Both the position numbers and the translations under genes were made by a program. Below, in pieces: positions 1-64,000 of a stretch of DNA of 64,000 nt. The stretch is taken from NCBI RefSeq assembly GCF_030269125.1, contig NZ_BSSM01000001.1, forward strand, positions 930,001 to 994,000, given 5' to 3'. Below the pieces are notes generated by a model. That model was given only the letters and a program-made list of their open reading frames with translations. It did no database searches and was not told the origin of the DNA. The stretch's first letter is position 1. The number at the start of each line of letters is the position of its first letter. The DNA comes from Streptomyces hygroscopicus subsp. hygroscopicus (lineage in GTDB: Bacteria; Actinomycetota; Actinomycetes; Streptomycetales; Streptomycetaceae).

Positions 1-2532
1 GCCGTGCAGCAGCATCTCCGCGACGGCGCCCGCGAGCGCGACGGTCCGCTGCTCGGGCAGGGCGGTCTCCAGGGCGAGGGCGCTGAAGAAGAGCTGTTCG
101 CCGAACGGGCCGTGCTCCAGCGGGATTGCCGCGGCGGCCAGTTCGACGGAGAGTGCGCCCGGCTTGCCACCGAGCAGCGGGGTGAGGAGGTACGCCTCCA
201 TGAACGCCCCGCGCCGCCACGCGTCCTCCAGGAGCCAGCGGGACCACTTGTCGGAATCGGCGGTGCGCGCCCCGGGATCCTGGTCCTCGGTATCGTCGGG
301 GGCCGCGGCCTCCCGGTCCCCCGTGCCCATCAACAGCGCCGCCGCGTGCCGCCGCAGCTCCTCCGCGGCCCTGCCCGCCCGCTCCCGCTGGGCCAGTGCC
401 GTCCACGGGTCGTCGTCCGCCGGGATCGCGGAGAACACCCCGGCCGTGGGGTGGTACTCGGGGCCGTCGCCGCCGCGGTCCCCCGCGTCCCCGAACCACT
501 CCGGGATGCCCAGTTCGCGCGCGAAGTCCGCGGTGAAGGCGGTCCCCAGGACGTGCAGCCCGACCTGCGCCACCGCGCCCTGCCCGGGATGCGCCGCGCC
601 GTGTCCCACCGGGTGGTGGCTGCCCACCACCAGCTCGTGATCGCTGAGCACCGCCCGCGCCCTGGCCTTGCCGATGCGCAGGGTGCCGCCCGCCTTGAGG
701 CTCTTGAGCAGGGCGTCGTACGCGGCGGCGGTGCGCCGGCCGCCGCTGAGCGAGGGATGCTGGAGGTGCACGGTGCCGCCCGCGTCCCGCAGCCGGCGCA
801 GCCGCAGCGCGAGGGTCTCGTCGCACGCCTCGTGCTCGGCCCGGTCGTCGGTGATGGCGAGCCGTTCGCCCGCGCCCGCGACGAGGCGGCCCATCACCTC
901 GGCGTAGGCGCCGTCCCACACCGCGCGCACCACCGGATCGGCGCCCCGGTACACGTCGTTCACCGCGTCCACGAGTTCGCGCAGCACCCGTCCCCAGGCG
1001 GCCGCCCAGCGGACCTGGAAGCCCACGGGGTCCTCGTCCCACTTCTCCGGCAGCTCCGGGGGCTCCCACTGCCACCAGCGCACCGGCTCGGCCGGGAGTT
1101 CGCCGCGGGTGCGGCCGAAGTCGTCGGGGGCGATGGCGATGCTCCGCGCGGTGTCCCAGTAGGGGTAGACCCTGCGCACCCAGCTGAGCAGGTCGGCCAC
1201 GCACAGCGGGGGCGCGTCGGTGTCCTCGGACGGTTCCACGAGCACCCCGGCGCCGGTCTCCGCCGACAGGAAGCCACGTGAGCCGACGTAGGCGGCACGG
1301 TTGTCGCAGATGAGCAGCGATGCCGCGCTGGAGCTGCTGCGCTTCTCCATCAGCACCTTGCCGGGATAGCGCGCCTTGAGGTCGAACAACGCGGTCTCGG
1401 CCCGAGCCTCCAGCTTCGCCGTCGGGTGCTCGCCCCACAGCACGACCAGGGTGGCGCCCCGCTTCAGCGCCCCCTCCAGGGCGGGCAGCAGCGGGTTGAG
1501 GGCGTCGTAGGCGATGGCCGGTGCGGCCAGCACCAGTTGGTGTTCGGCCCGGTCGATCAGGTCGCCGACGACGTAGCCGACGCCGGCCTCGGGCGCCACC
1601 CGCTGGGCCGCGCAACGGGCCCTGCGCGCCTCGGAGATCTGTTCGCGCAGCTGGTCCGTCCTGGACTTCAGCGCCTGGTGCCGGCCGGGCAGGTCCGGCA
1701 GTTCGGGGGCACCGTCCAGCCCCTCGGCCAGCTGTTCCAGCTCGCGGATCAGCTCCCTGAGGTTGTCGGGCCGCACCACCTCCGGAACCTGGCGGTTCAG
1801 CAGTTTCTTGACGAAGGCGCTCTCGGGGCGCGTGCGCAGCAGGTGGGTGATGTGGGCCTGGAAGAGCTGGGCGCCCCTGCGCCCCCAGCCGGACGGCGCC
1901 TCGACGGGCACGGCGGCGATCTGCCCGCTGCCCGGGTCCTTCTTCACCACGACCTCGACCTGGCTCCAGCGGACCGCCTCGGGCGGGCTGAGCACGGGGT
2001 TGGTGAAGGACACGTTCAGGACCCGGCGGCGCACGCCCCGGGAACGGCGGTCCTCGGCGACGGCCTGGCGGACGGCGCGCAGCAGTTCCGTCTGCGGCAG
2101 GTCCTCCGCGGAGACGCCCCGGGTCATCGGCATCTCCAGGGCGCCCAGCGGCACCCGGACGCTGCCGTCCCGGTACGGCAGGATCGTCTCGGTCACCGGG
2201 TCGAACAGGAACTTGCGCGGCTCCACCGTGGTGGCGACCGCCTGGGCGCCGTCGCCGTCGCCGAGGACCGCCTCGGCCGCCGGGGTGCCCTCCAGGGTGT
2301 GGGAGGTGAAGTCGACGGCCAGGAAGCCCCGGCTCCACAGGGCGTGCACCACGTCCAGCATCAGCCGGCGGGGCAGCGAGAAGAGGTCGCCGAGCGAGTC
2401 CACGGTGGTGCGGCCGCCGGCCACCGCCGCGAGCACCAGCTCCTCCAGGGTCGAGGCGCCGGCCTCCGAGCCGAGTTCCACCCTGAGGGTGATCACCCGG
2501 CAGGGCAGGGCCACCAGGGTCGTCTCACTCAC
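1..2532 (-). CDS. Degenerate phospholipase-D-like protein, partial (C-terminus beyond the left edge)
   Basis: The frame opens with GTG at 2532, in a GTGAGTGA overlap with the stop of the upstream helicase gene, and stays open for 844 codons to the window edge, so the C-terminus is missing. Two segments resemble the ends of PLD (HKD) motifs: LLICDNRAAYVGSRGFLS near residue 410 and SDHELVVGSHHP near residue 632. Each keeps the Asp and the GS pair, but the His and Lys of HxK are replaced, so nuclease or lipase chemistry is doubtful. A helical stretch lies near residues 250-300. It is the last visible gene of a four-gene operon. PLD-fold proteins are common partners of helicases in defence systems, which fits the context. 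The PLD assignment is by motif reading only. Confidence 0.6.
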   Translation of the reverse strand, partial: MSETTLVALPCRVITLRVELGSEAGASTLEELVLAAVAGGRTTVDSLGDLFSLPRRLMLDVVHALWSRGFLAVDFTSHTLEGTPAAEAVLGDGDGAQAVATTVEPRKFLFDPVTETILPYRDGSVRVPLGALEMPMTRGVSAEDLPQTELLRAVRQAVAEDRRSRGVRRRVLNVSFTNPVLSPPEAVRWSQVEVVVKKDPGSGQIAAVPVEAPSGWGRRGAQLFQAHITHLLRTRPESAFVKKLLNRQVPEVVRPDNLRELIRELEQLAEGLDGAPELPDLPGRHQALKSRTDQLREQISEARRARCAAQRVAPEAGVGYVVGDLIDRAEHQLVLAAPAIAYDALNPLLPALEGALKRGATLVVLWGEHPTAKLEARAETALFDLKARYPGKVLMEKRSSSSAASLLICDNRAAYVGSRGFLSAETGAGVLVEPSEDTDAPPLCVADLLSWVRRVYPYWDTARSIAIAPDDFGRTRGELPAEPVRWWQWEPPELPEKWDEDPVGFQVRWAAAWGRVLRELVDAVNDVYRGADPVVRAVWDGAYAEVMGRLVAGAGERLAITDDRAEHEACDETLALRLRRLRDAGGTVHLQHPSLSGGRRTAAAYDALLKSLKAGGTLRIGKARARAVLSDHELVVGSHHPVGHGAAHPGQGAVAQVGLHVLGTAFTADFARELGIPEWFGDAGDRGGDGPEYHPTAGVFSAIPADDDPWTALAQRERAGRAAEELRRHAAALLMGTGDREAAAPDDTEDQDPGARTADSDKWSRWLLEDAWRRGAFMEAYLLTPLLGGKPGALSVELAAAAIPLEHGPFGEQLFFSALALETALPEQRTVALAGAVAEMLLHG

Positions 2533-5500
2533 CGGCGTCCTCCGCTGCCGTGGCGCCGGCGACGGACGCGGGGTCCGCTTCCCTCTGCGGGGGTACGACC
2601 GCGCGTCGTCCGCCGATGATGTCCTCGGTGACCGCGTCCACGATCACCCCGCTGTCCCGGAACGCCTCGATGACCGTCTCCCAGTCGGCCCCGCCGTACT
2701 GCTCGAAGTGCGCCAGGTCTCCCACCACGACGAGCAGTTTCCGCGCCCGGGACAGCATCACGTTGACCACCTCGGGCTGCGCGGTGTGGCCGATGTTCCC
2801 CCGGGTTCCCTCGCCGCGTACGGCGCTGCGCACCAGGGAGACGATCACCACCTCGGCCTCGCCGCCCTGGAACGAGTGCACGGTGTGCACCCGCCCCCGG
2901 AGCCCCTTGGACTCCAGGATGCCCGCCTGTTTGCGGTAGGGGGTGATGACGACGAGTTCCCCGGGGTCCGTGCGGTGGGCGAGCCCGAGCCGGGCCACGA
3001 GGTCGTCGATCAGCTCCGCCTCCCCCTCGTTCCCCCAGTAGGGGGTGTCGCGGCAGCCGTCGTGCCGTGAGGTGTCGAGCCACACCAGCGGCGCGTCGGT
3101 CACGTACGGCGGTTCGGTGCGGCCGTGGACCTGGTCGATGTGCGGGTCCGAGGTCAGGAAGGTGCCGGTCGGGCCCGCGTCGGGGTAGAAGGCGCGCGCG
3201 AAGGGCTTGGCGATGTCGGGGTGCATACGGAACTGGGTGTCCAGGACGTCGATCGGCCGCTGCGAGGAGGCCGTGCGCCGGGGGTCGTGGCCCTCGAAGA
3301 AGCGCCGGAACATGTGCAGATGGTCCAGGTAGGTGTGCTGGTTGGCGTAGTGGGCCTGGATCCGGTCGTGTTCGTGGGCGGCGAGCCCCTCCAGGAAGTT
3401 CTGCATGTCCTGGGCGCGGTGCGGGCCGAGCTGCTGGTAGTCGCCGACGAGCGTCCAGCGCACGCCCCGCACGAGCGGCATGACGACCTCGGTGGGCCAG
3501 GCCTTGGCCGCCTCCTCGATGATCACCCAGTCGAACATGTCGCTCGGGTCGCGGACCTCGTCGGACAGCGTGCCCGCGATGGAGCAGGTGGCGAAGACGA
3601 TGTCGGCGCCGGACTTCACCCGCTCGATCAGTTCGAGGCGGGTGTCGCCCGCGAGTTCGGCCCACCGCTTCATCAGCCGCTTCTCGTCCTCGCCGCGCGC
3701 CCCCTCGCAGCCGTCCGCCACCCGGCGGACGATGTGCGCCACGAGGTCCTCGACGATGTTCTCCGCCGTGTACTTCCGTACCGAGGAAGGGGCCTCCTCC
3801 CGCTCCCGGCTGCGGGAGAGTTCCCGCAGGGCGAGCAGGGAGCGGTCCTCGATGCGCGGCCGCAGCTCCTTGACGATCTTCTCGGCGAGCTGGTCGAGCG
3901 CGTCGTTCGACTGGGCGCTCACCAGGACCCGGGCCCCGTGCTCCATCTCCAGGAAGTCCCGCAGGGCCTTGGAGACCACGGTGCTCTTGCCGGTGCCGGG
4001 CGGGCCCTGGAGGGCGTAGAAGGGGTGGAAGCGCAGCATGTTGGAGACGATGGTCTGGCCCTTGCCGCGCAGCTCGCGCTGGTCCCGGCTCGTACCGCCC
4101 CTGCTGCGCAGCTCGATGGCCTCCGGCGCGTCCAGGATGCGCACCAGGCCCTGCTTGTGCGCGAGGGAGTCCAACCCGCGTGCCTCACGGCGCAGTTGGG
4201 TCTCGGTGCCGCGGTCCTCGTCGGGCCTGAGCCAGCCGCGGTCGGGCACCTGGCGACCGCCGAGCGGCTGGATCTGCACCGAGTCCGCGTCCAGCCGTAC
4301 CTTCAGCCGGGCCTCCACGGTGGCGCCGCCGAAGTAGGGGTCGGTGGGGTGGCCGTCGCGGCCGGTGCGGTCCTCCACCAGGGTGACCCGCGCCCATTCG
4401 TTCTCGGTGAGCAGCTGCCGGGCGAAGTCCCCCAGCGGAGGCCGGCGCTGGGGCTGGGCGTAGGAGGTGAGCAGCGGGTCGCCGTGCAGCCAGCGGCGGT
4501 CGCGCTCGTGGTCCTGGGTGAGGACGATCGCGTCGCCCTCCTCCGAGCGCACCCGGACGTAGGGGTACTGGCGGGCGCGCAGCGCGACGCCCTGGTACTC
4601 CAGCATGAACCGGTACGACCGCAGCAGTTTCTGCGAGCCCTGGTGGTCCACGGCGCGCTCGGTGACGACGGCCTTGGTCAGATCCTCCCAGGAGGGCCGG
4701 GGCTCCTCGCCCTTGTCGAGGGTCTGGCCGACCCAGAAGGGCACGAGGTCGACCTTGCCGATGCTGCGCCGGGGCCAGGCGGCCAGCAGATCGTCCGCGT
4801 ACCGCTTGTCCAGCAGGTACTTGATGACGAGCGTGTCCGTGTGGATCTTCTTGCGGCGGGCGGTGATCGCCTCGTCGTAGTGGAACGCGCAGAACCACAC
4901 GGCCTGGTTGCCGATGAGGACCCACTGCGCCTCGGCCTGCGACTGCGGAGAGTCCCCGTGCACGAAACCCTGGGCGCCGCTGGGGCTGTGCACCAGCTGG
5001 GCCTGGCGCAGCTCGTCCTCCAGGAAGGACTGGAGCTCCCGGCAGCCCTCGGGGGTGTCGGGTCGGTGGTCGGTCCAGCCCCGGCTCTCGTGCACCGTCT
5101 GCACGGACTTCTCGGGCATGAAGGCCAACAGCCGCGGTTTCTGGTCGTGTTGATCCTCGGGGGCGAAACCCAGCGTGATCTCGGTCCAGTGGCGTTGCAG
5201 CGCGGCCGCCGCGTCGAAGGAGGAGATACGGCCGCTGGGGGACGGGTCGAGCATGTCGCCCAGCACCTCCCGCAGCCGGCGCGGCGTCCCCGTCGTGCCG
5301 GTCAGCACGCGGCGCATCGCCGTGTGCAGCGCGGCCAGGGTCTCGGGCAGTCGCTCCTCGGGCGCCCGCTCCACCGCCTCGCACTCCTCGGGCAGCAGGT
5401 CGGTGACGGCACCGAGGAACAGCTCCCAGCCGAGCACGCCGAGGCCGAACACATCGGTGCTGCCGTGGTCGAGCCTGCGCACGCGCACCTTGCCGAGGAG

Positions 5501-6217
5501 CGACGGGTGCGTCTCGGGCGCGAGGTAGGCGAGGTGCCGGGCCCGGGGGACGCCGGCGGGCGGGGTGAGGAACAAGTCCCGTACGGCCTGGGAGCGATGG
5601 TCGTCGGGACCGGCCACGTGGTGCAGCAGGTTCTTGAGCAGGGCGCTGAGTTCGAAGCGCGTCAGCGCCAGCGCCGCGCGTTCCGGCCGCTTGGGCTCCA
5701 TGGCCAGCCGGATCGCGCCCAGCGTCAGGTTGCGGTGCACGATCCGGGTGCCGTGCAACTGGCTGAGCGCGTCCACCAGCAGGCTGAACTGCTCGAACGC
5801 CACGATCGGATACTGACCGACCCACTCCCGTACGTCGCTCCAGTCCTCCTCCGCCAGCGGGCCCCCGACCTTGCGCGTCATGATGAAGGCCACGCGGTTC
5901 GTCTTGTCGAACCGCCCGTCCACGATCTCCGGCAGCGCCGGATGCCCCAGCATCCGCAGCCGCAGCAGATTGCGCACCTCGTGGTCCCACAGCTCGCCCG
6001 CGAGATCGTCCACCCCGTGGAAGAGCGACACCTCCCGGGGCCGCTCCTCGCCCCGCGGAGCCCGCAGCACGAACCGCGTCAACCACCCCTCGATCACGTG
6101 CTCGACCCCGCCGTCGAGCTCCCACCCGCCGCCCTGCGGCGCGTACACGGCCCGCCCGCCGGTGAAGAGATCCTTGATCTGGAGCTCCACGTCCAGCTCT
6201 GCCCACGGTTCATCCAT
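2525..6217 (-). CDS. Pseudokinase-like domain fused to UPF1-like superfamily 1 helicase
   Basis: 1,230 aa. ATG at 6217 is chosen because GGGGGA precedes it and it forms an ATGGATGA overlap with the upstream stop. Residues about 40-350 look like a protein kinase fold: IVHRNL at 159-164 sits where HRD should be (Asp replaced by Asn), the DFG position reads TRFE, APE is intact at 233-235, and DVFGLG marks helix F. The catalytic and metal Asp are therefore lost, which suggests a pseudokinase. The middle (about 360-700) is unassigned. The C-terminal half is an SF1 helicase: Walker A GPPGTGKST at 738-746, Walker B IIEEAAKA at 899-906, motif III GDYQQLGP at 925-932, then QFRMHP, VHSFQGGEAE and NVMLSRARK. 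Family knowledge suggests a nucleic-acid motor; a sensing role for the pseudokinase is inference. Confidence 0.85.
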   Translation of the reverse strand: MDEPWAELDVELQIKDLFTGGRAVYAPQGGGWELDGGVEHVIEGWLTRFVLRAPRGEERPREVSLFHGVDDLAGELWDHEVRNLLRLRMLGHPALPEIVDGRFDKTNRVAFIMTRKVGGPLAEEDWSDVREWVGQYPIVAFEQFSLLVDALSQLHGTRIVHRNLTLGAIRLAMEPKRPERAALALTRFELSALLKNLLHHVAGPDDHRSQAVRDLFLTPPAGVPRARHLAYLAPETHPSLLGKVRVRRLDHGSTDVFGLGVLGWELFLGAVTDLLPEECEAVERAPEERLPETLAALHTAMRRVLTGTTGTPRRLREVLGDMLDPSPSGRISSFDAAAALQRHWTEITLGFAPEDQHDQKPRLLAFMPEKSVQTVHESRGWTDHRPDTPEGCRELQSFLEDELRQAQLVHSPSGAQGFVHGDSPQSQAEAQWVLIGNQAVWFCAFHYDEAITARRKKIHTDTLVIKYLLDKRYADDLLAAWPRRSIGKVDLVPFWVGQTLDKGEEPRPSWEDLTKAVVTERAVDHQGSQKLLRSYRFMLEYQGVALRARQYPYVRVRSEEGDAIVLTQDHERDRRWLHGDPLLTSYAQPQRRPPLGDFARQLLTENEWARVTLVEDRTGRDGHPTDPYFGGATVEARLKVRLDADSVQIQPLGGRQVPDRGWLRPDEDRGTETQLRREARGLDSLAHKQGLVRILDAPEAIELRSRGGTSRDQRELRGKGQTIVSNMLRFHPFYALQGPPGTGKSTVVSKALRDFLEMEHGARVLVSAQSNDALDQLAEKIVKELRPRIEDRSLLALRELSRSREREEAPSSVRKYTAENIVEDLVAHIVRRVADGCEGARGEDEKRLMKRWAELAGDTRLELIERVKSGADIVFATCSIAGTLSDEVRDPSDMFDWVIIEEAAKAWPTEVVMPLVRGVRWTLVGDYQQLGPHRAQDMQNFLEGLAAHEHDRIQAHYANQHTYLDHLHMFRRFFEGHDPRRTASSQRPIDVLDTQFRMHPDIAKPFARAFYPDAGPTGTFLTSDPHIDQVHGRTEPPYVTDAPLVWLDTSRHDGCRDTPYWGNEGEAELIDDLVARLGLAHRTDPGELVVITPYRKQAGILESKGLRGRVHTVHSFQGGEAEVVIVSLVRSAVRGEGTRGNIGHTAQPEVVNVMLSRARKLLVVVGDLAHFEQYGGADWETVIEAFRDSGVIVDAVTEDIIGGRRAVVPPQREADPASVAGATAAEDAGE

Positions 6218-9200
6218 CCTGGTCCCCCGTTCCGTCGTCCCTGGGACTGGAGTTCTCGACTGTGCCGGTTGTCCGGGCGGGCGGGGTGGCGGCGCGCGGA
6301 GGGAAGGGGGCGGGTTCCGGGGCGGGGCGGGGCACGGCGGCGGTCCGCTCGTGGGTCTCCGCCGCCACGGCCAGGACGACCACACCGTCCCTGAGGGCCA
6401 CCGCGAGGCGTCCGCCGGACAGCGCCGTCAGGCCCAGGACGGGGGAACCGAGCCGGATGCGGCGGCCGGGCACGGTGGGCGTCCGGTCGGTGCGCCAGAG
6501 CAGGACGTCGCCGTCGTGCCCGGCGCTCGCCCACATCCCTCGGTACGGCGCACCGCGCAGCGGCACCCACCCGCTGACGTCGCCGTCGTGCGCGTGCGTC
6601 ACCGCCTCGGGTCGGTGGCCGTCGGCGCCGTCCCACCCCCGGCGGAAGGCCGCGCGGCCCGCTTCCCCGGTCAACTCCGCACCGTCATCCGCCGCCAGGA
6701 CCCTCACGGTCTTCACGGTCCCTCCCGGCGTCCGGGCCTCATGGCACAGCGCCAGCGCCTCGGTGCCCTCCTCGGTGTCGTACCGGTACATCCCGGTGAT
6801 CCGGCCGAGCGGCACCCCGATGGCCGTCGCCGTGCCGGCCACGTGCACCGAGGGGTCCCAGAAGTGGATGGTCGAGCCCCGCTCCGCCACGGCCGCCACC
6901 ATCTGCCCTCCCTCGGGGTCCGCCAGCACCGCGACCGCACGGGCCCCCGCGCCCGTCCCGCCGCCGACCGGCCGGCGGGGCAGATCCGCCCCCACGGCCC
7001 ACAGCTCCCGCTGGTCCCCCCACAGAACCGTCTGCCCGGCACCGCCCGCCTGCCACACGGCGAGCGCGCACGGGCCCGCCCCCGCCCCGGACGGCGTCGG
7101 GCCGGCCAACTGCTCGATCGAACCCTGCCCTTCGGGCGCCGCGTCCCACCGCCACAGCGAACCGTCGGCACCAGCCACCACCGACGCGGCGCCCGCCACC
7201 GCGGTGAGCGCCACGAGCTGACGGCGCAGGCTCAGGGTGTGCAGCAGGCGCGGCACCTCCCCGGCCACGTCCCACAGGGCGAGGTCGCCCGCCCGCTCGG
7301 CCACCGCCAGCCACTGCTCCCCCTCGGGCCCGGCGACCGGGGCCAGCCCCACCACATCGCTGCCGGGGGCGCCCGGCGCGGGGGACAGCCGCGCCTGTCC
7401 CCCTTCCGTGGCCGGCCCGGGGTCCAGCAGGGCCAGCCAGCCCGTCTCCCCGGCCACGGCGAACCGTCCGTCGGGCAGCGCCGCGAGCTGCCACACCGGC
7501 TCGGGCGTGTCCACCACCCGCTCGCCGGCCCCGGCCTCGGTGTGCCAGATCCGCAGCGTGCGGTCCTCGTGCGCCGCCACGACCAGACCCGCGCCCACCG
7601 CCCCCGGGGCACCGCTCGCCGCCACGGCCGTGACCGGGCTGTCGCAGCCGCGTGTCAGCAGGACCGGGGAGTGGCTCCGCCAGGGTTCCCACAGCGTCAC
7701 CGAGCCGTCGCGGGCGCCGCTCACCAGCCAGGGCCGGTCGGGGCGGGCGGCGACGGCGGTGACCATCTGGCCGGCGTCGAGCTGGAGATGCGGCGGGGTA
7801 CGACGCACCGCGCCCCAGCGGATCTCCCACGCCGCGCCGGTCCCGGCCGGGTGCAGGCTGCCACAGGCGCGCAGCCCGCCGAGCTGGCGCAGTCCGGGCC
7901 GGTCGGCGGGGTGCGAGCGCTCGATCAGGTGCGCCGAGGCGACCGTGCCCAGGACCTCGACGGGCAGATCCGTCGGCACGGTCCCGCCGCCGCGCCGCCC
8001 CGGAGCGAGCGCGAGCCCGCACAGCACCGCGACCCGCAGCCGGTCCAGGACGGCCGGGTGCTCGGCGAGCCGACGCCATCCGGAGGTCCCGCAGTCCGCC
8101 GCGTACTCGGCCAGTCGGCTCTCCAGGTGCGGGCTCGGCGGCAGCCCCTCGGCGACCTGACCCGCGGCCAGCTCCAGCAGCGCGCCGAGCATCGCCGACC
8201 GCTGCTCGGCGCCGATCCCGGCGGCCAGCCGTTCGGCGTACGTGCGATGGGCCAGCCGGTAGACGCTGCGCCGGTCCTCCCCGTCCAGCAGCACATAGGC
8301 CGCGGCCTTGCCCAGGAACTCGGTGAGCGCCCGTTCGTCCGCCGCGTCCCCGTCCCGGCCCGCCAGCCCCTTCGCCGCCTGCAACCAGACCCCGTCCGCG
8401 CGCGGCAGCCCCCGGCCATGGCCGAGCGCGAGTGCGCGCAGGAACGGCAACGCCATCGGCATCTCCGCCATCAGCCGCGCCACGGCGGCCCCGAACAGTC
8501 CGGAGCGGTCCTTGTCCAGGAGCCGCCGCAGACCCTCCCGCGCATCGGGGTCCGGCCCCAGCACCTGCGGGTCCTCCTCGATCTCCTGCACGAGCAGTGC
8601 TGCCTGGAGGAACTGCCAGGACCCCTCGCGCACATGCTGTTCGACGGCCGCCCGCACCGTCTCGGCCACCGCCTCACCCCACGCGGAACCGGCCCCCTCC
8701 CGCAGGACCGCGCGCACCGCGCCGACGACGTAGGCACCGGCCGCCTCCGGGTCCGGCAGGAGTTCCATGACCCGCGCCTTCCCGGTGTGCGAGCCGAGCA
8801 CCGTCGGCAGGTCGATCCCGCCGCCCTCGCCGTCCCGGCCGTCGCCGGGCGAGGGTCGGGTACCGATGATCAGCGAGACCTGGGGACGATCCGCCACCGC
8901 GCGCAGCAACTGGGCCGTCGGCACGGGGTCCCGCGCCTCATCGAGCGCGTCGGCGACCACGAGGATCCGTTCGCCGGACTCCCCCGGAACCGGCCCCCCT
9001 TCCGCCGCCGGCACCCCGCTCGCCCGCAGTTCCGGCACCTCTTCGAGCCGGCCGCGGACCTCCGCCACGGTGCTCCCCGTCAGCCGCAGCACGGCCCCGA
9101 TCCGCGCCCCCTCCCGCCTGAGCCGCCGCAGCGCCTCCCCGAGGAACGCGGACTTGCCGACGCCCGGGGCCCCGGGGACGACCAGCACCCGCTCCGGTCC

Positions 9201-10238
9201 GGGCTCGGCGGCCCACCGCACGACCTCGTCCAGCTCCGTCGCCCGCCCGGTGAAGTGCGGGACGACCTCCAGGAACCCGGCGCGCTCCCGTTCCTGCGGC
9301 GACTCGGCCACTCGGGGCCCGGTCACGGGATCGGTGTCGAACTCCCGCTGCCTGCGCCGTTGTTCGGCCACCGTGGTGACGCCCGGCAACGGCACCCGGT
9401 CGCTCACCAGCAGCTTCAGCTCGTCACAGGACTCGCCCTCGAACTCCGAGTAGTGCCCGGCCTGTTTGAAATACCTCCGCAGGTCCCGGAGTTCGAAGAC
9501 GTCGTGGCTGGTGAGGCCATCGAGATAGTCCTCCAGCGTCTCCCGGAAGGTCCCCAGGTACGCCTGTGCCGCGTCCTTCCCCGTCGCGATCAGCAGGATG
9601 GAGCAGGGGGCGTCGTCCGTCGCGGCCGCACGGTCGAACCGTTCACGCACCCTCCGGGCGAAGTCGGACGACTTGCACGCCTCGATCACCACGATCGCCC
9701 AATGGCCCTCCTCCGCACGGCGATTGCGCCACTCGGCGAACAGGTGGTGCGCGAACAGGTCCGGTGTCAGCTGGGCGCAGTCCCCGCGTTCCGCCGACCC
9801 CGGCACGAGCAGCGTCGGCCCCATGGCGCCCCGGCGGCCATGGCCCAGCCAGACCAGGGCCGAGGGCCGGTCCTTCGTGCGGCGCTCGCCGATGTCGCCG
9901 TACTCCCCGGACCAGCGGGCGAGTTCGTCGTCGGCCGCGCCCAGGGACTCCACGGTGCCGGACCCGACGGGTGGCCCCGCCGCGGGCTGCCCGCCGATCC
10001 GCCGCAGTACGCCGAGCACGGCGGCGGCCTCGGCGGCGGTGTCCGCCTTCGGATACCCGGCGACGTGCCCGACAGGCAGCACATGCACGTCGAACGCCTC
10101 CGCCACGGTCCCGTCCCGGGCCTCCCCGCCCTGCCTCGGCACGACGGACGGCACGGACCCGCCCCCGACGACCCCCGCGCCGTCCCCGCCCCCCACGGCC
10201 ATCGGCCCAGGCCGCGCCGACACCAGCTCCGCCGCCAT
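6210..10238 (-). CDS. Caspase-like peptidase / STAND-type P-loop NTPase / WD40 propeller protein
   Basis: 1,342 aa. The N-terminal domain (about 45-280) resembles the C14/CHAT caspase clan: LVWLGHGRRG supplies His133 and VVIEACKSSD supplies Cys188. A P-loop NTPase follows, with Walker A GAPGVGKS at 356-363 and Walker B ILVVADALDE near 425-434, then GTRPS like the STAND sensor Arg. From about 770 onward, WD40-like strands recur (SGARDGSVTLWEP, AAHEDRTLRIWHTE, ASAGHDGDVLLWRT). The layout is protease effector, signalling NTPase, then a putative ligand-sensing propeller. The start ATG lies 4 bp after the hydrolase stop, and the stop overlaps the helicase start by 8 bp, so translation is probably coupled. 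Metacaspase/STAND/WD40 proteins are known from filamentous bacteria. Target and trigger are unknown. Confidence 0.8.
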   Translation of the reverse strand: MAAELVSARPGPMAVGGGDGAGVVGGGSVPSVVPRQGGEARDGTVAEAFDVHVLPVGHVAGYPKADTAAEAAAVLGVLRRIGGQPAAGPPVGSGTVESLGAADDELARWSGEYGDIGERRTKDRPSALVWLGHGRRGAMGPTLLVPGSAERGDCAQLTPDLFAHHLFAEWRNRRAEEGHWAIVVIEACKSSDFARRVRERFDRAAATDDAPCSILLIATGKDAAQAYLGTFRETLEDYLDGLTSHDVFELRDLRRYFKQAGHYSEFEGESCDELKLLVSDRVPLPGVTTVAEQRRRQREFDTDPVTGPRVAESPQERERAGFLEVVPHFTGRATELDEVVRWAAEPGPERVLVVPGAPGVGKSAFLGEALRRLRREGARIGAVLRLTGSTVAEVRGRLEEVPELRASGVPAAEGGPVPGESGERILVVADALDEARDPVPTAQLLRAVADRPQVSLIIGTRPSPGDGRDGEGGGIDLPTVLGSHTGKARVMELLPDPEAAGAYVVGAVRAVLREGAGSAWGEAVAETVRAAVEQHVREGSWQFLQAALLVQEIEEDPQVLGPDPDAREGLRRLLDKDRSGLFGAAVARLMAEMPMALPFLRALALGHGRGLPRADGVWLQAAKGLAGRDGDAADERALTEFLGKAAAYVLLDGEDRRSVYRLAHRTYAERLAAGIGAEQRSAMLGALLELAAGQVAEGLPPSPHLESRLAEYAADCGTSGWRRLAEHPAVLDRLRVAVLCGLALAPGRRGGGTVPTDLPVEVLGTVASAHLIERSHPADRPGLRQLGGLRACGSLHPAGTGAAWEIRWGAVRRTPPHLQLDAGQMVTAVAARPDRPWLVSGARDGSVTLWEPWRSHSPVLLTRGCDSPVTAVAASGAPGAVGAGLVVAAHEDRTLRIWHTEAGAGERVVDTPEPVWQLAALPDGRFAVAGETGWLALLDPGPATEGGQARLSPAPGAPGSDVVGLAPVAGPEGEQWLAVAERAGDLALWDVAGEVPRLLHTLSLRRQLVALTAVAGAASVVAGADGSLWRWDAAPEGQGSIEQLAGPTPSGAGAGPCALAVWQAGGAGQTVLWGDQRELWAVGADLPRRPVGGGTGAGARAVAVLADPEGGQMVAAVAERGSTIHFWDPSVHVAGTATAIGVPLGRITGMYRYDTEEGTEALALCHEARTPGGTVKTVRVLAADDGAELTGEAGRAAFRRGWDGADGHRPEAVTHAHDGDVSGWVPLRGAPYRGMWASAGHDGDVLLWRTDRTPTVPGRRIRLGSPVLGLTALSGGRLAVALRDGVVVLAVAAETHERTAAVPRPAPEPAPFPPRAATPPARTTGTVENSSPRDDGTGDQDG

Positions 10239-10242
10239 GGCG

Positions 10243-11691
10243 TCAGCCGTCGTGCACCGTGTCGAGGACCGGGACGAGGCGCCGCTTGGGCTCGTCGCCG
10301 CCGGTCACCTCCACCTCGTACATGCCCGGCCGGCCGGGCACGCAGGAGGCCGCCAGCACGCCGGGCCGGCCCGGTACCGGCCTCAGGACGGGGGTCAGCA
10401 TCTCGTCCAGGCCGTTGACCCCGCGCACCCGGCACTCCAGGTCCGCGCCGCGGCCGACCCCGTCGACCTCGATGGCGAACGGCTCGCCCAGCGCGGCCCA
10501 CTCCGGCGCGCACAGCTCGAACTCCGTCTCGTCCCCGAGCATGGCGCCCCGCTCCTCCGGGTGGCGCAGCCCGTGCATCAGGCCGGAGGCCATGTCGAGG
10601 ACGCTGCGGGCGCGGATGAGGCTGCCGTGCTCGTGGTAGAAGTGCACCGGCCGTACGGTGCCCGGGAGTTGAGCGGCGTACTGGTACACCGTGCCGTCGC
10701 CGGTGCGCGGGTCGCGCTGGGGCCGGCCCTCGGCGTCGGGGAGCAGCCGGCCGTCGTTGGAGCGCTTGAAGAGGTACCGGCCGAACACGGCGGTGCCGTC
10801 GGCGAGCCGGTAGCTGGTCCAGGTGCGCTGGCCCATGCCGACGATCGTGACGTGCTCGGGCAGGGTGGTCCCGGCCCGGTCGGCACGCCGGTCCACGGCG
10901 GCCTTCGCCAGGTCGCGCCGCCCGCCGACGGCCACGATGTCCTCGACGCCCGGCACCCGCATGTCGCCGTCCACCTCGTAGGCCCGGTAGTCGGGCAGGA
11001 GGTCGTACAGCCCCGGCATGGTCGAGGCGACCTGGCGCAGGGCCGCCGCCGGCACGGGCAGCGGCAGGCCCTTGCCCGCGTTGAGCATCAGCACGGCCTT
11101 CACCGAGCCGTTGAAGGGGGTGCCGACGGTCATCACCGCCCTGATGTCGTCCCGCAGGGTGCGGTCGCGGTGCAGGGCCTCGCGGGCGAGCAGGCCGCCC
11201 ATGGAGTGGGCCACGAAGACCAGCCGGGCGGGCCCCGCCTCGGGGTCGGCCTCCACGTACCGCCGGTGCTCGGGGTGGGCCCGCCATGCGTCCAGATGGC
11301 GGCGGGCCGCGGCGGCGAGCAGGGCGCCGTTGTGCTCGACGGACAGCCGCCAGTCGTAGGGGAAGGGGAGGAGGGCCGCGGGGTCCACCACGCTGTGCCG
11401 CATCTCCGCGACCATGGCGCTGTACGGGTGGGCGGACCCGAACCCCGGCAGCAGTTCGGCGCTCTCCAGCAGACCGGTCACCTCGACGCGTCCGGTGCGG
11501 CCCGCACGCTCGTCCTCGGTCACCGCGAGCTGCCGCAGGCGCTCGGTGTGGGCCCTCGCGGTGTAGGCGAGGAGCTTCCCGACGCCCCATAACGTGCGGC
11601 CGGTCCCGGCATCCCTGAGTTCGCTGCCCATGATGCCGGGCACGATCACCACGGCGTCGTGCAGCCTTCGTCCCGGATTTCTTCTGCGCAT
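10243..11691 (-). CDS. LCAT-like alpha/beta hydrolase, first gene of the operon
   Basis: 482 aa from ATG 11691, preceded by GAGGCGAAGCTC; an in-frame GTG at 11766 would add 25 residues but lacks a convincing ribosome site. VVIVPGIMGSEL near residues 14-25 matches the oxyanion region of the lecithin:cholesterol acyltransferase family, and VAHSMGGL places the nucleophile at Ser163. HEHGSLI further down is a candidate for the catalytic His. No signal peptide is visible, so an intracellular lipid, ester or acyl substrate is likely. It leads the operon, 4 bp ahead of the caspase-STAND-WD40 gene. In a conflict system it could act as a membrane-directed effector. That role is inferred from context alone. 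Confidence 0.8.
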   Translation of the reverse strand: MRRRNPGRRLHDAVVIVPGIMGSELRDAGTGRTLWGVGKLLAYTARAHTERLRQLAVTEDERAGRTGRVEVTGLLESAELLPGFGSAHPYSAMVAEMRHSVVDPAALLPFPYDWRLSVEHNGALLAAAARRHLDAWRAHPEHRRYVEADPEAGPARLVFVAHSMGGLLAREALHRDRTLRDDIRAVMTVGTPFNGSVKAVLMLNAGKGLPLPVPAAALRQVASTMPGLYDLLPDYRAYEVDGDMRVPGVEDIVAVGGRRDLAKAAVDRRADRAGTTLPEHVTIVGMGQRTWTSYRLADGTAVFGRYLFKRSNDGRLLPDAEGRPQRDPRTGDGTVYQYAAQLPGTVRPVHFYHEHGSLIRARSVLDMASGLMHGLRHPEERGAMLGDETEFELCAPEWAALGEPFAIEVDGVGRGADLECRVRGVNGLDEMLTPVLRPVPGRPGVLAASCVPGRPGMYEVEVTGGDEPKRRLVPVLDTVHDG

Positions 11692-12039
11692 GAGCTTCGC
11701 CTCGAACGCTCTGACGGCCCGCGTTCTCGCGGCCGATGTCACGGACGGAATCCAAGAGGCTAGCACAGCACACCACGCTCTGTTACCGCCTCAACTGACC
11801 TGCTTGACCTGGGAGTTGCCCCTTCCGCTTGAACGCGTTCCGCCTCGCGGGAGCGTCCCTGGGCGCCGGGGCGGGGCGGCCGGCGGGCCACGGGCTTCGA
11901 GGTCCGCCCGCGTGTCGCGGCCGACGGCGAGCGGCAGGACGACGCACACTGCCCTATTTTTTGATAGATGACCCAAAGGCCCGTTTCGTCGTGCCGCGTC
12001 TCGTGTCCCGATGACTCAGAGTCACCCCAGGAGGGCGCA
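11692..12039. other. Intergenic region between divergent hydrolase operon and GAF-SpoIIE unit
   Basis: About 350 bp without a supported gene. It must hold the promoters of both units. The segment around 11950-11975 contains an AT-rich patch (six consecutive T) that stands out against the surrounding GC content. A 13-bp palindrome at 12012-12024 is listed separately. No confident -35/-10 pair could be fixed by eye. Confidence 0.5.
12012..12024. promoter_or_regulatory. 13-bp palindrome TGACTCAGAGTCA upstream of the leader ORF
   Basis: The sequence TGACTC-A-GAGTCA is a perfect inverted repeat lying 15 bp before the ATG of the leader ORF and about 60 bp before the phosphatase start. It could be an operator for the phosphatase unit or for the divergent defence-like operon. 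No regulator can be named from sequence. Confidence 0.4.
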
Positions 12040-12084
12040 ATGTACCGCTCCGAGACCGGACGACCGGCCACGGGGTGCCCCTGA
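12040..12084 (+). CDS. 14-codon leader ORF translationally coupled to the GAF-SpoIIE gene
   Basis: ATG at 12040 follows AGGAGG by five bases, the best ribosome site in the neighbourhood, and encodes MYRSETGRPATGCP. Its stop TGA at 12082-12084 shares one base with the ATG of the phosphatase gene (TGATG). The downstream start has no strong ribosome site of its own, so ribosomes probably reinitiate after the leader. The peptide has no recognisable function and has no run of rare or identical codons that would suggest attenuation. Confidence 0.45.
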   Translation: MYRSETGRPATGCP

Positions 12085-13418
12085 TGGCCGGACCCGAGGA
12101 CGGGACGTCGCCGAGGCGGCCGGACGACTCCGACCTCCATGTACGCCTGCGGACCGAGCTGGGCCGCATGGACAAGCAGATGCGCGGCCTCCTGGACGCC
12201 ATGGACCGGCTCCAGGGCCTGCTGGACGCGGTGGTCGCCATCACCCGGGAGAACGAGCTGCCGTCCGTCCTGCACCGCATCGTGACCACCGCCATGGACC
12301 TGGTCGGCGCCCGCTACGGGGCCCTCGGCGTGCTCGCCCCCTCCGGCGGGGAGCTGGAACAGTTCATCACCGCCGGCCTCACCGAGGAGGAGCGGGCCGC
12401 CCTCGCGGGCACCGACTTCCCCCACGGCCGGGGAGTACTCGGGCAGCTGATCCACCACCCCGAGCCCCTCCGGGTCGACGACATCGCGACCCACCCGGCC
12501 TCCGTGGGCTTCCCGGAAGGGCACCCGTACATGGGCACCCTGCTCGGCGTCGCGATCAACGTCCGCGGCGAGATCTACGGCGACCTCTACCTCTCCGAAC
12601 GGCACGACGGACAGCCCTTCGACGCCGACGACGAGAACGTGGTCATCGCCCTGGCCGGCGCCGCCGGCATCGCCATCGAGAACGTCCGCCTGTTCGAACG
12701 GGTCCGCGACGGCGCCGAGCAGTTCCAGCGCCTGCTGCTGCCCACCCTGCCCGATCTGCACCCCTTCACCGCCGCCGCGGTCTACCGGCCCGCCGCCGAA
12801 CCCAGCCAGCTCGGCGGCGACTGGTACGACGCCATCCCGCTGCCGGGCCACGTGGTGGCGGTGGTCATCGGGGACGTGGTCGGGCACGATCTGCGGGCCG
12901 CGGCCGCCATGGCCTGCACCCGCAACATGCTGCGCGCCCTGCTGTTCGACCGGAGCAGCGCTCCCGGCACCATCCTGTCCCAATTGGATCACACCCTCCA
13001 GGCCATCACCGAGAACCCCATCACCACCACCACGCTGGCGCGCATCGAACCGGACGAGGCGGGCTGGCGGCTGTCGTGGAGCACCGCCGGCCACATGCCG
13101 CATCTGCTGATCGCCCCGGGACGCCCGGCGAAGTACCTGTTCGCCGAACCCGGGCTGCCGCTCGGCGTCGACCCCGCGCAGCACCGCCCCGACCACTCCT
13201 GCCACGTGCCGCCGGGCGCCACCATGGTCTTCTTCACCGACGGCCTGGTCGAACACCCCGACCGCCCGATCGACCAGAGCCTGGCCGAACTGACCCGACT
13301 CGTCACCGAGTACGCCTCCCTCCCCCTGGACGACTTCGTCCAGGCCCTCGCCGACCACCACCCCAGCGACGGCCACGACGACATGGCGATCCTCGCCCTG
13401 CGCACCCCATCGCCCTGA
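12084..13418 (+). CDS. GAF-domain SpoIIE/PP2C-type serine phosphatase
   Basis: 444 aa from ATG 12084; a GTG at 12075 would add three codons. A short coiled region (residues 20-50) leads into a GAF domain (about 50-205), then a SpoIIE/PP2C domain (about 225-440). Metal-binding motifs are intact: GGDWYDA at 244-250, GDVVGHDL at 263-270, FFTDGLVEHP, and a terminal DDMAIL. Proteins of this kind dephosphorylate anti-sigma-factor antagonists, linking a small-molecule or redox signal sensed by GAF to sigma factor release. No partner kinase or antagonist gene lies beside it. The next gene on the same strand is a MASE1 membrane sensor 125 bp downstream, which could be functionally related. Confidence 0.88.
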   Translation: MAGPEDGTSPRRPDDSDLHVRLRTELGRMDKQMRGLLDAMDRLQGLLDAVVAITRENELPSVLHRIVTTAMDLVGARYGALGVLAPSGGELEQFITAGLTEEERAALAGTDFPHGRGVLGQLIHHPEPLRVDDIATHPASVGFPEGHPYMGTLLGVAINVRGEIYGDLYLSERHDGQPFDADDENVVIALAGAAGIAIENVRLFERVRDGAEQFQRLLLPTLPDLHPFTAAAVYRPAAEPSQLGGDWYDAIPLPGHVVAVVIGDVVGHDLRAAAAMACTRNMLRALLFDRSSAPGTILSQLDHTLQAITENPITTTTLARIEPDEAGWRLSWSTAGHMPHLLIAPGRPAKYLFAEPGLPLGVDPAQHRPDHSCHVPPGATMVFFTDGLVEHPDRPIDQSLAELTRLVTEYASLPLDDFVQALADHHPSDGHDDMAILALRTPSP

Positions 13419-13542
13419 CCGGACCCCGGCCCACCGCCGCCTCCTCCCACCCTCACCGGCCCGGCCCTCCGCTGCCGTGGAGGTTCCCCCGGATCCGGCG
13501 GATGATGGTGGCCGGGGCGATGTCGATGCGGAGGTCGGCCCG

Positions 13543-14547
13543 ATGACGGTCGCACGGCATGGAGGACTTCGGCGCGGCGGCATGGCCGTCCTGGAGATCT
13601 GCGCCGTCGCGGCGCTGTACTACGGCTCCGCCAAGCTGGGGCTGCTCCAGCAACTGGTGCGCGGCCAGGTCACCCCCCTGTGGCCGCCGACCGGCATCGC
13701 CGTGGCCAGCCTGCTGCTGCGCGGTGCGCGGATCTGGCCGGGCATCACGATCGGCGCGCTGCTGGCCAACTTCTCTCTCGGGCCGTCGCACGCGGCCCTG
13801 TTCCTGATCGTCGTGGGCAACACCCTCGCGCCCCTGTGTTCCTACGCGCTCCTCCGTCGCGCGGGCTTCCGCCCCGATCTGGGCCGGCTGTACGACGCCC
13901 TGGCGCTGATCTTCCTCGGCGCCTTCACCGGGACGCTGATCAGCGCGACGGCCGGCAGTGGGACGCTGGTCCTCACCGGCGCCCTGGCCACCGACCGGTT
14001 CTGGACGACATGGTGGGTCTGGTGGACCGGTGACGCGATGGGCGTCCTGGTGGTGACACCGGTCCTGCTCCTGCTCCGCGGGGCACGCCTGCCGCGGCAG
14101 GTGCCGCCGTCGCGCTGGGCGGAGGCGCTGCTGCTCCTCGCGGCCACCGCCTGTGTCGGAGTCATCGACACCAGCAGAACCCCCTTGCTCTTCCTCGGCT
14201 TCCCGCTGCTGATCTGGGCGGCCTTCCGCTTCCGGCTGGCCGGGGCAGCACCCTGTGCCCTGGCCGTGTCGACCTTCGCGATCATCGCCGCCAGACACGG
14301 CTCGGGACCGTTCGCCGGGCACGGTCTGCTCACCGACATGATCACCTTGCAGGCATACAACGGCTCCTCCGCGCTCACCGCCCTGCTCGTCGCCGCCGCC
14401 GTCAGCGAGCGGGACAGGTCCCAGAGGGAGATCGCCCGAGCCTGCGGCCATCTCGCCGAGCTGGTGTCGAAGCTCACCATCACCGGCAACCAGCCGGTCA
14501 GACCGCCCCAAGTCTCGGAAAGAGAACCTCGGCACTACCCCGGTTGA
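13543..14547 (+). CDS. Solo MASE1-type integral membrane sensor protein
   Basis: 334 aa. ATG at 13543 follows GGAGG by about nine bases. Eight or so hydrophobic segments cover nearly the whole chain, starting with MAVLEICAVAALYYGSAKLG. The early LWPPTGIAVA stretch and the overall pattern match MASE1, an N-terminal sensory module normally joined to histidine kinase, GGDEF or phosphatase domains. Here only about 30 cytoplasmic residues follow the last helix, so no output domain is present. It may signal through a separate partner such as the upstream GAF-SpoIIE phosphatase, which is inference. The last 50 bp overlap the 3' end of the convergent amidohydrolase gene. Confidence 0.8.
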   Translation: MTVARHGGLRRGGMAVLEICAVAALYYGSAKLGLLQQLVRGQVTPLWPPTGIAVASLLLRGARIWPGITIGALLANFSLGPSHAALFLIVVGNTLAPLCSYALLRRAGFRPDLGRLYDALALIFLGAFTGTLISATAGSGTLVLTGALATDRFWTTWWVWWTGDAMGVLVVTPVLLLLRGARLPRQVPPSRWAEALLLLAATACVGVIDTSRTPLLFLGFPLLIWAAFRFRLAGAAPCALAVSTFAIIAARHGSGPFAGHGLLTDMITLQAYNGSSALTALLVAAAVSERDRSQREIARACGHLAELVSKLTITGNQPVRPPQVSEREPRHYPG

Positions 14548-15439
14548 TCGCGTCGAGCCGCTCCGGTCCGAAGCCGTCGTACCCGTCGAGCATCGAGTCG
14601 AAGAGGGTGCCGTGCTCCTCCGCGGCGAAGGGCGAGTCGCTGCCGTAGAGGATGTGGCCCGCAGCCGCGAAGGCGAGCAGGGAGGGCAGGGCGGAGGGGC
14701 TCGCGGACAGGGCGGTGTCGAAGTAGAAACGGCGCAGGTCGGCGAGGATGCCGTCGGGCGTGGTACCGGGGTTGAAGGGGGCGCCGAGGGTGAACCGCCA
14801 GGCGGCGTAGGGCAGGAATCCGCCCGCGTGGGAGAGGATCACCTTCATCCGGGTGTGCCGGCTCATCACGCCGTTGAGCGTCATGTGCAGCGCGGTGCGG
14901 GTCGTGTCGAAGGGGAAGTCGACCACGGGGCCGGGCAGGCCGTCGAGCATGGGCAGCGCCGAACCGGTGGGGTGGATGAACACCACGGCGCCGCGGGCGT
15001 CCAGCTCGGCCCAGAGCGGGGCGAACACCTTGTCGCCGAGGTAGCGGCCGTGGGCGTTGGACATCAGCACCACGCCGTCGGCGCGCAGCTCGTCCAGCGC
15101 GTAGGCGGCCTCGGCGAGCGCGCCGTCCACGTCGGGCAGGGGGAGGGAGGCGAAGAGTCCGAAGCGGTCGGGGCGGTCCTTGACCAGCTCCGCGCCGTAC
15201 TCGTTGACACTCCGCGCCACCGCGCGGGCCTCCGCGTCGTCGCCGAAATGCGTGCCCGGCGCGCTGACCGAGAGCACGCCGGTGGCGATCGAGCGGCGGT
15301 CCATCATCGCGATCGCGCTCCGCGCGTCCCACGCGGGCGTGGGCCAGCCGGCGGCCGTGGCCCCATGCCGCTCCATCACCTCCCGGTAGGGCCCCGGGAT
15401 GAAGTGCTGATGGACGTCGATGCGTCGAGAAACCGGCAT
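14498..15439 (-). CDS. Amidohydrolase-2 family metal-dependent hydrolase/decarboxylase
   Basis: 313 aa. The N-terminal IDVHQHF gives the HxH metal pair (His10, His12). VVFIHPT (about residue 153), LSHAGGF (about 203) and LYGSDSPF (about 270) provide the further His and Asp ligands of the family that contains aminocarboxymuconate-semialdehyde decarboxylase and related decarboxylases or lactonases. A single metal ion, usually Zn or Mn, is expected. The gene is divergent from a MarR regulator 59 bp away, with two inverted repeats between them, so it is probably the regulator's target. The physiological substrate is unknown, perhaps an aromatic carboxylate as for many MarR-controlled enzymes. Its 3' end overlaps the MASE1 gene by 50 bp. 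Confidence 0.88.
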   Translation of the reverse strand: MPVSRRIDVHQHFIPGPYREVMERHGATAAGWPTPAWDARSAIAMMDRRSIATGVLSVSAPGTHFGDDAEARAVARSVNEYGAELVKDRPDRFGLFASLPLPDVDGALAEAAYALDELRADGVVLMSNAHGRYLGDKVFAPLWAELDARGAVVFIHPTGSALPMLDGLPGPVVDFPFDTTRTALHMTLNGVMSRHTRMKVILSHAGGFLPYAAWRFTLGAPFNPGTTPDGILADLRRFYFDTALSASPSALPSLLAFAAAGHILYGSDSPFAAEEHGTLFDSMLDGYDGFGPERLDAINRGSAEVLFPRLGAV

Positions 15440-15461
15440 TCCCCTCTTACCTCCCTAACAT

Positions 15462-15494
15462 TTAGCGTGCTAACGATTGCTTTGCTAAAGTAGC
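15462..15494. promoter_or_regulatory. Paired inverted repeats, likely MarR operator
   Basis: TTAGC-GT-GCTAA at 15462-15473 is a perfect inverted repeat, and GCTA-AAG-TAGC at 15484-15494 is a second one just upstream of the regulator's GTG. Both share the half-site GCTA and sit in the only AT-rich patch of the 59-bp divergent spacer. Placement between the genes suggests autoregulation and repression of the amidohydrolase. Confidence 0.65.
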
Positions 15495-15498
15495 ACCC

Positions 15499-16053
15499 GT
15501 GAGCGACAGACGCAACAGCCTTCGCGACGCCGCCGACCCGGCGGCGGGCGCCGATCACCCCGCGGCACACGCCGATCACCGGGCAGCGCACGAAGACCGG
15601 ACGCCGTCCGACGGCGACGTCGGCGCCGAGGCGATCTCCCAGGCGGCCGACGCGCTCTTCTTCGCGATGCGCCGGGCCCGTTCGACCGGCGCCGAGCAGC
15701 ACGGCGGCCTCTCCCTGGCCCAGGTCGCCCTCCTGGAACCGCTGGCCAGAGAGGCGGACCTGCCGGTGGGCCGGCTGGCGAGCAGCGCCGACGTGAGCGT
15801 GCCGACCGCGACGCGGATGCTTCAGCAGCTGGAGACGAAGGGAATAGTCGTACGCCGCCGCTCCCCCGAGGACGAACGGCGCGTCCTGGTCAGCCTCACC
15901 GACGACGGCGCCGAGCGGCTCGCCCTGCTCCAGGGGCATCTGCGCGAGCGCCAGGCCCGCGCCTACGAGGCCTTCACCCCGGCCGAGCGCGCCCTGCTGG
16001 TCACGCTGCTGCACCGCCTCACGGACCTGGTCGCCGACACGGGCACCGGCTGA
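15499..16053 (+). CDS. MarR-family transcriptional regulator
   Basis: 184 aa from GTG 15499. An unusual His/Ala/Asp-rich N-terminal tail of about 45 residues precedes the MarR fold. The winged helix-turn-helix lies around residues 85-130: LPVGRLASSADVSVPTATRM is the recognition region and RRRSPEDERRVLVSLTDDG the wing. A C-terminal dimerisation helix follows. It is divergent from the amidohydrolase and most likely represses that gene and itself through the GCTA-containing inverted repeats. The ligand is not evident, but MarR proteins beside amidohydrolases often sense aromatic acids. Confidence in the family is high, in the regulon moderate. Confidence 0.92.
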   Translation: MSDRRNSLRDAADPAAGADHPAAHADHRAAHEDRTPSDGDVGAEAISQAADALFFAMRRARSTGAEQHGGLSLAQVALLEPLAREADLPVGRLASSADVSVPTATRMLQQLETKGIVVRRRSPEDERRVLVSLTDDGAERLALLQGHLRERQARAYEAFTPAERALLVTLLHRLTDLVADTGTG

Positions 16054-16101
16054 CCCCTCCGGCCGGTTTGACCGGCCCCCCGCCCCGGTTACCCATGCCG
16101 C

Positions 16102-16872
16102 ATGATCCCCACCGAGGTCGCCGAGACCCTGCCGGAACTCGTCCCGTTCCTCCACGCCGTACAGGCGCGTCGACCCGACGACGGCACCTGGTGCGAGGCG
16201 TGGACGGTACGGGACGTGTTGATCCACCAGTCGGGGAACGCCGAGGAACTGGCCCGCGTCCTCCAGGCGTTCCTCGCGGGCACGCCCGTGGAGACCCGCG
16301 GCTTCGACCGCGAGGCCCCGTACCGCCGCCTGTCCGACACCGACCTCTGGTCGGCGTTCCTGCGGAACTGCGCGCACCTGACGGACATCGCCGCGGCCGC
16401 CGCGCGGGACCTCTCACCGGACACGGAGATCGTCTGGACCGGCCGGACCGTGACGGCCCCCTTCTTCGCCGAACACATGCGCGAGGAGTTGATCCTGCAC
16501 CGCTGGGACCTGACCGGCGACGACCGTACGGCGGTGCGAGCGCTCGACGAGCCGTGGATGACGGAACACAGCGTCGTCTCCGTCGGCCGCCCCCTCCTCG
16601 CCCGCGGCCGGTCCGCCCTGGCTCTCGCCCCGGACGAGCGGTTCGTCGCCCGCCTCCGCACCCCCGGCACGGACGACGTCGTGCTGACCGCCGACGCCAC
16701 CACCGCCGGCATCCGCCTGGCCGCCCCCGAGGGCCCCGCCACGATCGAGAGCGACGCCGCCGCCCGACTGCTCCTCCTGTGGGGCCGCCGTCCCGCCGAC
16801 CCCTCCCGCTGGCACAGCTCGGCGGGCCCGGAGACCCTGCGCAGGGCGCGGACCCTCCTCGGCGGCTACTGA
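16102..16872 (+). CDS. Maleylpyruvate isomerase-family (MDMPI/DinB-like) protein
   Basis: 256 aa, ATG at 16102. The N-terminal four-helix region carries WTVRDVLIHQSGNAEEL, the signature seen near the start of TIGR03083/MDMPI proteins, with a later HMREELILHRWDL supplying His and Glu of the metal site. The C-terminal part (about residues 170-256) is the accessory domain ending in an LLWGRRP stretch. The family is thought to hold mycothiol-dependent, metal-binding enzymes of the DinB fold, but most members lack assigned substrates and this one cannot be narrowed further. The stop overlaps the 3' end of the convergent SUKH gene by seven bases, leaving no room for a terminator between them. Confidence 0.82.
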   Translation: MIPTEVAETLPELVPFLHAVQARRPDDGTWCEAWTVRDVLIHQSGNAEELARVLQAFLAGTPVETRGFDREAPYRRLSDTDLWSAFLRNCAHLTDIAAAAARDLSPDTEIVWTGRTVTAPFFAEHMREELILHRWDLTGDDRTAVRALDEPWMTEHSVVSVGRPLLARGRSALALAPDERFVARLRTPGTDDVVLTADATTAGIRLAAPEGPATIESDAAARLLLLWGRRPADPSRWHSSAGPETLRRARTLLGGY

Positions 16873-17669
16873 CCGGCCACGCCCAGGTGGTTCATGAACC
16901 AGTGGGTGTCGAAATAGCGGGCCAGCGTGTACGGATGGTGCGGGTCGACGAGGACGCGGCAGACGAACTCCGCCGTCCCGCAGTCGAAGGAGAGGTCCTC
17001 GCCGTCGAAGGACCGGACCACGACGGGCCAGCGGTCGGGGTCGTCGCCGTCGGTCCTCCAGCAGTACAGGTCCTCGTGCTCCGTGCTCGCCCAGATGAGC
17101 AGCCCGTCTTCCCTGAGATGCGTCCACGGCTCCGGGTTCAGATCCAGGAAGCCGTCGAAGGCGCCCTGGCCGAACATCTCGGCCATGCGCTTGTAGTCGC
17201 GCGGCAGCGTGATGCCCAGGCGCGACTCCGGCTCCGCCCAGTCCACGTCCGGCCGCCACGCGGGCTCCGTCCAGCCGGTGATCCGTACGAGTCGCCGCAC
17301 CCAGTCGACGTCCTCGCCCGGAGCGACCGCCAGCGGTTCGGGCACCTTCCTGTGAGCGACCGCCAGCACCGGCCGCTCGGTCCCCTCGGCGTCTCGCGCC
17401 GTACCCGTGCCGACCCACTGATCCCCGTACGCCCACGCCCGTATCGTGACGGCCCGGCCCTCGAAGGGGACGAGGAGGGCCGCGCCCCTGGCCTCGTCCA
17501 CCGTCGGATCGGTGAAGCCGTCGAGGACGAGGGTGCGCGGGGTGCCGTACCTGCCGCCGAGCAGGTCGGTCAGTTCCTGGGTGTCAAGGTCGGCGGGCAG
17601 GTACATGTGGCCGTCCTCCGGCCCGAGACGGGTCAGCAGGTCGTCGACGATCGCTTGCGTGAGCTCCAT
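16866..17669 (-). CDS. SMI1/KNR4 (SUKH) superfamily protein
   Basis: 267 aa from ATG 17669; a TTG at 17699 would add ten residues and is less likely. The C-terminal 140 residues fit the SUKH fold: WAEPESRLGITLPRDYKRMA begins it, followed by GQGAFDGFLDLNPEPW and LLIWASTEHEDLYCWRTDG. The N-terminal 120 residues are a separate domain with no clear match. SUKH proteins frequently serve as immunity proteins against polymorphic or nuclease toxins. Here no toxin gene lies next to it, so it is an orphan immunity protein or a regulatory SUKH protein. It is convergent with the MDMPI-family gene and lies just downstream of a HAD phosphatase gene on the same strand. Confidence 0.75.
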   Translation of the reverse strand: MELTQAIVDDLLTRLGPEDGHMYLPADLDTQELTDLLGGRYGTPRTLVLDGFTDPTVDEARGAALLVPFEGRAVTIRAWAYGDQWVGTGTARDAEGTERPVLAVAHRKVPEPLAVAPGEDVDWVRRLVRITGWTEPAWRPDVDWAEPESRLGITLPRDYKRMAEMFGQGAFDGFLDLNPEPWTHLREDGLLIWASTEHEDLYCWRTDGDDPDRWPVVVRSFDGEDLSFDCGTAEFVCRVLVDPHHPYTLARYFDTHWFMNHLGVAGQ

Positions 17670-17708
17670 GGGGGACAGTGAAGCGCACCGTACTGACAAC
17701 GCGGCGCG

Positions 17709-18359
17709 TCACTGCTCCGCGAGGAGCGCGGGCAGCTTGCGCATGTCGTGGAAGACGACGGTGTCCGGCCCTTCCAGGCGCTCGGCCGGCGTGAGTCCCC
17801 CGGCATAGCCGAACGCCCGCATCCCAGCGGCGCGCGCGGCCCGCACCCCGGGCTCGCTGTCCTCGACCACCACACAGGCCGCGGGGTCGACTCCCCTGCT
17901 CCGGGCGGCGTGCAGGAACAGGTCCGGCGCGGGCTTCCCGCGCGCGACCTCGGAGGCGCTGTAGATCCGCCCCGCGAAACGCTCGTACAGTCCGGTGCGC
18001 CCCAGGGTGTGCCGCATCTTGTCATGGGACCCGCTGGACGCCACGCACGTCGGCAGTGTGATCGCGTCCAGTGCCTCCACCAGCCCGTCCACGGGGGCGA
18101 GTTCGGCGTCGACCGCCTCCCTGTGCAACTGCTCGAACCGCTCCGCCCAGACCGCGGCGGTCGACGCGCCCAACCGGTCGGCGACCTGCTCGCGGATCGC
18201 GGCGTGCGAGCGGCCGATGAACCGGCCGACGACCTCGGCCTCGCTCAACGGCCAGCCCAATTCCGCGCCGAGGGCGACCTGGAGGCGAACGGCGATGCGC
18301 TCACTGTCGACCAGTACGCCGTCGCAGTCGAATATGACGAGCTCTGTCGGCTTGATCAT
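17709..18359 (-). CDS. HAD-superfamily phosphatase (beta-phosphoglucomutase-like)
   Basis: 216 aa with all four HAD motifs. LVIFDCDGVLVDSE gives motif I (Asp10 nucleophile, Asp12 acid/base). VASSGSHDKM holds the motif II Ser, GKPAPDLFL the motif III Lys, and VVVEDSEPGVRAARAAGM the motif IV acid pair. The helical cap between motif I and motif II is the small C1 type found in beta-phosphoglucomutases and sugar- or glycerol-phosphate phosphatases. Substrate cannot be predicted from sequence; a sugar phosphate is the usual answer for this group. It lies 39 bp upstream of the SUKH gene on the same strand, so both may share a transcript. Confidence 0.9.
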   Translation of the reverse strand: MIKPTELVIFDCDGVLVDSERIAVRLQVALGAELGWPLSEAEVVGRFIGRSHAAIREQVADRLGASTAAVWAERFEQLHREAVDAELAPVDGLVEALDAITLPTCVASSGSHDKMRHTLGRTGLYERFAGRIYSASEVARGKPAPDLFLHAARSRGVDPAACVVVEDSEPGVRAARAAGMRAFGYAGGLTPAERLEGPDTVVFHDMRKLPALLAEQ

Positions 18360-18542
18360 CCCGGCAGCATAAGCGCTCGCCCGGCGTGCCGCCTCTCTCC
18401 CGAGAGGTGGTACGCCGGGCCTGGTGTCCAGCTGTCGTCCGACGCGTCACTCGTCCGAGGCCGGGTCCCTCCCCCGTGCGGATCTGACCTCGCGTTCCCC
18501 GTGTGCGGCGCCGTGTCGACCGCTGGTTCCCCGTATCGCGGT

Positions 18543-18734
18543 TCAGCAGGTATGGAGCGTGAGCGAGTCGGCCGAGACGCCCCCGGCGTCGTCCCGGTCC
18601 TCCTCTTCCAGTCGGTCCTCGACGCGATCCAGCAGCGCCTCCCAGCTCACCGGATCAATCTCTCCCGGCGGCTGCCGAGTCGGCGCCCTGCATGCCTCCG
18701 CCGCTTGGCGGAGTAGTTCGAATGTCTGGTACAT
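18543..18734 (-). CDS. Small acidic protein of unknown function (63 aa)
   Basis: ATG at 18734 follows GGGAGGAAGC by a suitable distance. The product starts MYQTFELLRQAAEACRAPTR, then holds an acidic helix DRVEDRLEEEDRDD and ends SLTLHTC. It is predicted mostly helical without a membrane segment. It follows the sigma-like gene on the same strand after 116 bp. Coding potential rests on the ribosome site and third-position GC use. No family is recognised. A role connected to the sigma-like factor is possible but unsupported. Confidence 0.5.
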   Translation of the reverse strand: MYQTFELLRQAAEACRAPTRQPPGEIDPVSWEALLDRVEDRLEEEDRDDAGGVSADSLTLHTC

Positions 18735-18850
18735 CTCGCGTGCTTCCTCCCATGAGTGCGCGAGTGGACATGTCCTCCGGGTCGCTAGGACCCAACCTGG
18801 GCTCACGGGAGGCGACGTGCGGTCCCCTCCCGTGAGTCCGAGTAGCGGCA

Positions 18851-19495
18851 CTAGCTCGTCATGTCGCCCAGTACCTCGTCGTAGATCGTTTCCTTGTAGG
18901 GCTCCAGGGACTTGCACACGTCCTTGAACCTGCGGCTCACCGTATGCCGGTCGATCCCGAGACGACGCGCGATCTCGGCCTGGCTGAGGCCCTCGACGAT
19001 CGCGAGCCTGCCGACCGGGTACAGCCTGTCGGTCAGCTTCTCGGCGAGGAACCGGTCGATGGCCTTGAGGCGGACCTCCCGCGCGTGGTCGCCCTCGTCC
19101 GCCTCGACCGGCACCTCGGGGAACTCGTGCACCGGTGAGGAGAGATCGCGGTCCCTGCCGCGCACCGCGTCCGCGATGACGTCGCGCATCACCTTGCGCG
19201 CGAAGGCCCGTCCGCCGTCCCGCCGGTCCAGGACGAAGTCCGGCCTCGACCAGGCGCGCACCAGTTGCAGCACGCAGGTCTGCACGAGGTCCTCCAGCAG
19301 GTACTGCATGCGTGCCCGGCGCACCATGCCCTCCAGGAGCGGCTTCAGCCGCCGCAGCTCCTCCACCTGCTCGGCCGTCAGCCGTCGGCGGGGCTTGGGC
19401 TCCGGTGCGGGGCGGGCGCCGGGGACGGGGTCCGGCGGGGTACTCGGTGGGTCGTTCGGCTCCGTCGGCCCTCGAACATCGGGGGCGTTGCGCAT
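18851..19495 (-). CDS. Sigma-70-like (ECF-type) transcription factor
   Basis: 214 aa. ATG at 19495 is preceded by GGAAGGA. After a Pro-rich tail of about 35 residues, LEDLVQTCVLQLVRAW and the following helices resemble sigma region 2, with AFARKVMRDVIADAVRGRDR as the promoter-melting segment. Near the C-terminus GLSQAEIARRLGIDRHTVSR is a clear region 4 helix-turn-helix. The linker between (about 125-165) is acidic. It could be an atypical ECF sigma factor or a DNA-binding protein that borrowed region 4. No anti-sigma gene is beside it, though a 49-aa membrane protein lies directly upstream on the same strand and could in principle serve as one. It is divergent from the XRE-TIR-STAND operon. 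Confidence 0.72.
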   Translation of the reverse strand: MRNAPDVRGPTEPNDPPSTPPDPVPGARPAPEPKPRRRLTAEQVEELRRLKPLLEGMVRRARMQYLLEDLVQTCVLQLVRAWSRPDFVLDRRDGGRAFARKVMRDVIADAVRGRDRDLSSPVHEFPEVPVEADEGDHAREVRLKAIDRFLAEKLTDRLYPVGRLAIVEGLSQAEIARRLGIDRHTVSRRFKDVCKSLEPYKETIYDEVLGDMTS

Positions 19496-19625
19496 GGGGA
19501 CCAGTCCTTCCCGTCATTCGGCTAACTCGTCACTGGCCGGCGGCGGTTCACCGCTCATCCATCCATGCCGTGGCGCGAACCGCGTACGGTGCGTTCCGGG
19601 CCCGGGATTTTCGCGGAGGCGGCAC

Positions 19626-19775
19626 TCAACCCAGCACCTGGAGAACGAAGACCGCGACTCCGACGCCCACGAGAAGGGCGACTCCGAGCGGCGGGTCGAG
19701 GAAGGCCACATAGGTGACCAGACCCGCGATCAGCAGGATCAGCAGGGCGCGTTGAAGCTTGTGGACAGGATCCAT
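19626..19775 (-). CDS. Tiny two-helix membrane protein (49 aa)
   Basis: ATG at 19775 follows GGAGC by about ten bases. The product reads MDPVHKLQRALLILLIAGLV, then a short FLDPPLG turn and a second hydrophobic run ending in VLQVLG, giving a hairpin of two transmembrane helices with almost no loops. It sits upstream of the sigma-like gene on the same strand and about 280 bp from the divergent XRE gene. Small double-helix membrane proteins appear as toxins, holin-like effectors, or membrane anchors and anti-sigma factors, so its place between a sigma-like gene and a TIR/STAND operon is worth noting. Function unknown. Confidence 0.6.
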   Translation of the reverse strand: MDPVHKLQRALLILLIAGLVTYVAFLDPPLGVALLVGVGVAVFVLQVLG

Positions 19776-19897
19776 TCGGGCTGCTCCAGGGGATCACGGC
19801 GCCGGACCGGGTGGCCGGCGGCGCCGGTGCGACCGGCGTACGACGGTTTCACCGGAGCAGGCCGTACGGACGAACCTCCGTGGGAGCAAGGGGTTTT

Positions 19898-19913
19898 GGT
19901 GACCATAGTCACC
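19898..19913. promoter_or_regulatory. 16-bp palindrome GGTGAC-CATA-GTCACC, candidate operator
   Basis: A perfect 6+4+6 inverted repeat in the divergent spacer, 143 bp upstream of the XRE start and about 120 bp from the small membrane gene. It is positioned to control either unit, most simply as an autoregulatory site for the XRE protein. No experimental motif is claimed. Confidence 0.5.
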
Positions 19914-20055
19914 TCGTCGACCGCGTCTGGCGCACCCCTCCTCCAGAGAAGGAAACGGGAAACAGCATCGATCGCCTTGTCCGTCCCCGAGCGGTTGCCG
20001 CACGCTTTCGTGCAGCGCCGAACCGGCCCCGGACGGAGTGGCTTTGGAGGATTCC

Positions 20056-21348
20056 GTGACACACCCGTCCCCCGGGTTCGGTGAGGAACTGAGGAAGCGC
20101 CGGCTCGCCGCCGGACTGAGCCTGACGGTCCTGTCCAGCGAAGTGCACTACAGCAAGGCGCAGTTGAGCAAGGTCGAGCGGGGCATCAAAGCGCCCAGTC
20201 ACGACCTCGCCCGGCTGTGCGACGCCGCGCTCGGTGCCGACGGAGAGCTGATCGCCCTCGTCCCGAAGGGCACCCCCGAAACACCCGCCGAGCCCGAGCC
20301 GGGCCAGGTCGAAGAGGAGGACTGGATCATGGAGTTGTCACCGGACGGTCCCAACCGGTTCCACCCCGTGGGGCGACGCCGGGTGATGGGCGCCGGTGTC
20401 GCCTCCCTGATGACCTGGCGCCCGGACGGTACGGGCCCGGCGACCCCGGCCGCGGGCGCGGGCATGCTGGAGGCGTCCCGCTCGCTGTTCACGCACTACC
20501 GAAGGCTCGGCCAGTCCGTGGCGCCCGGACTCCTCCTGCCCGTGCTGATCGCCCAGACGCACACACTGCGGGAACTGTCCGCCCAGTCCGACGCCGCCAA
20601 CCGTCGCCGGCTCCTCGCCCTGGGCTCCCGGTACGCCGAATACGTCGGCTGGCTGGTGCAGGAGACCGGGGACGAGAAGGCGGCCCTGTGGTGGACACGG
20701 CGCGCGGTCGATCTCGCGGCCGCCGGCGGTGACCGGGCGCTGGCCGGGTACGCGCTGGTCCGCAGGGCGCTGGTCACGCTGTACCGCGACGACGCCGCGG
20801 AGACCGTCGCCCTGGCCCGCCGCGCCCAGAGCGGCTCGCTGCCGCCCAGGATCCGCGGGCTCGCCGCACAACGCGAGGCCCAGGGACACGCGTTGGCGGG
20901 AGACCGCACCGCCTGCCTGCACGCCCTGGACCGGGCCCGCGACCTGCTCGCCCGGCACGAGGGCGATGCCGACGAGCCGGTCATCGGCACCATGCACCTG
21001 CCCGACTCCGTCGCCATGGTCACCGGCTGGTGCCTGGTCGACCTCGGCCGGCCGAAGGAGGCGGGCGAGGTGCTCGACCGGCAACTCGCCCTGGTCGGCC
21101 CGGACGCGGTGCGCACCCGGGTGCGGTACGGGGTGCGGCGCGCGCTCGCCTACGCCTCCGCCGGAGAGATCGACCACGCCTGTGCGCTGACCGAGCCGCT
21201 GCTCGACGGCGTGGCGGCGGTGCGCTCGGCGACCGTCATCACCGACCTGCGACGCCTCGCCCGCGTGCTCGCCCGGCACGCGGACCACCCTGCCGTACGC
21301 CGACTGGGCCCGCGACTCGGCACGTTGTCGCGCCTGTCCACTTCCTGA
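20056..21348 (+). CDS. XRE-family regulator with C-terminal helical-repeat sensor domain
   Basis: 430 aa. GTG at 20056 lies five bases after GGAGG, a better start than the in-frame GTG at 20038. Residues about 8-65 form the helix-turn-helix: ELRKRRLAAGLSLTVLSSEV followed by YSKAQLSKVERGIKAPS. The rest is alpha-helical and TPR-like (about 140-430), typical of Streptomyces XRE regulators that sense peptides or partner proteins. The region near RRRVMGAGVASLMTW resembles a linker found in many of these proteins. It starts a run with the TIR gene 13 bp behind, so it likely regulates the operon. The GGTGAC/GTCACC palindrome upstream is a candidate operator. Confidence 0.88.
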   Translation: MTHPSPGFGEELRKRRLAAGLSLTVLSSEVHYSKAQLSKVERGIKAPSHDLARLCDAALGADGELIALVPKGTPETPAEPEPGQVEEEDWIMELSPDGPNRFHPVGRRRVMGAGVASLMTWRPDGTGPATPAAGAGMLEASRSLFTHYRRLGQSVAPGLLLPVLIAQTHTLRELSAQSDAANRRRLLALGSRYAEYVGWLVQETGDEKAALWWTRRAVDLAAAGGDRALAGYALVRRALVTLYRDDAAETVALARRAQSGSLPPRIRGLAAQREAQGHALAGDRTACLHALDRARDLLARHEGDADEPVIGTMHLPDSVAMVTGWCLVDLGRPKEAGEVLDRQLALVGPDAVRTRVRYGVRRALAYASAGEIDHACALTEPLLDGVAAVRSATVITDLRRLARVLARHADHPAVRRLGPRLGTLSRLSTS

Positions 21349-21361
21349 AGGAGACGTCACC

Positions 21362-22114
21362 ATGCACGAGGTTTTCATCAACTACCGCACCGGGGACGGG
21401 GACAAGACCGCCGCACTGATCGACGAGGAGCTGAAGCGCCGCTTCGGCCGTGACCGCGTCTTCCGCGCGTCGAGGTCCATCACCCCCGGCGAGGCCTTCC
21501 CCGACAGGCTGCTCACCACGGTGCGCCGCGCCTCCCTCCTCCTGGCCGTCGTGGGCCCGGACTGGACGAACTTCCGGACCCGGCTGAACGACCCGGAGGA
21601 CTGGGTGCGCAAGGAGATCGAGGAGGCGTTCACCTGCGAGGTCCCCGTCGTGCCCATCCTGGACGGCCGCAGGACCGCCCGGCTGGACAAGGCCGCCCTG
21701 CCGGACGCGCTGTCCCGGCTCGCCGACCTCCAGTCCGTCCCGTTCGACACCCAGGACGCCGAGACCGGCCTGCGGCGCATCGGCGACCTCGTGGCCGACC
21801 TGGTCCCCGGCCTGACCGATCTGACCAGGGCCGAAGAGAACGCGTCACAGGGCTCCGTCACCAACTCGATCGACGACATGAGCGGAACCGCCGTGCAGAG
21901 CCGCGACTTCACCGGAGACGTCGGCGGCACCGTCATCAAGGACGCCCACGGTCCCGTGCACACGGGAGGCGGCAGCATCTACCAGAACTCCCGGCACGTC
22001 TCGGGCGGCCGGCACTTCTCCGGCAACGGGATGACGTACTTCGAGGGCGACAACCACGGCGGCATCCAGCACCGTTACGACGCTCCCGAACGGGGCGAGG
22101 ACGACGGCCGGTGA
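21362..22114 (+). CDS. TIR-domain protein with glycine-rich repetitive tail
   Basis: 250 aa, ATG at 21362 after GGAG. Residues 1-135 are a TIR domain: MHEVFINYRTGDGDKTA opens strand A, FRASRSITPGEAF forms the BB-loop region, and DPEDWVRKEIEEAFTCEVPV holds Glu85, which aligns by eye with the catalytic Glu of NADase TIR domains such as SARM1 (WVHKEI). NAD+ cleavage is therefore plausible. From about 145 the tail is rich in Gly, Ser, His and Asn with recurring short beta-like units (FTGDVGG, VHTGGGSIY, RHVSGGRHFSGNG), suggesting a beta-solenoid or assembly tail. Its HTGGG matches the N-terminus of the next protein. The stop overlaps that gene by four bases (GTGA). Confidence 0.88.
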   Translation: MHEVFINYRTGDGDKTAALIDEELKRRFGRDRVFRASRSITPGEAFPDRLLTTVRRASLLLAVVGPDWTNFRTRLNDPEDWVRKEIEEAFTCEVPVVPILDGRRTARLDKAALPDALSRLADLQSVPFDTQDAETGLRRIGDLVADLVPGLTDLTRAEENASQGSVTNSIDDMSGTAVQSRDFTGDVGGTVIKDAHGPVHTGGGSIYQNSRHVSGGRHFSGNGMTYFEGDNHGGIQHRYDAPERGEDDGR

Positions 22115-24105
22115 GTCCGTTCGGCAGTACCCGCATCGACAGCGCGAACGCCTTCACGCACACGGGCGGCGGCGACTTCCACGTGCACCTGGGCACCGAG
22201 TCGCAGAACCCGCACGGACCTGCCTTCCGCAAGGTCGCGGACGACCAGCTCGTCTGGTTGCGAAGGATGCTGGTCGCCCCGGCCAACATGGGCGAGGCCC
22301 GCGCCACGCTCGCCGACACCGGCACCGTCATTCTCGACGGCGCCCCGGGCAGCGGCCGTAGCTCGACCGCCAAGGTGCTCCTGCACGAGTACCACCGGGA
22401 AAGCGGCGTCTACAGCGAGCTGGCAGCCGGCGACGACGAGCAACTCCCGCTGCACGACCCGGGCTTGGTCGGAGCCGGCGACCGTCTGCTGCTCGACCTG
22501 TCCGACGCCGCCCGGTGGTCCGCCGCGCGGGCCGGCCTGTCCACCCTCCGCAAGTCCGTCCACGAGAAGAACGCGCGTCTCGTGGTCGTCATGCCGCACC
22601 GCGACACCCTCGACCCCGATCTCCAGCGCTTCCGGGTCGAGATCCGGCGGCCCCCGGGCCGTCAGGTGCTCAGACGGCACCTGCGCATGCACGGGCTGCC
22701 GTACGAGCAGTACATGCAACAACTCGACCAGGAAACCGAGGAGTTCGTCGCCGAGCGGCCGATGCGGGAGATCGCGGACCTCGCCGACCTGGTGCGCCGG
22801 GCCCGTGCGTCCGCTCGGCCCGGCGACGGGTTGGCGCAGTGGTGTGCGACCGCGAGGGGCGCGCGGAACGACCGGCGCAAGGAGGTCGCGGAGCTCGTGA
22901 GACGGCTGCCCGAAGCATCCCAGCGCGCGCTTCTGGTGACCGTCGCCCTGCTGCACGACGCGCACGCCGACGTCGTGCACCGCGCGGCGGCACTCCTGCT
23001 GGAGGCCCTCGGGCCCGGCTCGGAAGAGATCCCGCTGCTCCAGCACAAGGACCTCGCCGAGCGGCTCAAGGAGATCGGGGCCGGCGCGGACGCGGACGGA
23101 TTCGTGCGGTTCACCGAACTGGACTACGACTCCGCCGTCCGCGCCCACTTCTGGGACCACATGCCCGACCTGCGCCCCCACCTCGGAGCGTGGGCGGCGG
23201 ACGTCGTGGAACTCGACGATCCGCACCTGACCCCGGCCGTCCGTGATGATCTGGTGGCGCGGCTGGCCGGTCAGTACCTGCGCACCGGGCGCCCGGAGGG
23301 GCTCGCGTCGCTCGCCGAGAAGTGGAGCGCCGAGTCGGCGGTCCAGGTGCGTCTGGAGGCCGCGGTGCGGGCGCTGACCCGCGGGCTCGACGACCCGGCG
23401 CACGGCGGGTCTTTCCGGAAGCGGATCTACCAGTGGTGCGCCCACCACCGTCTCACGGCAGAGTTCGCCCAGGTGCTCGTCCAGGTGTGCGCGGACGTCC
23501 TCGCGTCCAACCACCCGGACATGGCCCTGTACCGGCTGTACCACCTGGCCCGGCGCGAACGCGGAACCACCCGTGCCCGGGACGCGCTGCGCGCGCTGGT
23601 GGCGAGGAGCGGCCGGCTCTACCGCACACTGCTCGACCGCCTCATCAGGCACGGCGGCCCCACACCCTCCGACCTCACCATCTTCCTGCACGTCAGCGAC
23701 CCGGAGCTGCTGACGGACGCCACCCGTACGGCGCGCGCGCTGGTGGAGGAGGCGGGTGTGCGACGCTGCCTGACCGCCTGCTGGTGCGCCGTACTCGCCG
23801 AGTTGCCCCGGACGGCATGGCAGCGGCAGGCGGTGGCCTGGCTGCACCGGGCCACCGAAGACGCGGACCACGTCGGCGAGTCGCTGCTCGATCTACTCGT
23901 CGGCGCGGCGGAGCAAGGCCGGGAGCGGCGCGGTGAGATGTTCGCCGCGCTGTACGCGGCCGCCCGCGCCGCCGAGCGTACGGCTCCGGGGGGACCCGTG
24001 CGTGCCGCCGGGACGACCGGACTGCTGCTGCACAAGATCGGTGTGGCCCAGGGCCTCCGCCCGGCCGGCCCGCCACCGTCATCGACCAGGGGGACACGAC
24101 CGTGA
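22111..24105 (+). CDS. STAND-like P-loop protein with altered Walker A and helical repeats
   Basis: 664 aa from GTG 22111. The first 30 residues contain FTHTGGGDFHVHLG, echoing the tail of the TIR protein. A P-loop-like site reads GAPGSGRSS at 77-85, with Arg where the Walker A Lys belongs, and RLLLDLSD near 125-132 is the Walker B region. From about 165 to 660 the protein is helical, with repeated leucine-rich helices (LLVTVALLHDAHADVVHRAA). Loss of the Walker Lys suggests poor or absent ATP hydrolysis, so it may be an inactive STAND-type scaffold or adaptor. It overlaps both neighbours by four bases (GTGA), implying stoichiometric co-translation. No named family can be assigned with confidence. 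Confidence 0.7.
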   Translation: MSPFGSTRIDSANAFTHTGGGDFHVHLGTESQNPHGPAFRKVADDQLVWLRRMLVAPANMGEARATLADTGTVILDGAPGSGRSSTAKVLLHEYHRESGVYSELAAGDDEQLPLHDPGLVGAGDRLLLDLSDAARWSAARAGLSTLRKSVHEKNARLVVVMPHRDTLDPDLQRFRVEIRRPPGRQVLRRHLRMHGLPYEQYMQQLDQETEEFVAERPMREIADLADLVRRARASARPGDGLAQWCATARGARNDRRKEVAELVRRLPEASQRALLVTVALLHDAHADVVHRAAALLLEALGPGSEEIPLLQHKDLAERLKEIGAGADADGFVRFTELDYDSAVRAHFWDHMPDLRPHLGAWAADVVELDDPHLTPAVRDDLVARLAGQYLRTGRPEGLASLAEKWSAESAVQVRLEAAVRALTRGLDDPAHGGSFRKRIYQWCAHHRLTAEFAQVLVQVCADVLASNHPDMALYRLYHLARRERGTTRARDALRALVARSGRLYRTLLDRLIRHGGPTPSDLTIFLHVSDPELLTDATRTARALVEEAGVRRCLTACWCAVLAELPRTAWQRQAVAWLHRATEDADHVGESLLDLLVGAAEQGRERRGEMFAALYAAARAAERTAPGGPVRAAGTTGLLLHKIGVAQGLRPAGPPPSSTRGTRP

Positions 24106-25118
24106 CGACCGCGCGCAAGACGACGACCGTCTTCCTCACCATTCTGTGCGCCTTGCTGCTGGCCATCGTCGGCCTGACCGAGCGGTGGCCCGCCTGGGCG
24201 TGGGCCACGCTGGCGGTTCTGCTCGTCGTCCTGCCGGCCGCCGCCATGAGGATCGCCGCCGCGCGCCGCGGGCCGGTGCCCGTCGTATTCGAGGAGCAGC
24301 TCACGGCACCGCCCGTCGAGCGCACGGACTGCCAGGTGAGCCAGGTGGCGCTGCCCAGTCTTCGGGAGGACTACGACTTCGTCTTCTCGGCGACCGTACG
24401 GTGGTACCTGGTCGAATCGCCGGGCAGCGCCCCCGTCCTCAACCCCTCGGGGCTCGCCGCGGAAACGGTCCTGAACCGCGCCCGCGCCCTCACCGAGAAG
24501 CGCGAGCCGGGCCAGGCCTCGCTCGTCCAACACGAACTGGGCGGCCTCCTCAGCCGGATGTTCCCCGACCCCACGGGACAACTCCAGGCCATGGCCGAGA
24601 ACATCAGTCTCACCCTGCTCCCCCAGGACCAGGAACGCCTGGACCGGCTCGCCAAGGTCCGCAAGGACAAGGCGGTCTGGGAACACCAGCGCACGTACGA
24701 GCAGAGCAGACGTCAGTATCTGGGCGAGGACGTGCTCAAGGACACGGGCAGCGCCGTGGTCTGGTGGCTCGCCAAGAACGACGAACACGTGGAGAAGACG
24801 GTCGCCGATCTCGGCCTGCTCGCCCAACTCACCTCGGCGGCCAACGACTCGGACATCCCCGCGCGTCTCCAGGATCTCCTGTCACCGCCCCGCCCCGACG
24901 AACCGATCACCACGGAACACTCAGAGGAACCCACGCGGCAGCGGTCGGCGGCGGATCACGTCTCGGACCTCTTCGACGCCATGGGCTTCACGGACGGAGA
25001 CCCCCGACGAGAGATGCTGGCCGCCCAGTTCGCCCACATCCTCAAAGAACAGAACCGCTACGAGACGGCCGAGGAACTGCTGCGCCGCTTCGCCCCTCCG
25101 GGGGGTGACGCCGATTAG
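24102..25118 (+). CDS. Two-TM membrane protein, possibly SPFH-like
   Basis: 338 aa, GTG at 24102 inside the stop of the previous gene. Two adjacent transmembrane helices occupy about residues 10-28 and 30-52. A beta-rich section follows (YDFVFSATVRWYLVE near 95-110), then a charged helical region likely to form a coiled coil (about 170-215, RLDRLAKVRKDKAVWEHQR). This order resembles stomatin/SPFH proteins, which form membrane-bound oligomeric rings, but the match is by topology only. The C-terminal 100 residues are hydrophilic and end with a short helical DLFDAMGFTDG module. As third gene of the TIR operon it may anchor the complex at the membrane. Confidence 0.65.
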   Translation: MTTARKTTTVFLTILCALLLAIVGLTERWPAWAWATLAVLLVVLPAAAMRIAAARRGPVPVVFEEQLTAPPVERTDCQVSQVALPSLREDYDFVFSATVRWYLVESPGSAPVLNPSGLAAETVLNRARALTEKREPGQASLVQHELGGLLSRMFPDPTGQLQAMAENISLTLLPQDQERLDRLAKVRKDKAVWEHQRTYEQSRRQYLGEDVLKDTGSAVVWWLAKNDEHVEKTVADLGLLAQLTSAANDSDIPARLQDLLSPPRPDEPITTEHSEEPTRQRSAADHVSDLFDAMGFTDGDPRREMLAAQFAHILKEQNRYETAEELLRRFAPPGGDAD

Positions 25119-25353
25119 GACGGGCCGGAGGCGTGCCACCGGCTGCGCCGAGGAACCAGGGTCACATCTCTTGTAGCCGCAGTCGCTCCCTCAGGCCCCG
25201 TGAGTCGTCCTTGGAGTCCTTCACGCTGCTGCGCCAGGCCGCCCATGCGCTCGACAGCGCCCAGAGCGACGGAAGATACTCGTAACCGTCCACAGAGTGT
25301 GTCCGTACGCCGACTGAACGTACAGGCCGCTCCTCGCCCGGCCGGGATGGTGC

Positions 25354-28300
25354 ATGAGGTCTCGTTTACAGGTGGTGCTGCAGATCCTGCTGGCGCTGGT
25401 CGCCTGCCTGCTCGGCATCGCCACCAACTACGCCACCAGTACGAACCGCGGGCCCTGGGTGCTGGAGGTCATCCGGCGGGGGTCCGTTCCGGCCATCGGG
25501 TTGCTGATCGTCGCGATGGTGGTCGGGCAGGTGGTCGTGTACCGGCTGGAGAACCCGGCGCCCGAGCAGACGGAGTGGCCACGGGACCGGGTCCCTTATC
25601 CGGGTCTCGACGCCTACGGCGAGGACGAGTCGGCCGTCTACTTCGGCCGGGAGGCCCAGGCGGCCGAGCTGACGCGTCGGCTGAACACCGCCGCTCCTGG
25701 CCCCGCCGACCGGTTCGTGCTGCTGACGGGCGCGTCCGGCAGTGGCAAGTCCTCGCTCGTCCGCGCCGGCGTGCTGCCCCGGCTGCGCAAGCGCCGGTGG
25801 ACGATCCTGCCACCCTTCTCCCCGGGCGCGAACCCGCTGCACGCCTTGGCGACAGCTCTGTCCGCTGCGGGCGAGGGCGGCGACACGGCCGACGCGATAC
25901 TGCGACGACTCAGGCGCGGACCAGGGGAGTTGGCCGCCGAGCTCTCACGTCTGCGCAGCCCGCACCGGCGGATCCTGATCGTCATCGATCAGTTCGAGGA
26001 ACTCGTCACCCTGGCGAGCGAGCGAGAACGGGACCAGTTCCTCGACGCCGTGCGCGCATGCCTCCGGCACTGGTCTTCGGTCCGGGTGTTGGCCACGTGT
26101 CGTGTGGACCTGCTGGGCCGGCTGCTCGGGACCGGCCACGCGCCCATGTTCCAACATCCCGTGGCCATCGGGACATTGAGTCGCGCACAGCTGGTGCGCG
26201 TCGTGGAACGGCCCGGCGCTCTGGTGGGGATGTCCTTCGCCCCCGGTCTGGTGGAGACCATCGTGGACGACACCGGAACCGATGACGCGCTGCCTCTTCT
26301 CGCCTATCTGCTCCAGGAGTTGTACTTCGTCTGTGGTCCTGGAAACACGGTGACGGAGGAGTCGTACCACCGACTCGGCGGAGTGGCTGGGGCGCTCGCC
26401 CGGCAGGCGGACAACACGGTGGCGGCGCTCGACAGCCCCGACGGCGTCGACTTCGTCCTGCGGGTGCTGCTCAGGTTCGTGACGCTGGAGGAGCGGGACC
26501 TCGCCCGCCGACCGGTCTCGCTGACCGAACTCAGTGATCGGGAACGGTATGTGGTGGACGCGTTCATCGATGCGCGTCTCATCCGGTCCGACGCCACGGC
26601 TTCGGGAGCGGCCGGCGAGGCGTACGCCGAGGTCACGCACGAGGCGCTGTTCCGGCAGTGGGCGCCGCTGCGGCAGGAAGCGGAGGCCAGAGCGGAACGG
26701 CTGCGGGAGCGGGCCGAATTGGAGCGGTGGGCTGCCGACTGGGAGCACTCCGGGCGCAGCGCGGACTACCTTCTCACCGGGGAACGGCTCGCCGTGGCCC
26801 AGCGTTGGCTGGACGCGTTGGAGGAGGCCGGACAGGCGTCGACGCCCGCCCGTGCGCTCGTGGACGCCTCGCAGCGCCGTGACCTGGCTTTCCTGAGCCG
26901 GGTCTCGGACAGCATCGGCCGCCAGGTCATCACCGGCGCGGAGGCAGAGCCGGAGCGGGCGCTGCTGCTGTCCCTCGCCGCGCTCGGCGAGTGCGCGCCC
27001 ACACCGGCCGCGCGACGCGGACTGCTTACCGCCCTGGCCGTGAGCCACGCCCGGCTCCGTCTGGAGGGACACTCGGACACGGTCCGGGACATCGCGTGGT
27101 CGGCGGACGCCCGGCTGTTGGCCACCGCGTCCCGGGACGGGACCGCTCGCGTCTACGATGCCGAGTCGGGGCGGCAGTTGCGCGTGCTGCCGTGCGACGA
27201 CGCCATGGTCGAATCAGTGTCCTTCTCACCGGACGCGACCATGCTCGCCACCGCCGGACGCGACCAGGTCGTACGCGTCTGGGACGTGCGGTCCGGCGCG
27301 CCGGTCCGCCGTCTCACCGGTGCCGGGGACATCGGGCGGCAGGTGGCCTGGTCGCCCGACGGGTCCCGGATCGCCGCCTCCTTCAGGGACCAGGTCGTCC
27401 GTGTGTGGGACGCCGAGGGCGGCGAGCTCGTACAAGAACTGCACGGCCACACCGGTGATGTGTGGGGCGTGGCATGGGCCCCGGACGGCTCGCGTCTGGC
27501 CACCGCGTCGCATGACCGCACGGCCGTCATCTGGACGACGGAAACGGGCCTGGCCACGACGATCCTGACCGGGCACACAGAGTTCGTGGAAGGCATCGCG
27601 TGGTCGCCGGACGGCCGGTGCGTGGCCACCGGGTCGGGCGACCACACCGCGCGCGTCTGGGACGCCGGCACCGGGGTACAACTGCTCCTGCTGCGCGGCC
27701 ACGCGGACTACGTGTGGAACCCGTCCTTCTCCCCCGACGGACGGCTGCTGGCGACCCCGTCGTCCGACCGCACCGTCCAAGTGGTCCGCGTGGACGACGC
27801 CAAGGTGGTGACCGTGCTGCGCGGCCACACCGACACGGTGTGGACGGTCGTATGGTCGCCGTCGGGCACCCAGTTGGCCACCGCCTCGACCGACGGCACC
27901 GGCCGGGTATGGGACCTCCAGCCTCGGGGCGGCGAGTCCGTGCGGCTACAGGGGCATGACGGCCCGGTGAACCAGGCCGTCTGGTCCGCCGACGGGACCA
28001 GACTGGCCACAGTCTCCGACGACGGCACCGCCCGGATCTGGAGCGCCGAGACCGGGGACGTCGTCCAGCCGTTGGCGTCGCTCGGCGCCCGCGGGTGGAG
28101 CGTGGCGTGGGCACCGTACGGCGACCGGCTCGCCCTCGGTACGGCGGATGGCGTCCTGCGTGTCGTGGAATCCGCCGGCGGCACGGTCTTCGAGCTGCGC
28201 GGCGAGCCGGTCGAGGGCTGCTCGTGGTCCCCGGACAGCCGCCGCATCGCGACCGGCAGCCATGACGGCACGGTCCGCATCCTCTCCGCCGTCGACGGCA

Positions 28301-28902
28301 CCGAACTGCGCAAGCTGACCGGCCACCAGGACTGGGTGGGCCGAGTCGCCTGGTCCCCGAGCGGTCGCGGCCTGGCCAGTTGCTCCGACGACCGCACCTG
28401 CCGCCTGTGGGACACCTCCGACGGCAGCCAGCTGACCGTGCTCCGCGGCCATGGCAACTACGTCGAGGACGCCGCCTGGTCACCCGACGAGACCCGGGTG
28501 GCGACGGCGTCCGGCGACTGGACGGCCGCGGTGTGGGACGTGGCGACGGGCCGCCGTATCGACGTCCTGAAGGGACACGAGGGCCGAGTGCGTGCCATCG
28601 CCTGGTCCCCCGACGGCAGCCGCATCGCGACGGGCTCGGACGACCGGACGGTACGGCTCTGGTCGGCGACCACCTTCGCGGAACTCGCCGTCATCGGCGT
28701 CCATCGCGACAAGGTCACCTCGGTCGCCTGGTCCCCCGACGGGACCCGTCTGCTCACCGCCTCCACCGACCGCACCGCCCGCGTCTGGCCTGCCGACCCG
28801 GACTACGACCGGCTGGAGGCGCGGGCGCGTGGCCGCGTCTTCCGCACGCTGGACGCGGAGGAACGGCGACAGCATCTGCTGCCGCCGGGTCCCGGGTGCT
28901 GA
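25354..28902 (+). CDS. Membrane-anchored nSTAND NTPase with 14 WD40 repeats
   Basis: 1,182 aa, ATG at 25354. Two N-terminal hydrophobic helices (about 5-25 and 45-63) anchor it. The nSTAND domain begins YPGLDAYGEDESAVYFGRE, the usual lead-in for this group, with Walker A GASGSGKSS at 126-134 and Walker B ILIVIDQFEEL at 207-217. A helical region runs to about 560. The rest holds 14 WD40 units of about 41 residues, from LRLEGHSDTVRDIAWSADAR to VIGVHRDKVTSVAWSPDG, enough for two seven-bladed propellers; blades 9 and 10 are shorter and lack the GH dipeptide. A 235-bp gap separates it from the SPFH-like gene, so it may have its own promoter. Signal sensing is the family role; the ligand is unknown. 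Confidence 0.9.
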   Translation: MRSRLQVVLQILLALVACLLGIATNYATSTNRGPWVLEVIRRGSVPAIGLLIVAMVVGQVVVYRLENPAPEQTEWPRDRVPYPGLDAYGEDESAVYFGREAQAAELTRRLNTAAPGPADRFVLLTGASGSGKSSLVRAGVLPRLRKRRWTILPPFSPGANPLHALATALSAAGEGGDTADAILRRLRRGPGELAAELSRLRSPHRRILIVIDQFEELVTLASERERDQFLDAVRACLRHWSSVRVLATCRVDLLGRLLGTGHAPMFQHPVAIGTLSRAQLVRVVERPGALVGMSFAPGLVETIVDDTGTDDALPLLAYLLQELYFVCGPGNTVTEESYHRLGGVAGALARQADNTVAALDSPDGVDFVLRVLLRFVTLEERDLARRPVSLTELSDRERYVVDAFIDARLIRSDATASGAAGEAYAEVTHEALFRQWAPLRQEAEARAERLRERAELERWAADWEHSGRSADYLLTGERLAVAQRWLDALEEAGQASTPARALVDASQRRDLAFLSRVSDSIGRQVITGAEAEPERALLLSLAALGECAPTPAARRGLLTALAVSHARLRLEGHSDTVRDIAWSADARLLATASRDGTARVYDAESGRQLRVLPCDDAMVESVSFSPDATMLATAGRDQVVRVWDVRSGAPVRRLTGAGDIGRQVAWSPDGSRIAASFRDQVVRVWDAEGGELVQELHGHTGDVWGVAWAPDGSRLATASHDRTAVIWTTETGLATTILTGHTEFVEGIAWSPDGRCVATGSGDHTARVWDAGTGVQLLLLRGHADYVWNPSFSPDGRLLATPSSDRTVQVVRVDDAKVVTVLRGHTDTVWTVVWSPSGTQLATASTDGTGRVWDLQPRGGESVRLQGHDGPVNQAVWSADGTRLATVSDDGTARIWSAETGDVVQPLASLGARGWSVAWAPYGDRLALGTADGVLRVVESAGGTVFELRGEPVEGCSWSPDSRRIATGSHDGTVRILSAVDGTELRKLTGHQDWVGRVAWSPSGRGLASCSDDRTCRLWDTSDGSQLTVLRGHGNYVEDAAWSPDETRVATASGDWTAAVWDVATGRRIDVLKGHEGRVRAIAWSPDGSRIATGSDDRTVRLWSATTFAELAVIGVHRDKVTSVAWSPDGTRLLTASTDRTARVWPADPDYDRLEARARGRVFRTLDAEERRQHLLPPGPGC

Positions 28903-28903
28903 A

Positions 28904-29203
28904 TCAGTAACGTTCCTCGACCGTACGGTCGTCGGTGCTCAGGAGGTAGTCGTCCGGATCGAGCCCCATCGCCTTGCGCTGCGGGGACGCCCAGTACATC
29001 GCGTTGCGCTCCGCGAACGTCTCCGGGCCCTCGTAGGAGATCAGCCAGACGAACTGGTTCCGCTCCCGGTCCACCCACGCCCCACCGATCTCGAACCCCA
29101 ACTCCAGTCGCAGCGGCACGATGTCGCGGCGCCATCGCTCGACCCACTCGTCGAGCAAACCGTCTCGGGCGGTATAGGTGCGCAGTTGGGTGGTCCTTGG
29201 CAT
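28904..29203 (-). CDS. NIPSNAP-family-like small protein
   Basis: 99 aa from ATG 29203, with GGGA upstream. The start MPRTTQLRTYTARDGLLDEW, then the FVWLISYEGPETFAERNAMYW segment and the terminal DDYLLSTDDRTVEERY follow the dimeric alpha/beta-barrel layout of NIPSNAP/Dabb-type proteins. These are stand-alone small proteins of uncertain function, some of which act as quinol or heme-related monooxygenases or as vesicle-associated proteins. Longer in-frame upstream starts exist but have no ribosome site and would add a low-complexity Pro/Arg/Ala-rich tail. It is convergent with the nSTAND-WD40 gene, with only one base between the stops. Confidence 0.75.
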   Translation of the reverse strand: MPRTTQLRTYTARDGLLDEWVERWRRDIVPLRLELGFEIGGAWVDRERNQFVWLISYEGPETFAERNAMYWASPQRKAMGLDPDDYLLSTDDRTVEERY

Positions 29204-29355
29204 CGGGGGCACTTCCCTGTCGAGTCGGCGTGCTGTCCGGGTTGACCGGTACGACCGTACGCCAGTGTTCACCGTGGCGCGGGCATGGCGGGCCGGATGA
29301 GTAGGCTGCGGTGCCGTTCTGTCAGATCTGACATGCACCCTTCGAAAGGTCGCAG

Positions 29356-30153
29356 TTGAGCACGCCACCGTCGTATCCCGGCCCTCGGCAGATGCCGGGG
29401 CCGTACCAGCAGGGGCCAGGGCCGTACCAGCAGGCGCCCGGCCCCTACGCGCAGGCTCCGGGGGCGTACGCGTCCGCGCCGGGGCGGTATGCGCAGCAGC
29501 AGGGGCCGACCGCGCCCGCGGCACCGCACGCCGGACCGTACGAGCACGCGCCCACGCCCGGCCCGTACCAGCACGCACCCGCGCCCGGCCCGTATCAGGC
29601 ACCCATGCCCGGCCCGTACCAGCAGGCACCCACCCCCGACCCGTACCAGCAGGCGCAGCCGTACAGCGGTCCGATGGAGGGGTGTCAGATATGCGGGGCG
29701 GTGCCCGCGGCGCCCGTCACGGTGCGGGGGCATCAGGGCATGATCGTGGTCATGCGTTCCCTGCGCCGCAAGGGGACGATGTGCCGTACCTGTGGGCTGG
29801 CCACCTTCCGGGAGATGCAGGCCGACACCATGGTGCAGGGGTGGTGGGGGCCGATGTCGGTGGTCATCACGCCCATCACGCTGCTGATCAACCTCGCCGC
29901 CCTGTCCACCATCCGCCGTATCCCGGAGCCGGTAGCGGCCGGGCACCGGCCTCCGTTGAACCCCGGTAAGTCGGTGTTCGCGCGCCCGCGGGGAATCCTG
30001 GGGCTGGTCCCGCTGTGCCTGGTGCTCGCGGTGGTGCTGCTCACCGTCATCGGCATGGCGGCCGGGTCGGGCGAGGGCGACGGAGCGGCGCCGGCCGTGA
30101 AGGTCGGGGCGTGTGCCGGCGCCCCGTCGTGCGTGGACCCGTGGAGCAGTTAG
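29356..30153 (+). CDS. Proline-rich PGPYQ-repeat membrane protein with zinc-ribbon-like motif
   Basis: 265 aa from TTG 29356, preceded by AAAGG. The first 105 residues are low-complexity PGPYQQ/PGPYAQ repeats. Then CQICGAV and, 28 residues on, CRTCGL form two CxxC pairs, like a small zinc ribbon. Two hydrophobic segments follow (about 175-195 and 225-245), giving a membrane protein with a long cytoplasmic Pro/Gln/Tyr-rich tail. Such tails are common in actinobacterial membrane proteins and may bind partners or membranes. The C-terminus has two further Cys in VGACAGAPSCVD. No specific family is recognised. It may be constitutive, since no regulatory element is visible. Confidence 0.78.
   Translation: MSTPPSYPGPRQMPGPYQQGPGPYQQAPGPYAQAPGAYASAPGRYAQQQGPTAPAAPHAGPYEHAPTPGPYQHAPAPGPYQAPMPGPYQQAPTPDPYQQAQPYSGPMEGCQICGAVPAAPVTVRGHQGMIVVMRSLRRKGTMCRTCGLATFREMQADTMVQGWWGPMSVVITPITLLINLAALSTIRRIPEPVAAGHRPPLNPGKSVFARPRGILGLVPLCLVLAVVLLTVIGMAAGSGEGDGAAPAVKVGACAGAPSCVDPWSS
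29386..29665 (+). repeat. In-frame PGPYQ-type coding repeat
   Basis: Roughly a dozen imperfect copies of an 18- to 24-bp unit encoding PGPYQQ, PGPYAQ or PGPYQHA lie in tandem within the membrane protein gene. Unit length and sequence vary, so this is a coding low-complexity tract rather than a simple satellite. It is a likely place for length variation between strains. Confidence 0.7.
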
Positions 30154-30247
30154 TCCAAGGGGTCGAGGCCCTGGCCGGGACCCGCGGGACGGCCCCGGCC
30201 ACGGCCTCGCCTGGTGGGCCGTTACGCCCGTCGTCGCCTCGGAGGGG

Positions 30248-30970
30248 TCAGAAGTCGTCCGCCCCGTTGCGGAGTTCGGGGGTCCAGTAGCCGGTGAGGG
30301 CCTTCGCCGGGTCGACGGCGATGCCGTCGCTGCCGGGGGCGCTGACGGCGATGACCGTCGGGTCGCCCTCAAGCATGACCGAGAACGCCGTCACGGGCTC
30401 GTTGTCCTCGTCGCGGCCGCCGTCGGACAGCTTGACCAGGGCATAGGCCGGGCCGCCCGACGCGAGCACGACCGGTGCGGCCGGCTTGCTCTTGGCGACG
30501 GCCGGCACGTCCTGCTTGTGGCTCTCCAGGAACTGGATGTGCGGGAAGCTCGTCAGCCGGCAGGAGTGGCGGGAGATGTTCTTCGCCGTGAGGACGATGT
30601 GGGTGTAGGGGGCACCGCCCTGCGTGGCGGCGGTGATGTGGACGTCCCGCGCGGCGCAGACGGGGGTGGAGGCGGACGCCTGCTCGCCGGTCGAGCCGGT
30701 CGAGCCCGCCGTACCGGACGAGCCGGACGAGCCGGACGTCCCCGTGGAGCCGCCGGTGCCGGTGGAGCCCGTCGAGGCCGTAGCGCCCGTGGTGCCGTTC
30801 GAACCGGTCGTGCCCTTGCCGCTGCCGTCGCCGCTCGGCGACTGCACCGTCACCGACGTCCCCTGCGCGGGCGAGGACTTGGTGTCCCCGTCGCCCTGGC
30901 AGGCGGTCAGGGACAGGACGAGGGCCGTGCCCGCGGCGGCGAGCAGGGCGGAGCGGTGAAGCGTGTTCAT
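30248..30970 (-). CDS. DUF4232-type lipoprotein with Ser/Thr/Gly linker
   Basis: 240 aa. ATG at 30970 follows GGGGGA. The N-terminus is a lipoprotein signal: a hydrophobic core ALLAAAGTALVLSL and lipobox LTAC, so the mature protein starts at Cys24 and is lipid-anchored outside the membrane. Residues about 30-95 form a Ser/Thr/Gly linker (GSTGTSGSSGSSGTAGSTG). The last 145 residues fit DUF4232: CAARDVHITAATQGGAPYTH, KNISRHSCRLTSFPHIQF, and a terminal GYWTPELRNGADDF. Function of this domain is unknown; it recurs widely in Streptomyces secreted proteins. It is divergent from the XRE/NB-ARC/TPR gene. Confidence 0.88.
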   Translation of the reverse strand: MNTLHRSALLAAAGTALVLSLTACQGDGDTKSSPAQGTSVTVQSPSGDGSGKGTTGSNGTTGATASTGSTGTGGSTGTSGSSGSSGTAGSTGSTGEQASASTPVCAARDVHITAATQGGAPYTHIVLTAKNISRHSCRLTSFPHIQFLESHKQDVPAVAKSKPAAPVVLASGGPAYALVKLSDGGRDEDNEPVTAFSVMLEGDPTVIAVSAPGSDGIAVDPAKALTGYWTPELRNGADDF

Positions 30971-31291
30971 GGAGATTTCCCCCGTGAGTGGTTCGGGGCC
31001 GCGGCTCGGTGGCCTCGGCCGAAGTCGTACTGCTGGTGTCGCACGGTTCTCGATCGCCCTCGCCCGGCCGTTAGTCGGACGGCAGGACGCGGGCGGAAGC
31101 GGACGGCAGGGGCACGCGAACTCGCCGAACCCGGCACCGCGGAGTCCGCCAACTCGGTGTTCTGCGCCCTGCCTTGAGTTCACCACCTGCGGGTTCCGCG
31201 TCCCAGGTGGTTCTCCCGGCAGAAGTGTCGTCGGCCATACTTCTGCCGGGGGCTCGCATCCGTACGAGCCGGACGATCGGGGACGTCGACG

Positions 31292-33607
31292 GTGCGTGGT
31301 GACACGCCTCTCACGGGGGACTTCGGGCAGCGACTGCGCCGGCTGCGGGCCCGCGCCGGGCTGAGCCAGGAGTCGCTCGCACACACGTCCGGGGTGAGTG
31401 TCAGGGCCCTGGCCGACATGGAGCGCGGGCGCACCCGGGGGCCACAACGCCGTACGGTCCAGGTGCTGGCCGAGGCGCTGGGCCTGGACGACGAGGAGGC
31501 GGCGGCCCTGGAGAAGTCCGCCGCGCTGGGCCGCCCGCGTCCCCGTGCGGCCACCGACCCGGTCACCCCCGGCACCCTGGCCCTGCCGCGCGACATCCAG
31601 GACTTCACCGCCCGCGGCCCGGCCCTCGCCCGGCTGCTGGAGCTGGCCCGGGACACCGGTCCGGACCGGCCGGCGGTCGCGGTCGTCGCCGGTCAACCCG
31701 GTCTGGGCAAGACCGCGTTCGCCGTGCACGCCGCGCACCACCTCGCCCCGCACTTCCCGGACGGGCAGTTCGCCCTGGACCTGCACGGCATGGATCCGGA
31801 GCCGACCGCACCCCGGGACGCGCTGGCCCGGCTGCTGGGCGCGATGGGGATCGCCGACGCCGCGATACCGGCCGGCACCGACGACCGCGCGGGCCTGTGG
31901 CGGTCCCTGGTCGGCGACCGGCGCGTGCTCCTGCTCCTGGACAACGCCGTCGACGAGTCCCAGGTCGGCCCGTTGCTGCCGGGTACCGGCGGGTCGCTGA
32001 CCATCGTCACCAGCCGCCACTCCCTCGCGGGTCTGGAGTCCGTCCACCGCAGCGACCTGGCCCTGCTGCGGCGCGAGGAGGCGGTGGAACTCCTGACCCG
32101 CATCATCGGCCCGGACCGGGTCCGGGCCGAGGCGCAGGCCGCGCGCGATCTCGCCGACCTGTGCGGACATCTGCCGCTGGCCGTCCGGATCGCCGGGCAA
32201 CGGCTCCTCAGCCGCCCGCACGAACGCCTGAGCAAGCTCGTCGCCCGCCTCGCCGCCGAGGGCCGACGACTGGACGGACTCCAGGCCGGAAGCCTGCGGG
32301 TGCGCGCCGCCTTCGCCCTCTCGTACCGTCAACTGCCTTCGCACACACGGACGTTCCTGCGCCGGGCGTCGCTGGCCGCCGGAGCGGACTTCAGCCCGGA
32401 GACCGGCGCGCTCCTGGCCGGCCTGTCCTACGACGAGGCGGTCGCTTGCGCCGAGGAACTGACCGACGCCGGGCTGCTGCAGAGCGACGCCACCGCCGAG
32501 CGCTACCGCTTCCACGACCTGCTCAAGCTCTACGCGGCCGAACAGGTCGCCGCCGAGGACGGTCCCGAGATCCGCGACGCCGCCCTCGACCGGACCGCGC
32601 GCTGGATGCTGCGCCGGGCCACGGCCGCGGCGCTGCACTTCGACGTCGAGCACGACGGGACCGCCCTCGGCGAGACCGACGGCGACCCGGACCCGGACGG
32701 AGCGCCCACCGGACGGGAGGAGGCGCGGGCCTGGCTGGAGGCCGAACGGGCCCAGTGGCTCGCCGCGCTGCGCCGGGCCCACAGCACCGGCCGGCACCGG
32801 CAGGTCGTGGACACGGCGCAGGCGATGCACTGGTTCTCCGATCTCAACCAGCACTGGGAAGAGTGGGTCGAGGTGTTCCAGCGCTCCTCGGACTCCGCCC
32901 GTGTGCTGGGCAGCAGCCGGGACGAGGCGGTCCACCTCAACTACCTCGCCTGGGCCTACAACATGTGCCTCCACGACCCCCACACCGCGCTGTCGACCGC
33001 CGACGCCGCGCTCGTGGCGGCCCGCGACTGCGGCGACGGCCTCCAGGAAGGCTGGGCACTCGGGTACGGCGCGGGCGCGCTGCACCGGCAGGGCCGGACG
33101 GAGGAGGCGCACGCGCGGCTGCGCGAGGCGGCCGGCTGCCTGGCCTCGCAGGACTCCCCGCAGGCCCGGCTGGGCGAGCTGACGATCCTCAACTCCCTCG
33201 GCACGCTGCTCCGCCAGGCCGGGCGGGCGGCGGAGGCCCTGGAGACCCACCGCCGCAGCGAGCGGATCTGCCGCGTGGGAATCCCGGGCCGTACCGACGA
33301 GTTGATCGCGCTGTACCGCGCCGTCGCCCGACAGCAGATCGGCAACGACCTCGCGGCCCTGGAGCGCTGGTCCGAGGCCGAACCACCCCTCCGCCAGGCC
33401 CTCGCCGCCTTCGAGGCCGCCCACATGCCGGCCTGGGCCGGCCCGGCCCGCCTCGACCTGGGCCACGTCCTCAGCGCCATGGCCCACCCGGAGGCCCGTG
33501 CGACGCTGCTCACCGCCCGCGACGACCTCACCGAGCTGCGAAGCCCGCGCCAGGCCGAGGCCACGGCCGCCCTCACGGCCCTCGACGAGGCGGGCGCCGC
33601 CAGGTGA
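31292..33607 (+). CDS. XRE helix-turn-helix / NB-ARC ATPase / TPR regulator
   Basis: 771 aa from GTG 31292. An XRE domain (residues about 12-68) contains RLRRLRARAGLSQESLAHTS and a GVSVRALADMERG recognition helix. An NB-ARC type ATPase follows: Walker A GQPGLGKTA at 134-142, Walker B RVLLLLDNAVD at 211-221, GSLTIVTSRH like the RNBS-B sensor Arg, and CGHLPLAVRIAG as the GxP motif. The C-terminal 300 residues are TPR-like helices. This resembles the ATPase-TPR half of AfsR/SARP regulators with an XRE DNA-binding domain in place of the SARP domain, common near secondary metabolism or conflict genes. It stands alone here; its target is unknown. ATP-controlled oligomerisation is the family mechanism. 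Confidence 0.9.
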   Translation: MRGDTPLTGDFGQRLRRLRARAGLSQESLAHTSGVSVRALADMERGRTRGPQRRTVQVLAEALGLDDEEAAALEKSAALGRPRPRAATDPVTPGTLALPRDIQDFTARGPALARLLELARDTGPDRPAVAVVAGQPGLGKTAFAVHAAHHLAPHFPDGQFALDLHGMDPEPTAPRDALARLLGAMGIADAAIPAGTDDRAGLWRSLVGDRRVLLLLDNAVDESQVGPLLPGTGGSLTIVTSRHSLAGLESVHRSDLALLRREEAVELLTRIIGPDRVRAEAQAARDLADLCGHLPLAVRIAGQRLLSRPHERLSKLVARLAAEGRRLDGLQAGSLRVRAAFALSYRQLPSHTRTFLRRASLAAGADFSPETGALLAGLSYDEAVACAEELTDAGLLQSDATAERYRFHDLLKLYAAEQVAAEDGPEIRDAALDRTARWMLRRATAAALHFDVEHDGTALGETDGDPDPDGAPTGREEARAWLEAERAQWLAALRRAHSTGRHRQVVDTAQAMHWFSDLNQHWEEWVEVFQRSSDSARVLGSSRDEAVHLNYLAWAYNMCLHDPHTALSTADAALVAARDCGDGLQEGWALGYGAGALHRQGRTEEAHARLREAAGCLASQDSPQARLGELTILNSLGTLLRQAGRAAEALETHRRSERICRVGIPGRTDELIALYRAVARQQIGNDLAALERWSEAEPPLRQALAAFEAAHMPAWAGPARLDLGHVLSAMAHPEARATLLTARDDLTELRSPRQAEATAALTALDEAGAAR

Positions 33608-34041
33608 GCGACGGCGTGGGGCCGAGGCTCTGGCCACTGGTGACCCCGCCGGTCCACCGGTGACCCCGCCGGTGACGAGCAGCCCCCGTCCGCGTTTCAG
33701 CGGGCGCGGAGCTGCCGCCCGCAGCGGGGTGCCGCACGGACCCGGCCCTGCGGCCGTTCAGGCCCGGATCGCGCGTGATCAGTCCCTCCCCTCCGGCGCC
33801 CTGCTCCTCGGCGGCCGGCACGTCGGGACACCCGCGACGAGCCTCACGCACCGCACACGGCACACCACCACGCGGCGGTCGGCCGGTTGGTACGGCGGCC
33901 GTGACGACGCGTGGCCCCGGAGGGTGCCGACGGTGGCCGTGGGGAGACCGGACTCGGCCGAGCCGTCGGCCGGTCCGGCTCTGACCGGTGCGGGCAGCGG
34001 GCGCCGGGCGAGGCGCTGAGGCCGTGCCGTCCGGGAGCCGG
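33608..34041. other. Intergenic region without a supported gene
   Basis: About 430 bp between the convergent NB-ARC regulator and YhgE-like genes. It contains a tandem direct repeat of GGTGACCCCGCCGGT at 33639-33653 and 33659-33673 (20-bp period). Short open frames here lack ribosome sites and codon bias. No convincing terminator hairpin was found. Confidence 0.5.
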
Positions 34042-35382
34042 TCACACGGCGGCGGAGAGCCCGGCTGCCTCCAGGTGCGCGGTGCGGTGCAGGCCCCTGC
34101 GGTCGTAGAGGTGGGTCAGGCCCAGTCCGAGGAGCAGCGAGATCACGAGCCCCGCGGCCGTCATCGCCCAGCCACGGGCGAGCCCGGCGTCGAGCTGGGC
34201 GTCGAAGTAGAGGATCGACCGGATCCCGTCGAGGACCTGGCGGAACGGTTCGAACCTGGCGAGGAAGTCGTAGGAGGACGGCACCGCCTGCAACGGGATG
34301 GTCGCACCCGCCGACGGGATCGCGAGGCCGATCAGCACCAGCATCGAGACGAGCGGGCCGGGGGTGCCCAGGACCGCCAGCAGTGCGAGCGCCGTACAGC
34401 CCATGGCCATCGTCGCGCAGGCACCGAAGATCCAGAGCAGCAGCAGGTGTCCGGCGTCGATGCCGACGATCTCGACGGCGGCGACCACCGTCAGGGCCGA
34501 GGTGAGCAGGGAGACTCCGGCCATGAGCGCGCAGCCGACGAGGAAGTGGCGGCTGCGGCTCAGGTGCCGGACGGGCTCGGCGGTGCGGAAGGGGCCGAGG
34601 TCCTTGGCGGCGTAGCCGAGGGCGGTGTCGATCTGCATGTGGATCACGTTGGCGCCGAGCATGCCCGCGAGGACCAGCACCAGGGTGTAGAAGAAGGACG
34701 TCAGACCGAATCCGCTGTGGTCGCCCAGGTGGTGCCCTTGGGCCACGACGACACCGACCGGATCCGCGATCAGCAGCCGTTCCGGAGCGCTCGGCGCGGC
34801 GACGCGCTTGCCCGCCGCCTTCGCCTTCGCGGCCTTCTGGGTCATCTGCCGCCCCAGCTCCTTGCCCAGGGCGACCGAGACGTTGTGGGCGACCTCACGG
34901 TTGACCTGTTCGGCCATGTTCGAACCGAAGCCGCCGGCCGCGGGGTTGGTGAGTACGTCCAGCGTCGGCCGTGCCGGGAGGGACTTGCCGTGGCTCGCGA
35001 GTCCGAGGACGGAGGCGGAGAAGTTCTCGGGGACGACCAGCGCCCCGAACGCCTTGTCCTGATCCATGAGTCGCTTCGCCCCGGCACGGTCCACCTGTTT
35101 CCAGGCGACCTTGCCCTTGAGCTGTGCGGCCCCGGTCACCTGCGCGGTGATCCGCGCGCCCAGGTTCACCCGCTTGCCCGAGTGGACGGCTCCCTGGTCG
35201 TCGTTGACGACGGCGATCGGCAGATCGTGCATCGCCCCGGTCGGGTTGCTGTTCGCGCCCAGGTAGAGCAGCGACAGCAGGAAGGACAGCAAGCCGACAG
35301 CGGCTGTGGAGACGATCCACAGCCGGCGCCCCCGGATCAGGTGCCGTGCGCGCATGCGCGCGTGCGTGGGTGAGGTGGGCAT
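34042..35382 (-). CDS. YhgE/Pip-like ABC-2 type membrane protein
   Basis: 446 aa. ATG at 35382 follows AGAGGAGAAACGC. One transmembrane helix near residues 22-42 precedes a large extracytoplasmic domain (about 45-235) that includes LPIAVVNDDQGAVHSGKRVN, a signature near the start of YhgE/Pip-type proteins. About five further helices fill residues 240-430. The arrangement matches ABC-2-type permeases of the YhgE family, which act in export, phage reception or secretion-linked roles in Gram-positives. No ATPase gene is adjacent. It is divergent from a MerR regulator with repeated ACTTTCC elements in the 156-bp spacer, so expression is probably inducible by the ligand that regulator senses, maybe a toxic compound that this protein exports. 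Confidence 0.85.
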   Translation of the reverse strand: MPTSPTHARMRARHLIRGRRLWIVSTAAVGLLSFLLSLLYLGANSNPTGAMHDLPIAVVNDDQGAVHSGKRVNLGARITAQVTGAAQLKGKVAWKQVDRAGAKRLMDQDKAFGALVVPENFSASVLGLASHGKSLPARPTLDVLTNPAAGGFGSNMAEQVNREVAHNVSVALGKELGRQMTQKAAKAKAAGKRVAAPSAPERLLIADPVGVVVAQGHHLGDHSGFGLTSFFYTLVLVLAGMLGANVIHMQIDTALGYAAKDLGPFRTAEPVRHLSRSRHFLVGCALMAGVSLLTSALTVVAAVEIVGIDAGHLLLLWIFGACATMAMGCTALALLAVLGTPGPLVSMLVLIGLAIPSAGATIPLQAVPSSYDFLARFEPFRQVLDGIRSILYFDAQLDAGLARGWAMTAAGLVISLLLGLGLTHLYDRRGLHRTAHLEAAGLSAAV

Positions 35383-35437
35383 GCGTTTCTCCTCTGTGTG
35401 CGCGGTCTCCCGGTGCTCGCCGGCACGGCGGCAAGCT

Positions 35438-35480
35438 GGAAACTCGTACTTTCCAAGAGTAGAAAGTAACACTTTCCAAG
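35438..35480. promoter_or_regulatory. Nested inverted/direct repeats, likely MerR operator-promoter
   Basis: ACTTTC at 35448-35453 pairs with GAAAGT at 35462-35467. GGAAA at 35438-35442 pairs with TTTCC at 35450-35454. ACTTTCCAAG recurs directly at 35448-35457 and 35471-35480. The cluster is AT-rich and lies between the YhgE-like and MerR genes, as expected for a MerR-type promoter with dyad symmetry. Confidence 0.6.
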
Positions 35481-35538
35481 TTGGCCCCTGTCCGCCGGGC
35501 ACCTGGGACACTGGCAACAACAGAGGACGAGGGAGCAC

Positions 35539-36174
35539 ATGAAAATCTCGGAACTGAGCCGCCGATCCGAGACTCCGGTGGGAAGGATCAAGTACTACCT
35601 GCGCGAGGGCCTGCTGCCCCCTGGACGCTCGATGGGCGTCACGATCGCCGAGTACGGCGACGAGCACGTCCGGCGACTGCGTCTGATCCGGGCACTGACC
35701 GCCCGCGGGGGCCTGTCCATCGCCGCCGCCCGCGACGTGTTGGCGGCGGTCGACCACCCCGAGGAGGCCCGGCCCACCCTCGGCGTGCTGCACCACGCGC
35801 TCCCGATCCCGGCGGAGTCGGGCGACCCGGACGCCGACCCCGAGCAAGTTCAGCAGGTGAAGGCGCTTCTCGAGGCCCTGGAATGGGAGATCTCGGACGA
35901 CTCGCCGCACCCGCGGGCGCTGGCGGCGAGTCTCCGGGAACTCAAGCGCCTCGGCGTCCCCTACGGCAACGAGGACCTGGTTCCCTATGCGAGGCTCGCC
36001 GCGTCCGTCGCCCGCCTGGACCTCGAAAAGCTCGACGGGATCGACGCACCGGAGCAACTGGCCGAACGAGCGGCCGTCGTGATCCTGCTGCTCGAACCGG
36101 TCCTGGCGTTGCTTCGCCGACTCGCCCAGGAAGCGGAGCTGCGCCAAAGGCGCACACAGGCCCGTCCGAACTGA
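35539..36174 (+). CDS. MerR-family transcriptional regulator
   Basis: 211 aa, ATG at 35539 preceded by GAGGACGAGGGAGC. The winged helix-turn-helix covers residues 1-70: MKISELSRRSETPVGRIKYY, then LREGLLPPGRSMG and the wing GDEHVRRLRLIRAL. Residues about 70-110 correspond to the linking dimerisation helix, and the C-terminal helical domain (about 115-200) would bind the effector. No Cys cluster is present, so a metal sensor of the classic MerR kind is unlikely; an organic ligand is more plausible. It is divergent from the YhgE-like membrane protein and probably controls it. The gene ends just before the IS-rich decay zone. Confidence 0.92.
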   Translation: MKISELSRRSETPVGRIKYYLREGLLPPGRSMGVTIAEYGDEHVRRLRLIRALTARGGLSIAAARDVLAAVDHPEEARPTLGVLHHALPIPAESGDPDADPEQVQQVKALLEALEWEISDDSPHPRALAASLRELKRLGVPYGNEDLVPYARLAASVARLDLEKLDGIDAPEQLAERAAVVILLLEPVLALLRRLAQEAELRQRRTQARPN

Positions 36175-36258
36175 CCGGAACGGCCCCGGGCCGCGGGCCT
36201 GCCCCTGCCCAAGCCCCCGCGAGCGAACATTTCTGGCGCTCGGGCCGCATCGTTTGCG

Positions 36259-37115
36259 GTGCCAGTCGGGCTTGGCTTGCTGCTTGGTCTGACAGGGCCT
36301 ACCGCTGGGCATTGGGGCGGCCGTCCAGGTGCAGCCGTGGGCGCCGTTTTCACCGGTGGGTGGCCGTGGGCCGCAATGAGGTGGATCGGCCCTGGTTGCC
36401 GTCACCTGCCGCAGGACCTGGGCTTCGGCTCGGGCATGACGCCTTGGCGTCGGCTGCGGGACTGGGATGAAGCTGGCGTCTGGCAACGCCTTCACGAGGT
36501 CCTGCTCGCTGAGCTGAACGGGGCAGCGAAGCTGGACTGGTCCCGGTGTGTAGTCGACTCCTCCCGCGTCAGGGCGCTAAAGGGGGGGCACACACGGGCC
36601 CGTCGCCGGTCGACCGGGGCCGTGCCGGCTCCAAGCACCACTTGATCACCGATGAGCGCGGTACTCCGCTCGCGGTCCTTCTGACCGGTGGCAACCGCAA
36701 TGACGTCACCCAATTGCTGCCTCTGCTCGATGCCGTCCCACCGGTTCGCGGCCGGGTCGGGCACCCTCGCCGGAAGCCGGACGCATTGTTCGCAGACCGT
36801 GGCTACGACCACGACGTCTACCGCGAGCAGATCCACGCTCGCGGCATCGTGCCGGCCATCGGCCGCCGCGGGACCCGGCACGGCACCGGACTCGGCGCCT
36901 ACCGTTGGGTGGTCGAGCGCACCTTCGCCTGGCTCCATGGCGTCCGACGCTTGCGCATCCGCTGGGAACGCAGGGCTGACATCCACGAAGCCTTCCTGCG
37001 ACTCGCATGCTGTCTCATCACATACCGTCAAGTGCTGGTCCTGACCCGTCCACAAGACGAACCGAGGGGGACGGAGCTATCGGCGAGGAGGCGGCGATCG
37101 GGTTCAAACGGCTGA
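36259..37115 (+). pseudogene. IS5-family transposase, two frames joined at a run of seven G
   Basis: The first frame ends with WRRLRDWDEAGVWQRLHEVL and DWSRCVVDSSRVRALKGG. The second frame continues HTGPSPVDRGRAGSKHHLIT through ALFADRGYDHD and RWVVERTFAWLHGVRRLRIR, so the DDE triad (VVDSS, FADRG, VVERT) is complete across both. The switch falls at CTAAAGGGGGGGCAC near 36579-36593; read in the first frame this is AAG GGG GGG, where a -1 slip on G_GGG_GGG restores the second frame. It could be programmed frameshifting or a mutation. The N-terminal 50 codons look degraded and no terminal inverted repeats were found, so a non-functional copy is favoured. Confidence 0.75.
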
Positions 37116-37202
37116 TCACCATCCGGGCTTGACTCTGACGCTGCTGGAGACTTGACGATCGCACTGTAGGCGACACGCGGATTCTTATCGGAGGCGGACG
37201 GC

Positions 37203-38258
37203 ATGCGAGGCAAAGGCATCCACTACGACACCGGCACCTTTCCCAACGGCGATACCTCCCGCCCCGTCTTCGACGCCGACGTCGTCGCGCGGGACATCCG
37301 GATCATCGCCGAAGATCTGCACTGCACCGCGATTCGCATCACGGGCGGCGACCCGGACCGGATCGAGACCACCGCGCGGCATGCGGCCGCCGCCGGGCTG
37401 GAGGTCTGGTTCTCGCCCTTCCCCTGCGAGATGACCAACGAACAGATGCTGCCGTACTTCGCCGACTGCGCCGAGCGAGCCGAACGCCTCCGCCTTGACG
37501 GCGCCGACGTCGTCCTTGTCACCGGCTGCGAACTGAGCCTGTTCGCCCGCGGGTACCTGCCCGGCGAAACCTTCAACGAGCGCATCCCGGTCCTGGCCGG
37601 CCCTGATCGCGAGGCCGCACTCCGGCCCATCCCCGACAAGGTCAACGCCTTCCTCGGCGACGTCGTCCGTACCGTGCGCCCTCTGTTCGCCGGCCCGGTC
37701 AGCTACGCCTCGTGCCCCCTGGACGGCGTGGACTGGAGCCCGTTCGACATCGTCGGCCTGGATGCGTTCCGGAGTCTGCGCAACGCCGCCACATACCGCG
37801 ACGACCTACGCAAAGAGTTCACCCACGGCAAGCCGGTGGCCATCATGGAAGTCGGCTGCTGCACCTTCCACGGGGCGGGCGACTACGGCGGCTCGGGCTG
37901 GTACATGGCCATGGAGCCGGACGGTGTCACCCCCAAGCCGCACCTGGTGCGTGACGAGAGCGAGCAGGTCCGCTATCTCGACGACCTCATGCCCGTCTTC
38001 GAAGACGAAGGAGTCGACTCCGTCTTCTGGTTCAGCTTCGCCGGCTACGGCACTCCCCACCGCCTGTCCGGACCCGACCCCGACCTCGCCTCCTACGGCA
38101 TCGTCAAGATCCTCGACGAGCACAGCGGCTACCCCGCGGACGCGCGTACGTACCCGGACATGCCCTGGGAACCCAAGGAAGCGTTCCACGCCCTGGCGAA
38201 CCGCTACCAGGCCCGCAAACAGCGTGGAACGTCCCACCAGCACCTCGATAACCGATAG
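37203..38258 (+). CDS. TIM-barrel-like protein, group often labelled abortive infection protein
   Basis: 351 aa; ATG at 37203 follows GGAGGCGG. The N-terminus MRGKGIHYDTGTFPNGDTSR and the pattern of beta-alpha units (IRITGGDPDR, AGLEVWFSPFPCEM, ADVVLVTGCELSLFARG, FDIVGLDAFRS, KPVAIMEVGCCTF, DSVFWFSFAGYG) suggest a glycoside-hydrolase-like (beta/alpha)8 barrel, with the Glu residues in GCELS and IMEVG as candidate acid/base and nucleophile. From memory, homologues in Streptomyces are often annotated abortive infection protein, a label that is not backed by this fold. The C-terminal tail QRGTSHQHLDNR abuts an IS1182-type fragment, so the original 3' end may have been replaced. Confidence 0.75.
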   Translation: MRGKGIHYDTGTFPNGDTSRPVFDADVVARDIRIIAEDLHCTAIRITGGDPDRIETTARHAAAAGLEVWFSPFPCEMTNEQMLPYFADCAERAERLRLDGADVVLVTGCELSLFARGYLPGETFNERIPVLAGPDREAALRPIPDKVNAFLGDVVRTVRPLFAGPVSYASCPLDGVDWSPFDIVGLDAFRSLRNAATYRDDLRKEFTHGKPVAIMEVGCCTFHGAGDYGGSGWYMAMEPDGVTPKPHLVRDESEQVRYLDDLMPVFEDEGVDSVFWFSFAGYGTPHRLSGPDPDLASYGIVKILDEHSGYPADARTYPDMPWEPKEAFHALANRYQARKQRGTSHQHLDNR

Positions 38259-38403
38259 TGCCTCTGGGCCAGGTCGGCGACGAACCGGGCCAGGTGGTCC
38301 TCGGGCAGCCAGTCGTCCAGCGACGGCGGCAGCAGCAACACCTGGTGCGGGTCGAACGCCCGAAACCGCTTGTCCACCGCCGCCGGACGGGGCTTCGGCC
38401 GAG
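38259..38403 (-). pseudogene. IS1182-type transposase N-terminal fragment
   Basis: On the minus strand the translation RAFDPHQVLLLPPSLDDWLP followed by EDHLARFVADLAQ matches the conserved N-terminus of IS1182-family transposases (pattern DPxQxLLLPPSLxxWLPEDHLA). Homology stops after DLAQ, and the rest of the transposase is absent. The fragment directly abuts the stop of the TIM-barrel gene, marking an old rearrangement breakpoint. Confidence 0.65.
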
Positions 38404-38675
38404 GCGCTACCGGCGTCAGCTTGAACAGACCATCTTCACCAAGGCACAGCTCATCTTCGCGTACCCGGGAGTCACCGCGCGGGGTGCGGATGGCCGCGAT
38501 GCGCGACCCATTCATCGGCGAGGACGGCCATCGTGTGCCCGTCGATCCATTCGCCGTTCCAGCACAGTGCGTCACGTCGGGTTCCCTCGTGGATGAACCC
38601 GATCTTCTCGTAGACGTGGCGGGCGCGCGGGTTGAAGGCGAAGATGAGGTTCCCCCGCTGTGCGGGAGTGGCTGA

Positions 38676-39596
38676 CTAGCTGGTCAGAGCGGGTTGACGT
38701 GGTTTCAGGTTCACTTGTTCGGCCGCTGCCTGGTCGGCGTAGTGCTTCTCCTCGTATTCGATCGGGCTGAGGTAGCCGAGCCGTTTCTGGATGCGGCGGG
38801 GGTTGTAGAAGCCGTCGAGGTACTCGAAGAGCGCGAGGTTCGCTTCGGCCCTGGTGGCGAAGACGCGGCCGCGGATGCACTCGGTCTTGATGACCATCCA
38901 CAGGTTCTCCGCGAGGGCATTGTCGAACGAGTCGCCGACCGAGCCCATGGACGCCTGGATACCGGCCCTGACCAGGCGTGTTGTGAGCTTCACGGACGTG
39001 TACTGACAGCCGTGGTCGGCGTGGTGAACGAGCTCGCCGGGGGCGACTTCGCGGCTGGCCAGGGCATACTCCAGCGAGGTGAGGACCAGGTCCGCGTCCG
39101 CGCGGGCGGAGGTCTCCCAGGCCACGACCCGGCGGGAGAACGCATCCCGGATCGCGGACAGCCACAGCGGCCCCTCCCCGGTGGGGATCATGGTCAGGTC
39201 GGTGACCCACAGCCGGTTCGGCCCGTTCGCGGTGAAGTCGCGTTGCACAAGGTCAGGGGCCGGATCGGCGTCTGGGTCGCGGCGAGTGAAGCCCCTGTCC
39301 CGGCGGGGGCTGATCCCGGCGAGGCCGGCCTGGCGCATGAGCCGCTCGACGCGCTTGCGGCCGACGTGGACGCCCTCACGCTTGAGGACGGCGTGCACGC
39401 GGGGTGAGCCGTAGATCCCGCCGGACTCATCGTGGACCTGCCGGATCCTGCCCGTCAGCTCGACGTCCCGGATGCGCCGCTCGCACGGCTCGGTCTCGGC
39501 CCGGCGCCACCGGTAGTAGGTGGAGGAGGGGATGTTCAGTTCCCGGAGTACGGGCTCGACCCCCAGATGCGGGTGCTCGTCAACGAGCGCCGTCAC
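38676..39596 (-). CDS. IS3-family transposase OrfB (DDE integrase core)
   Basis: 306 aa from GTG 39596. A helix-turn-helix-21-like region (GGIYGSPRVHAVLKREGVHV) precedes the rve integrase core. The catalytic residues are visible in WVTDLTMIPT (first Asp), HADHGCQYTS (second Asp) and DNALAENLWMVIKTE (Glu). The end FYNPRRIQKRLGYLSPIEYE is the usual IS3 C-terminal signature. The GTG lies within the stop of orfA (GTGA overlap), so it is made by coupling or as an OrfAB fusion after a frameshift. The upstream part of this frame also reads as coding, consistent with fusion. It catalyses cut-and-copy transposition of the element. Confidence 0.94.
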   Translation of the reverse strand: MTALVDEHPHLGVEPVLRELNIPSSTYYRWRRAETEPCERRIRDVELTGRIRQVHDESGGIYGSPRVHAVLKREGVHVGRKRVERLMRQAGLAGISPRRDRGFTRRDPDADPAPDLVQRDFTANGPNRLWVTDLTMIPTGEGPLWLSAIRDAFSRRVVAWETSARADADLVLTSLEYALASREVAPGELVHHADHGCQYTSVKLTTRLVRAGIQASMGSVGDSFDNALAENLWMVIKTECIRGRVFATRAEANLALFEYLDGFYNPRRIQKRLGYLSPIEYEEKHYADQAAAEQVNLKPRQPALTS

Positions 39597-39901
39597 CTGG
39601 GCCGGGTCGGGTCGAGCTGAGCCGCGAAAAAAGCCGAGGCCGTCCGCAGGACCTCGTTCGCACGCTTGAGCTGGGCATTCTCCTTGCGCAGGGCGGCAAG
39701 CTCCTCACGCTCGGCGGTGGTGAGCATGTCACCTCGCTCGCCGGCATCGGCCTCGGCCTGGCGAATCCAGTTGCGCAGGGCTTCGTGGTGCACGCCGAGT
39801 TCCTCGGCCATGCGACGGATCACGGGCTTCGGCTCGGAAGCGCGGTACATCCGCACCGCACGCTCACGCAACTCCAGCGGGTACTTCCTCGGGGCAGGCA
39901 T
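39593..39901 (-). CDS. IS3-family OrfA (helix-turn-helix DNA-binding protein)
   Basis: 102 aa from ATG 39901. MPAPRKYPLELRERAVRMYR opens the HTH_Tnp_1 domain, continued by EELGVHHEALRNWIRQAEAD as the recognition helix. A leucine zipper (EELAALRKENAQLKRANEVL) follows and would mediate dimerisation with OrfB. It ends four bases into orfB. OrfA binds the terminal inverted repeats and modulates transposition. The frame is intact, matching the element's complete appearance. Confidence 0.93.
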   Translation of the reverse strand: MPAPRKYPLELRERAVRMYRASEPKPVIRRMAEELGVHHEALRNWIRQAEADAGERGDMLTTAEREELAALRKENAQLKRANEVLRTASAFFAAQLDPTRPR

Positions 39902-40379
39902 CGTCAGAGCTCCTCTCGTGAGCCCAATCTGACCTGCTGTCACCTCTCCCCGCATCTCGGGGGAACCTCAAGACCTCCAACTCGATCCGGTGCAGGCCAA
40001 CGGTGTCGAAGGCATGGCCGAGGATCAGCCGGCTCGCCTCGGTGCCCAGTCCCTGGCCGAAGGACCGGCGGTCGAACAGGCTGATGCGGAATGAGCAGGA
40101 ACGGTTGTGGACATCAAGGTCCGACAGGACGACCTCACCGACGCACACGCCAGTGGTTCGCTCGACCATCGCCAGGTCCAGCCGATCGGGATGCTCGGCG
40201 CGGGAGCCGTACCAGCGTTCCAGCGTTTCGAGGCTGAACGTTGTGTGGGTACCGGTTAGCCGATCCGCTTCAGGATCGGCCGCCACTGCGGCCAGCGCGT
40301 CGGCCATGCAGACCGGACGCAGAACCACGCGCTCGCCGGTGAGTGTCGGCTTCTCAACGAAGGAAATCTCGGGATGCAT

Positions 40380-40735
40380 GAAAACGATCTTGACTGGTAG
40401 CCGCCCGCCCCCTTCAACACATGACCTGTCCGAGGAGTGGGTCATGAGCTTCCGAGTCCTCCACCGGCAACAGCCCTACCGCATCACCGGGTTCCACCCC
40501 CTGTAACCACAAACCCCGGCACGGCGAAACTGCCATACGCTCCGGAGCACATACTCCGCACCAGCACGTGCAACTCCGCTACGAGCGCACCAGCGAGGCC
40601 CGCCATACGGATCGCCACGCACTCCACATGATGCGTCCAGGAGACGTGTTCTCGTCCGAACCGCTTGCACGCCACGTCAGCCCGCTCGGTCGAGCGAATA
40701 GATCGACGCGCCCGTCGCCGACGAGTAGAACTGGC
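40380..40735. other. Gene-poor spacer with one 20-codon ORF
   Basis: Between the broken GNAT gene and the diacylglycerol-kinase-like gene. On the plus strand ATG at 40444, preceded by GAGGAG, opens a 20-residue ORF (MSFRVLHRQQPYRITGFHPL) ending with TAA at 40506. It has a good ribosome site but no recognisable function and may be a remnant. Base composition drops here relative to neighbours. Nothing else was found. Confidence 0.35.
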
Positions 40736-41689
40736 TCAGACCGTCCGCCGGATGGCGGCCCAGCCCGGCGGTCGTCCGGCGGGTCCGGCGTCGCGACCAT
40801 GTCGGGGGACCCATACCCGTAGCGCACGGGGACTGATGCGGCACCGCACGGGAGTCGGCAGGCTGACGGCTTCGCCGTCCAGGCCGGCGGGAAGGGCCGG
40901 GACATCGGCGTAGACGACGATGTCGTCGGGCGTGGCGAGACGAGTGAGGCCGTGCGGTTGCCGGCTACGCGGTCTCGTGGCCGTCTCGGCGGGCGTCTCC
41001 ACCCTGACGGCCAGTACTCCCAGGAGACCGGAGTCGAGGCGCGCACGCCTGCCGAGCCCGGCCGGGTCATCCACTTGGTAAGGGTTGTTGCTCACCAGCA
41101 CGGCATCCGGCCCGTCAACGGTGAGCAGCCCGGTGCGGACCACCAGCTCCGGGCCCTCGTGGCGGGCCAGGAATTCCGGAAGGATGCGCACTGCCGTGCC
41201 CAGCTTGTCGTCCCGATAAGCCGGGTCCTGTACCAGGGCGGCATAAGCACCGAACGAGACGTTGTTGACGAACGCACGCTCACCCGCATACCCGAGATCC
41301 ACACGCAGCTCGACGCCGTCCGTGAGGGCCTCCAGCGCGGCCGAGGGGTCCTCACGGTCCAGGCCGAGATCCATGGCGAAGTGGTTGCGGGTACCCGCTG
41401 GAACGACCACGAAGGGCAGGCCGCTCTCCGCGGCCACCTCGGCGACAGGCGCCTGTGTACCGTCTCCGCCGGCCACGCCCAGCAGATCCGCACCGTCGTC
41501 CACCGCGCGTCGGGCTACCGTCGCCAGGTCCTGGGGCACAGAATGATCGATCAGGATCACCTGGGCTCCGAGCGTGCGGGCGCGTTCCGCGATCCGGAAC
41601 CGGGTCGCTTTTCCTCCCCCGGAACGCGGATTCACGATCAGACAGGGCCGCCGCGCGCCGGTCGTCGGCCGCGGCGCGTTCTCGGTCAC
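40736..41689 (-). CDS. Diacylglycerol kinase / lipid kinase family protein
   Basis: 317 aa from GTG 41689. The catalytic domain shows LIVNPRSGGGKATRF near the start, the nucleotide motif VAGGDGTQAPVAEVA, and VVPAGTRNHFAMDLGLDRED, which together define the DAGK/YegS/sphingosine kinase fold. It would phosphorylate a lipid such as diacylglycerol, using ATP at the membrane surface. The C-terminal domain (about 150-300) is the beta-sandwich that closes the active site. The last 30 residues are an Arg/Pro-rich tail. It is divergent from the AI-2E transporter gene, across a 400-bp spacer. Many Streptomyces carry several such paralogues, and the exact lipid cannot be read from sequence. Confidence 0.92.
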   Translation of the reverse strand: MTENAPRPTTGARRPCLIVNPRSGGGKATRFRIAERARTLGAQVILIDHSVPQDLATVARRAVDDGADLLGVAGGDGTQAPVAEVAAESGLPFVVVPAGTRNHFAMDLGLDREDPSAALEALTDGVELRVDLGYAGERAFVNNVSFGAYAALVQDPAYRDDKLGTAVRILPEFLARHEGPELVVRTGLLTVDGPDAVLVSNNPYQVDDPAGLGRRARLDSGLLGVLAVRVETPAETATRPRSRQPHGLTRLATPDDIVVYADVPALPAGLDGEAVSLPTPVRCRISPRALRVWVPRHGRDAGPAGRPPGWAAIRRTV

Positions 41690-42108
41690 GGCGCGTACCC
41701 CGCGGCCGCATGCATCAGCCGACCTGCCTCACCGCCGACAGCGGGTCTGCCGCGATCACGCCCGCAGCTGACGGCTCCGTCCCCCACCGAACCGGCGGTC
41801 CGGCGACTGCGCCTGCGCCTGCGGCCAGCGCCACCATGACACCCCTTCGGCAGTTACGGCCCACGGCATCAGCTTGCGGCTCGGCCTCGGGATCCGCACC
41901 TGGGACGCGGCGGTGCCCACAGCGCCTTCACCACCGCCGAGCCGACGCCGTGTCCCCGGTTGAGAGTCCGACCGGGGCCTTCTCCAGCGCCGGCCGAACG
42001 AGGCGAGAACGCCCAGACGTGACGGACGCGGCGGCCTCGGGGGCGATCCGTCGGGGACGGCCGAAGCATCCGTCACCGCAGCCCGAATAAGACGGGTCAC
42101 GACCGACA
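41690..42108. other. Intergenic region without a supported gene
   Basis: About 420 bp between divergent genes. Open frames on both strands lack ribosome sites and their codon use is inconsistent. The promoters of the kinase and of the AI-2E transporter must lie here, but no -35/-10 pair is clear enough to report. Confidence 0.5.
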
Positions 42109-42183
42109 GTGCCGGGAAAGATCGCCCACCAGGCGAAGAGGCCTCCTCGTTTTCCCGTGACCGGGGCTGGGCACCCGGTGCCT

Positions 42184-43287
42184 ATGGCGACGCGTCCGGT
42201 TCCGGTGCGAACCATCCTCGCCGCCATCGGCCTGGTGCTCGCCACCTACGTCGTACTCGAGCTGGTGGTCCAGGCTCGCCGGGTGCTGATCTGGGCGGTC
42301 ATCGCGTTGTTCCTGGCCGTCTCCCTTCATCCGGCGGTCGAAGCCCTCCAGCGACGGGTGCCGCGGTGCCGACGGCCGGTGGCCGCCTTGCTGGTCTTCC
42401 TTGCCACGGCCGCGGTCATCGGCGCGGTGGTCGCCCTGTTCGTCATCCCCCTGACCCAGGAGGGAGGCCGGTTCGCCGGTCATCTGCCCGCGATGATCAG
42501 AGACGCCCAGGCCGGCCGCGGGCCAGTCGGTAACCTGCTGGAGCGGACACACGCTCTGCAGTACGTCCAGCACCATCAGGCGCAGATCCACGCCTTCGCC
42601 ACCGGACTGAGCACGCCCGTCGCGAAGTTCCTCCGCAGCGCCGCAAGCACCGCGGCAGGCGCTGTCACGATTTTCGTGCTGGCCTATCTGATGGTGCTGG
42701 AGGGCCCCAAGGCGATAGACCGGGCCCTGGCCCTCGCGGACGAGGCGCCCGCGGCCCGCATACGCCGCGTCGGAGACGCGTGCGCCCGTACCGTCAACGG
42801 CTATCTGACCGGGAACTTGCTGATCAGCGTCATCTGCGGGCTCCTGACCTACGTCGTGCTGCTGGTTTTGGGAGTGCCGTTCGCCGGCCTGCTGGCCCTC
42901 TTCGTCGGCGTGACCGACCTCATTCCCCTGGTGGGAGCCACCATAGGAGCTGCCGTCGCCTCCGCAGTGGCGTTCGTCCACTCCCTGCCGGCCGGCATTG
43001 GGGCCGTCATCTTCTTCATCGTCTATCAGCTGGCCGAAAACCACCTCCTGCAACCGGTCATCCTGTCTCGGACGGTGAAACTCAACCCCCTCACCGTGCT
43101 GCTGGCCACCTTGATCGCCGCCGAAGTCGCCGGGATCCTCGGTGCCCTGCTGGCGATTCCCGTCACCGGCATCATCCAGGTCGTCCTCGGTGACATCTGG
43201 GCTCACCGCCACGGTGGGCCACCGGGACTGCCGACGCGGACAGACGACAGCCTTGAGAACGCCGACCGTTCCGACGCCCCCGAATAA
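42184..43287 (+). CDS. AI-2E family transporter-like membrane protein
   Basis: 367 aa from ATG 42184; in-frame GTGs at 42157 and 42109 are alternatives and none has a strong ribosome site. About eight hydrophobic segments are seen. VQARRVLIWAVIALFLAVSL near the start is typical of the family, as are NGYLTGNLLISVICGLLTYV, VGVTDLIPLVGATIG and YQLAENHLLQPVILSRTVKL toward the end. Members (UPF0118/PF01594) include TqsA-type exporters of autoinducer-2 and sodium/proton antiporters. A signalling role in Streptomyces is not established, so ion or small-molecule transport is as likely. A long amphipathic section (about 85-160) corresponds to the cytoplasmic or peripheral domain of the family. Confidence 0.9.
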   Translation: MATRPVPVRTILAAIGLVLATYVVLELVVQARRVLIWAVIALFLAVSLHPAVEALQRRVPRCRRPVAALLVFLATAAVIGAVVALFVIPLTQEGGRFAGHLPAMIRDAQAGRGPVGNLLERTHALQYVQHHQAQIHAFATGLSTPVAKFLRSAASTAAGAVTIFVLAYLMVLEGPKAIDRALALADEAPAARIRRVGDACARTVNGYLTGNLLISVICGLLTYVVLLVLGVPFAGLLALFVGVTDLIPLVGATIGAAVASAVAFVHSLPAGIGAVIFFIVYQLAENHLLQPVILSRTVKLNPLTVLLATLIAAEVAGILGALLAIPVTGIIQVVLGDIWAHRHGGPPGLPTRTDDSLENADRSDAPE

Positions 43288-43681
43288 CGGCCTGACGGAA
43301 TCCGGCAGCCCAAGCGCGACGAGGAGTTCGCCCAGGTCGACGACTGCGCCCCTCTCCGCCAGGCGAAAGATCGTTGACAGACGGACACGGTCAGTGTTCG
43401 AGCGGGCCCTGGACGTCCGACAGACCGAACACCTCGGCTGCCGCTGCGGTGGTCACCGGGAGGAATTCTCCGCTTCTACGGCTGGGGCGGGACGTGCGTG
43501 CGGCCCTGGTGAATGCCGATGCCCGAGATAGCCCGGCCCAATCGGGCGCGCCGCACGACGCCGGCGTCGCCGTCATGACCGCGCCCCCTACGATGCACGC
43601 GAAACACCTCCGCCGGCCGACGGCCCGCGGAGGTGCGTGATGTCGCCGCTCGCCGGCGCCCGGTCGGTCCAGCTCCGCCGC
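43288..43681. other. Intergenic region without a supported gene
   Basis: About 390 bp between the 3' ends of the convergent transporter and HdeD-family genes. Several short frames exist but none has codon bias plus a ribosome site. It may be decayed sequence. No clear hairpin terminator was identified. Confidence 0.5.
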
Positions 43682-44362
43682 TCAGTGCTGGGCGTGCGGA
43701 TGTGCGTGGAACAGGGGGCGCCGCCGCTGCGGGGGCGTGCCGGCAGCCAGATGGCCGATCTCGACGCGTGTCCTGATGGCACGGACCACTTCGGTCAGAC
43801 CGACGACGATGGCCATGACACCCACTACCAGCGTGAGTGTCGCGATGGAGGCGAACGGCATGACGATCATCACGATGCCGGCCATGGTCCCGATGATGCC
43901 GAAGGCCACGTGCCAGCCGCGCGCCGGCATGGTCTGATCGGAGGCCGCCGCCACCGTCTCCAAGGCGCCCCGGAGCAGCCAGCTGAAGCCGATCCACAGG
44001 GCGAGCAGGAAGACCGACTCGAGGGGGCCCCGGAAGCAGACCAGTCCCAACAGGACGGAGGCCGCGCCGGTGATGAAGTGCAGTACGCGCAGATGCCCTA
44101 GGACATGGGTGCCAAAGGCGGCGGCGAGTTGGAACACACCGGTGGCCAGCAGGTAGACGCCGAAGAGCACGCCGACGACGCGGAGCGTCTCGCCCGGCCA
44201 GACCAAGGCGATGACGCCCAGGGCGATGGTGGCGAGACCCATGGTGAGCAGGATCTGCCAGCCCACGTTCGCCAGAGCGGCCATGCCTTCGGCCGCGGGA
44301 CTCTCTTGTGGCTCGGGGCCACGTGGCGGGACGGAACCGGGGCGGTCGGAAGGAGATGTCAT
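43682..44362 (-). CDS. HdeD-family acid-resistance-type membrane protein
   Basis: 226 aa. ATG at 44362 is chosen because a near-perfect AGGAGGT lies eight bases upstream; a frame extension to 44401 is not needed. Six transmembrane helices are visible between residues 30 and 195, beginning NVGWQILLTMGLATIALGVI. The short repeats VGVLFGVYLLATGVFQLAAA and LALWIGFSWLLRGALETVAA show the internal duplication of DUF308/HdeD. The C-terminal tail is His/Arg rich (FHAHPHAQH). In enterobacteria HdeD contributes to acid resistance at high cell density; in Streptomyces the role is unknown. It sits beside a broken DUF6328 gene. Confidence 0.9.
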   Translation of the reverse strand: MTSPSDRPGSVPPRGPEPQESPAAEGMAALANVGWQILLTMGLATIALGVIALVWPGETLRVVGVLFGVYLLATGVFQLAAAFGTHVLGHLRVLHFITGAASVLLGLVCFRGPLESVFLLALWIGFSWLLRGALETVAAASDQTMPARGWHVAFGIIGTMAGIVMIVMPFASIATLTLVVGVMAIVVGLTEVVRAIRTRVEIGHLAAGTPPQRRRPLFHAHPHAQH

Positions 44363-44392
44363 GGCACCTACCTCCTTCTGTGAGCAGCGTGG

Positions 44393-44835
44393 TTGCGTCA
44401 CTACATGTCCATCGTCACCCGATCAGCCTCATGTCGCTCGGCATCCTGTTCAGTGGCGGGGCGTGACGAGAGGGCCGAGGAACGTGCGGACCGGATGTGG
44501 GCCGACCTGCTGCACGGGGTCCGGGTGGCCCAGACCGGTGTGCAGATCCTGCTCGCCGCCGCGTCCAGCCCGTCTTCACCGGCCTCGGCAACCTCGACCG
44601 TGCCTTCTACGTCGCCGCAGCCACCCTCGGGGCGGCCAGCGCCGGGCCGGTGACGGCCCGGTGTCCCTGCGCCGCATCGTCGCCGACCGCCACATCAAAC
44701 CCCAGACCGTCATGCTCGCTGCCTGGCTGACAGCCGCCTTCGGTGTCTGGCTGATCGCTGTGCGGCTCGTGCCTCCCGTTTGGGCCATACACGCAGTCGT
44801 AGCTGGCCCGGCTGACGCGGACCCGCCGATGCTCT
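44393..44835 (+). pseudogene. DUF6328-family membrane protein pseudogene, at least two frameshifts
   Basis: On the plus strand the first frame gives GRDERAEERADRMWADLLHG and VRVAQTGVQILLA, the N-terminal signature of DUF6328 proteins. Homology then jumps to a second frame (GLGNLDRAFYVAAATLGAAS) and then to another (GPVSLRRIVADRHIKPQTVM and LAAWLTAAFGVWLIAV). Together they cover most of the family's 150 or so residues, but no single frame encodes a working protein. The loss of bases near 44560 and 44650 may explain the shifts. The terminal helices are also degraded. Confidence 0.7.
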
Positions 44836-44837
44836 CC

Positions 44838-45230
44838 TCAGGAGGTGCTGTCGGCTTCGGTGTTCGAGGTCGGAGGATTGTCGGTCGTGGCCGCCTGCGC
44901 GGGCGCCTGGGATGCCGGTCGCGGGGGTGCGAGTGCTCCTCCGCGGCGTAGTACGGCGTAGCCGATTCCGATCCCCGCGGCGACGGGCCACTCGAGGACG
45001 CCTGCCAAGGCGAGAGCACCCAGCCCCGCGTAGAGAGGGAGTCCGCCTTTGGCGGGCAGTATGCGCTGGGCGGCCGCGATGGGCAGGGTGACCGCTGTCT
45101 GCGCGGCGTGGGCGACGCTGTCGAGCGGGATGGTGATCGTATGCCCCTCGTGCCCGTCACCCGCGTGCCGGTCGGTTGCGTCCGTCGCGGCGGTGTCCGT
45201 TGCGGGGGCTTGCGCTGTCTTCCGGGTCAT
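44838..45230 (-). CDS. Small membrane protein of unknown function (130 aa)
   Basis: ATG at 45230 has GGAG upstream. A Thr/Ala/Asp-rich, hydrophilic N-terminus (about 1-32) leads to SVAHAAQTAVTLPIAAAQRI and then two hydrophobic helices (LYAGLGALALAGVLEWPVAA and GIGIGYAVLRRGG). The C-terminus is a Pro/Ala/Thr-rich tail. It is likely a membrane-bound cytoplasmic protein with flexible tails at both ends. Similar small proteins are common beside HdeD- or DUF6328-type stress genes in Streptomyces, but no function is known. Codon usage and third-position GC support a real gene. Confidence 0.7.
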   Translation of the reverse strand: MTRKTAQAPATDTAATDATDRHAGDGHEGHTITIPLDSVAHAAQTAVTLPIAAAQRILPAKGGLPLYAGLGALALAGVLEWPVAAGIGIGYAVLRRGGALAPPRPASQAPAQAATTDNPPTSNTEADSTS

Positions 45231-45971
45231 GTGATTACTCCATCACTCGCTCCGATCCCCCTACGCTATGTCCGATTCATATAGATTTCAGAGCCAGTTC
45301 ACCTCTCGGGGTCGGAGGCACGGTGGCCAGGCACCGCCAAAGCCACGGGGGCCGGGCTTGGGCTTGAGCAAGGGAGTCGCGCCGGTGCTGCGAGGTGGCG
45401 TGGTGATCAAGTGACGCCCCTTCTGTTCACCTCGTGTTGGCACGCACGACGGCCCAAATCTGACGACATGTCTTGAATGCCGATTGTCCTGAGAAAAACC
45501 GGCAAAACAAGCCATCTCCTAGAGGCTTGATCAGCCAAAGGACATTGCCGTGCCCCTCACCATCGTCATCACAACGCCCCGGACCCCTCTGTTTCCCCAG
45601 GTGAAATCGCTTGCACGTGGTCTCGCTCCCCTTGCCGCACCTCTCCTGGGCATGGCAATAGACGCCAGCGGCCTGGGACTGCCCGCACGGCTCCTCCTGC
45701 ACGCCGCGCTGCACACCACCCGGCAACTGGGACGCACGCACACTGAAAGCAGCGGGCCGCAACCGTCTGCGACCGCGGCGGCCCTCCCACCCTCGCCGGA
45801 CCCGGACCGCAGGCCGGCAGCCGGCACGCATTCTGATCACGGCACAGCCCCATCGGTCCTCACACCGCGGCCGTGAGAAGGCGGCCACCCGCCGCAAGGT
45901 CCCCGCAGGCATCGCGTCTGACTGCTTGGCACCACGGAATTCCCGACCCCCCACACCCACAAAACCGCAGG
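45231..45971. other. Gene-poor region with a doubtful 108-codon frame
   Basis: About 740 bp without a confident gene. A plus-strand frame from GTG 45550 to 45876 follows AAAGGACATTGCC and encodes MPLTIVITTPRTPLFPQVKS and a helical segment, but there is no family match and the 3' half is low-complexity; it is listed as doubtful only. The segment 45240-45500 is distinctly lower in GC than its surroundings, suggesting horizontally acquired or decayed DNA at the border between accessory and core regions. Confidence 0.35.
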
Positions 45972-47300
45972 TCAGGAGCCCTTCGCGGCCGGTTCGAGGA
46001 TGGCGACACACTCCACGTGGTGGGTCATCGGGAACAGATCGAACGCCCGCAGCATCCGCACCCGATACCCGTTCTCCTTGAAGTACCCCAGATCCCGCGC
46101 GAGCGCCGCCGGATCGCACGCCACGTACGCGATCCGCCGCGCCCGCAGGGACGCGAGGTGCGCCACCGTGTCGCGGCCGGCGCCCGCGCGCGGTGGGTCG
46201 AGGACGATCAGGTCGACCTCGGTGATGCCGGTGCGCGGCAGGACGGACTCGACCTTGCCCTGCTCGATGCGGACCCGGGGGAAGTCGGCCAGGTTGTGCC
46301 GCGCGTCCTCCACCGCCCGCTTGCCGGACTCGATGCCGAGGACCGCGCCCTTGTCGCCGAGGCGGTCGGCGAGGGCGCCGGCGAAGAGGCCGACGCCGCA
46401 GTAGAGGTCGAGGGCCATCTCGCCCTTGCGCGGGAGCAGGCCCTGCATCACCGCGGTGACGAGGGTGTCCGCCGCCTTCGGGTGGACCTGCCAGAAGCCG
46501 CCGGCGCCGACGCGGTGGGTGCGGCCGTCCGCGCGCTCGCGGACGAAGGGGCGGCCGTGGACGCGGTGCACGCCGCCGGACTTCTCGTCGACCCGAAGGA
46601 CCGAGACCGGCTTGTCCAGCTCGACCAGCGGGAGGCGGCCGCCCGGACGCGGGGTGAGGATCACCTGGCGGTCCTGGGAGCCCGTCGCCGCGATCGCCTC
46701 GACCGACTCCATGCCGGTCCAGTCGTGCTTCTCGATGCCCAGCTCGGACACGCCCGGGGCCGCGATCATGCAGTGGTCGATGCGCTCGACCTCGTGCGAG
46801 CGGTGACGGCGCAGACCCGCGTGGCCCTCGGCGTCGACGGCGTACTGCACCCGCGTGCGCCACTGCGGCACCTCGCCGGCGGGCAGCTTGTCGCCCTCGG
46901 CCGGGACCACCGTGCCGTCCCAGCCGGCCTCCTCCGGGGTGAGGCCGGCGAGCCGCCTGAGCTGTTCGGCGATCACGTCCGCCTTCAGCCGCCGCTGGGC
47001 GCCCGGCTTGGCGTGCTGCCAGTCGCAGCCGCCGCAGCGTCCGGGGCCCGCGAAGGGGCAGGGGGCCTCGATGCGGTCCTTGGACGCCTCCAGGATCCGC
47101 ACGGCGTCGGCGCGCAGGAAGCGGGCCCCCTCCTCGCCCTCGGTCACCTTCGCCACCACCCGCTCGCCGGGCAGCGCGTGCCGGACGAAGAGGACCTGGC
47201 CCTCGGCGGTGCGGGCGATGCAGTGGCCGCCGTGGGCGACGGGGCCGATCTCGACCTCGTACTCCTCGCCCACCAGAGACGTGGTCGGTTCTGCCTGCAT
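45972..47300 (-). CDS. TRAM-domain RNA 5-methyluridine methyltransferase (RumA/TrmA type)
   Basis: 442 aa, ATG at 47300. An N-terminal TRAM domain (EEYEVEIGPVAHGGHCIART, about 12-70) would bind RNA. CPFAGPGRCGGCDWQHA (about 80-97) supplies Cys residues of the 4Fe-4S cluster seen in RumA-like enzymes. The SAM-dependent methyltransferase domain shows LDLYCGVGLFAGALADRLG (motif I) and VDLIVLDPPRAGAG (motif IV). VACDPAALARDLGYF carries the catalytic Cys that forms the covalent uridine adduct. Product is m5U in 23S rRNA or tRNA; which position cannot be told. It is the leftmost of the conserved core block, apparently a single-gene unit. Confidence 0.92.
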   Translation of the reverse strand: MQAEPTTSLVGEEYEVEIGPVAHGGHCIARTAEGQVLFVRHALPGERVVAKVTEGEEGARFLRADAVRILEASKDRIEAPCPFAGPGRCGGCDWQHAKPGAQRRLKADVIAEQLRRLAGLTPEEAGWDGTVVPAEGDKLPAGEVPQWRTRVQYAVDAEGHAGLRRHRSHEVERIDHCMIAAPGVSELGIEKHDWTGMESVEAIAATGSQDRQVILTPRPGGRLPLVELDKPVSVLRVDEKSGGVHRVHGRPFVRERADGRTHRVGAGGFWQVHPKAADTLVTAVMQGLLPRKGEMALDLYCGVGLFAGALADRLGDKGAVLGIESGKRAVEDARHNLADFPRVRIEQGKVESVLPRTGITEVDLIVLDPPRAGAGRDTVAHLASLRARRIAYVACDPAALARDLGYFKENGYRVRMLRAFDLFPMTHHVECVAILEPAAKGS

Positions 47301-47543
47301 GGTGGGTGACTCCAGGGGATCGAGTGCGAGACCGAGGGACGGCGAACGGAGGGACAGCGACACGCAGACGAGCTGCGGATACGGGTCCGGGGCGGCGAGC
47401 GCGGCCCGGTGGACCGACAACAGCCCACCAGTCTACGGCCTCACCGCCCCGGACCCGACCCGCGCTCCCGCACCGGTCCCGCGCACGGCTCCCCCGGCGG
47501 CTCCCGGATCGGCCTGCGCGCACGGCTCCCCGGCCGCTCCGCG

Positions 47544-49592
47544 TCAGTCCTTCGCCGACGACTCCTTCGGCCGCTGGTCCGCCGGGCCGCGGCGGACGGC
47601 GCCGGGCGCGTTCCACTCCTGGCGCCTGCGGGCCCGGACGCGGGCCACCTCGGAGGAGGCCAGCTGGTAGGGCACGGAGGTGACCATCACGCCGGGCGTG
47701 AACAGCAGGCGGCCCTTGAGGCGCAGGGCGCTCTGGTTGTGCAGCAGGTGCTCGTACCAGTGGCCGACCACGTACTCGGGGATGATCACGGAGACCGCGT
47801 CGCGCGGGGACTCCTTGCGCAGTCCCTTGACGTACTCGATCACCGGCCGGGTGACCTCGCGGTACGGCGAGTCGAGGACCTTCAGCGGTACGTCGATGCC
47901 GCGGCGCTCCCACTCCTCGCGCAGTGCCTTGGTCTCGGCCGGGTCCACGTTGACCGTGAGCGCCTCCAGACCGTCGGAGCGCATCAGCTTGGCATAGGCC
48001 AGGGCCCGCAGGGTCGGGCGGTGGATCTTGGAGATCAGCACCACGGAGTGCACCCGGGAGGGGCGGACCAGGTCGTCGTCCGGCTCCTCGGGCGCGGCGA
48101 TCTCCTCGGCGACGCGGTCGTAGTGCTTACGGATCGCGGTCATGGTCGCGTAGAAGATGCACATGCCGAGCAGGGCCACCCACGCGCCGTGCGTGAACTT
48201 GGTGACCAGCACGACGACCAGCACCAGACCGGTGAGGAAGGCACCGAAGGTGTTGATCGCGCGCGAGCGCAGCATGTGGCGGCGCTTGGCCTGGTCCTTC
48301 TCGACCGCGAGGTGGCGGTTCCAGTGCCGGACCATGCCGGTCTGGCTCAGCGTGAAGGACACGAACACGCCGACGATGTACAGCTGGATCAGGCGCGTGG
48401 AGTCGGCGCCGTAGATCACGGTCAGCAGCGCGGCGGCGCCGGCGAGCAGCACGATGCCGTTGGAGAACGCGAGCCGGTCGCCGCGGGTGTGCAGCTGGCG
48501 GGGCAGGTAGCGGTCCTGGGCGAGGATCGAGCCGAGCAGCGGGAAGCCGTTGTACGCCGTGTTCGCGGCGAGGAACAGCACCAGCGCGGTCGCGGCCGCC
48601 AGCAGGACGAACAGGAAGCTGCCCTTGCCGAAGACCGCCTCGGCGACCTGGGAGATCACCGGGTTCTGGACGTATCCGGAACCGATCGGGTGGCCGTTGT
48701 GCAACAGGTCGGTGGCCGGGTTCTCGGCCATGCGGACCTTGGTCGTCATGGCCAGGGCGATGATGCCGCAGAACATGGTGACGGCCAGCAGGCCCATCGC
48801 CGCGAGCGTGGCCGCCGCGTTCTTCGACTTGGGCTTGCGGAAGGCCGGGACACCGTTCGAGATGGCCTCGACACCGGTCAGGGCGGCACAGCCGGAGGAG
48901 AAGGCCCGCAGCAGCAGGAAGACCAGCGCGAAACCGGCGAGGCCCTGGTGCTCGGCTCTGATGTGGTACTCGGCGGTCGGCGCCCGCATGGCGTCACCGA
49001 GCACCAGGCCGCGGAACGCGCCCCACAGGATCATGATGAAGACGCCGCCGACGAACACGTACGTCGGGATCGCGAAGAGCTTTCCGGACTCCTTGACGCC
49101 GCGCAGGTTCATCAGCGTCAACAGGACGATGACGGTGGTCGCGCAGAGCACCTTGTGCTCCACCACGAACGGGACGGCCGAACCGAGGTTCTCGATGCCG
49201 GAGGCGATGGAGACGGCGACCGTCAGCACGTAGTCGACGAGCAGGGCGCTCGCGACGGTGAGGCCGGCCTTGGGGCCGAGGTTGGTCGTCGCCACCTCGT
49301 AGTCGCCGCCGCCGCTCGGGTACGCGTGGACGTTCTGGCGGTAGGAGGCGACCACGGTGAACATCAGCACGACGACCGCGACCGCGATCCAGGGGCTGAA
49401 GTGGTACGCCGACACGCCCGCGATGGACAGGACCAGCAGAACCTCCCCCGGCGCGTAGGCGACGGAGGACAGCGGGTCGGAAGCGAAGACGGGGAGTGCG
49501 ATGCGCTTCGGCAGGAGGGTTTCCCCGAGCCGGTCACTGCGCAGTGCGCGCCCGATCAGGATCCGTTTGGGCACGTCGGTCAGTTTGGACAC
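47544..49592 (-). CDS. APC-family amino acid/K+ permease with C-terminal soluble domain
   Basis: 682 aa from GTG 49592 (VSKLTDVPKRILIGR); no strong ribosome site is visible, but upstream residues look non-coding. Twelve or so hydrophobic helices fill residues 40-480. The early DPLSSVAYAPGEVLLVLSIA and YPSGGGDYEVATTNLGPKAG are signatures of a branch of the APC superfamily annotated as amino acid permeases. A cytoplasmic domain (about 510-680; SVVLISKIHRPTLRALAYAK and AVSVIIPEYVVGHWYEHLL) follows, with a USP/NAD-like fold. The gene is divergent from two TrkA-type NAD-binding proteins, so it may be their partner channel. That makes K+ uptake at least as plausible as amino acid import. Confidence 0.88.
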   Translation of the reverse strand: MSKLTDVPKRILIGRALRSDRLGETLLPKRIALPVFASDPLSSVAYAPGEVLLVLSIAGVSAYHFSPWIAVAVVVLMFTVVASYRQNVHAYPSGGGDYEVATTNLGPKAGLTVASALLVDYVLTVAVSIASGIENLGSAVPFVVEHKVLCATTVIVLLTLMNLRGVKESGKLFAIPTYVFVGGVFIMILWGAFRGLVLGDAMRAPTAEYHIRAEHQGLAGFALVFLLLRAFSSGCAALTGVEAISNGVPAFRKPKSKNAAATLAAMGLLAVTMFCGIIALAMTTKVRMAENPATDLLHNGHPIGSGYVQNPVISQVAEAVFGKGSFLFVLLAAATALVLFLAANTAYNGFPLLGSILAQDRYLPRQLHTRGDRLAFSNGIVLLAGAAALLTVIYGADSTRLIQLYIVGVFVSFTLSQTGMVRHWNRHLAVEKDQAKRRHMLRSRAINTFGAFLTGLVLVVVLVTKFTHGAWVALLGMCIFYATMTAIRKHYDRVAEEIAAPEEPDDDLVRPSRVHSVVLISKIHRPTLRALAYAKLMRSDGLEALTVNVDPAETKALREEWERRGIDVPLKVLDSPYREVTRPVIEYVKGLRKESPRDAVSVIIPEYVVGHWYEHLLHNQSALRLKGRLLFTPGVMVTSVPYQLASSEVARVRARRRQEWNAPGAVRRGPADQRPKESSAKD

Positions 49593-49983
49593 GAGAGAGG
49601 ATCGTAAGCCTTCGAACTGGCAGCCGCCCACCCTGTCCGCAATATCTTCCCCATGGGTGAACTCGGCGGCGGAATGATGTACGGATTCCGTGGCCCTGAC
49701 ACGGGTCGTGCCCGGATGGCAGATCCCGCCTGCCCACCGACCCGTGGAGGCCCCTTGCCGCCCGCCGCCGGGCTGATCGGGGCCCTGGCCACCTTGGACG
49801 GCCTCGGAATCCTGACCCTGTGCGGCGTGCGCAGCATCACTCGCAGACGAGCGGACGAGGCCGGGCGACGGGCCGGGCGGGGTACGGGGGTGCCCGCGCG
49901 GGGTGATGCGTGTGTAGCTTGGGCGACGGTCTGAGAACCTGTTCAGGCCAAGATTAACGACTCTTGACTTCGGAAGGACGGTC
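49593..49983. promoter_or_regulatory. Divergent promoter region between the permease and TrkA genes
   Basis: About 390 bp. Overlapping open frames on both strands have no credible starts. Immediately upstream of the first TrkA gene there is an AT-richer segment (about 49935-49975, TTCAGG and TTAACG boxes) followed by GGAAGGACGGTC as the ribosome site. No known riboswitch fold was recognised, although c-di-AMP elements occur near actinobacterial K+ genes and would be worth checking. Confidence 0.4.
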
Positions 49984-50655
49984 GTGCACATCGTCATCAT
50001 GGGCTGCGGGCGAGTAGGTTCCGCTCTCGCCCAGACCCTGGAGCAACAGGGGCACACGGTCGCCGTGATCGACCAGGACCCGACCGCCTTCCGTCGGCTG
50101 GGACCGGGATTCGGGGGCCGCCGGGTCACCGGAGTCGGCTTCGACCAGGACACCCTGCGCGAGGCGGGGATCGAGGAGGCGGGCGCCTTCGCGGCCGTCT
50201 CCAGCGGCGACAACTCCAACATCATCTCCGCGCGGGTCGCGCGCGAGATGTTCGGCGTGGAGAACGTGGCCGCCCGCATCTACGACCCCCGGCGCGCCGA
50301 GGTCTACCAGCGCCTCGGCATCCCGACCGTGGCCACGGTCCGCTGGACGGCCGACCAGATGCTGCGCCGGCTGCTGCCCTCGGGGGCGGAGCCGCTGTGG
50401 CGCGATCCCACCGGCGGGGTGCAGCTCGCCGAGGTGCACGCCTCCCCGAAGTGGGTCGGCCACAAGATCAGCAAGCTGCAGGAGGACACGGGCGTGCGGG
50501 TCGCGTTCCTGACCCGGCTGGGGGAGGCGATCCTGCCCACCTCCCAGACGGTGTTGCAGGAGGGCGACCTCGTGCACGTGATGATGCGGACGGACGACGT
50601 GGAGCAGGTCGAGGCGGCGTTCGCCGGGGGCCCGGAAGAGGAGGGCGGTCACTGA
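49984..50655 (+). CDS. TrkA-type NAD-binding K+ channel subunit (first)
   Basis: 223 aa from GTG 49984 with GGAAGGA eight bases upstream. MHIVIMGCGRVGSALAQTLE is the N-terminal Rossmann GxGxxG motif, followed by GHTVAVIDQDPTAF, where Asp at the end of strand 2 binds the NAD ribose. A second, smaller domain after about residue 130 fits TrkA_C, with EAILPTSQTVLQEGDLVHVM. It is a cytoplasmic RCK-type regulatory subunit of a potassium channel. Its stop overlaps the next TrkA start by one base, so the two are co-translated and probably form a hetero-oligomer. The divergent permease is the nearest membrane partner. Confidence 0.94.
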   Translation: MHIVIMGCGRVGSALAQTLEQQGHTVAVIDQDPTAFRRLGPGFGGRRVTGVGFDQDTLREAGIEEAGAFAAVSSGDNSNIISARVAREMFGVENVAARIYDPRRAEVYQRLGIPTVATVRWTADQMLRRLLPSGAEPLWRDPTGGVQLAEVHASPKWVGHKISKLQEDTGVRVAFLTRLGEAILPTSQTVLQEGDLVHVMMRTDDVEQVEAAFAGGPEEEGGH

Positions 50656-51326
50656 TGAGGGTCGCCATTGCCGGAGCCGGCGCCGTCGGCCGCTCGATCG
50701 CCACCGAGCTGCTGGAGAACGGCCACGAGGTCCTGCTCATCGACAAGGCCCCGACCGCCATCTCGGTGGAGCGGGTGCCGCAGGCGGAGTGGCTGCTGGC
50801 CGACGCCTGCGAGATCACGTCCCTGGACGAGGCGGCGCTGCAGCGCTGCAACGTGGTGATCGCCGCCACCGGTGACGACAAGGTCAACCTGGTGGTGTCG
50901 CTGCTCGCCAAGACGGAGTACGGCGTTCCGCGTGTCGTCGCCCGCGTCAACAACCCGAAGAACGAGTGGCTGTTCAACGAGGCGTGGGGCGTGGACGTGG
51001 CCGTCTCCACCCCGCGTCTGATGTCCGCCCTGGTCGAGGAGGCGGTGAGCGTCGGCGACCTGGTACGGCTGCTGCGCTTCAGCCACGGCGACGCCAACCT
51101 CGTGGAGCTGACGCTGCCCGAGGAGTCGGCCCTGGCCGGCACCCAGGTCGGGGACGTGCACTGGCCCGAGGACACCTCGCTGGTGACCATCATCCGCGGC
51201 ACCCGGGTGCTGACGCCCTCCCGGGAGGACTCCCTGGAGCCGGGCGACGAGTTGCTCTTCGTGGCGGCACAGGCCCGGGAGCAGCAGCTGGAGGAGCTGC
51301 TGTCGGTGCGGCGGGAAGAGTCCTGA
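50655..51326 (+). CDS. TrkA-type NAD-binding K+ channel subunit (second)
   Basis: 223 aa, ATG at 50655, coupled to the previous gene through TGATG. MRVAIAGAGAVGRSIATELL is the GxGxxG Rossmann motif, with GHEVLLIDKAPTAI ending strand 2. The TrkA_C domain is at about 140-220, with TRVLTPSREDSLEPGDELLF. In many actinobacteria two such proteins (often named CeoB/CeoC) sit side by side, and this pair fits that pattern. NAD(H) or nucleotide binding would gate K+ flux. A strong 16-bp hairpin 15 bp downstream marks the end of the unit. Confidence 0.94.
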   Translation: MRVAIAGAGAVGRSIATELLENGHEVLLIDKAPTAISVERVPQAEWLLADACEITSLDEAALQRCNVVIAATGDDKVNLVVSLLAKTEYGVPRVVARVNNPKNEWLFNEAWGVDVAVSTPRLMSALVEEAVSVGDLVRLLRFSHGDANLVELTLPEESALAGTQVGDVHWPEDTSLVTIIRGTRVLTPSREDSLEPGDELLFVAAQAREQQLEELLSVRREES

Positions 51327-51341
51327 CGGCCCGGTGAACGT

Positions 51342-51377
51342 ACGAAGGGCGCCCTTGGTGACAAGGGCGCCCTTCGT
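51342..51377. terminator. Bidirectional hairpin terminator
   Basis: A perfect 16-bp stem (ACGAAGGGCGCCCTTG and its complement) with a four-base GTGA loop lies between the convergent TrkA and DUF3159 genes. There is no T-run, as is usual for Streptomyces terminators. The symmetry would serve both strands. Confidence 0.85.
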
Positions 51378-51407
51378 GGTCGTGGCGACGCGCTGCGCGT
51401 ACGGCGG

Positions 51408-52190
51408 TCACGCCTGCCTGCGGTGCCGGCCCGGGGCGGGGTCACCGCCCTCGGCGGCCAGCGCGGCCTCGCGCTCCTTCTCGGCCCGCTCCTCGGCCTC
51501 CATCTCCGCGAAGACGTCGATGGGCGCGGGCGCCTTGGCGAGGAAGACCCAGGTGAGCCAGACGGCCAGCAGGAAGGGCGGGATCTTCAGGGCCACCAGG
51601 ACCCAGCCGAGCCGGGTGGTGTCGGACCACCAGTAGAGCGGGAAGAGGATCGCGCACTTGGCGAGCAGGATCAGGCCCCAGGCCCAACTCGCCTTGGCGT
51701 ACGCCTTCTTGCGGCCCGGGTTGCGGGTGCGCCAGGAGAGGTTCTCCTTGAAGACCGGGCCGAGGATCAGGCCGATCAGCGGGACCCCCGCGAGGGTGGT
51801 AACGATGTACGCGAGCGCCAGGCCCAGCGTGTAGAGCATGCCGGGCAGGTAGAAGTCCTTGGCATTGCCGGTGAACATCGCGAACACCACGCCGAAGACC
51901 ACGCCGAACACACCGCTGAAGGCGTGCTTGACGGTGTCCTTCATGGCGAGCCGGACCACGACCAGCACCAGGGAGACGGCCAGCGCGGCGATCGCCGAGA
52001 GGTGCAGGTCCTTGTCGACCGTGAAGATCGCGACGAAGAGCAGGCCCGGCACGACCGTCTCGACCATGCCGCGGACGCCGCCGAAGGCCTCGAACAGCGC
52101 CGCCTCGGTCACCGCACGGGCGTCGCCTTCGCCGGACGCGCCGGGCGGGGTCTGGTCGGTGTCTTCGGTCGGCTTGTCGAGGGACGTCAC
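51408..52190 (-). CDS. DUF3159 integral membrane protein
   Basis: 260 aa from GTG 52190. After a hydrophilic N-terminal tail, FEAFGGVRGMVETVVPGLLF begins the membrane domain and is a signature of DUF3159. Six or so helices follow, with TGNAKDFYLPGMLYTLGLAL and the short VFKENLSWRTRNPGRKKAYA cytoplasmic loop in between. The C-terminus is a charged helix (AEMEAEERAEKEREAALAA). Function is unknown; the gene is conserved in actinobacteria next to the TrkA pair and the OB-fold gene, suggesting a link to ion or membrane homeostasis. It starts three bases after the stop of the OB-fold gene. Confidence 0.88.
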   Translation of the reverse strand: MTSLDKPTEDTDQTPPGASGEGDARAVTEAALFEAFGGVRGMVETVVPGLLFVAIFTVDKDLHLSAIAALAVSLVLVVVRLAMKDTVKHAFSGVFGVVFGVVFAMFTGNAKDFYLPGMLYTLGLALAYIVTTLAGVPLIGLILGPVFKENLSWRTRNPGRKKAYAKASWAWGLILLAKCAILFPLYWWSDTTRLGWVLVALKIPPFLLAVWLTWVFLAKAPAPIDVFAEMEAEERAEKEREAALAAEGGDPAPGRHRRQA

Positions 52191-52193
52191 CGG

Positions 52194-52592
52194 CTACTCC
52201 CGTCCGAGGGGTCGCAGTTCGTACTTCGGGTTGAACAGCACCCGGCGGCCCCGGCTCAGCGAGATCCGGCCCGATGCGATCAGCTTGCGCCCTGGTTCTA
52301 TGCCCACGATGGAACGCCTGCCGAGCCACACCACGTCCAGCGCCGCGGACCCGTCGAACAGCTCGGCCTCCAGGGCCGGGACGCCGGCGCGCGGACGCAG
52401 GGTGACCGTGCGCAAGGTACCAGTTACGGTGACGATCTGCCGGTCCTGACAGTCGCCGATCTTCGTACAACCAGCCGTCTCGGCGTCCTCGCGCAGCTCC
52501 TCGGACTCCAGGTCCGCCTGGGACGTGGAGAGCCGGTCGAGCATCCGCCGGAACCGGCCGGCCGGCTTTTCGGAACGAGGAACAGCACTCAT
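52194..52592 (-). CDS. OB-fold nucleic-acid-binding domain protein
   Basis: 132 aa, ATG at 52592. A helical N-terminus (RFRRMLDRLSTSQADLESEE) is followed by the conserved TAGCTKIGDCQDRQIVTVTG, then an OB-fold of about 80 residues: TLRTVTLRPRAGVPALEAEL, DGSAALDVVWLGRRSIVGIE and a final beta strand GRRVLFNPKYELRPL. Single-stranded nucleic acid or protein binding is typical for the fold. The gene precedes the DUF3159 gene on the same strand and is probably co-transcribed with it. In actinobacteria this OB-fold protein keeps company with TrkA and DUF3159 genes but has no assigned function. Confidence 0.88.
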   Translation of the reverse strand: MSAVPRSEKPAGRFRRMLDRLSTSQADLESEELREDAETAGCTKIGDCQDRQIVTVTGTLRTVTLRPRAGVPALEAELFDGSAALDVVWLGRRSIVGIEPGRKLIASGRISLSRGRRVLFNPKYELRPLGRE

Positions 52593-52659
52593 ATCTGAAG
52601 CGTACCGGGGCCTGCGGACAGCGCCGTGTCCCCGTTCACACTTCCCGGTGTGCGGCTCC

Positions 52660-53373
52660 TCATTTCTCGAACCGGTACCCCATCCCGGGCTCGGTGATGA
52701 AGTGCTTCGGGTGCGAGGGGTCGGCCTCCAGCTTGCGGCGCAGCTGGGCCATGTAGACGCGCAGGTAATTGGTCTCCGTGCCGTAGGACGGCCCCCAGAC
52801 CTCCTGGAGGAGCTGCTTCTGGCCGACCAGGCGGCCGGTGTTGCGCACCAGCACCTCCAGGAGGTGCCACTCCGTGGGGGTGAGCCGGACGTCCCGGCCG
52901 CCGCGGTGGACCTTCTTCGCGGCCAGGTCGACGGCGAACCCCTCGGTCTCCACGGTCGTCACGCCGTCGTCGCCGGCGCCGACGGGCTCGGCACGGCGTA
53001 CGGCCGCCCGCAGCCGGGCCAGCAGTTCGTCCATGCCGAAGGGCTTGGTGACGTAGTCGTCGGCGCCCGCGTCCAGGGCCTCGACCTTCTCGTCGGAGGA
53101 GTGCCGGGCGGACAGCACCAGGATCGGCACCCGGGTCCAGCCGCGCAGGCCCTTGATCACCTCGACGCCGTCCATGTCGGGCAGGCCCAGGTCGAGGACG
53201 ACCACATCGGGGTGGCGCGAGGCGGCGATGTCGAGGGCGGACCTGCCGTCGGCGGCCGCGTCGACCTCGTACTTGCGTGCCTTGAGGTTGATCACGAGGG
53301 CGCGCACGATCTGCGGCTCGTCATCGACCACGAGGACCCTCGTGGGGGTCTGGGCCCCGCTCGGGCTCAGCAT
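52660..53373 (-). CDS. kdpE: KdpE-type response regulator
   Basis: 237 aa. The receiver domain (12-125) has DD at 17-18, the phosphoacceptor Asp61 in VVVLDLGLPDMDG, and Lys in DDYVTKPFG. The C-terminal OmpR/PhoB winged helix spans about 140-235, with LTPTEWHLLEVLVRNTGRLV and YLRVYMAQLRRKLEADPSHP. The ATG lies inside the 3' end of kdpD (7-base overlap), so both are co-translated. KdpE normally activates kdpFABC, encoding a high-affinity K+ pump, when K+ is low. No kdp pump genes lie in this window, so the target operon is elsewhere or the pair controls other K+ genes. Confidence 0.95.
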   Translation of the reverse strand: MLSPSGAQTPTRVLVVDDEPQIVRALVINLKARKYEVDAAADGRSALDIAASRHPDVVVLDLGLPDMDGVEVIKGLRGWTRVPILVLSARHSSDEKVEALDAGADDYVTKPFGMDELLARLRAAVRRAEPVGAGDDGVTTVETEGFAVDLAAKKVHRGGRDVRLTPTEWHLLEVLVRNTGRLVGQKQLLQEVWGPSYGTETNYLRVYMAQLRRKLEADPSHPKHFITEPGMGYRFEK

Positions 53374-55997
53374 AGGGTCTGCCTTTCTGGTTCCGCGCCG
53401 CCCGGCCCACCGGCGCCGGGGACGGGCTCCGCGCCGCTCGCGCCGCCGTCGCCCGGGGCGGGGGTGGCCGCCGTTTCGGGGGAATGGGTCACCGGTTGCG
53501 TCCCGTGGAGGCTGCGCAGGCTCAGGACCATCGTGAGGCCGCCGCCGGGCGTGTCCTCCGCGTTCAGCGTGCCGCCCATGGACTCGGCGAAGCCGCGGGC
53601 CACGGCGAGGCCGAGTCCCACGCCGGCGCCGCGGGGCGCGTCGCCGTACCGCTGGAAGGGTTCGAAGATACGGTCCTTGGCCGTGTCCGGCACGCCCGGA
53701 CCGCGATCCACCACGCGGACCTCGACCCGGTCGGCGAGGGCGCTGGCGGAGACCAGGACGCGCCGGCCGTGCGGGCTGTACTTGACGGCGTTCTCCACGA
53801 GGTTGGCCACCGAGCGCTCCAGCAGCCCGGGGTCGGCCAGGATCATCGGCAGGGTCTCGGGCACGTCCAGGTCGACACTGTTCTCCGGTACGCCGCCCAG
53901 GGCCATCGGGACGACCTCGTCCACGTCGATCTCGCGGATCAGCGGGGTGACGGTGCCGGTCTGGAGGCGGGACATGTCCAGGAGGTTGCCGACGAGGTGG
54001 TCGAGCCGGTCGGCGCCCTCCTCGATGCCTTCCAGCAGCTCGGCGCGATCCTCCTCGGACCAGTCGACGTCGGCGGAGCGCAGCGAGGAGACGGCGGCCT
54101 TGATCCCGGCCAGCGGGGTGCGCAGGTCATGGCTCACGGCGGCGAGCAGGGCGGTGCGGATGCGGTTGCCCTCGGCGAGTGCCCGAGCCCGCTCGGCCTC
54201 CTCCTGCAGCCGCCTGCGGTCGAGGACGACGGCGGCCTGGGCGCCGAAGGCGGCGAGCACCCGGCGGTCCTCGGCGGGCAGTACCCGGCCGGTCAGCGCG
54301 AGCGCCATGTGGTCGCCGACGGGCATGTCGACATCGGCGTCCTCGGGGCGCTCCAGGGCGGGCCCGAAGCCGGCACGGCCCGCGCACGTCCACGGCTCGA
54401 CGTCGCTCTTCCGCTCCAGCAGGGCGGCCGACTCCATGGCGAAGGTCTCGCGGACCCGCTCCAGCAGCTCCTCCAGGCTGGTCTCGCCGCGCAGCACATT
54501 GCCGGCGAGGAAGGAGAGGATCTCGGACTCGGCCCGCAGCCTGGCCGCCTGGTGGGTGCGGCGGGCGGCGAGGTCCACCACGGAGGCGACGGACACGGCG
54601 ACGCCGAAGAAGATCACTATGGCGACGATGTTCTTCGGGTCGGCGATGGTCCAGCGGTGCAGGGGCGGGGTGTAGAAGTAGTTCAGCAGCAGAGAGCCGA
54701 GCGCCACCGAGGCCAACGCGGGCAGCAGGCCGCCGAGCAGGGCCGCGGCGACCGTGACGGCCAGGAACAGCAGCATGTCGTTGGCGAGGCCGATGTCGAC
54801 GCTGTTCAGCAGCAGCGCGAGCACCGACGGTCCGACGACCCCCATGGCCCAGCCCGAGATGATCCTCGTACGGCCGAGCCGGGCGCCGCGGGCCACGGGC
54901 AGGCCGCGGCCCTTGGCGACCTCCTCGTGGGTGACGATGTGGACGTCGAGGTCGGGGCCGGAGTCCCGGGCGACGGTGGCGCCGACGCCGGGCCCGAAGA
55001 CGTACTGCCAGGACTTGCGGCGCGAGGAGCCGAGCACGATCTGGGTGGCGTTGACGCCGCGGGCGAAGTCCAGGAGCGCGGCCGGTATGTCGTCGCCGAC
55101 GACGTGGTGGAAGGTGCCGCCGAGGTCCTCCACGAGGGTGCGCTGGACGGCGAGTTCCTTCGGGGAGGCGGCGGTCAGGCCGTCGCTGCGGGCGATGTAG
55201 ACGGCGAGCACCTCGCCCCCCGCGCCCTTCTCGGCCAGCCGGGCCGCCCGGCGGATGAGCGTGCGTCCCTCCGGTCCGCCGGTCAGTCCGACCACGATGC
55301 GCTCGCGCGAGCCCCAGATCTTCGAGACCCGGTGCTCGCTGCGGTACTGGTTCAGGTACTCGTCCACCCGGTCGGCGACCCACAGCAGCGCGAGTTCGCG
55401 CAGGGCGGTGAGGTTGCCGGGGCGGAAGTAGTTGGACAGCGCCGCGTCGACCTTGTCGGGCTGGTAGATGTTGCCGTGTGCCATCCGGCGGCGCAGCGCC
55501 TCCGGCGACATGTCGACCAGCTCTATCTGATCGGCCCGGCGCACGACCTCGTCGGGCACGGTCTCGCGCTGGCGCACCCCGGTGATGGACTCGACGACGT
55601 CGCCGAGGGACTCCAGGTGCTGGATGTTCACCGTCGAGACGACGTCGATCCCGGCCGCGAGCAGCTCCTCGGCGTCCTGCCACCGCTTGGCGTTGCGCGA
55701 GCCGGGGATGTTGGTGTGCGCGAGTTCGTCCACCAGGGCGACGGCCGGCGCCCTGCGGAGCACGGCGTCGACGTCCATCTCCCCGAAGACGCCCCCGCGG
55801 TACTCCAGCTCCTTGCCCGGCACCTGCTCGAGTCCGTGCAGCATCACCTCGGTACGCGGCCGCCCATGGTGCTCCACGAACGCCACGACGCAGTCCGTAC
55901 CGCGCTCGACCCTCCGGTGCGCCTCGGCCAGCATGGCGTACGTCTTCCCGACCCCGGGCGCCGCCCCGAGATAGATCCGCAGCTTCCCGCGTGCCAT
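53367..55997 (-). CDS. kdpD: KdpD-type K+-sensing histidine kinase
   Basis: 876 aa, ATG at 55997. The KdpD N-terminal domain (1-210) holds LGAAPGVGKTYAMLAEAHRR with a Walker A. A USP domain follows (about 230-360; VVGLTGGPEGRTLIRRAARL). Four transmembrane helices of the DUF4118 module lie at about 390-495. A GAF-like domain (about 510-640) precedes HisKA with AAVSHDLRTPLAGIKAAVSS (His as phosphoacceptor) and the HATPase domain (NLVENAVKYSPHG, GVGLGLAVARG). The C-terminal 35 residues are a Gly/Pro/Ala tail. Its usual role is sensing K+ or turgor and phosphorylating KdpE. No kdpFABC is adjacent. Confidence 0.95.
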   Translation of the reverse strand: MARGKLRIYLGAAPGVGKTYAMLAEAHRRVERGTDCVVAFVEHHGRPRTEVMLHGLEQVPGKELEYRGGVFGEMDVDAVLRRAPAVALVDELAHTNIPGSRNAKRWQDAEELLAAGIDVVSTVNIQHLESLGDVVESITGVRQRETVPDEVVRRADQIELVDMSPEALRRRMAHGNIYQPDKVDAALSNYFRPGNLTALRELALLWVADRVDEYLNQYRSEHRVSKIWGSRERIVVGLTGGPEGRTLIRRAARLAEKGAGGEVLAVYIARSDGLTAASPKELAVQRTLVEDLGGTFHHVVGDDIPAALLDFARGVNATQIVLGSSRRKSWQYVFGPGVGATVARDSGPDLDVHIVTHEEVAKGRGLPVARGARLGRTRIISGWAMGVVGPSVLALLLNSVDIGLANDMLLFLAVTVAAALLGGLLPALASVALGSLLLNYFYTPPLHRWTIADPKNIVAIVIFFGVAVSVASVVDLAARRTHQAARLRAESEILSFLAGNVLRGETSLEELLERVRETFAMESAALLERKSDVEPWTCAGRAGFGPALERPEDADVDMPVGDHMALALTGRVLPAEDRRVLAAFGAQAAVVLDRRRLQEEAERARALAEGNRIRTALLAAVSHDLRTPLAGIKAAVSSLRSADVDWSEEDRAELLEGIEEGADRLDHLVGNLLDMSRLQTGTVTPLIREIDVDEVVPMALGGVPENSVDLDVPETLPMILADPGLLERSVANLVENAVKYSPHGRRVLVSASALADRVEVRVVDRGPGVPDTAKDRIFEPFQRYGDAPRGAGVGLGLAVARGFAESMGGTLNAEDTPGGGLTMVLSLRSLHGTQPVTHSPETAATPAPGDGGASGAEPVPGAGGPGGAEPERQTLC

Positions 55998-56202
55998 GGC
56001 TCCATTGTCTTCCGCTCACCCCCGCCTACGCAGCGTCGACCTTACGGCCAACGATGCGGACAAAGGGGACGGGGGGCGGGGGACGAGGGGGCTTTGACGG
56101 AATTCTGACGGGACGCCTGTGGGCGTCCGGACGGGATGCGCGGCGCGCGCCTGCGAAAAACGGGCCGCACCTGTCAGAGGCGCGACCCGTCTGCTGAAGC
56201 CG

Positions 56203-56967
56203 TCAGCGGACCTCGGTGATCTCCGGCCCCCGCTGCAGCTGCCCCATCCCCCCGGAGAACCGCGAGCCCTCCTCCTGCTGGACCCCCTCGGGGACCATCT
56301 GGGCGTCGTTCGGCAGCTTGAGGACGATCGGGTCGCGGGGCGCCATCGGGCCCTCGCCGCGGACCACGACCGTGTCCCGGAAGATCTGCTCGAGGAGCCC
56401 GGCGGCCTGCGGCTGCACCGCGCCCTGCCCGGAGATCACACCGCGCAGGAACCAGCGGGGCCCGTCCACACCGACGAACCGGACCACCTGGAAGCCGCCC
56501 GTGCCGTCCGGCAGCTGCACCGGCACCTGGGCCCGCAGCTCCCAGCCGAGCGGCCCCTCGACCTCGTCGACGATGCCGCCCTGCTGTGTGATCCCGGCCG
56601 CGATCTCCTCGCGGACCTCGCCCCAGATGCCCTCGCGCTTGGGCGCGGCGAACGCCTGGAGCTGGACGGCGCTGTCGTGCAGGACGACGGTCGCGGCGAC
56701 GATCGCGTCACCCGCGACCTCGACCCGCAGCTCCATGCCGTCCACACCCGGTACGAACAGACCGCCGAGATCCACGCGGCCCTCGGCCGGCTCGCGCACC
56801 TCGGTGCTGTCCCACGGCCCCTCGGGCCGCGGGCCGGGCTCCAGCCGGACGCGCTCGCGCTCGGCCTCCGCCTCCTCGTCCGCCTCGGTGTCGACGCTGT
56901 CGACGACCTGCTCGGCCTCGCCGGCCGCGTCCTCGGCGGCACCCTTCTTGTTGCGACGTCCGAACAC
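56203..56967 (-). CDS. DUF3710 protein
   Basis: 254 aa from GTG 56967, with GGGAAGGAC upstream. An acidic/charged N-terminal 60 residues (VDSVDTEADEEAEAERERVR) leads to a conserved domain starting GPWDSTEVREPAEGRVDLGG. It continues GLFVPGVDGMELRVEVAGDA, VVLHDSAVQLQAFAAPKREG and RFVGVDGPRWFLRGVISGQG. DUF3710 is conserved across actinobacteria downstream of dut, with no known function. It lies one base after the dut stop, in the same unit, which suggests a role linked to nucleotide metabolism, though none has been shown. A hairpin at about 56111-56128 lies past its end. Confidence 0.93.
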   Translation of the reverse strand: MFGRRNKKGAAEDAAGEAEQVVDSVDTEADEEAEAERERVRLEPGPRPEGPWDSTEVREPAEGRVDLGGLFVPGVDGMELRVEVAGDAIVAATVVLHDSAVQLQAFAAPKREGIWGEVREEIAAGITQQGGIVDEVEGPLGWELRAQVPVQLPDGTGGFQVVRFVGVDGPRWFLRGVISGQGAVQPQAAGLLEQIFRDTVVVRGEGPMAPRDPIVLKLPNDAQMVPEGVQQEEGSRFSGGMGQLQRGPEITEVR

Positions 56968-56968
56968 G

Positions 56969-57529
56969 TCACTGTCCTTCCCGGTCGGATACGACCGAAG
57001 CGTATCGATTCCCACCCGTCGGACCGCCCTCGGCGGACCGACCGCTTGTGCCGCTCTCGTCGCCCACCGCGGCATGGCCACCGGTGGACCCGAAGCCCCC
57101 TTCGGCCCGCGCGGAGCCGGGAAGTTCCGCCACCTCCAGGAAGCGGACCCTCTCGACCTGCTGGACGACCAGTTGGGCAATCCGGTCGAAGCGCTCGAAC
57201 CGCACGCCCTCGCGCGGGTCGAGATTCACCACGATCACCTTGATCTCCCCACGGTACCCGGCATCAACCGTCCCCGGGGCATTCACCAGGGCGACACCGC
57301 AGCGGGCGGCGAGCCCGGAACGCGGGTGCACGAAGGCCGCGTACCCCTCCGGGAGGGCGATCGACACCCCGGTGGGCAGAACGGCCCGCTCACCGGGGGC
57401 CAGCTCGCACGCCTCGGTGGTGCGCAGATCGGCGCCGGCGTCCCCGGGATGCTCGTACGCCGGAAGCGGTACGTCCGGGTCCACGCGCCGGATCCGCACG
57501 TCCAGCGGGGGACGGCCGGCGGCGCTCAC
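56969..57529 (-). CDS. dut: dUTP diphosphatase
   Basis: 186 aa from GTG 57529. All five dUTPase motifs are present: HPGDAGADLRT (I), HPRSGLAAR (II), NAPGTVDAGYRGEIKVIVVN (III), FDRIAQLVVQ (IV) and GFGSTGGHAA (V). It hydrolyses dUTP to dUMP and pyrophosphate, preventing uracil incorporation and feeding thymidylate synthesis. Trimeric enzymes of this type use motif V from the neighbouring subunit. The C-terminus extends about 25 residues past motif V (GPTGGNRYASVVSDREGQ), longer than usual. The start overlaps the thioesterase stop by four bases and DUF3710 follows one base later, so all three genes form one operon. Confidence 0.97.
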   Translation of the reverse strand: MSAAGRPPLDVRIRRVDPDVPLPAYEHPGDAGADLRTTEACELAPGERAVLPTGVSIALPEGYAAFVHPRSGLAARCGVALVNAPGTVDAGYRGEIKVIVVNLDPREGVRFERFDRIAQLVVQQVERVRFLEVAELPGSARAEGGFGSTGGHAAVGDESGTSGRSAEGGPTGGNRYASVVSDREGQ

Positions 57530-58110
57530 GGGTTCACCTCGAAGGCGCGGGCCCGCCGGACCTGGTCGGGGTCGCTCATGGCGGCCCGGATCTCCTCCGG
57601 GCGGCCGTGGTCGACGAAGTGGTCGACCTTCACCTCGACGAAGAGGGCGTCGGCCCGGACGGCGACCGGCCCCTCGGGGCCGCCGAGGCGGCCGACGGCG
57701 CTGGAGTAGATCTTCCGCCCGGCGACGGCGGTGACCTCGGCCGCCAGGTGGAGGGTGGTGCCGACGGGAACGGGACGTACGTAGTCGGTCTCCAGCCGTC
57801 CGGTCACGGCGATGGTCCGCAGCAGCCAGTTCAGTGAGCCCAGGGTCTCGTCCAGGGCGGTGGCCAGCACGCCGCCGTGCGCGAGGCCGGGAGCGCCCTG
57901 GTGGGCGGGCTGGACGGTGAACTCGGCGGTCAGGGTCACGCCTTCGCCGGCCCGTGCCTCCAGGTGCAGCCCGTGCGGCTGCCCGGGGCCGCAGCCGAAA
58001 CAGTGCTCGTAGTGGGCGCCGAGGAGTTCCCCGGGCGCGGGCGCGTCGGGGTGCCGTACCGGTTTCACCGCGTCGGCTGGGGGCTGAAGGCTTGCGGAAC
58101 TAGCACTCAC
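57526..58110 (-). CDS. PaaI-like hotdog-fold thioesterase
   Basis: 194 aa from GTG 58110. A short unstructured lead is followed by the hotdog fold. CFGCGPGQPHGLHLEARAGE is the early conserved segment, LAHGGVLATALDETLGSLNW contains the HGG motif and catalytic acid region, and TDYVRPVPVGTTLHLAAEVT is the second signature. The family hydrolyses acyl-CoA thioesters, often aryl- or medium-chain; the substrate is not known. Two Cys near the start (CFGCG) are unusual and could bind metal. It is the first gene of the thioesterase-dut-DUF3710 operon and is divergent from a DUF3093 gene with a 110-bp shared promoter region. Confidence 0.9.
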   Translation of the reverse strand: MSASSASLQPPADAVKPVRHPDAPAPGELLGAHYEHCFGCGPGQPHGLHLEARAGEGVTLTAEFTVQPAHQGAPGLAHGGVLATALDETLGSLNWLLRTIAVTGRLETDYVRPVPVGTTLHLAAEVTAVAGRKIYSSAVGRLGGPEGPVAVRADALFVEVKVDHFVDHGRPEEIRAAMSDPDQVRRARAFEVNP

Positions 58111-58221
58111 GAGCGCAGACCTTACCCGCCCGTCCGTCCCCCACCACCGCCCCGCGTGACGCGCTCCGCGCCCGCCACCCTCGTTCCGGCGCCCGGGGGA
58201 TCCCGTGCCAAGCTTGAGTCC

Positions 58222-58704
58222 ATGCAGCACTCCGCCACCCCGTACGAAGAACGCCTCACCGCCCCCCGCTCGTGGTGGCTGATCAGTTTCTTCGTGGGCG
58301 TCTCCTGCGCCCTGATCCTTTTCCCGTTCGGCACCCTGCCGATCCTGGGCGGCCTGGTCGGCGGTACGGCCGCGGCCGCGGTGGTCGCCAGTTCGTACGG
58401 CTCCCCGCGCATCCGCGTGGTCGGTGACTCGCTGATCGCGGGCGAGGCGAAGATCCCGGTGTCGGCGCTGGGCGAGACGGAGGTGCTGGACCCGGAGGAG
58501 GCCCGCGCCTGGCGCACGTACAAGGCCGATGTCCGCGCGTTCCTGCTGCTGCGCGCGTACATCCCGAGGGCGCTGCGGGTGATCGTCACCGACCCCGAGG
58601 ACCCGACGCCGTACCTGTACCTGTCGACGCGGGAGCCGGAGCAGCTGGCCGCGGCGATCGAGGCGGCGCGGAAGGCGAACGCGCACCGTTCCGCGGAGGG
58701 CTAG
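58222..58704 (+). CDS. DUF3093 membrane protein
   Basis: 160 aa, ATG at 58222. YEERLTAPRSWWLISFFVGV is the conserved DUF3093 opening. Two hydrophobic helices lie at about 18-36 and 40-60. The cytoplasmic domain contains PRIRVVGDSLIAGEAKIPVS, the DPEEARAWRTYKADVRAFLL segment and a C-terminal DPTPYLYLSTREPEQLAAAI. The family is present throughout actinobacteria next to dut and its neighbours, but the function is unknown. It is divergent from the thioesterase and convergent with the gene at 58769, with an imperfect hairpin between them. Confidence 0.93.
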   Translation: MQHSATPYEERLTAPRSWWLISFFVGVSCALILFPFGTLPILGGLVGGTAAAAVVASSYGSPRIRVVGDSLIAGEAKIPVSALGETEVLDPEEARAWRTYKADVRAFLLLRAYIPRALRVIVTDPEDPTPYLYLSTREPEQLAAAIEAARKANAHRSAEG

Positions 58705-58720
58705 GAGCCCGCGGGCAGGA

Positions 58721-58759
58721 AGCCCCTCAGGAAGCCCTCGGAGGCGCGGACGAGGGGCT
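58721..58759. terminator. Possible hairpin between convergent genes
   Basis: AGCCCCTC at 58721-58728 pairs with GAGGGGCT at 58752-58759, leaving a 23-base loop that may fold further. It lies between the DUF3093 gene and the convergent gene at 58769. The long loop makes it weaker than the two other terminators in this window. Confidence 0.35.
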
Positions 58760-58768
58760 GGGGGCCGC

Positions 58769-59683
58769 TCAGGGCCCGTCGGGGAGGTCGCGCAGCCTCA
58801 GGGGCTCGGCGGGCTGCTCCAGGGGCGGCAGCTGCTCCAGCTCCTCCCAGGGCACCTGGATCCCGCGCAGGTCGGCGCGGACACGGGCCGCGAGCCTTCT
58901 GGTGTCCCGGCGGTTCAGCACCGCCCCGACCGCGGCGCCCACCATGAACGGCATCAGGGTCGGCATGTCCCGCACCATCCGCTTCATGATCTGCTGGCGC
59001 AGTTGGCGCTTCATGCGGCCGCCGAGGGCCGCGTCGTAGGTCGACGGCTTCATCACGTCGACGCCGCGCTCCCCCGACCAGGAGGACAGGTACGCGGTGC
59101 TGCGGACCTTGAGGCTGCCCGGCGGGCGGACGCCGTAGACCTCGTGCAGTTCCGCGATGAGTTTCAGTTCGACCGCCGCGACGCCGGTGATCTCCGCGGC
59201 CAGTTCCGTCGGCAGAGCGGGCGGCACGGGCAGCATCGCCGCCGCGCCGATACCGGCCCCGATGGTCGAGGTCCCGGCCGCGGCGCCCGCCACCAGCTTG
59301 TCGGCGAGCTCCTCGGGCCCCAGGCCGGGGAACTGCCTGCGCAGGGTCGCGAGGTCGCGTACGGGCACCCGGGGCGCGATGTCGATGACGCGGTCCGCGA
59401 GGTACGCCAGTCCCGCGCGAGCGCGGTCACCGCTCCTGCGGACGCCTTCGCGGGCGATGACCCGGGCTTTCCCGCGGAGGACCCGAACCCGTCGTGTGGC
59501 GACGGGCGCGGGCCGCCGCTTCGGCTCCGGGTGATCGGCCCGGTCCGTCGTCGGTTCGAGCGGGGCTCCCGCGTCCGGGGAGCCCCGCTCGTCGTCACGC
59601 GCGCCGAGTGGGCCGTCGAGCGACCCTTGGTCCGCCTTCCGCGAGGGGAAGCGGCGCTTCCGGGGAGGGGTCGAGCCAGTCAT
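58769..59683 (-). CDS. Conserved hypothetical protein, possibly membrane-associated
   Basis: 304 aa, ATG at 59683. About 70 N-terminal residues are charged and disordered. The core has LYGVRPPGS-like elements: LADKLVAGAAAGTSTIGAGI, a hydrophobic AAMLPVPPALPTELAAEIT, VAAVELKLIAELHEVYGVRP, and later TLMPFMVGAAVGAVLNRRDT. The two Gly/Ala-rich hydrophobic stretches could insert in the membrane. This arrangement resembles EcsC-like or related proteins that have no known enzymatic role, but the match is weak. It lies 13 bp downstream of the DUF4193 gene on the same strand, a pairing that appears common in Streptomyces. Confidence 0.75.
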   Translation of the reverse strand: MTGSTPPRKRRFPSRKADQGSLDGPLGARDDERGSPDAGAPLEPTTDRADHPEPKRRPAPVATRRVRVLRGKARVIAREGVRRSGDRARAGLAYLADRVIDIAPRVPVRDLATLRRQFPGLGPEELADKLVAGAAAGTSTIGAGIGAAAMLPVPPALPTELAAEITGVAAVELKLIAELHEVYGVRPPGSLKVRSTAYLSSWSGERGVDVMKPSTYDAALGGRMKRQLRQQIMKRMVRDMPTLMPFMVGAAVGAVLNRRDTRRLAARVRADLRGIQVPWEELEQLPPLEQPAEPLRLRDLPDGP

Positions 59684-59696
59684 GGCCGACCCGGCC

Positions 59697-59993
59697 TCAG
59701 TCGCAGTCGCGGCAGATCGGCTGACCGTTCTTCTCGCGGGCCAGCTGGCTGCGGTGGTGGACCAGGAAGCAGCTCATGCAGGTGAACTCGTCCTGCTGCT
59801 TGGGCAGGACCCGGACGGCCAGTTCCTCGTTCGAGAGGTCCGCTCCGGGCAGTTCCAGGCCCTCGGCGGCCTCGAACTCGTCGACGTCCACCGCGGAGGT
59901 GGTCTTGTCGTTCCGCCGGGCCTTCAGCTCTTCCAGGCTGTCCGAGTCGACGTCATCGTCGGTCTTGCGTGGAGTGTCGTAGTCGGTTGCCAT
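59697..59993 (-). CDS. DUF4193 zinc-ribbon-like protein
   Basis: 98 aa, ATG at 59993. After an acidic N-terminus (MATDYDTPRKTDDDVDSDSL), the DUF4193 domain ends with FTCMSCFLVHHRSQLAREKN and GQPICRDCD, giving two CxxC pairs (CMSC and CRDC) that would hold a zinc ion. These very small acidic proteins are conserved in almost all actinobacteria. Their function is unknown, but the zinc knuckle and acidity suggest interaction with RNA polymerase or nucleic acid machinery. The 400-bp upstream region is unusually long and carries a Crp-like palindrome. Confidence 0.95.
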   Translation of the reverse strand: MATDYDTPRKTDDDVDSDSLEELKARRNDKTTSAVDVDEFEAAEGLELPGADLSNEELAVRVLPKQQDEFTCMSCFLVHHRSQLAREKNGQPICRDCD

Positions 59994-60300
59994 ATCGCTC
60001 TCCCCCTCTGGGTGTCTGCGGTGTCTCCAGCGCACGTAACGCGTGAGAGGCCGGACTTGTGCCCGACCTGAGGCGGAGATTTTGCCTCACATCAAGGGCT
60101 GTTACTCAATCGACACCCAATCCGATCCCCCGAGAGTGATCGGCTTGGATGGCGGTGTGGACCGTACACGCTTCGAATGCCGCACCTCAAAGGCGCCTCA
60201 TCGTGTACTTCCCGTGATCAAGAGGGCTGAAAACCAGGACTTTCCGGGCTTTTCACCCCCTGTCATGATCACTGACAGTACATGGCCGGAAATCCGCCCA

Positions 60301-60314
60301 TGTGATCGATCACA
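60301..60314. promoter_or_regulatory. Perfect palindrome TGTGATCGATCACA, Crp-like site
   Basis: The 14-bp palindrome contains GTG-N6-CAC, the core of the site recognised by the Streptomyces cAMP receptor protein. It lies 308 bp upstream of the DUF4193 start and 82 bp beyond the stop of the sensor kinase gene. Its low GC context and perfect symmetry make chance unlikely, but the distance to either gene is large. Confidence 0.5.
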
Positions 60315-60395
60315 CAGGGAGAAGCCCGTTCGGCCCCTGGAAAATTCCGCGTGAAGCGAACATCTTCCGCGTGTGTCGACGGCACGGGCCGTGGG

Positions 60396-61643
60396 TCACA
60401 GCGGAAGCGTCACACGCATCACGAGACCACCGCCCTCGCGGGGCCGCGCCGCGATGTGCCCGCCGTGCGCACGGGCCACGGACCGCACGATGGACAGGCC
60501 GAGGCCCACGCCCTTGTCGCTGCCCGTGCGCTCGGTGCGCAGGCGCCTGAAGGGCTCGAAGAGGTTGTCGATCTCGTACGCCGGCACCACCGGACCGGTG
60601 TTCGAGACGGTGAGCACCGCCTGTCCGTGCTGGACCTCGGTGTCCACCTCGACCCATCCCCCCTCGGCCACGTTGTACCGCACCGCGTTCTGTACGAGGT
60701 TCAGCGCGATCCGCTCCAGGAGCACACCGTTGCCCTGCACCACGGCGGGTTTCCGCTCGCCGCGGATCTCCACGCCCTTGGCCTCGGCCTCGGAGCGCAC
60801 CTGGTCGATGGCCTGGGTGGCCACCTCGGCCAGGTCGACCGGTTTGCGCTCCACGATCTGGTTGTCGCTGCGGGCGAGCAGCAGCAGGCCCTCGACCAGC
60901 TGTTCGCTGCGTTCGTTGGTGGCCAGCAGCGTCTTGCCCAGCTGCTGGAGCTCCACCGGCGCGCCCGGGTCGGAGAGGTGGACCTCCAGGAGGGTGCGGT
61001 TGATCGCGAGCGGGGTGCGCAGTTCGTGCGAGGCGTTGCCGACGAAGCGCTGCTGGGCGGTGAAGGCCCGCTGCAGGCGCTCCAGCATCTCGTCGAAGGT
61101 GTCCGCCAGCTCCTTGAGCTCGTCGTCCGGGCCGTCCAGCTCGATCCGGCGGGAGAGGTCCGAGCCGGCCACCGCGCGGGCGGTGCGGGTGATCCGGCCG
61201 AGCGGGGACAGCACCCGGCCCGCCATCGCGTACCCGAACGCGAAGGCGATCACGGCGAGGCCCAGCAGGGCCAGCAGCGAGCGGCTGAGCAGGTTGTCCA
61301 GGGCCACCTGGCGCTGGTGGTCCACGCACTGGCTGATCGCGTCGTTGAAGTCAGCCAGCGGCAGGCTGGTGGTGTTGATCGCGGGGCAGTTGTCGCTGGA
61401 GACCTTCAGCTCCTGGAAGCTGACGATCTTGAACAGCGGCTGGTTGCCGGTGCTGATCGCCTGCGCGGCGAGCAGGTAGATGATCGACAGCAGCAGGATG
61501 CCGGCGATCAGGAACATGCCGCCGTACAGCAGGGTGAGGCGTATGCGGATGGTGGGGCGCAGCCAGGGGAAGGGCGCCTGGGGCCGCCGGGGGTCCCAGG
61601 TGGGCTTCGGGGGCGCCTGCGGGGGTGCGGGGGTCGTGGCCAT
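60396..61643 (-). CDS. cutS: CutS-type sensor histidine kinase
   Basis: 415 aa, ATG at 61643. Two transmembrane helices (about 38-62 and 120-142) flank an extracytoplasmic sensor with two Cys, Cys86 (SSDNCPA) and Cys106 (AISQCVD). HAMP follows (GRVLSPLGRITRTARAVAGS). HisKA is at about 205-265 with VGNASHELRTPLAINRTLLE, and HATPase ends with NLVQNAVRYNVAEG and KGVGLGLSIVRSVARAHGG. It would autophosphorylate on His and pass phosphate to CutR, whose stop lies six bases upstream of this start. The CutRS pair, named from Streptomyces lividans, is linked to secretion stress and antibiotic control. A disulfide between the two Cys as redox sensor is inference. Confidence 0.93.
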   Translation of the reverse strand: MATTPAPPQAPPKPTWDPRRPQAPFPWLRPTIRIRLTLLYGGMFLIAGILLLSIIYLLAAQAISTGNQPLFKIVSFQELKVSSDNCPAINTTSLPLADFNDAISQCVDHQRQVALDNLLSRSLLALLGLAVIAFAFGYAMAGRVLSPLGRITRTARAVAGSDLSRRIELDGPDDELKELADTFDEMLERLQRAFTAQQRFVGNASHELRTPLAINRTLLEVHLSDPGAPVELQQLGKTLLATNERSEQLVEGLLLLARSDNQIVERKPVDLAEVATQAIDQVRSEAEAKGVEIRGERKPAVVQGNGVLLERIALNLVQNAVRYNVAEGGWVEVDTEVQHGQAVLTVSNTGPVVPAYEIDNLFEPFRRLRTERTGSDKGVGLGLSIVRSVARAHGGHIAARPREGGGLVMRVTLPL

Positions 61644-61649
61644 GGTCGA

Positions 61650-62303
61650 TCAGATCCGGTAGCCGGAGCCGGGCACGGTGACGATCACGGGCGGCTCGCC
61701 GAGTTTGCGGCGCAGGGTCATGACCGTCACCCGGACCACGTTGGTGAACGGGTCGGTGTTCTCGTCCCAGGCCTTCTCCAGCAGCTGCTCGGCCGAGACG
61801 ACCGCGCCCTCGCTGCGCATCAGCACCTCCAGGACCGCGAACTCCTTGGGCGCGAGCTGGACCTCCTTGCCGTCGCGGAAGACCTCGCGGCGGTTCGGGT
61901 CCAGCTTGATGCCGGCGCGCTCCAGGACCGGCGGCAGGGGCACGCTGGTGCGGCGGCCGAGGGCGCGCACGCGGGCGATCAGCTCGCTGAACGCGAACGG
62001 CTTGGGCAGATAGTCGTCCGCACCGATCTCCAGGCCCTCGACGCGGTCGCTGACGTCGCCGGAGGCGGTGAGCATGAGCACCCGCGTGGGCATGCCCAGC
62101 TCGACGATCTTGCGGCAGACGTCGTCGCCGTGCACGAGCGGGAGGTCGCGGTCGAGGACGACCACGTCGTAGTCGTTGACGCCGATGCGCTCCAGGGCGG
62201 CCGCACCGTCGTACACGACGTCGACGGCCATGGCCTCCCGGCGCAGTCCGGTGGCCACCGCATCGGCGAGCAGCTGCTCGTCCTCGACGACGAGTACGCG
62301 CAC
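61650..62303 (-). CDS. cutR: CutR-type response regulator
   Basis: 217 aa from GTG 62303, with GGAAGGA ten bases upstream. The receiver starts MRVLVVEDEQLLADAVATGL, with Asp51 in VVVLDRDLPLVHG as phosphoacceptor and DDYLPKPFAF giving the conserved Lys. The OmpR-type winged helix (about 125-217) includes LAPKEFAVLEVLMRSEGAVV, NVVRVTVMTLRRKLGEPPVI and the terminal VPGSGYRI. It forms an operon with cutS. In other Streptomyces, CutR represses or activates targets in secretion and antibiotic production. The region between this gene and 62709 holds its promoter. Confidence 0.95.
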   Translation of the reverse strand: MRVLVVEDEQLLADAVATGLRREAMAVDVVYDGAAALERIGVNDYDVVVLDRDLPLVHGDDVCRKIVELGMPTRVLMLTASGDVSDRVEGLEIGADDYLPKPFAFSELIARVRALGRRTSVPLPPVLERAGIKLDPNRREVFRDGKEVQLAPKEFAVLEVLMRSEGAVVSAEQLLEKAWDENTDPFTNVVRVTVMTLRRKLGEPPVIVTVPGSGYRI

Positions 62304-62708
62304 GTCGCTGTCCTTCCTGTGTCCACCCGCGCAGCGCCGGAGCGCCCGCGCGGGCAGGGGTGTTCGTGAAGTGTGACCTCCATCCTGCCCTTTTCGGCCA
62401 TAAGTCGGCTGTAAGCGGCGTCCTGCCGCAGGGACGGGCGTCCCGGGGCGGGAATGCGAGATTTTCTCCACCGTTCAGGTTTCCCGGGAAGGGAGCCGGG
62501 GGAGGACGGGTTTACACCCCGCGATCACGCTCTGCATGTGCCGCAGCACCATGCGGTACCTCGCGATCCGCTTGTGCAGGGCGGGCGCGGGTGTCCGGCA
62601 CCGTAGCCGCCCGGCCGGGCGCGCCGGGCACCTGCGAGACGTGATCGTCCTTTCCCACGGCACACCCCCGTGCCACCGACCCACCGACCCAGGACGAGGG
62701 GGCGCAGC
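62304..62708. other. Divergent intergenic region upstream of cutR
   Basis: About 405 bp holding the promoters of cutR and of the 57-aa gene at 62709. A locally AT-rich patch (about 62390-62480) includes TTTTCGGCCATAAG. Short open frames appear here but lack ribosome sites. No named operator was recognised. Confidence 0.5.
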
Positions 62709-62882
62709 ATGGACGCTTTCACCGCAGGACTTCTCCAGCGCATAAAGACGACCGAGTCCGACCTGTCGCGGGCTCGTGACGAGGGCGACGACTTCCTCGT
62801 GGAGGTGGAGCAGGCAGAGCTGGACGACCTGCGCCGCCTCGCCGCCGAACACGGCGTGGAGGTCGGCGCGTCACGCGTCTGA
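62709..62882 (+). CDS. Small conserved helical protein (57 aa)
   Basis: ATG at 62709 follows GAGGGGGCGCAGC. The product MDAFTAGLLQRIKTTESDLS continues with a charged helix (RARDEGDDFLVEVEQAELDD) and ends with LRRLAAEHGVEVGASRV. It is predicted to be a short helical hairpin, without a membrane segment or Cys. Similar tiny proteins are common in Streptomyces and have no known function. It is divergent from cutR and convergent with the inositol monophosphatase, from which it is separated by a strong hairpin. Confidence 0.8.
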   Translation: MDAFTAGLLQRIKTTESDLSRARDEGDDFLVEVEQAELDDLRRLAAEHGVEVGASRV

Positions 62883-62914
62883 ATCGACCCGCGCGCACAG
62901 GCGCGACCACAGCT

Positions 62915-62957
62915 CGCGAGGGGACCCCGGCGAATCCAGCGCCGGGGTCCCCTCGCG
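62915..62957. terminator. Strong bidirectional hairpin terminator
   Basis: A perfect 18-bp stem (CGCGAGGGGACCCCGGCG and complement) with a seven-base loop (AATCCAG) lies between two convergent genes. It is the most stable hairpin noticed in the window and should stop transcription from both sides. Confidence 0.9.
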
Positions 62958-62973
62958 TCGTGCCGGCGGGGCG

Positions 62974-63789
62974 TCAGTCGTGCCAGGCCCCGAAGTCCTC
63001 CAGCAGCCCCTGGAGGGGCTCGAAGACGCCCGGGGACCCCGCGACGGCCAGTTCGCGCGACGGGCCCTCTCCGGGCCGTCCACCGGTCAGGGCGCCCGCC
63101 TCCCGGGCGATGAGGTCCCCCGCCGCGTAGTCCCACGGGTTCAGTCCGCGCTCGTAGTACCCGTCGAGCCGGCCGCAGGCCACGTCGCACAGGTCGATGG
63201 CCGCGGAGCCGCCGCGCCGGATGTCCCTGACCAGCGGGACGACGCGGGCGGCCACCTCGGCCTGGTGGGTCCGTACGTCGGTGACGTAGTTGAAGCCCGT
63301 GGAGACCAGCGCCTGGTCCAGCGGGGGCGCCGGGCGGCAGGCGAGCGTCCGTTCGCCCTCCCACGCGCCGGTGGCCCAGGCGCCCCCGCCGCGCACCGCC
63401 TGGTACGTCTCGCCGCGCATCGGGGCCGCGACGACCCCGGCGACGGTCTCGCCGTCCTGCTCGGCCGCGATGGACACCGCCCAGGTGGGCAGGCCGTAGA
63501 GGTAGTTCACGGTGCCGTCGAGCGGGTCGATCACCCAGCGCACGCCGCTGGTGCCGGCGGCGGAGGCGCCCTCCTCGCCGAGGAAGCCGTCGTCGGGGCG
63601 CCGCCCGGAGATCAGATCGGTGATCAGCTTCTCCGCCGCGATGTCCATCTCGGTGACGACGTCGATCGGGCTGGACTTGGTCCGCGCCACGGCGAGATCG
63701 GCCGGGCGGCCGTCCCGCAGCAGTTCGCCGGCGCGGCGGGCGGCCTCCTGGGCCAGCCGCAGCAGTTCCCGGTGCAGGGGGTCGGTCAC
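62974..63789 (-). CDS. Inositol monophosphatase family protein
   Basis: 271 aa from GTG 63789, since GAGGAG precedes it by six bases; a GTG at 63801 is the alternative. SSPIDVVTEMDIAAEKLITD, GFLGEEGAS, WVIDPLDGTVNYLYGLPTWA and NPWDYAAGDLIAREAGALTG supply the metal-binding Glu and Asp of the IMPase superfamily. Mg-dependent dephosphorylation of inositol-1-phosphate, or of related sugar or nucleotide phosphates, is expected. In actinobacteria the product, myo-inositol, feeds mycothiol and phosphoinositide synthesis. The gene follows the ferrochelatase gene with an overlap or near overlap at 63798-63801, so the two are probably co-transcribed. Confidence 0.94.
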   Translation of the reverse strand: MTDPLHRELLRLAQEAARRAGELLRDGRPADLAVARTKSSPIDVVTEMDIAAEKLITDLISGRRPDDGFLGEEGASAAGTSGVRWVIDPLDGTVNYLYGLPTWAVSIAAEQDGETVAGVVAAPMRGETYQAVRGGGAWATGAWEGERTLACRPAPPLDQALVSTGFNYVTDVRTHQAEVAARVVPLVRDIRRGGSAAIDLCDVACGRLDGYYERGLNPWDYAAGDLIAREAGALTGGRPGEGPSRELAVAGSPGVFEPLQGLLEDFGAWHD

Positions 63790-63797
63790 GGGTCTCC

Positions 63798-64000
63798 TCA
63801 CGCGTAGGGGCTGTCGGTGCCGGCCGCGGCCGGGCGGGGCGCCCGGGAGGGGCAGCAGCCGACCGGGCAGACGTGGTGGCTCGCGCCCAGGGTGCCCAGG
63901 GCGCAGGGGGTGACGTCCTGGCCGCGCTCGACGGCGGCGCGCTCCAGGATCAGCTCGCGCACGGCGGCGGCGAACCGGGGGTCGGCGCCCACGGTGGCCG
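63798..64000 (-). CDS. hemH: Ferrochelatase C-terminus, partial (start beyond the right edge)
   Basis: Open from the right edge for 67 codons to TGA at 63798-63800. The sequence includes [40 protein letters not shown] and a tail ending TDSPYA. The Cys-rich segment (C...HHVCPVGCC) is typical of actinobacterial ferrochelatases (coproporphyrin ferrochelatases), where Cys residues in the C-terminal extension bind a [2Fe-2S] cluster. The enzyme inserts Fe2+ into coproporphyrin III in heme synthesis. Identity rests on this short piece plus the neighbouring inositol monophosphatase, so it is likely but not certain. Confidence 0.75.

What the first reader, a model, noticed from the sequence alone, without database searches (positions are those of the whole stretch)
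20056..28902. XRE-TIR-iSTAND-like-SPFH-like-nSTAND/WD40 operon, a second candidate conflict system
A SARM1-like TIR protein (putative NADase), an NTPase-like protein with a mutated Walker Lys, a two-TM SPFH-like protein and a membrane-anchored nSTAND/WD40 protein are arranged in order, three of them in GTGA-coupled pairs. An XRE regulator heads the run. The membrane proteins and the WD40 sensor suggest a signalling assembly that triggers NAD depletion.
Basis: partly seen in the sequence, partly recalled or inferred. Interest (0 to 1): 0.78.

Follow-up and report, generated by a model that had tools for sequence, protein, structure and literature searches.

The report
TIR switch with matching protein tails
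A four-gene unit found in many thread-forming soil bacteria pairs a likely NAD-destroying enzyme with an immune-receptor-like protein, and the two carry the same short sequence tag, which suggests that the receptor switches the enzyme on by tag-to-tag assembly.

Summary
The genes are real, but the unit has four members, not five. XRE(NsdA-family)-TIR-664aa-338aa stand in that order in 114 of 121 loci. The nSTAND1/WD40 gene was not seen after the cassette in any other locus, and it is unlinked in the four genomes found with both.

The TIR is SARM1-like (Glu85 in 119 of 119). The 664-aa protein is a STAND/AAA+ relative whose Walker Lys is replaced (Arg in 112 of 114). The 338-aa protein has an SPFH fold behind a hydrophobic helical hairpin.

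Missed was the link: TIR C-tail and 664-aa N-terminus share a short motif (GPVHTGxGxxY), specific to these two proteins and covarying locus by locus. In relatives the effector can be cyclase-like or BELL-like. In 20 loci of another family (14 cyclase-like, 6 TIR) tail and receptor match at p<=0.01 in 13, often in a locus-specific sequence.

Best reading: a modular receptor-effector cassette signalling by homotypic tail assembly, perhaps amyloid-like, ending in NAD+ cleavage. Homotypic pairing is well supported; amyloid fold, trigger and defence role are inferred.

The parts
20056..21348 (+). XRE HTH + TPR-like regulator, NsdA family (alternative start 20038)
   Evidence: HTH_31 3.7e-12; NF053720 E 5.6e-59, above cut-off; recognised ahead of TIR in 38 of 40 loci by BLAST; in order in 114 of 121
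21362..22114 (+). TIR effector, 250 aa: TIR domain aa 1-140, glycine-rich C-tail aa ~150-250
   Evidence: PF13676 3.5e-8; family profile vs SARM1 1e-16; E85 119/119, W81 119/119
21863..21922 (+). RHIM-like stretch in TIR tail (aa 168-187, NSIDDMSGTAVQSRDFTGDV); resemblance by eye, function unproven
   Evidence: alignments; a BELL-tail scoring matrix does not find it significantly
21935..21988 (+). homotypic motif in TIR C-tail (aa 192-209, IKDAHGPVHTGGGSIYQN)
   Evidence: G202 invariant, G197, H200, G204 nearly invariant in A4
22111..24105 (+). STAND/AAA+-like receptor, 664 aa
   Evidence: weak nSTAND3 (1.7e-4, below cut-off; homologue L084 passes it); AF2 model pLDDT 86.6; Foldseek hits include Avs5, Avs4, SAMD9
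22135..22188 (+). matching homotypic motif at receptor N-terminus (aa 9-26, IDSANAFTHTGGGDFHVH), predicted disordered
   Evidence: pLDDT about 30 for residues 1-30
22339..22365 (+). degenerate Walker A, GAPGSGRSS (Lys to Arg at R83)
   Evidence: R 112, L 1, T 1, 5 gaps of 119
22873..24060 (+). C-terminal helical region of the receptor (aa ~255-650), presumed sensor
   Evidence: helices in the AF2 model; sensor role is inference
24102..25118 (+). 338-aa membrane protein: hydrophobic helical hairpin aa 3-55, SPFH fold aa 73-207
   Evidence: AF2 pLDDT 86.4, pTM 0.51; stomatin 4fvg Z 8.9, rmsd 3.3 over 103; prohibitin, HflK/C, QmcA, vault also listed; Foldseek best E 3.4e-3

Best explanation
A modular receptor-effector signalling cassette. 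The 664-aa STAND-like protein is the receptor. Its C-terminal helical region probably senses an unknown trigger. Its AAA+-like core has lost the Walker lysine and probably works as an assembly scaffold rather than an ATPase. On activation its N-terminal motif is clustered and recruits or templates the matching motif in the C-tail of the TIR protein. That brings TIR domains together and turns on NAD+ cleavage. The 338-aa SPFH-fold protein anchors or organises the assembly at the membrane, and the NsdA-family XRE protein controls expression. The likely outcome is NAD+ depletion and death or arrest of the affected hyphal compartment, probably against phage. Shown by computation: operon, domains, catalytic Glu, shared and covarying motif, effector exchange. 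Inferred: activation by assembly, amyloid-like fold, NADase activity, trigger, biological role.
For: Conserved order in 114 of 121 loci, duplicates and window included. Linkage survives rearrangement: in L211-L215 the XRE gene lies on the opposite strand after 338. A matrix built from 61 receptor N-termini scores 97 of 109 TIR tails above 99.9% of composition shuffles, against 1 of 1506 other proteins, itself a piece of a split TIR. Partial Mantel r=0.25, p=0.0005 over 96 loci, controlling receptor body and TIR domain. Seven loci lack a recognisable motif in both proteins. Effector exchange: L210 has a cyclase-like protein whose tail matches its own receptor (21/37 identical, score 113 vs maximum 48 of 2000 shuffles). 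In 20 loci of that family, L210's own among them, the effector is cyclase-like in 14 and TIR in 6, the third gene is present in 20, and the tail matches at p<=0.01 in 13: 9 of 14 cyclase-like, 4 of 6 TIR. Own receptor ranks first of 20 for 12 tails. SARM1 profile match with E85.
Against: No experiment. Amyloid formation is not shown; the published BASS3 peptide does not match the motif better than its shuffles (357 of 5000 reach it). In the window itself the pairwise match is modest (45, equal to the maximum of 500 shuffles). The pattern used to pick the 61 receptor segments was written after seeing both proteins. In 10 further loci only the receptor falls below the motif threshold, in 6 more its start was mis-called, and in 5 only the TIR falls below. 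Within strata of receptors joined at >=70% identity the pairing excess fades (p=0.051), and own TIR motif beats the nearest relative's receptor in only 61 of 96 loci. 8 of 14 diverged loci and 7 of 20 do not reach p<=0.01, and some of the 20 are close relatives. No phage or defence-island evidence was obtained.
Confidence: 0.62

Rival explanations
1. The shared tails are ordinary homotypic binding segments (a structured beta contact or disordered sticker), not amyloid; the cassette works as a stoichiometric complex.
For: The motif is short and Gly-rich; the BASS3 reference peptide is not significantly similar. Folded EADs are proposed to recruit effectors homotypically without amyloid (PMC8195603, passages).
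Against: Position (effector C-terminus, receptor N-terminus, adjacent or overlapping genes, filamentous bacteria) is that described for bacterial amyloid signalling motifs (PMC7889193, passages); the motif is predicted disordered in the monomer.
Confidence: 0.3
2. The TIR makes a nucleotide signal (cADPR-type) rather than depleting NAD+; the replaceable cyclase-like effectors would likewise be signal makers.
For: Cyclase-like effectors take the TIR position in relatives. Thoeris TIRs act this way (recalled).
Against: No receptor gene for such a signal was recognised in the cassette; the solved TIRs found by profile are SARM1, an NAD hydrolase (1e-16), and far behind Cat1 (0.0045).
Confidence: 0.22
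3. A developmental or antibiotic-regulating switch of mycelial actinobacteria rather than a defence system.
For: The first gene is NsdA-family, and an NsdA protein is a negative regulator of an antibiotic in Streptomyces (PMC12243394, search listing and start of abstract only). A group of loci sits at one core site, metK-priA by eye.
Against: Patchy: strong 664 hits in 46 of 199 Streptomyces genomes (counted); present or absent at the same junction; effector differs between relatives.
Confidence: 0.15
4. The first reader's five-part assembly with the WD40 nSTAND as sensor.
For: Adjacent in the window, same strand, 235 bp apart; no terminator-like site between.
Against: Not seen downstream in other loci; unlinked in 4 of 4 genomes with both; a promoter-like site lies in the gap.
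Confidence: 0.04

Closest known systems
Bacterial amyloid signalling (BASS) NLR-effector gene pairs (Dyrka 2020, not held; described in PMC7889193, passages)
   Same: Adjacent or overlapping effector and NLR-like genes in filamentous bacteria, same short motif at effector C-terminus and receptor N-terminus; TIR reported among the less frequent effectors
   Different: Third conserved gene with SPFH fold, receptor core without Walker Lys and with a helical C-terminal region, XRE/NsdA regulator, TIR and cyclase-like effectors in the same position; membership of the motif in BASS1-10 not established
EAD-linked STAND/ternary conflict systems (Kaur et al. 2020, 2021; PMC7159879, PMC8195603, passages)
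   Same: Effectors joined to a core by homotypic adaptors, enriched in multicellular bacteria; TIR and cyclase are among the effectors there
   Different: No MoxR-vWA pair found among the window genes scanned; the adaptor here is a short motif predicted disordered, whereas most EADs are folded helical domains
SARM1 and bacterial TIR NADases
   Same: TIR profile E 1e-16 with the DWVxxE block
   Different: No ARM/SAM regions; activation is proposed through a C-terminal tail
Avs/AVAST STAND receptors (Avs4, Avs5)
   Same: Among the Foldseek hits of the receptor model (9jap 1.4e-4, 8dgf 1.7e-4, TM-scores about 0.2)
   Different: Avs carry the effector on the same chain (recalled; 9jap is titled SIR2-STAND); here it is a separate protein and the Walker Lys is lost
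Prohibitin/stomatin/HflK-C SPFH proteins
   Same: SPFH fold in the 338-aa protein
   Different: Two-helix N-terminal hairpin, no sequence-family hit, found with this cassette

Membership tests
Bacterial amyloid signalling NLR cassette | Adjacent effector and NLR/STAND genes | tested here: met
Bacterial amyloid signalling NLR cassette | Same motif at effector C-terminus and receptor N-terminus | tested here: met
Bacterial amyloid signalling NLR cassette | Motif belongs to one of families BASS1-10 | tested here: inconclusive
   Only the BASS3 reference peptide was available; not significant; Dyrka 2020 not held
Bacterial amyloid signalling NLR cassette | Cross-beta fibrils that seed | not testable with these tools
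   needs peptides
SARM1-like TIR NADase | TIR domain with catalytic Glu | tested here: met
   (that this Glu is SARM1's catalytic residue is recalled)
SARM1-like TIR NADase | NAD+ hydrolysis | not testable with these tools
   needs assay
STAND NTPase | AAA+-like core with STAND relatives | tested here: met
   for the window protein itself the nSTAND3 score is below cut-off
STAND NTPase | Intact Walker A Lys | tested here: not met
   0 Lys of 114 scoreable sequences in the TIR set; a Lys is present in L210
iSTAND of MoxR-vWA ternary systems | MoxR and vWA genes alongside | tested here: not met
   no such domain among the 14 of 51 called window genes scanned with Pfam (gene count); neighbours in other loci were not Pfam-scanned
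SPFH family (338 aa) | SPFH fold | tested here: met
   Z 8.9, rmsd 3.3 over 103 to 4fvg; first 24 rows are SPFH proteins, their complexes or vaults, other folds from rank 25 (Z 8.1); Foldseek E only 3.4e-3
SPFH family (338 aa) | Ring or cage oligomer | not testable with these tools
   needs structure
Thoeris | ThsB TIR with ThsA partner | tested here: not met
   PADLOC at E<=1: TIR hits ThsB only at 0.05, no ThsA model among the hits of the five proteins; a homologue hits ThsB at 4.3e-4; NCBIfam type III Thoeris 0.0059, far below cut-off
NsdA family regulator | NF053720 above cut-off | tested here: met
   200.7 vs 75 bits
WD40 nSTAND as a fifth component | Conserved linkage to the cassette | tested here: not met

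The most novel reading that the evidence does not exclude
A previously undescribed, widespread class of three-gene actinobacterial immune signalosomes. An interchangeable enzyme (TIR NADase, nucleotidyl cyclase or BELL-like killer) is switched on by prion-like templating from a STAND receptor through a locus-private tail code, on an SPFH membrane platform. The private code would insulate several such cassettes in one cell.
Probability: 0.35. Interest if true: 0.88.

Novelty: new variant of a known kind. Interest (0 to 1): 0.75.

Why it matters
The output of bacterial amyloid-type NLR signalling is an acknowledged unknown (PMC7889193, passages). Here the effector is an enzyme with an easy read-out, and its tail and receptor partner are narrowed to about 18 residues each. 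The locus-specific pairing gives a natural set of matched and mismatched tails for testing signalling specificity. The SPFH-fold partner suggests a membrane platform that my literature searches did not show tied to such receptors.

Tried and rejected
WD40 nSTAND as a component: rejected. Label iSTAND: rejected, no MoxR/vWA among the window genes scanned.

TIR tail paired with the downstream BELL-like protein through an RHIM-like motif: looked promising by eye, and a first regex gave an association (35/25/5/45, p=1e-7). That association is confounded by phylogeny and the regex missed many forms. A matrix from BELL tails finds only 2 of 108 TIR tails above the 99.9% shuffle level, and 3 of 1578 other proteins (at least two of its input windows were mis-extracted). 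Not claimed. 'BELL-like' itself rests on the description in PMC7889193, not on a profile.

Motif as plain BASS3: not supported by the reference peptide.

Diverged receptors (L222-L238): tail match at p<=0.01 in 6 of 14; not in 8 (L222, L223, L224, L230, L232, L233, L237, L238; L224 p=0.043). In one search the misses are L244, L246, L249, L252, L253, L256, L258.

Rows dropped: eight loci with mis-called, split or cut genes before the pairing tests (L072, L079, L105, L107, L127, L128, L133, L159), and six more whose TIR score was under 5 or receptor score under 0 (96 of 110 kept). omits one TIR with a short tail, two. One search used every third locus of the main set (34): own mean 49 against 40 permuted, own receptor among the best three for 12 of 34. 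Alignments for models used, besides the window, 60 of 73 receptors, 56 of 73 third-gene proteins and 45 of 76 TIRs, the pools being those listed; 21 of 38 BELL-like proteins.

A first count of Glu by regex misread the position and was replaced by the alignment column. Plasmid and phage searches: 1 plasmid record with the receptor, no phage hit for the 338-aa protein. Phylum-wide receptor search: 3 of 396 genomes at E<=1e-12, but only three candidates per genome were scored, and one search suggests that relatives can be missed that way. Pfam gave nothing above cut-off for the L210 effector and the single protein had no PDB hit; only the family profile linked it to cyclases. Families absent from the fold tables are not read as excluded.
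Full report
Setting. The window lies in an 8.5-Mb genome; its closest named relatives by this cassette are Streptomyces. The five ORFs of the finding are present as described.

The unit has four genes. The 664-aa and 338-aa proteins were searched in 199 genomes of the genus, the window's own included. Counting from those tables, 46 genomes have a 664 hit below 1e-40, and in 44 of these a 338 hit lies directly beside it; the exceptions are G148 and the fragmented G049. I fetched 40 loci. In 40 of 40 the 664 gene has the TIR gene before it and the 338 gene after it. The XRE gene was recognised by BLAST in 38; L081 is cut by a contig end and L085 was unclear. A scan of genome contigs found 222 relatives, of which the best 80 were kept. 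Together, 114 of 121 loci, duplicates and the window included, have XRE-TIR-664-338 in order. The other seven are cut, split, mis-called or carry an extra ORF. After removing copies, 110 distinct loci hold TIR, 664 and 338. Named hosts besides Streptomyces include Kitasatospora, Streptacidiphilus, Actinacidiphila, Streptosporangium, Planomonospora, Sphaerisporangium, Microbispora and Spongiactinospora. Across the class, the 338 profile found 22 of 296 genomes in 9 of 114 genera.

The WD40 gene is a neighbour, not a member. It was seen within five genes in 0 of 40 loci and downstream only in the window; L141 has a 194-aa WD40-like ORF upstream, and a few loci end at a contig edge. Searching its first 569 aa found 17 of 199 genomes at E<=1e-100. 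Four of these besides the window's, G025, G031, G090 and G135, carry an intact cassette, and in all four the two lie on different contigs or 0.85 to 5.4 Mb apart.

What the proteins are. The TIR family profile hits SARM1 at E 1e-16, the DWVxxE block aligning with SARM1's DWVHKE (that this Glu is SARM1's catalytic residue is recalled). E85 is present in 119 of 119 sequences. The 664-aa receptor is a remote nSTAND3 relative: 21.8 bits against a cut-off of 27.2, while homologue L084 scores 29.1. Its model has an AAA+-like core (Z 13.4, rmsd 3.9 over 210, residues 36-256), a helical region to about 650, and a disordered N-terminus 1-34. Foldseek lists Avs5, Avs4 and SAMD9 among its best hits, beside AAA+ proteins, with TM-scores near 0.2. 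The Walker lysine is Arg in 112, Leu in 1, Thr in 1 and gapped in 5 of 119. The 338-aa protein has a hydrophobic helical hairpin and an SPFH fold: stomatin 4fvg Z 8.9, rmsd 3.3 over 103. Foldseek's own E-value is modest (3.4e-3), and DHNA-type folds appear from rank 25 at Z 8.1.

The matching motif. The TIR C-tail and the receptor N-terminus carry the same pattern, xVxxxxGPVHTGxGxxYxx. A matrix built from 61 receptor N-termini was scanned over 109 TIR tails. 97 exceed the 99.9% level of shuffled tails and 91 exceed all 21,800 shuffles. Of 1506 other proteins in the loci only one scores in that range, and it is a fragment of a split TIR gene. The regex that picked the 61 segments was written after looking at both proteins, so its choice is not blind; the scan of other proteins is the control. 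The pairs covary: L081 has GPVHAGQGDL in both proteins, L083 GPVN[TS]GSGTQNN, L084 APFHTG.GD. Over 96 loci the own pair is 53% identical against 44% for other pairs. Partial Mantel correlation controlling for both protein bodies is 0.25, p=0.0005. Stratified permutations give p<=0.002 up to 60% identity strata and p=0.051 at 70%. The own TIR motif beats the nearest relative's receptor in 61 of 96. In seven loci neither protein has a recognisable motif; in 10 others only the receptor is below threshold, and in 5 only the TIR.

Effector exchange. In L210 the TIR position is held by a 256-aa protein. The profile of its relatives (A7) matches class III cyclases (3mr7 E 1.2e-7, Ma1120 7.8e-5). Its tail matches its own receptor's N-terminus in a quite different sequence, 21 of 37 identical, score 113 against a maximum of 48 in 2000 shuffles. 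A search of that family found receptor relatives in 36 of 120 genomes. The 20 loci returned, L210's own among them and some closely related, all have effector, receptor and SPFH-like third gene. The effector is cyclase-like in 14 and TIR in 6. Tail and receptor match at p<=0.01 in 13 of 20: 9 of 14 cyclase-like and 4 of 6 TIR (smallest reachable p 0.0033). Own receptor ranks first among 20 for 12 tails, beats the nearest relative's in 14 of 20, and the own-pair mean is 66 against 34 for permuted pairs. Several of these pairs keep a GPVxTG core, others do not. More distant Streptomyces relatives (L222-L238) show a similar layout with BELL-like, cyclase-like or other short effectors, and a tail match at p<=0.01 in 6 of 14. 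The third gene of these relatives is homologous to the 338-aa protein (hhalign probability 99.6, E 1.1e-23). The pairing rule therefore outlives both the particular enzyme and the particular motif.

Linkage and sites. In family f17 the XRE gene lies on the opposite strand after 338, yet is still adjacent (L211-L215). One large group of loci sits between genes I identify by eye as metK and priA. In 10 of 10 genomes without the cassette that I tested the junction is closed (about 113 to 303 bp), and in 2 of 2 with it it is open by about 5.5 kb. A BELL-like gene with an RHIM-like tail follows 338 in 47 of 121 loci; the window lacks it.

Known work. Amyloid NLR-effector pairs are described for filamentous bacteria, with TIR among the rarer effectors, and their outcome is stated to be unexplored (PMC7889193, passages). 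EAD-based homotypic recruitment is described in PMC7159879 and PMC8195603 (passages). My searches (listings of up to 20 papers each) showed no title or abstract on a TIR or cyclase / STAND / SPFH cassette with matching tails. The library lacks most subscription journals, and Dyrka 2020 itself was not held, so absence from print is not shown.

Verdict. The most likely mechanism is homotypic tail assembly from receptor to TIR at the membrane, ending in NAD+ cleavage. Shown by computation: unit, domains, catalytic residue, motif pairing, effector exchange. Inferred: amyloid nature, activation, trigger, defence.

Noticed in passing
47 of 121 loci, e.g. L062-L068, L070-L072, L104-L172 in part: A 100-180 aa BELL-like gene directly after the 338 gene, hydrophobic N-terminus and RHIM/BASS3-like tail by eye (VHNxIxGGVQHGPVIQSGRITGLTFH); absent in the window. 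Its link to the TIR tail is not demonstrated.
   Followed up: partly
L073-L083 and many of L145-L180: Cassette repeatedly sits between genes that look like metK and priA; the junction is closed in 10 of 10 cassette-free genomes tested, so this core site is an insertion site or the cassette was lost repeatedly.
   Followed up: partly
L210:3183-5126: This receptor keeps the Walker Lys (GKSGAGKE), suggesting the Lys loss belongs to the TIR branch rather than the whole family; L239-L258 were not checked for it.
   Followed up: no
L216-L221: Solo 338-like genes without TIR or receptor; in L216-L219 an OafA-type acyltransferase-like gene (by eye) lies beside them.
   Followed up: no
L075, L080, L082, L161, L163, L165, L170: Loci whose TIR tail and receptor N-terminus both fall below the motif threshold; what replaced it is unclear.
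   Followed up: partly
G164:C1:3751098-3752318 vs 3770908-3772893: A second, partial, stop-interrupted 664-like copy about 20 kb from an intact one.
   Followed up: no
   Followed up: no
window 31292-33607 (+): XRE + NB-ARC + TPR single-chain STAND regulator.
   Followed up: no
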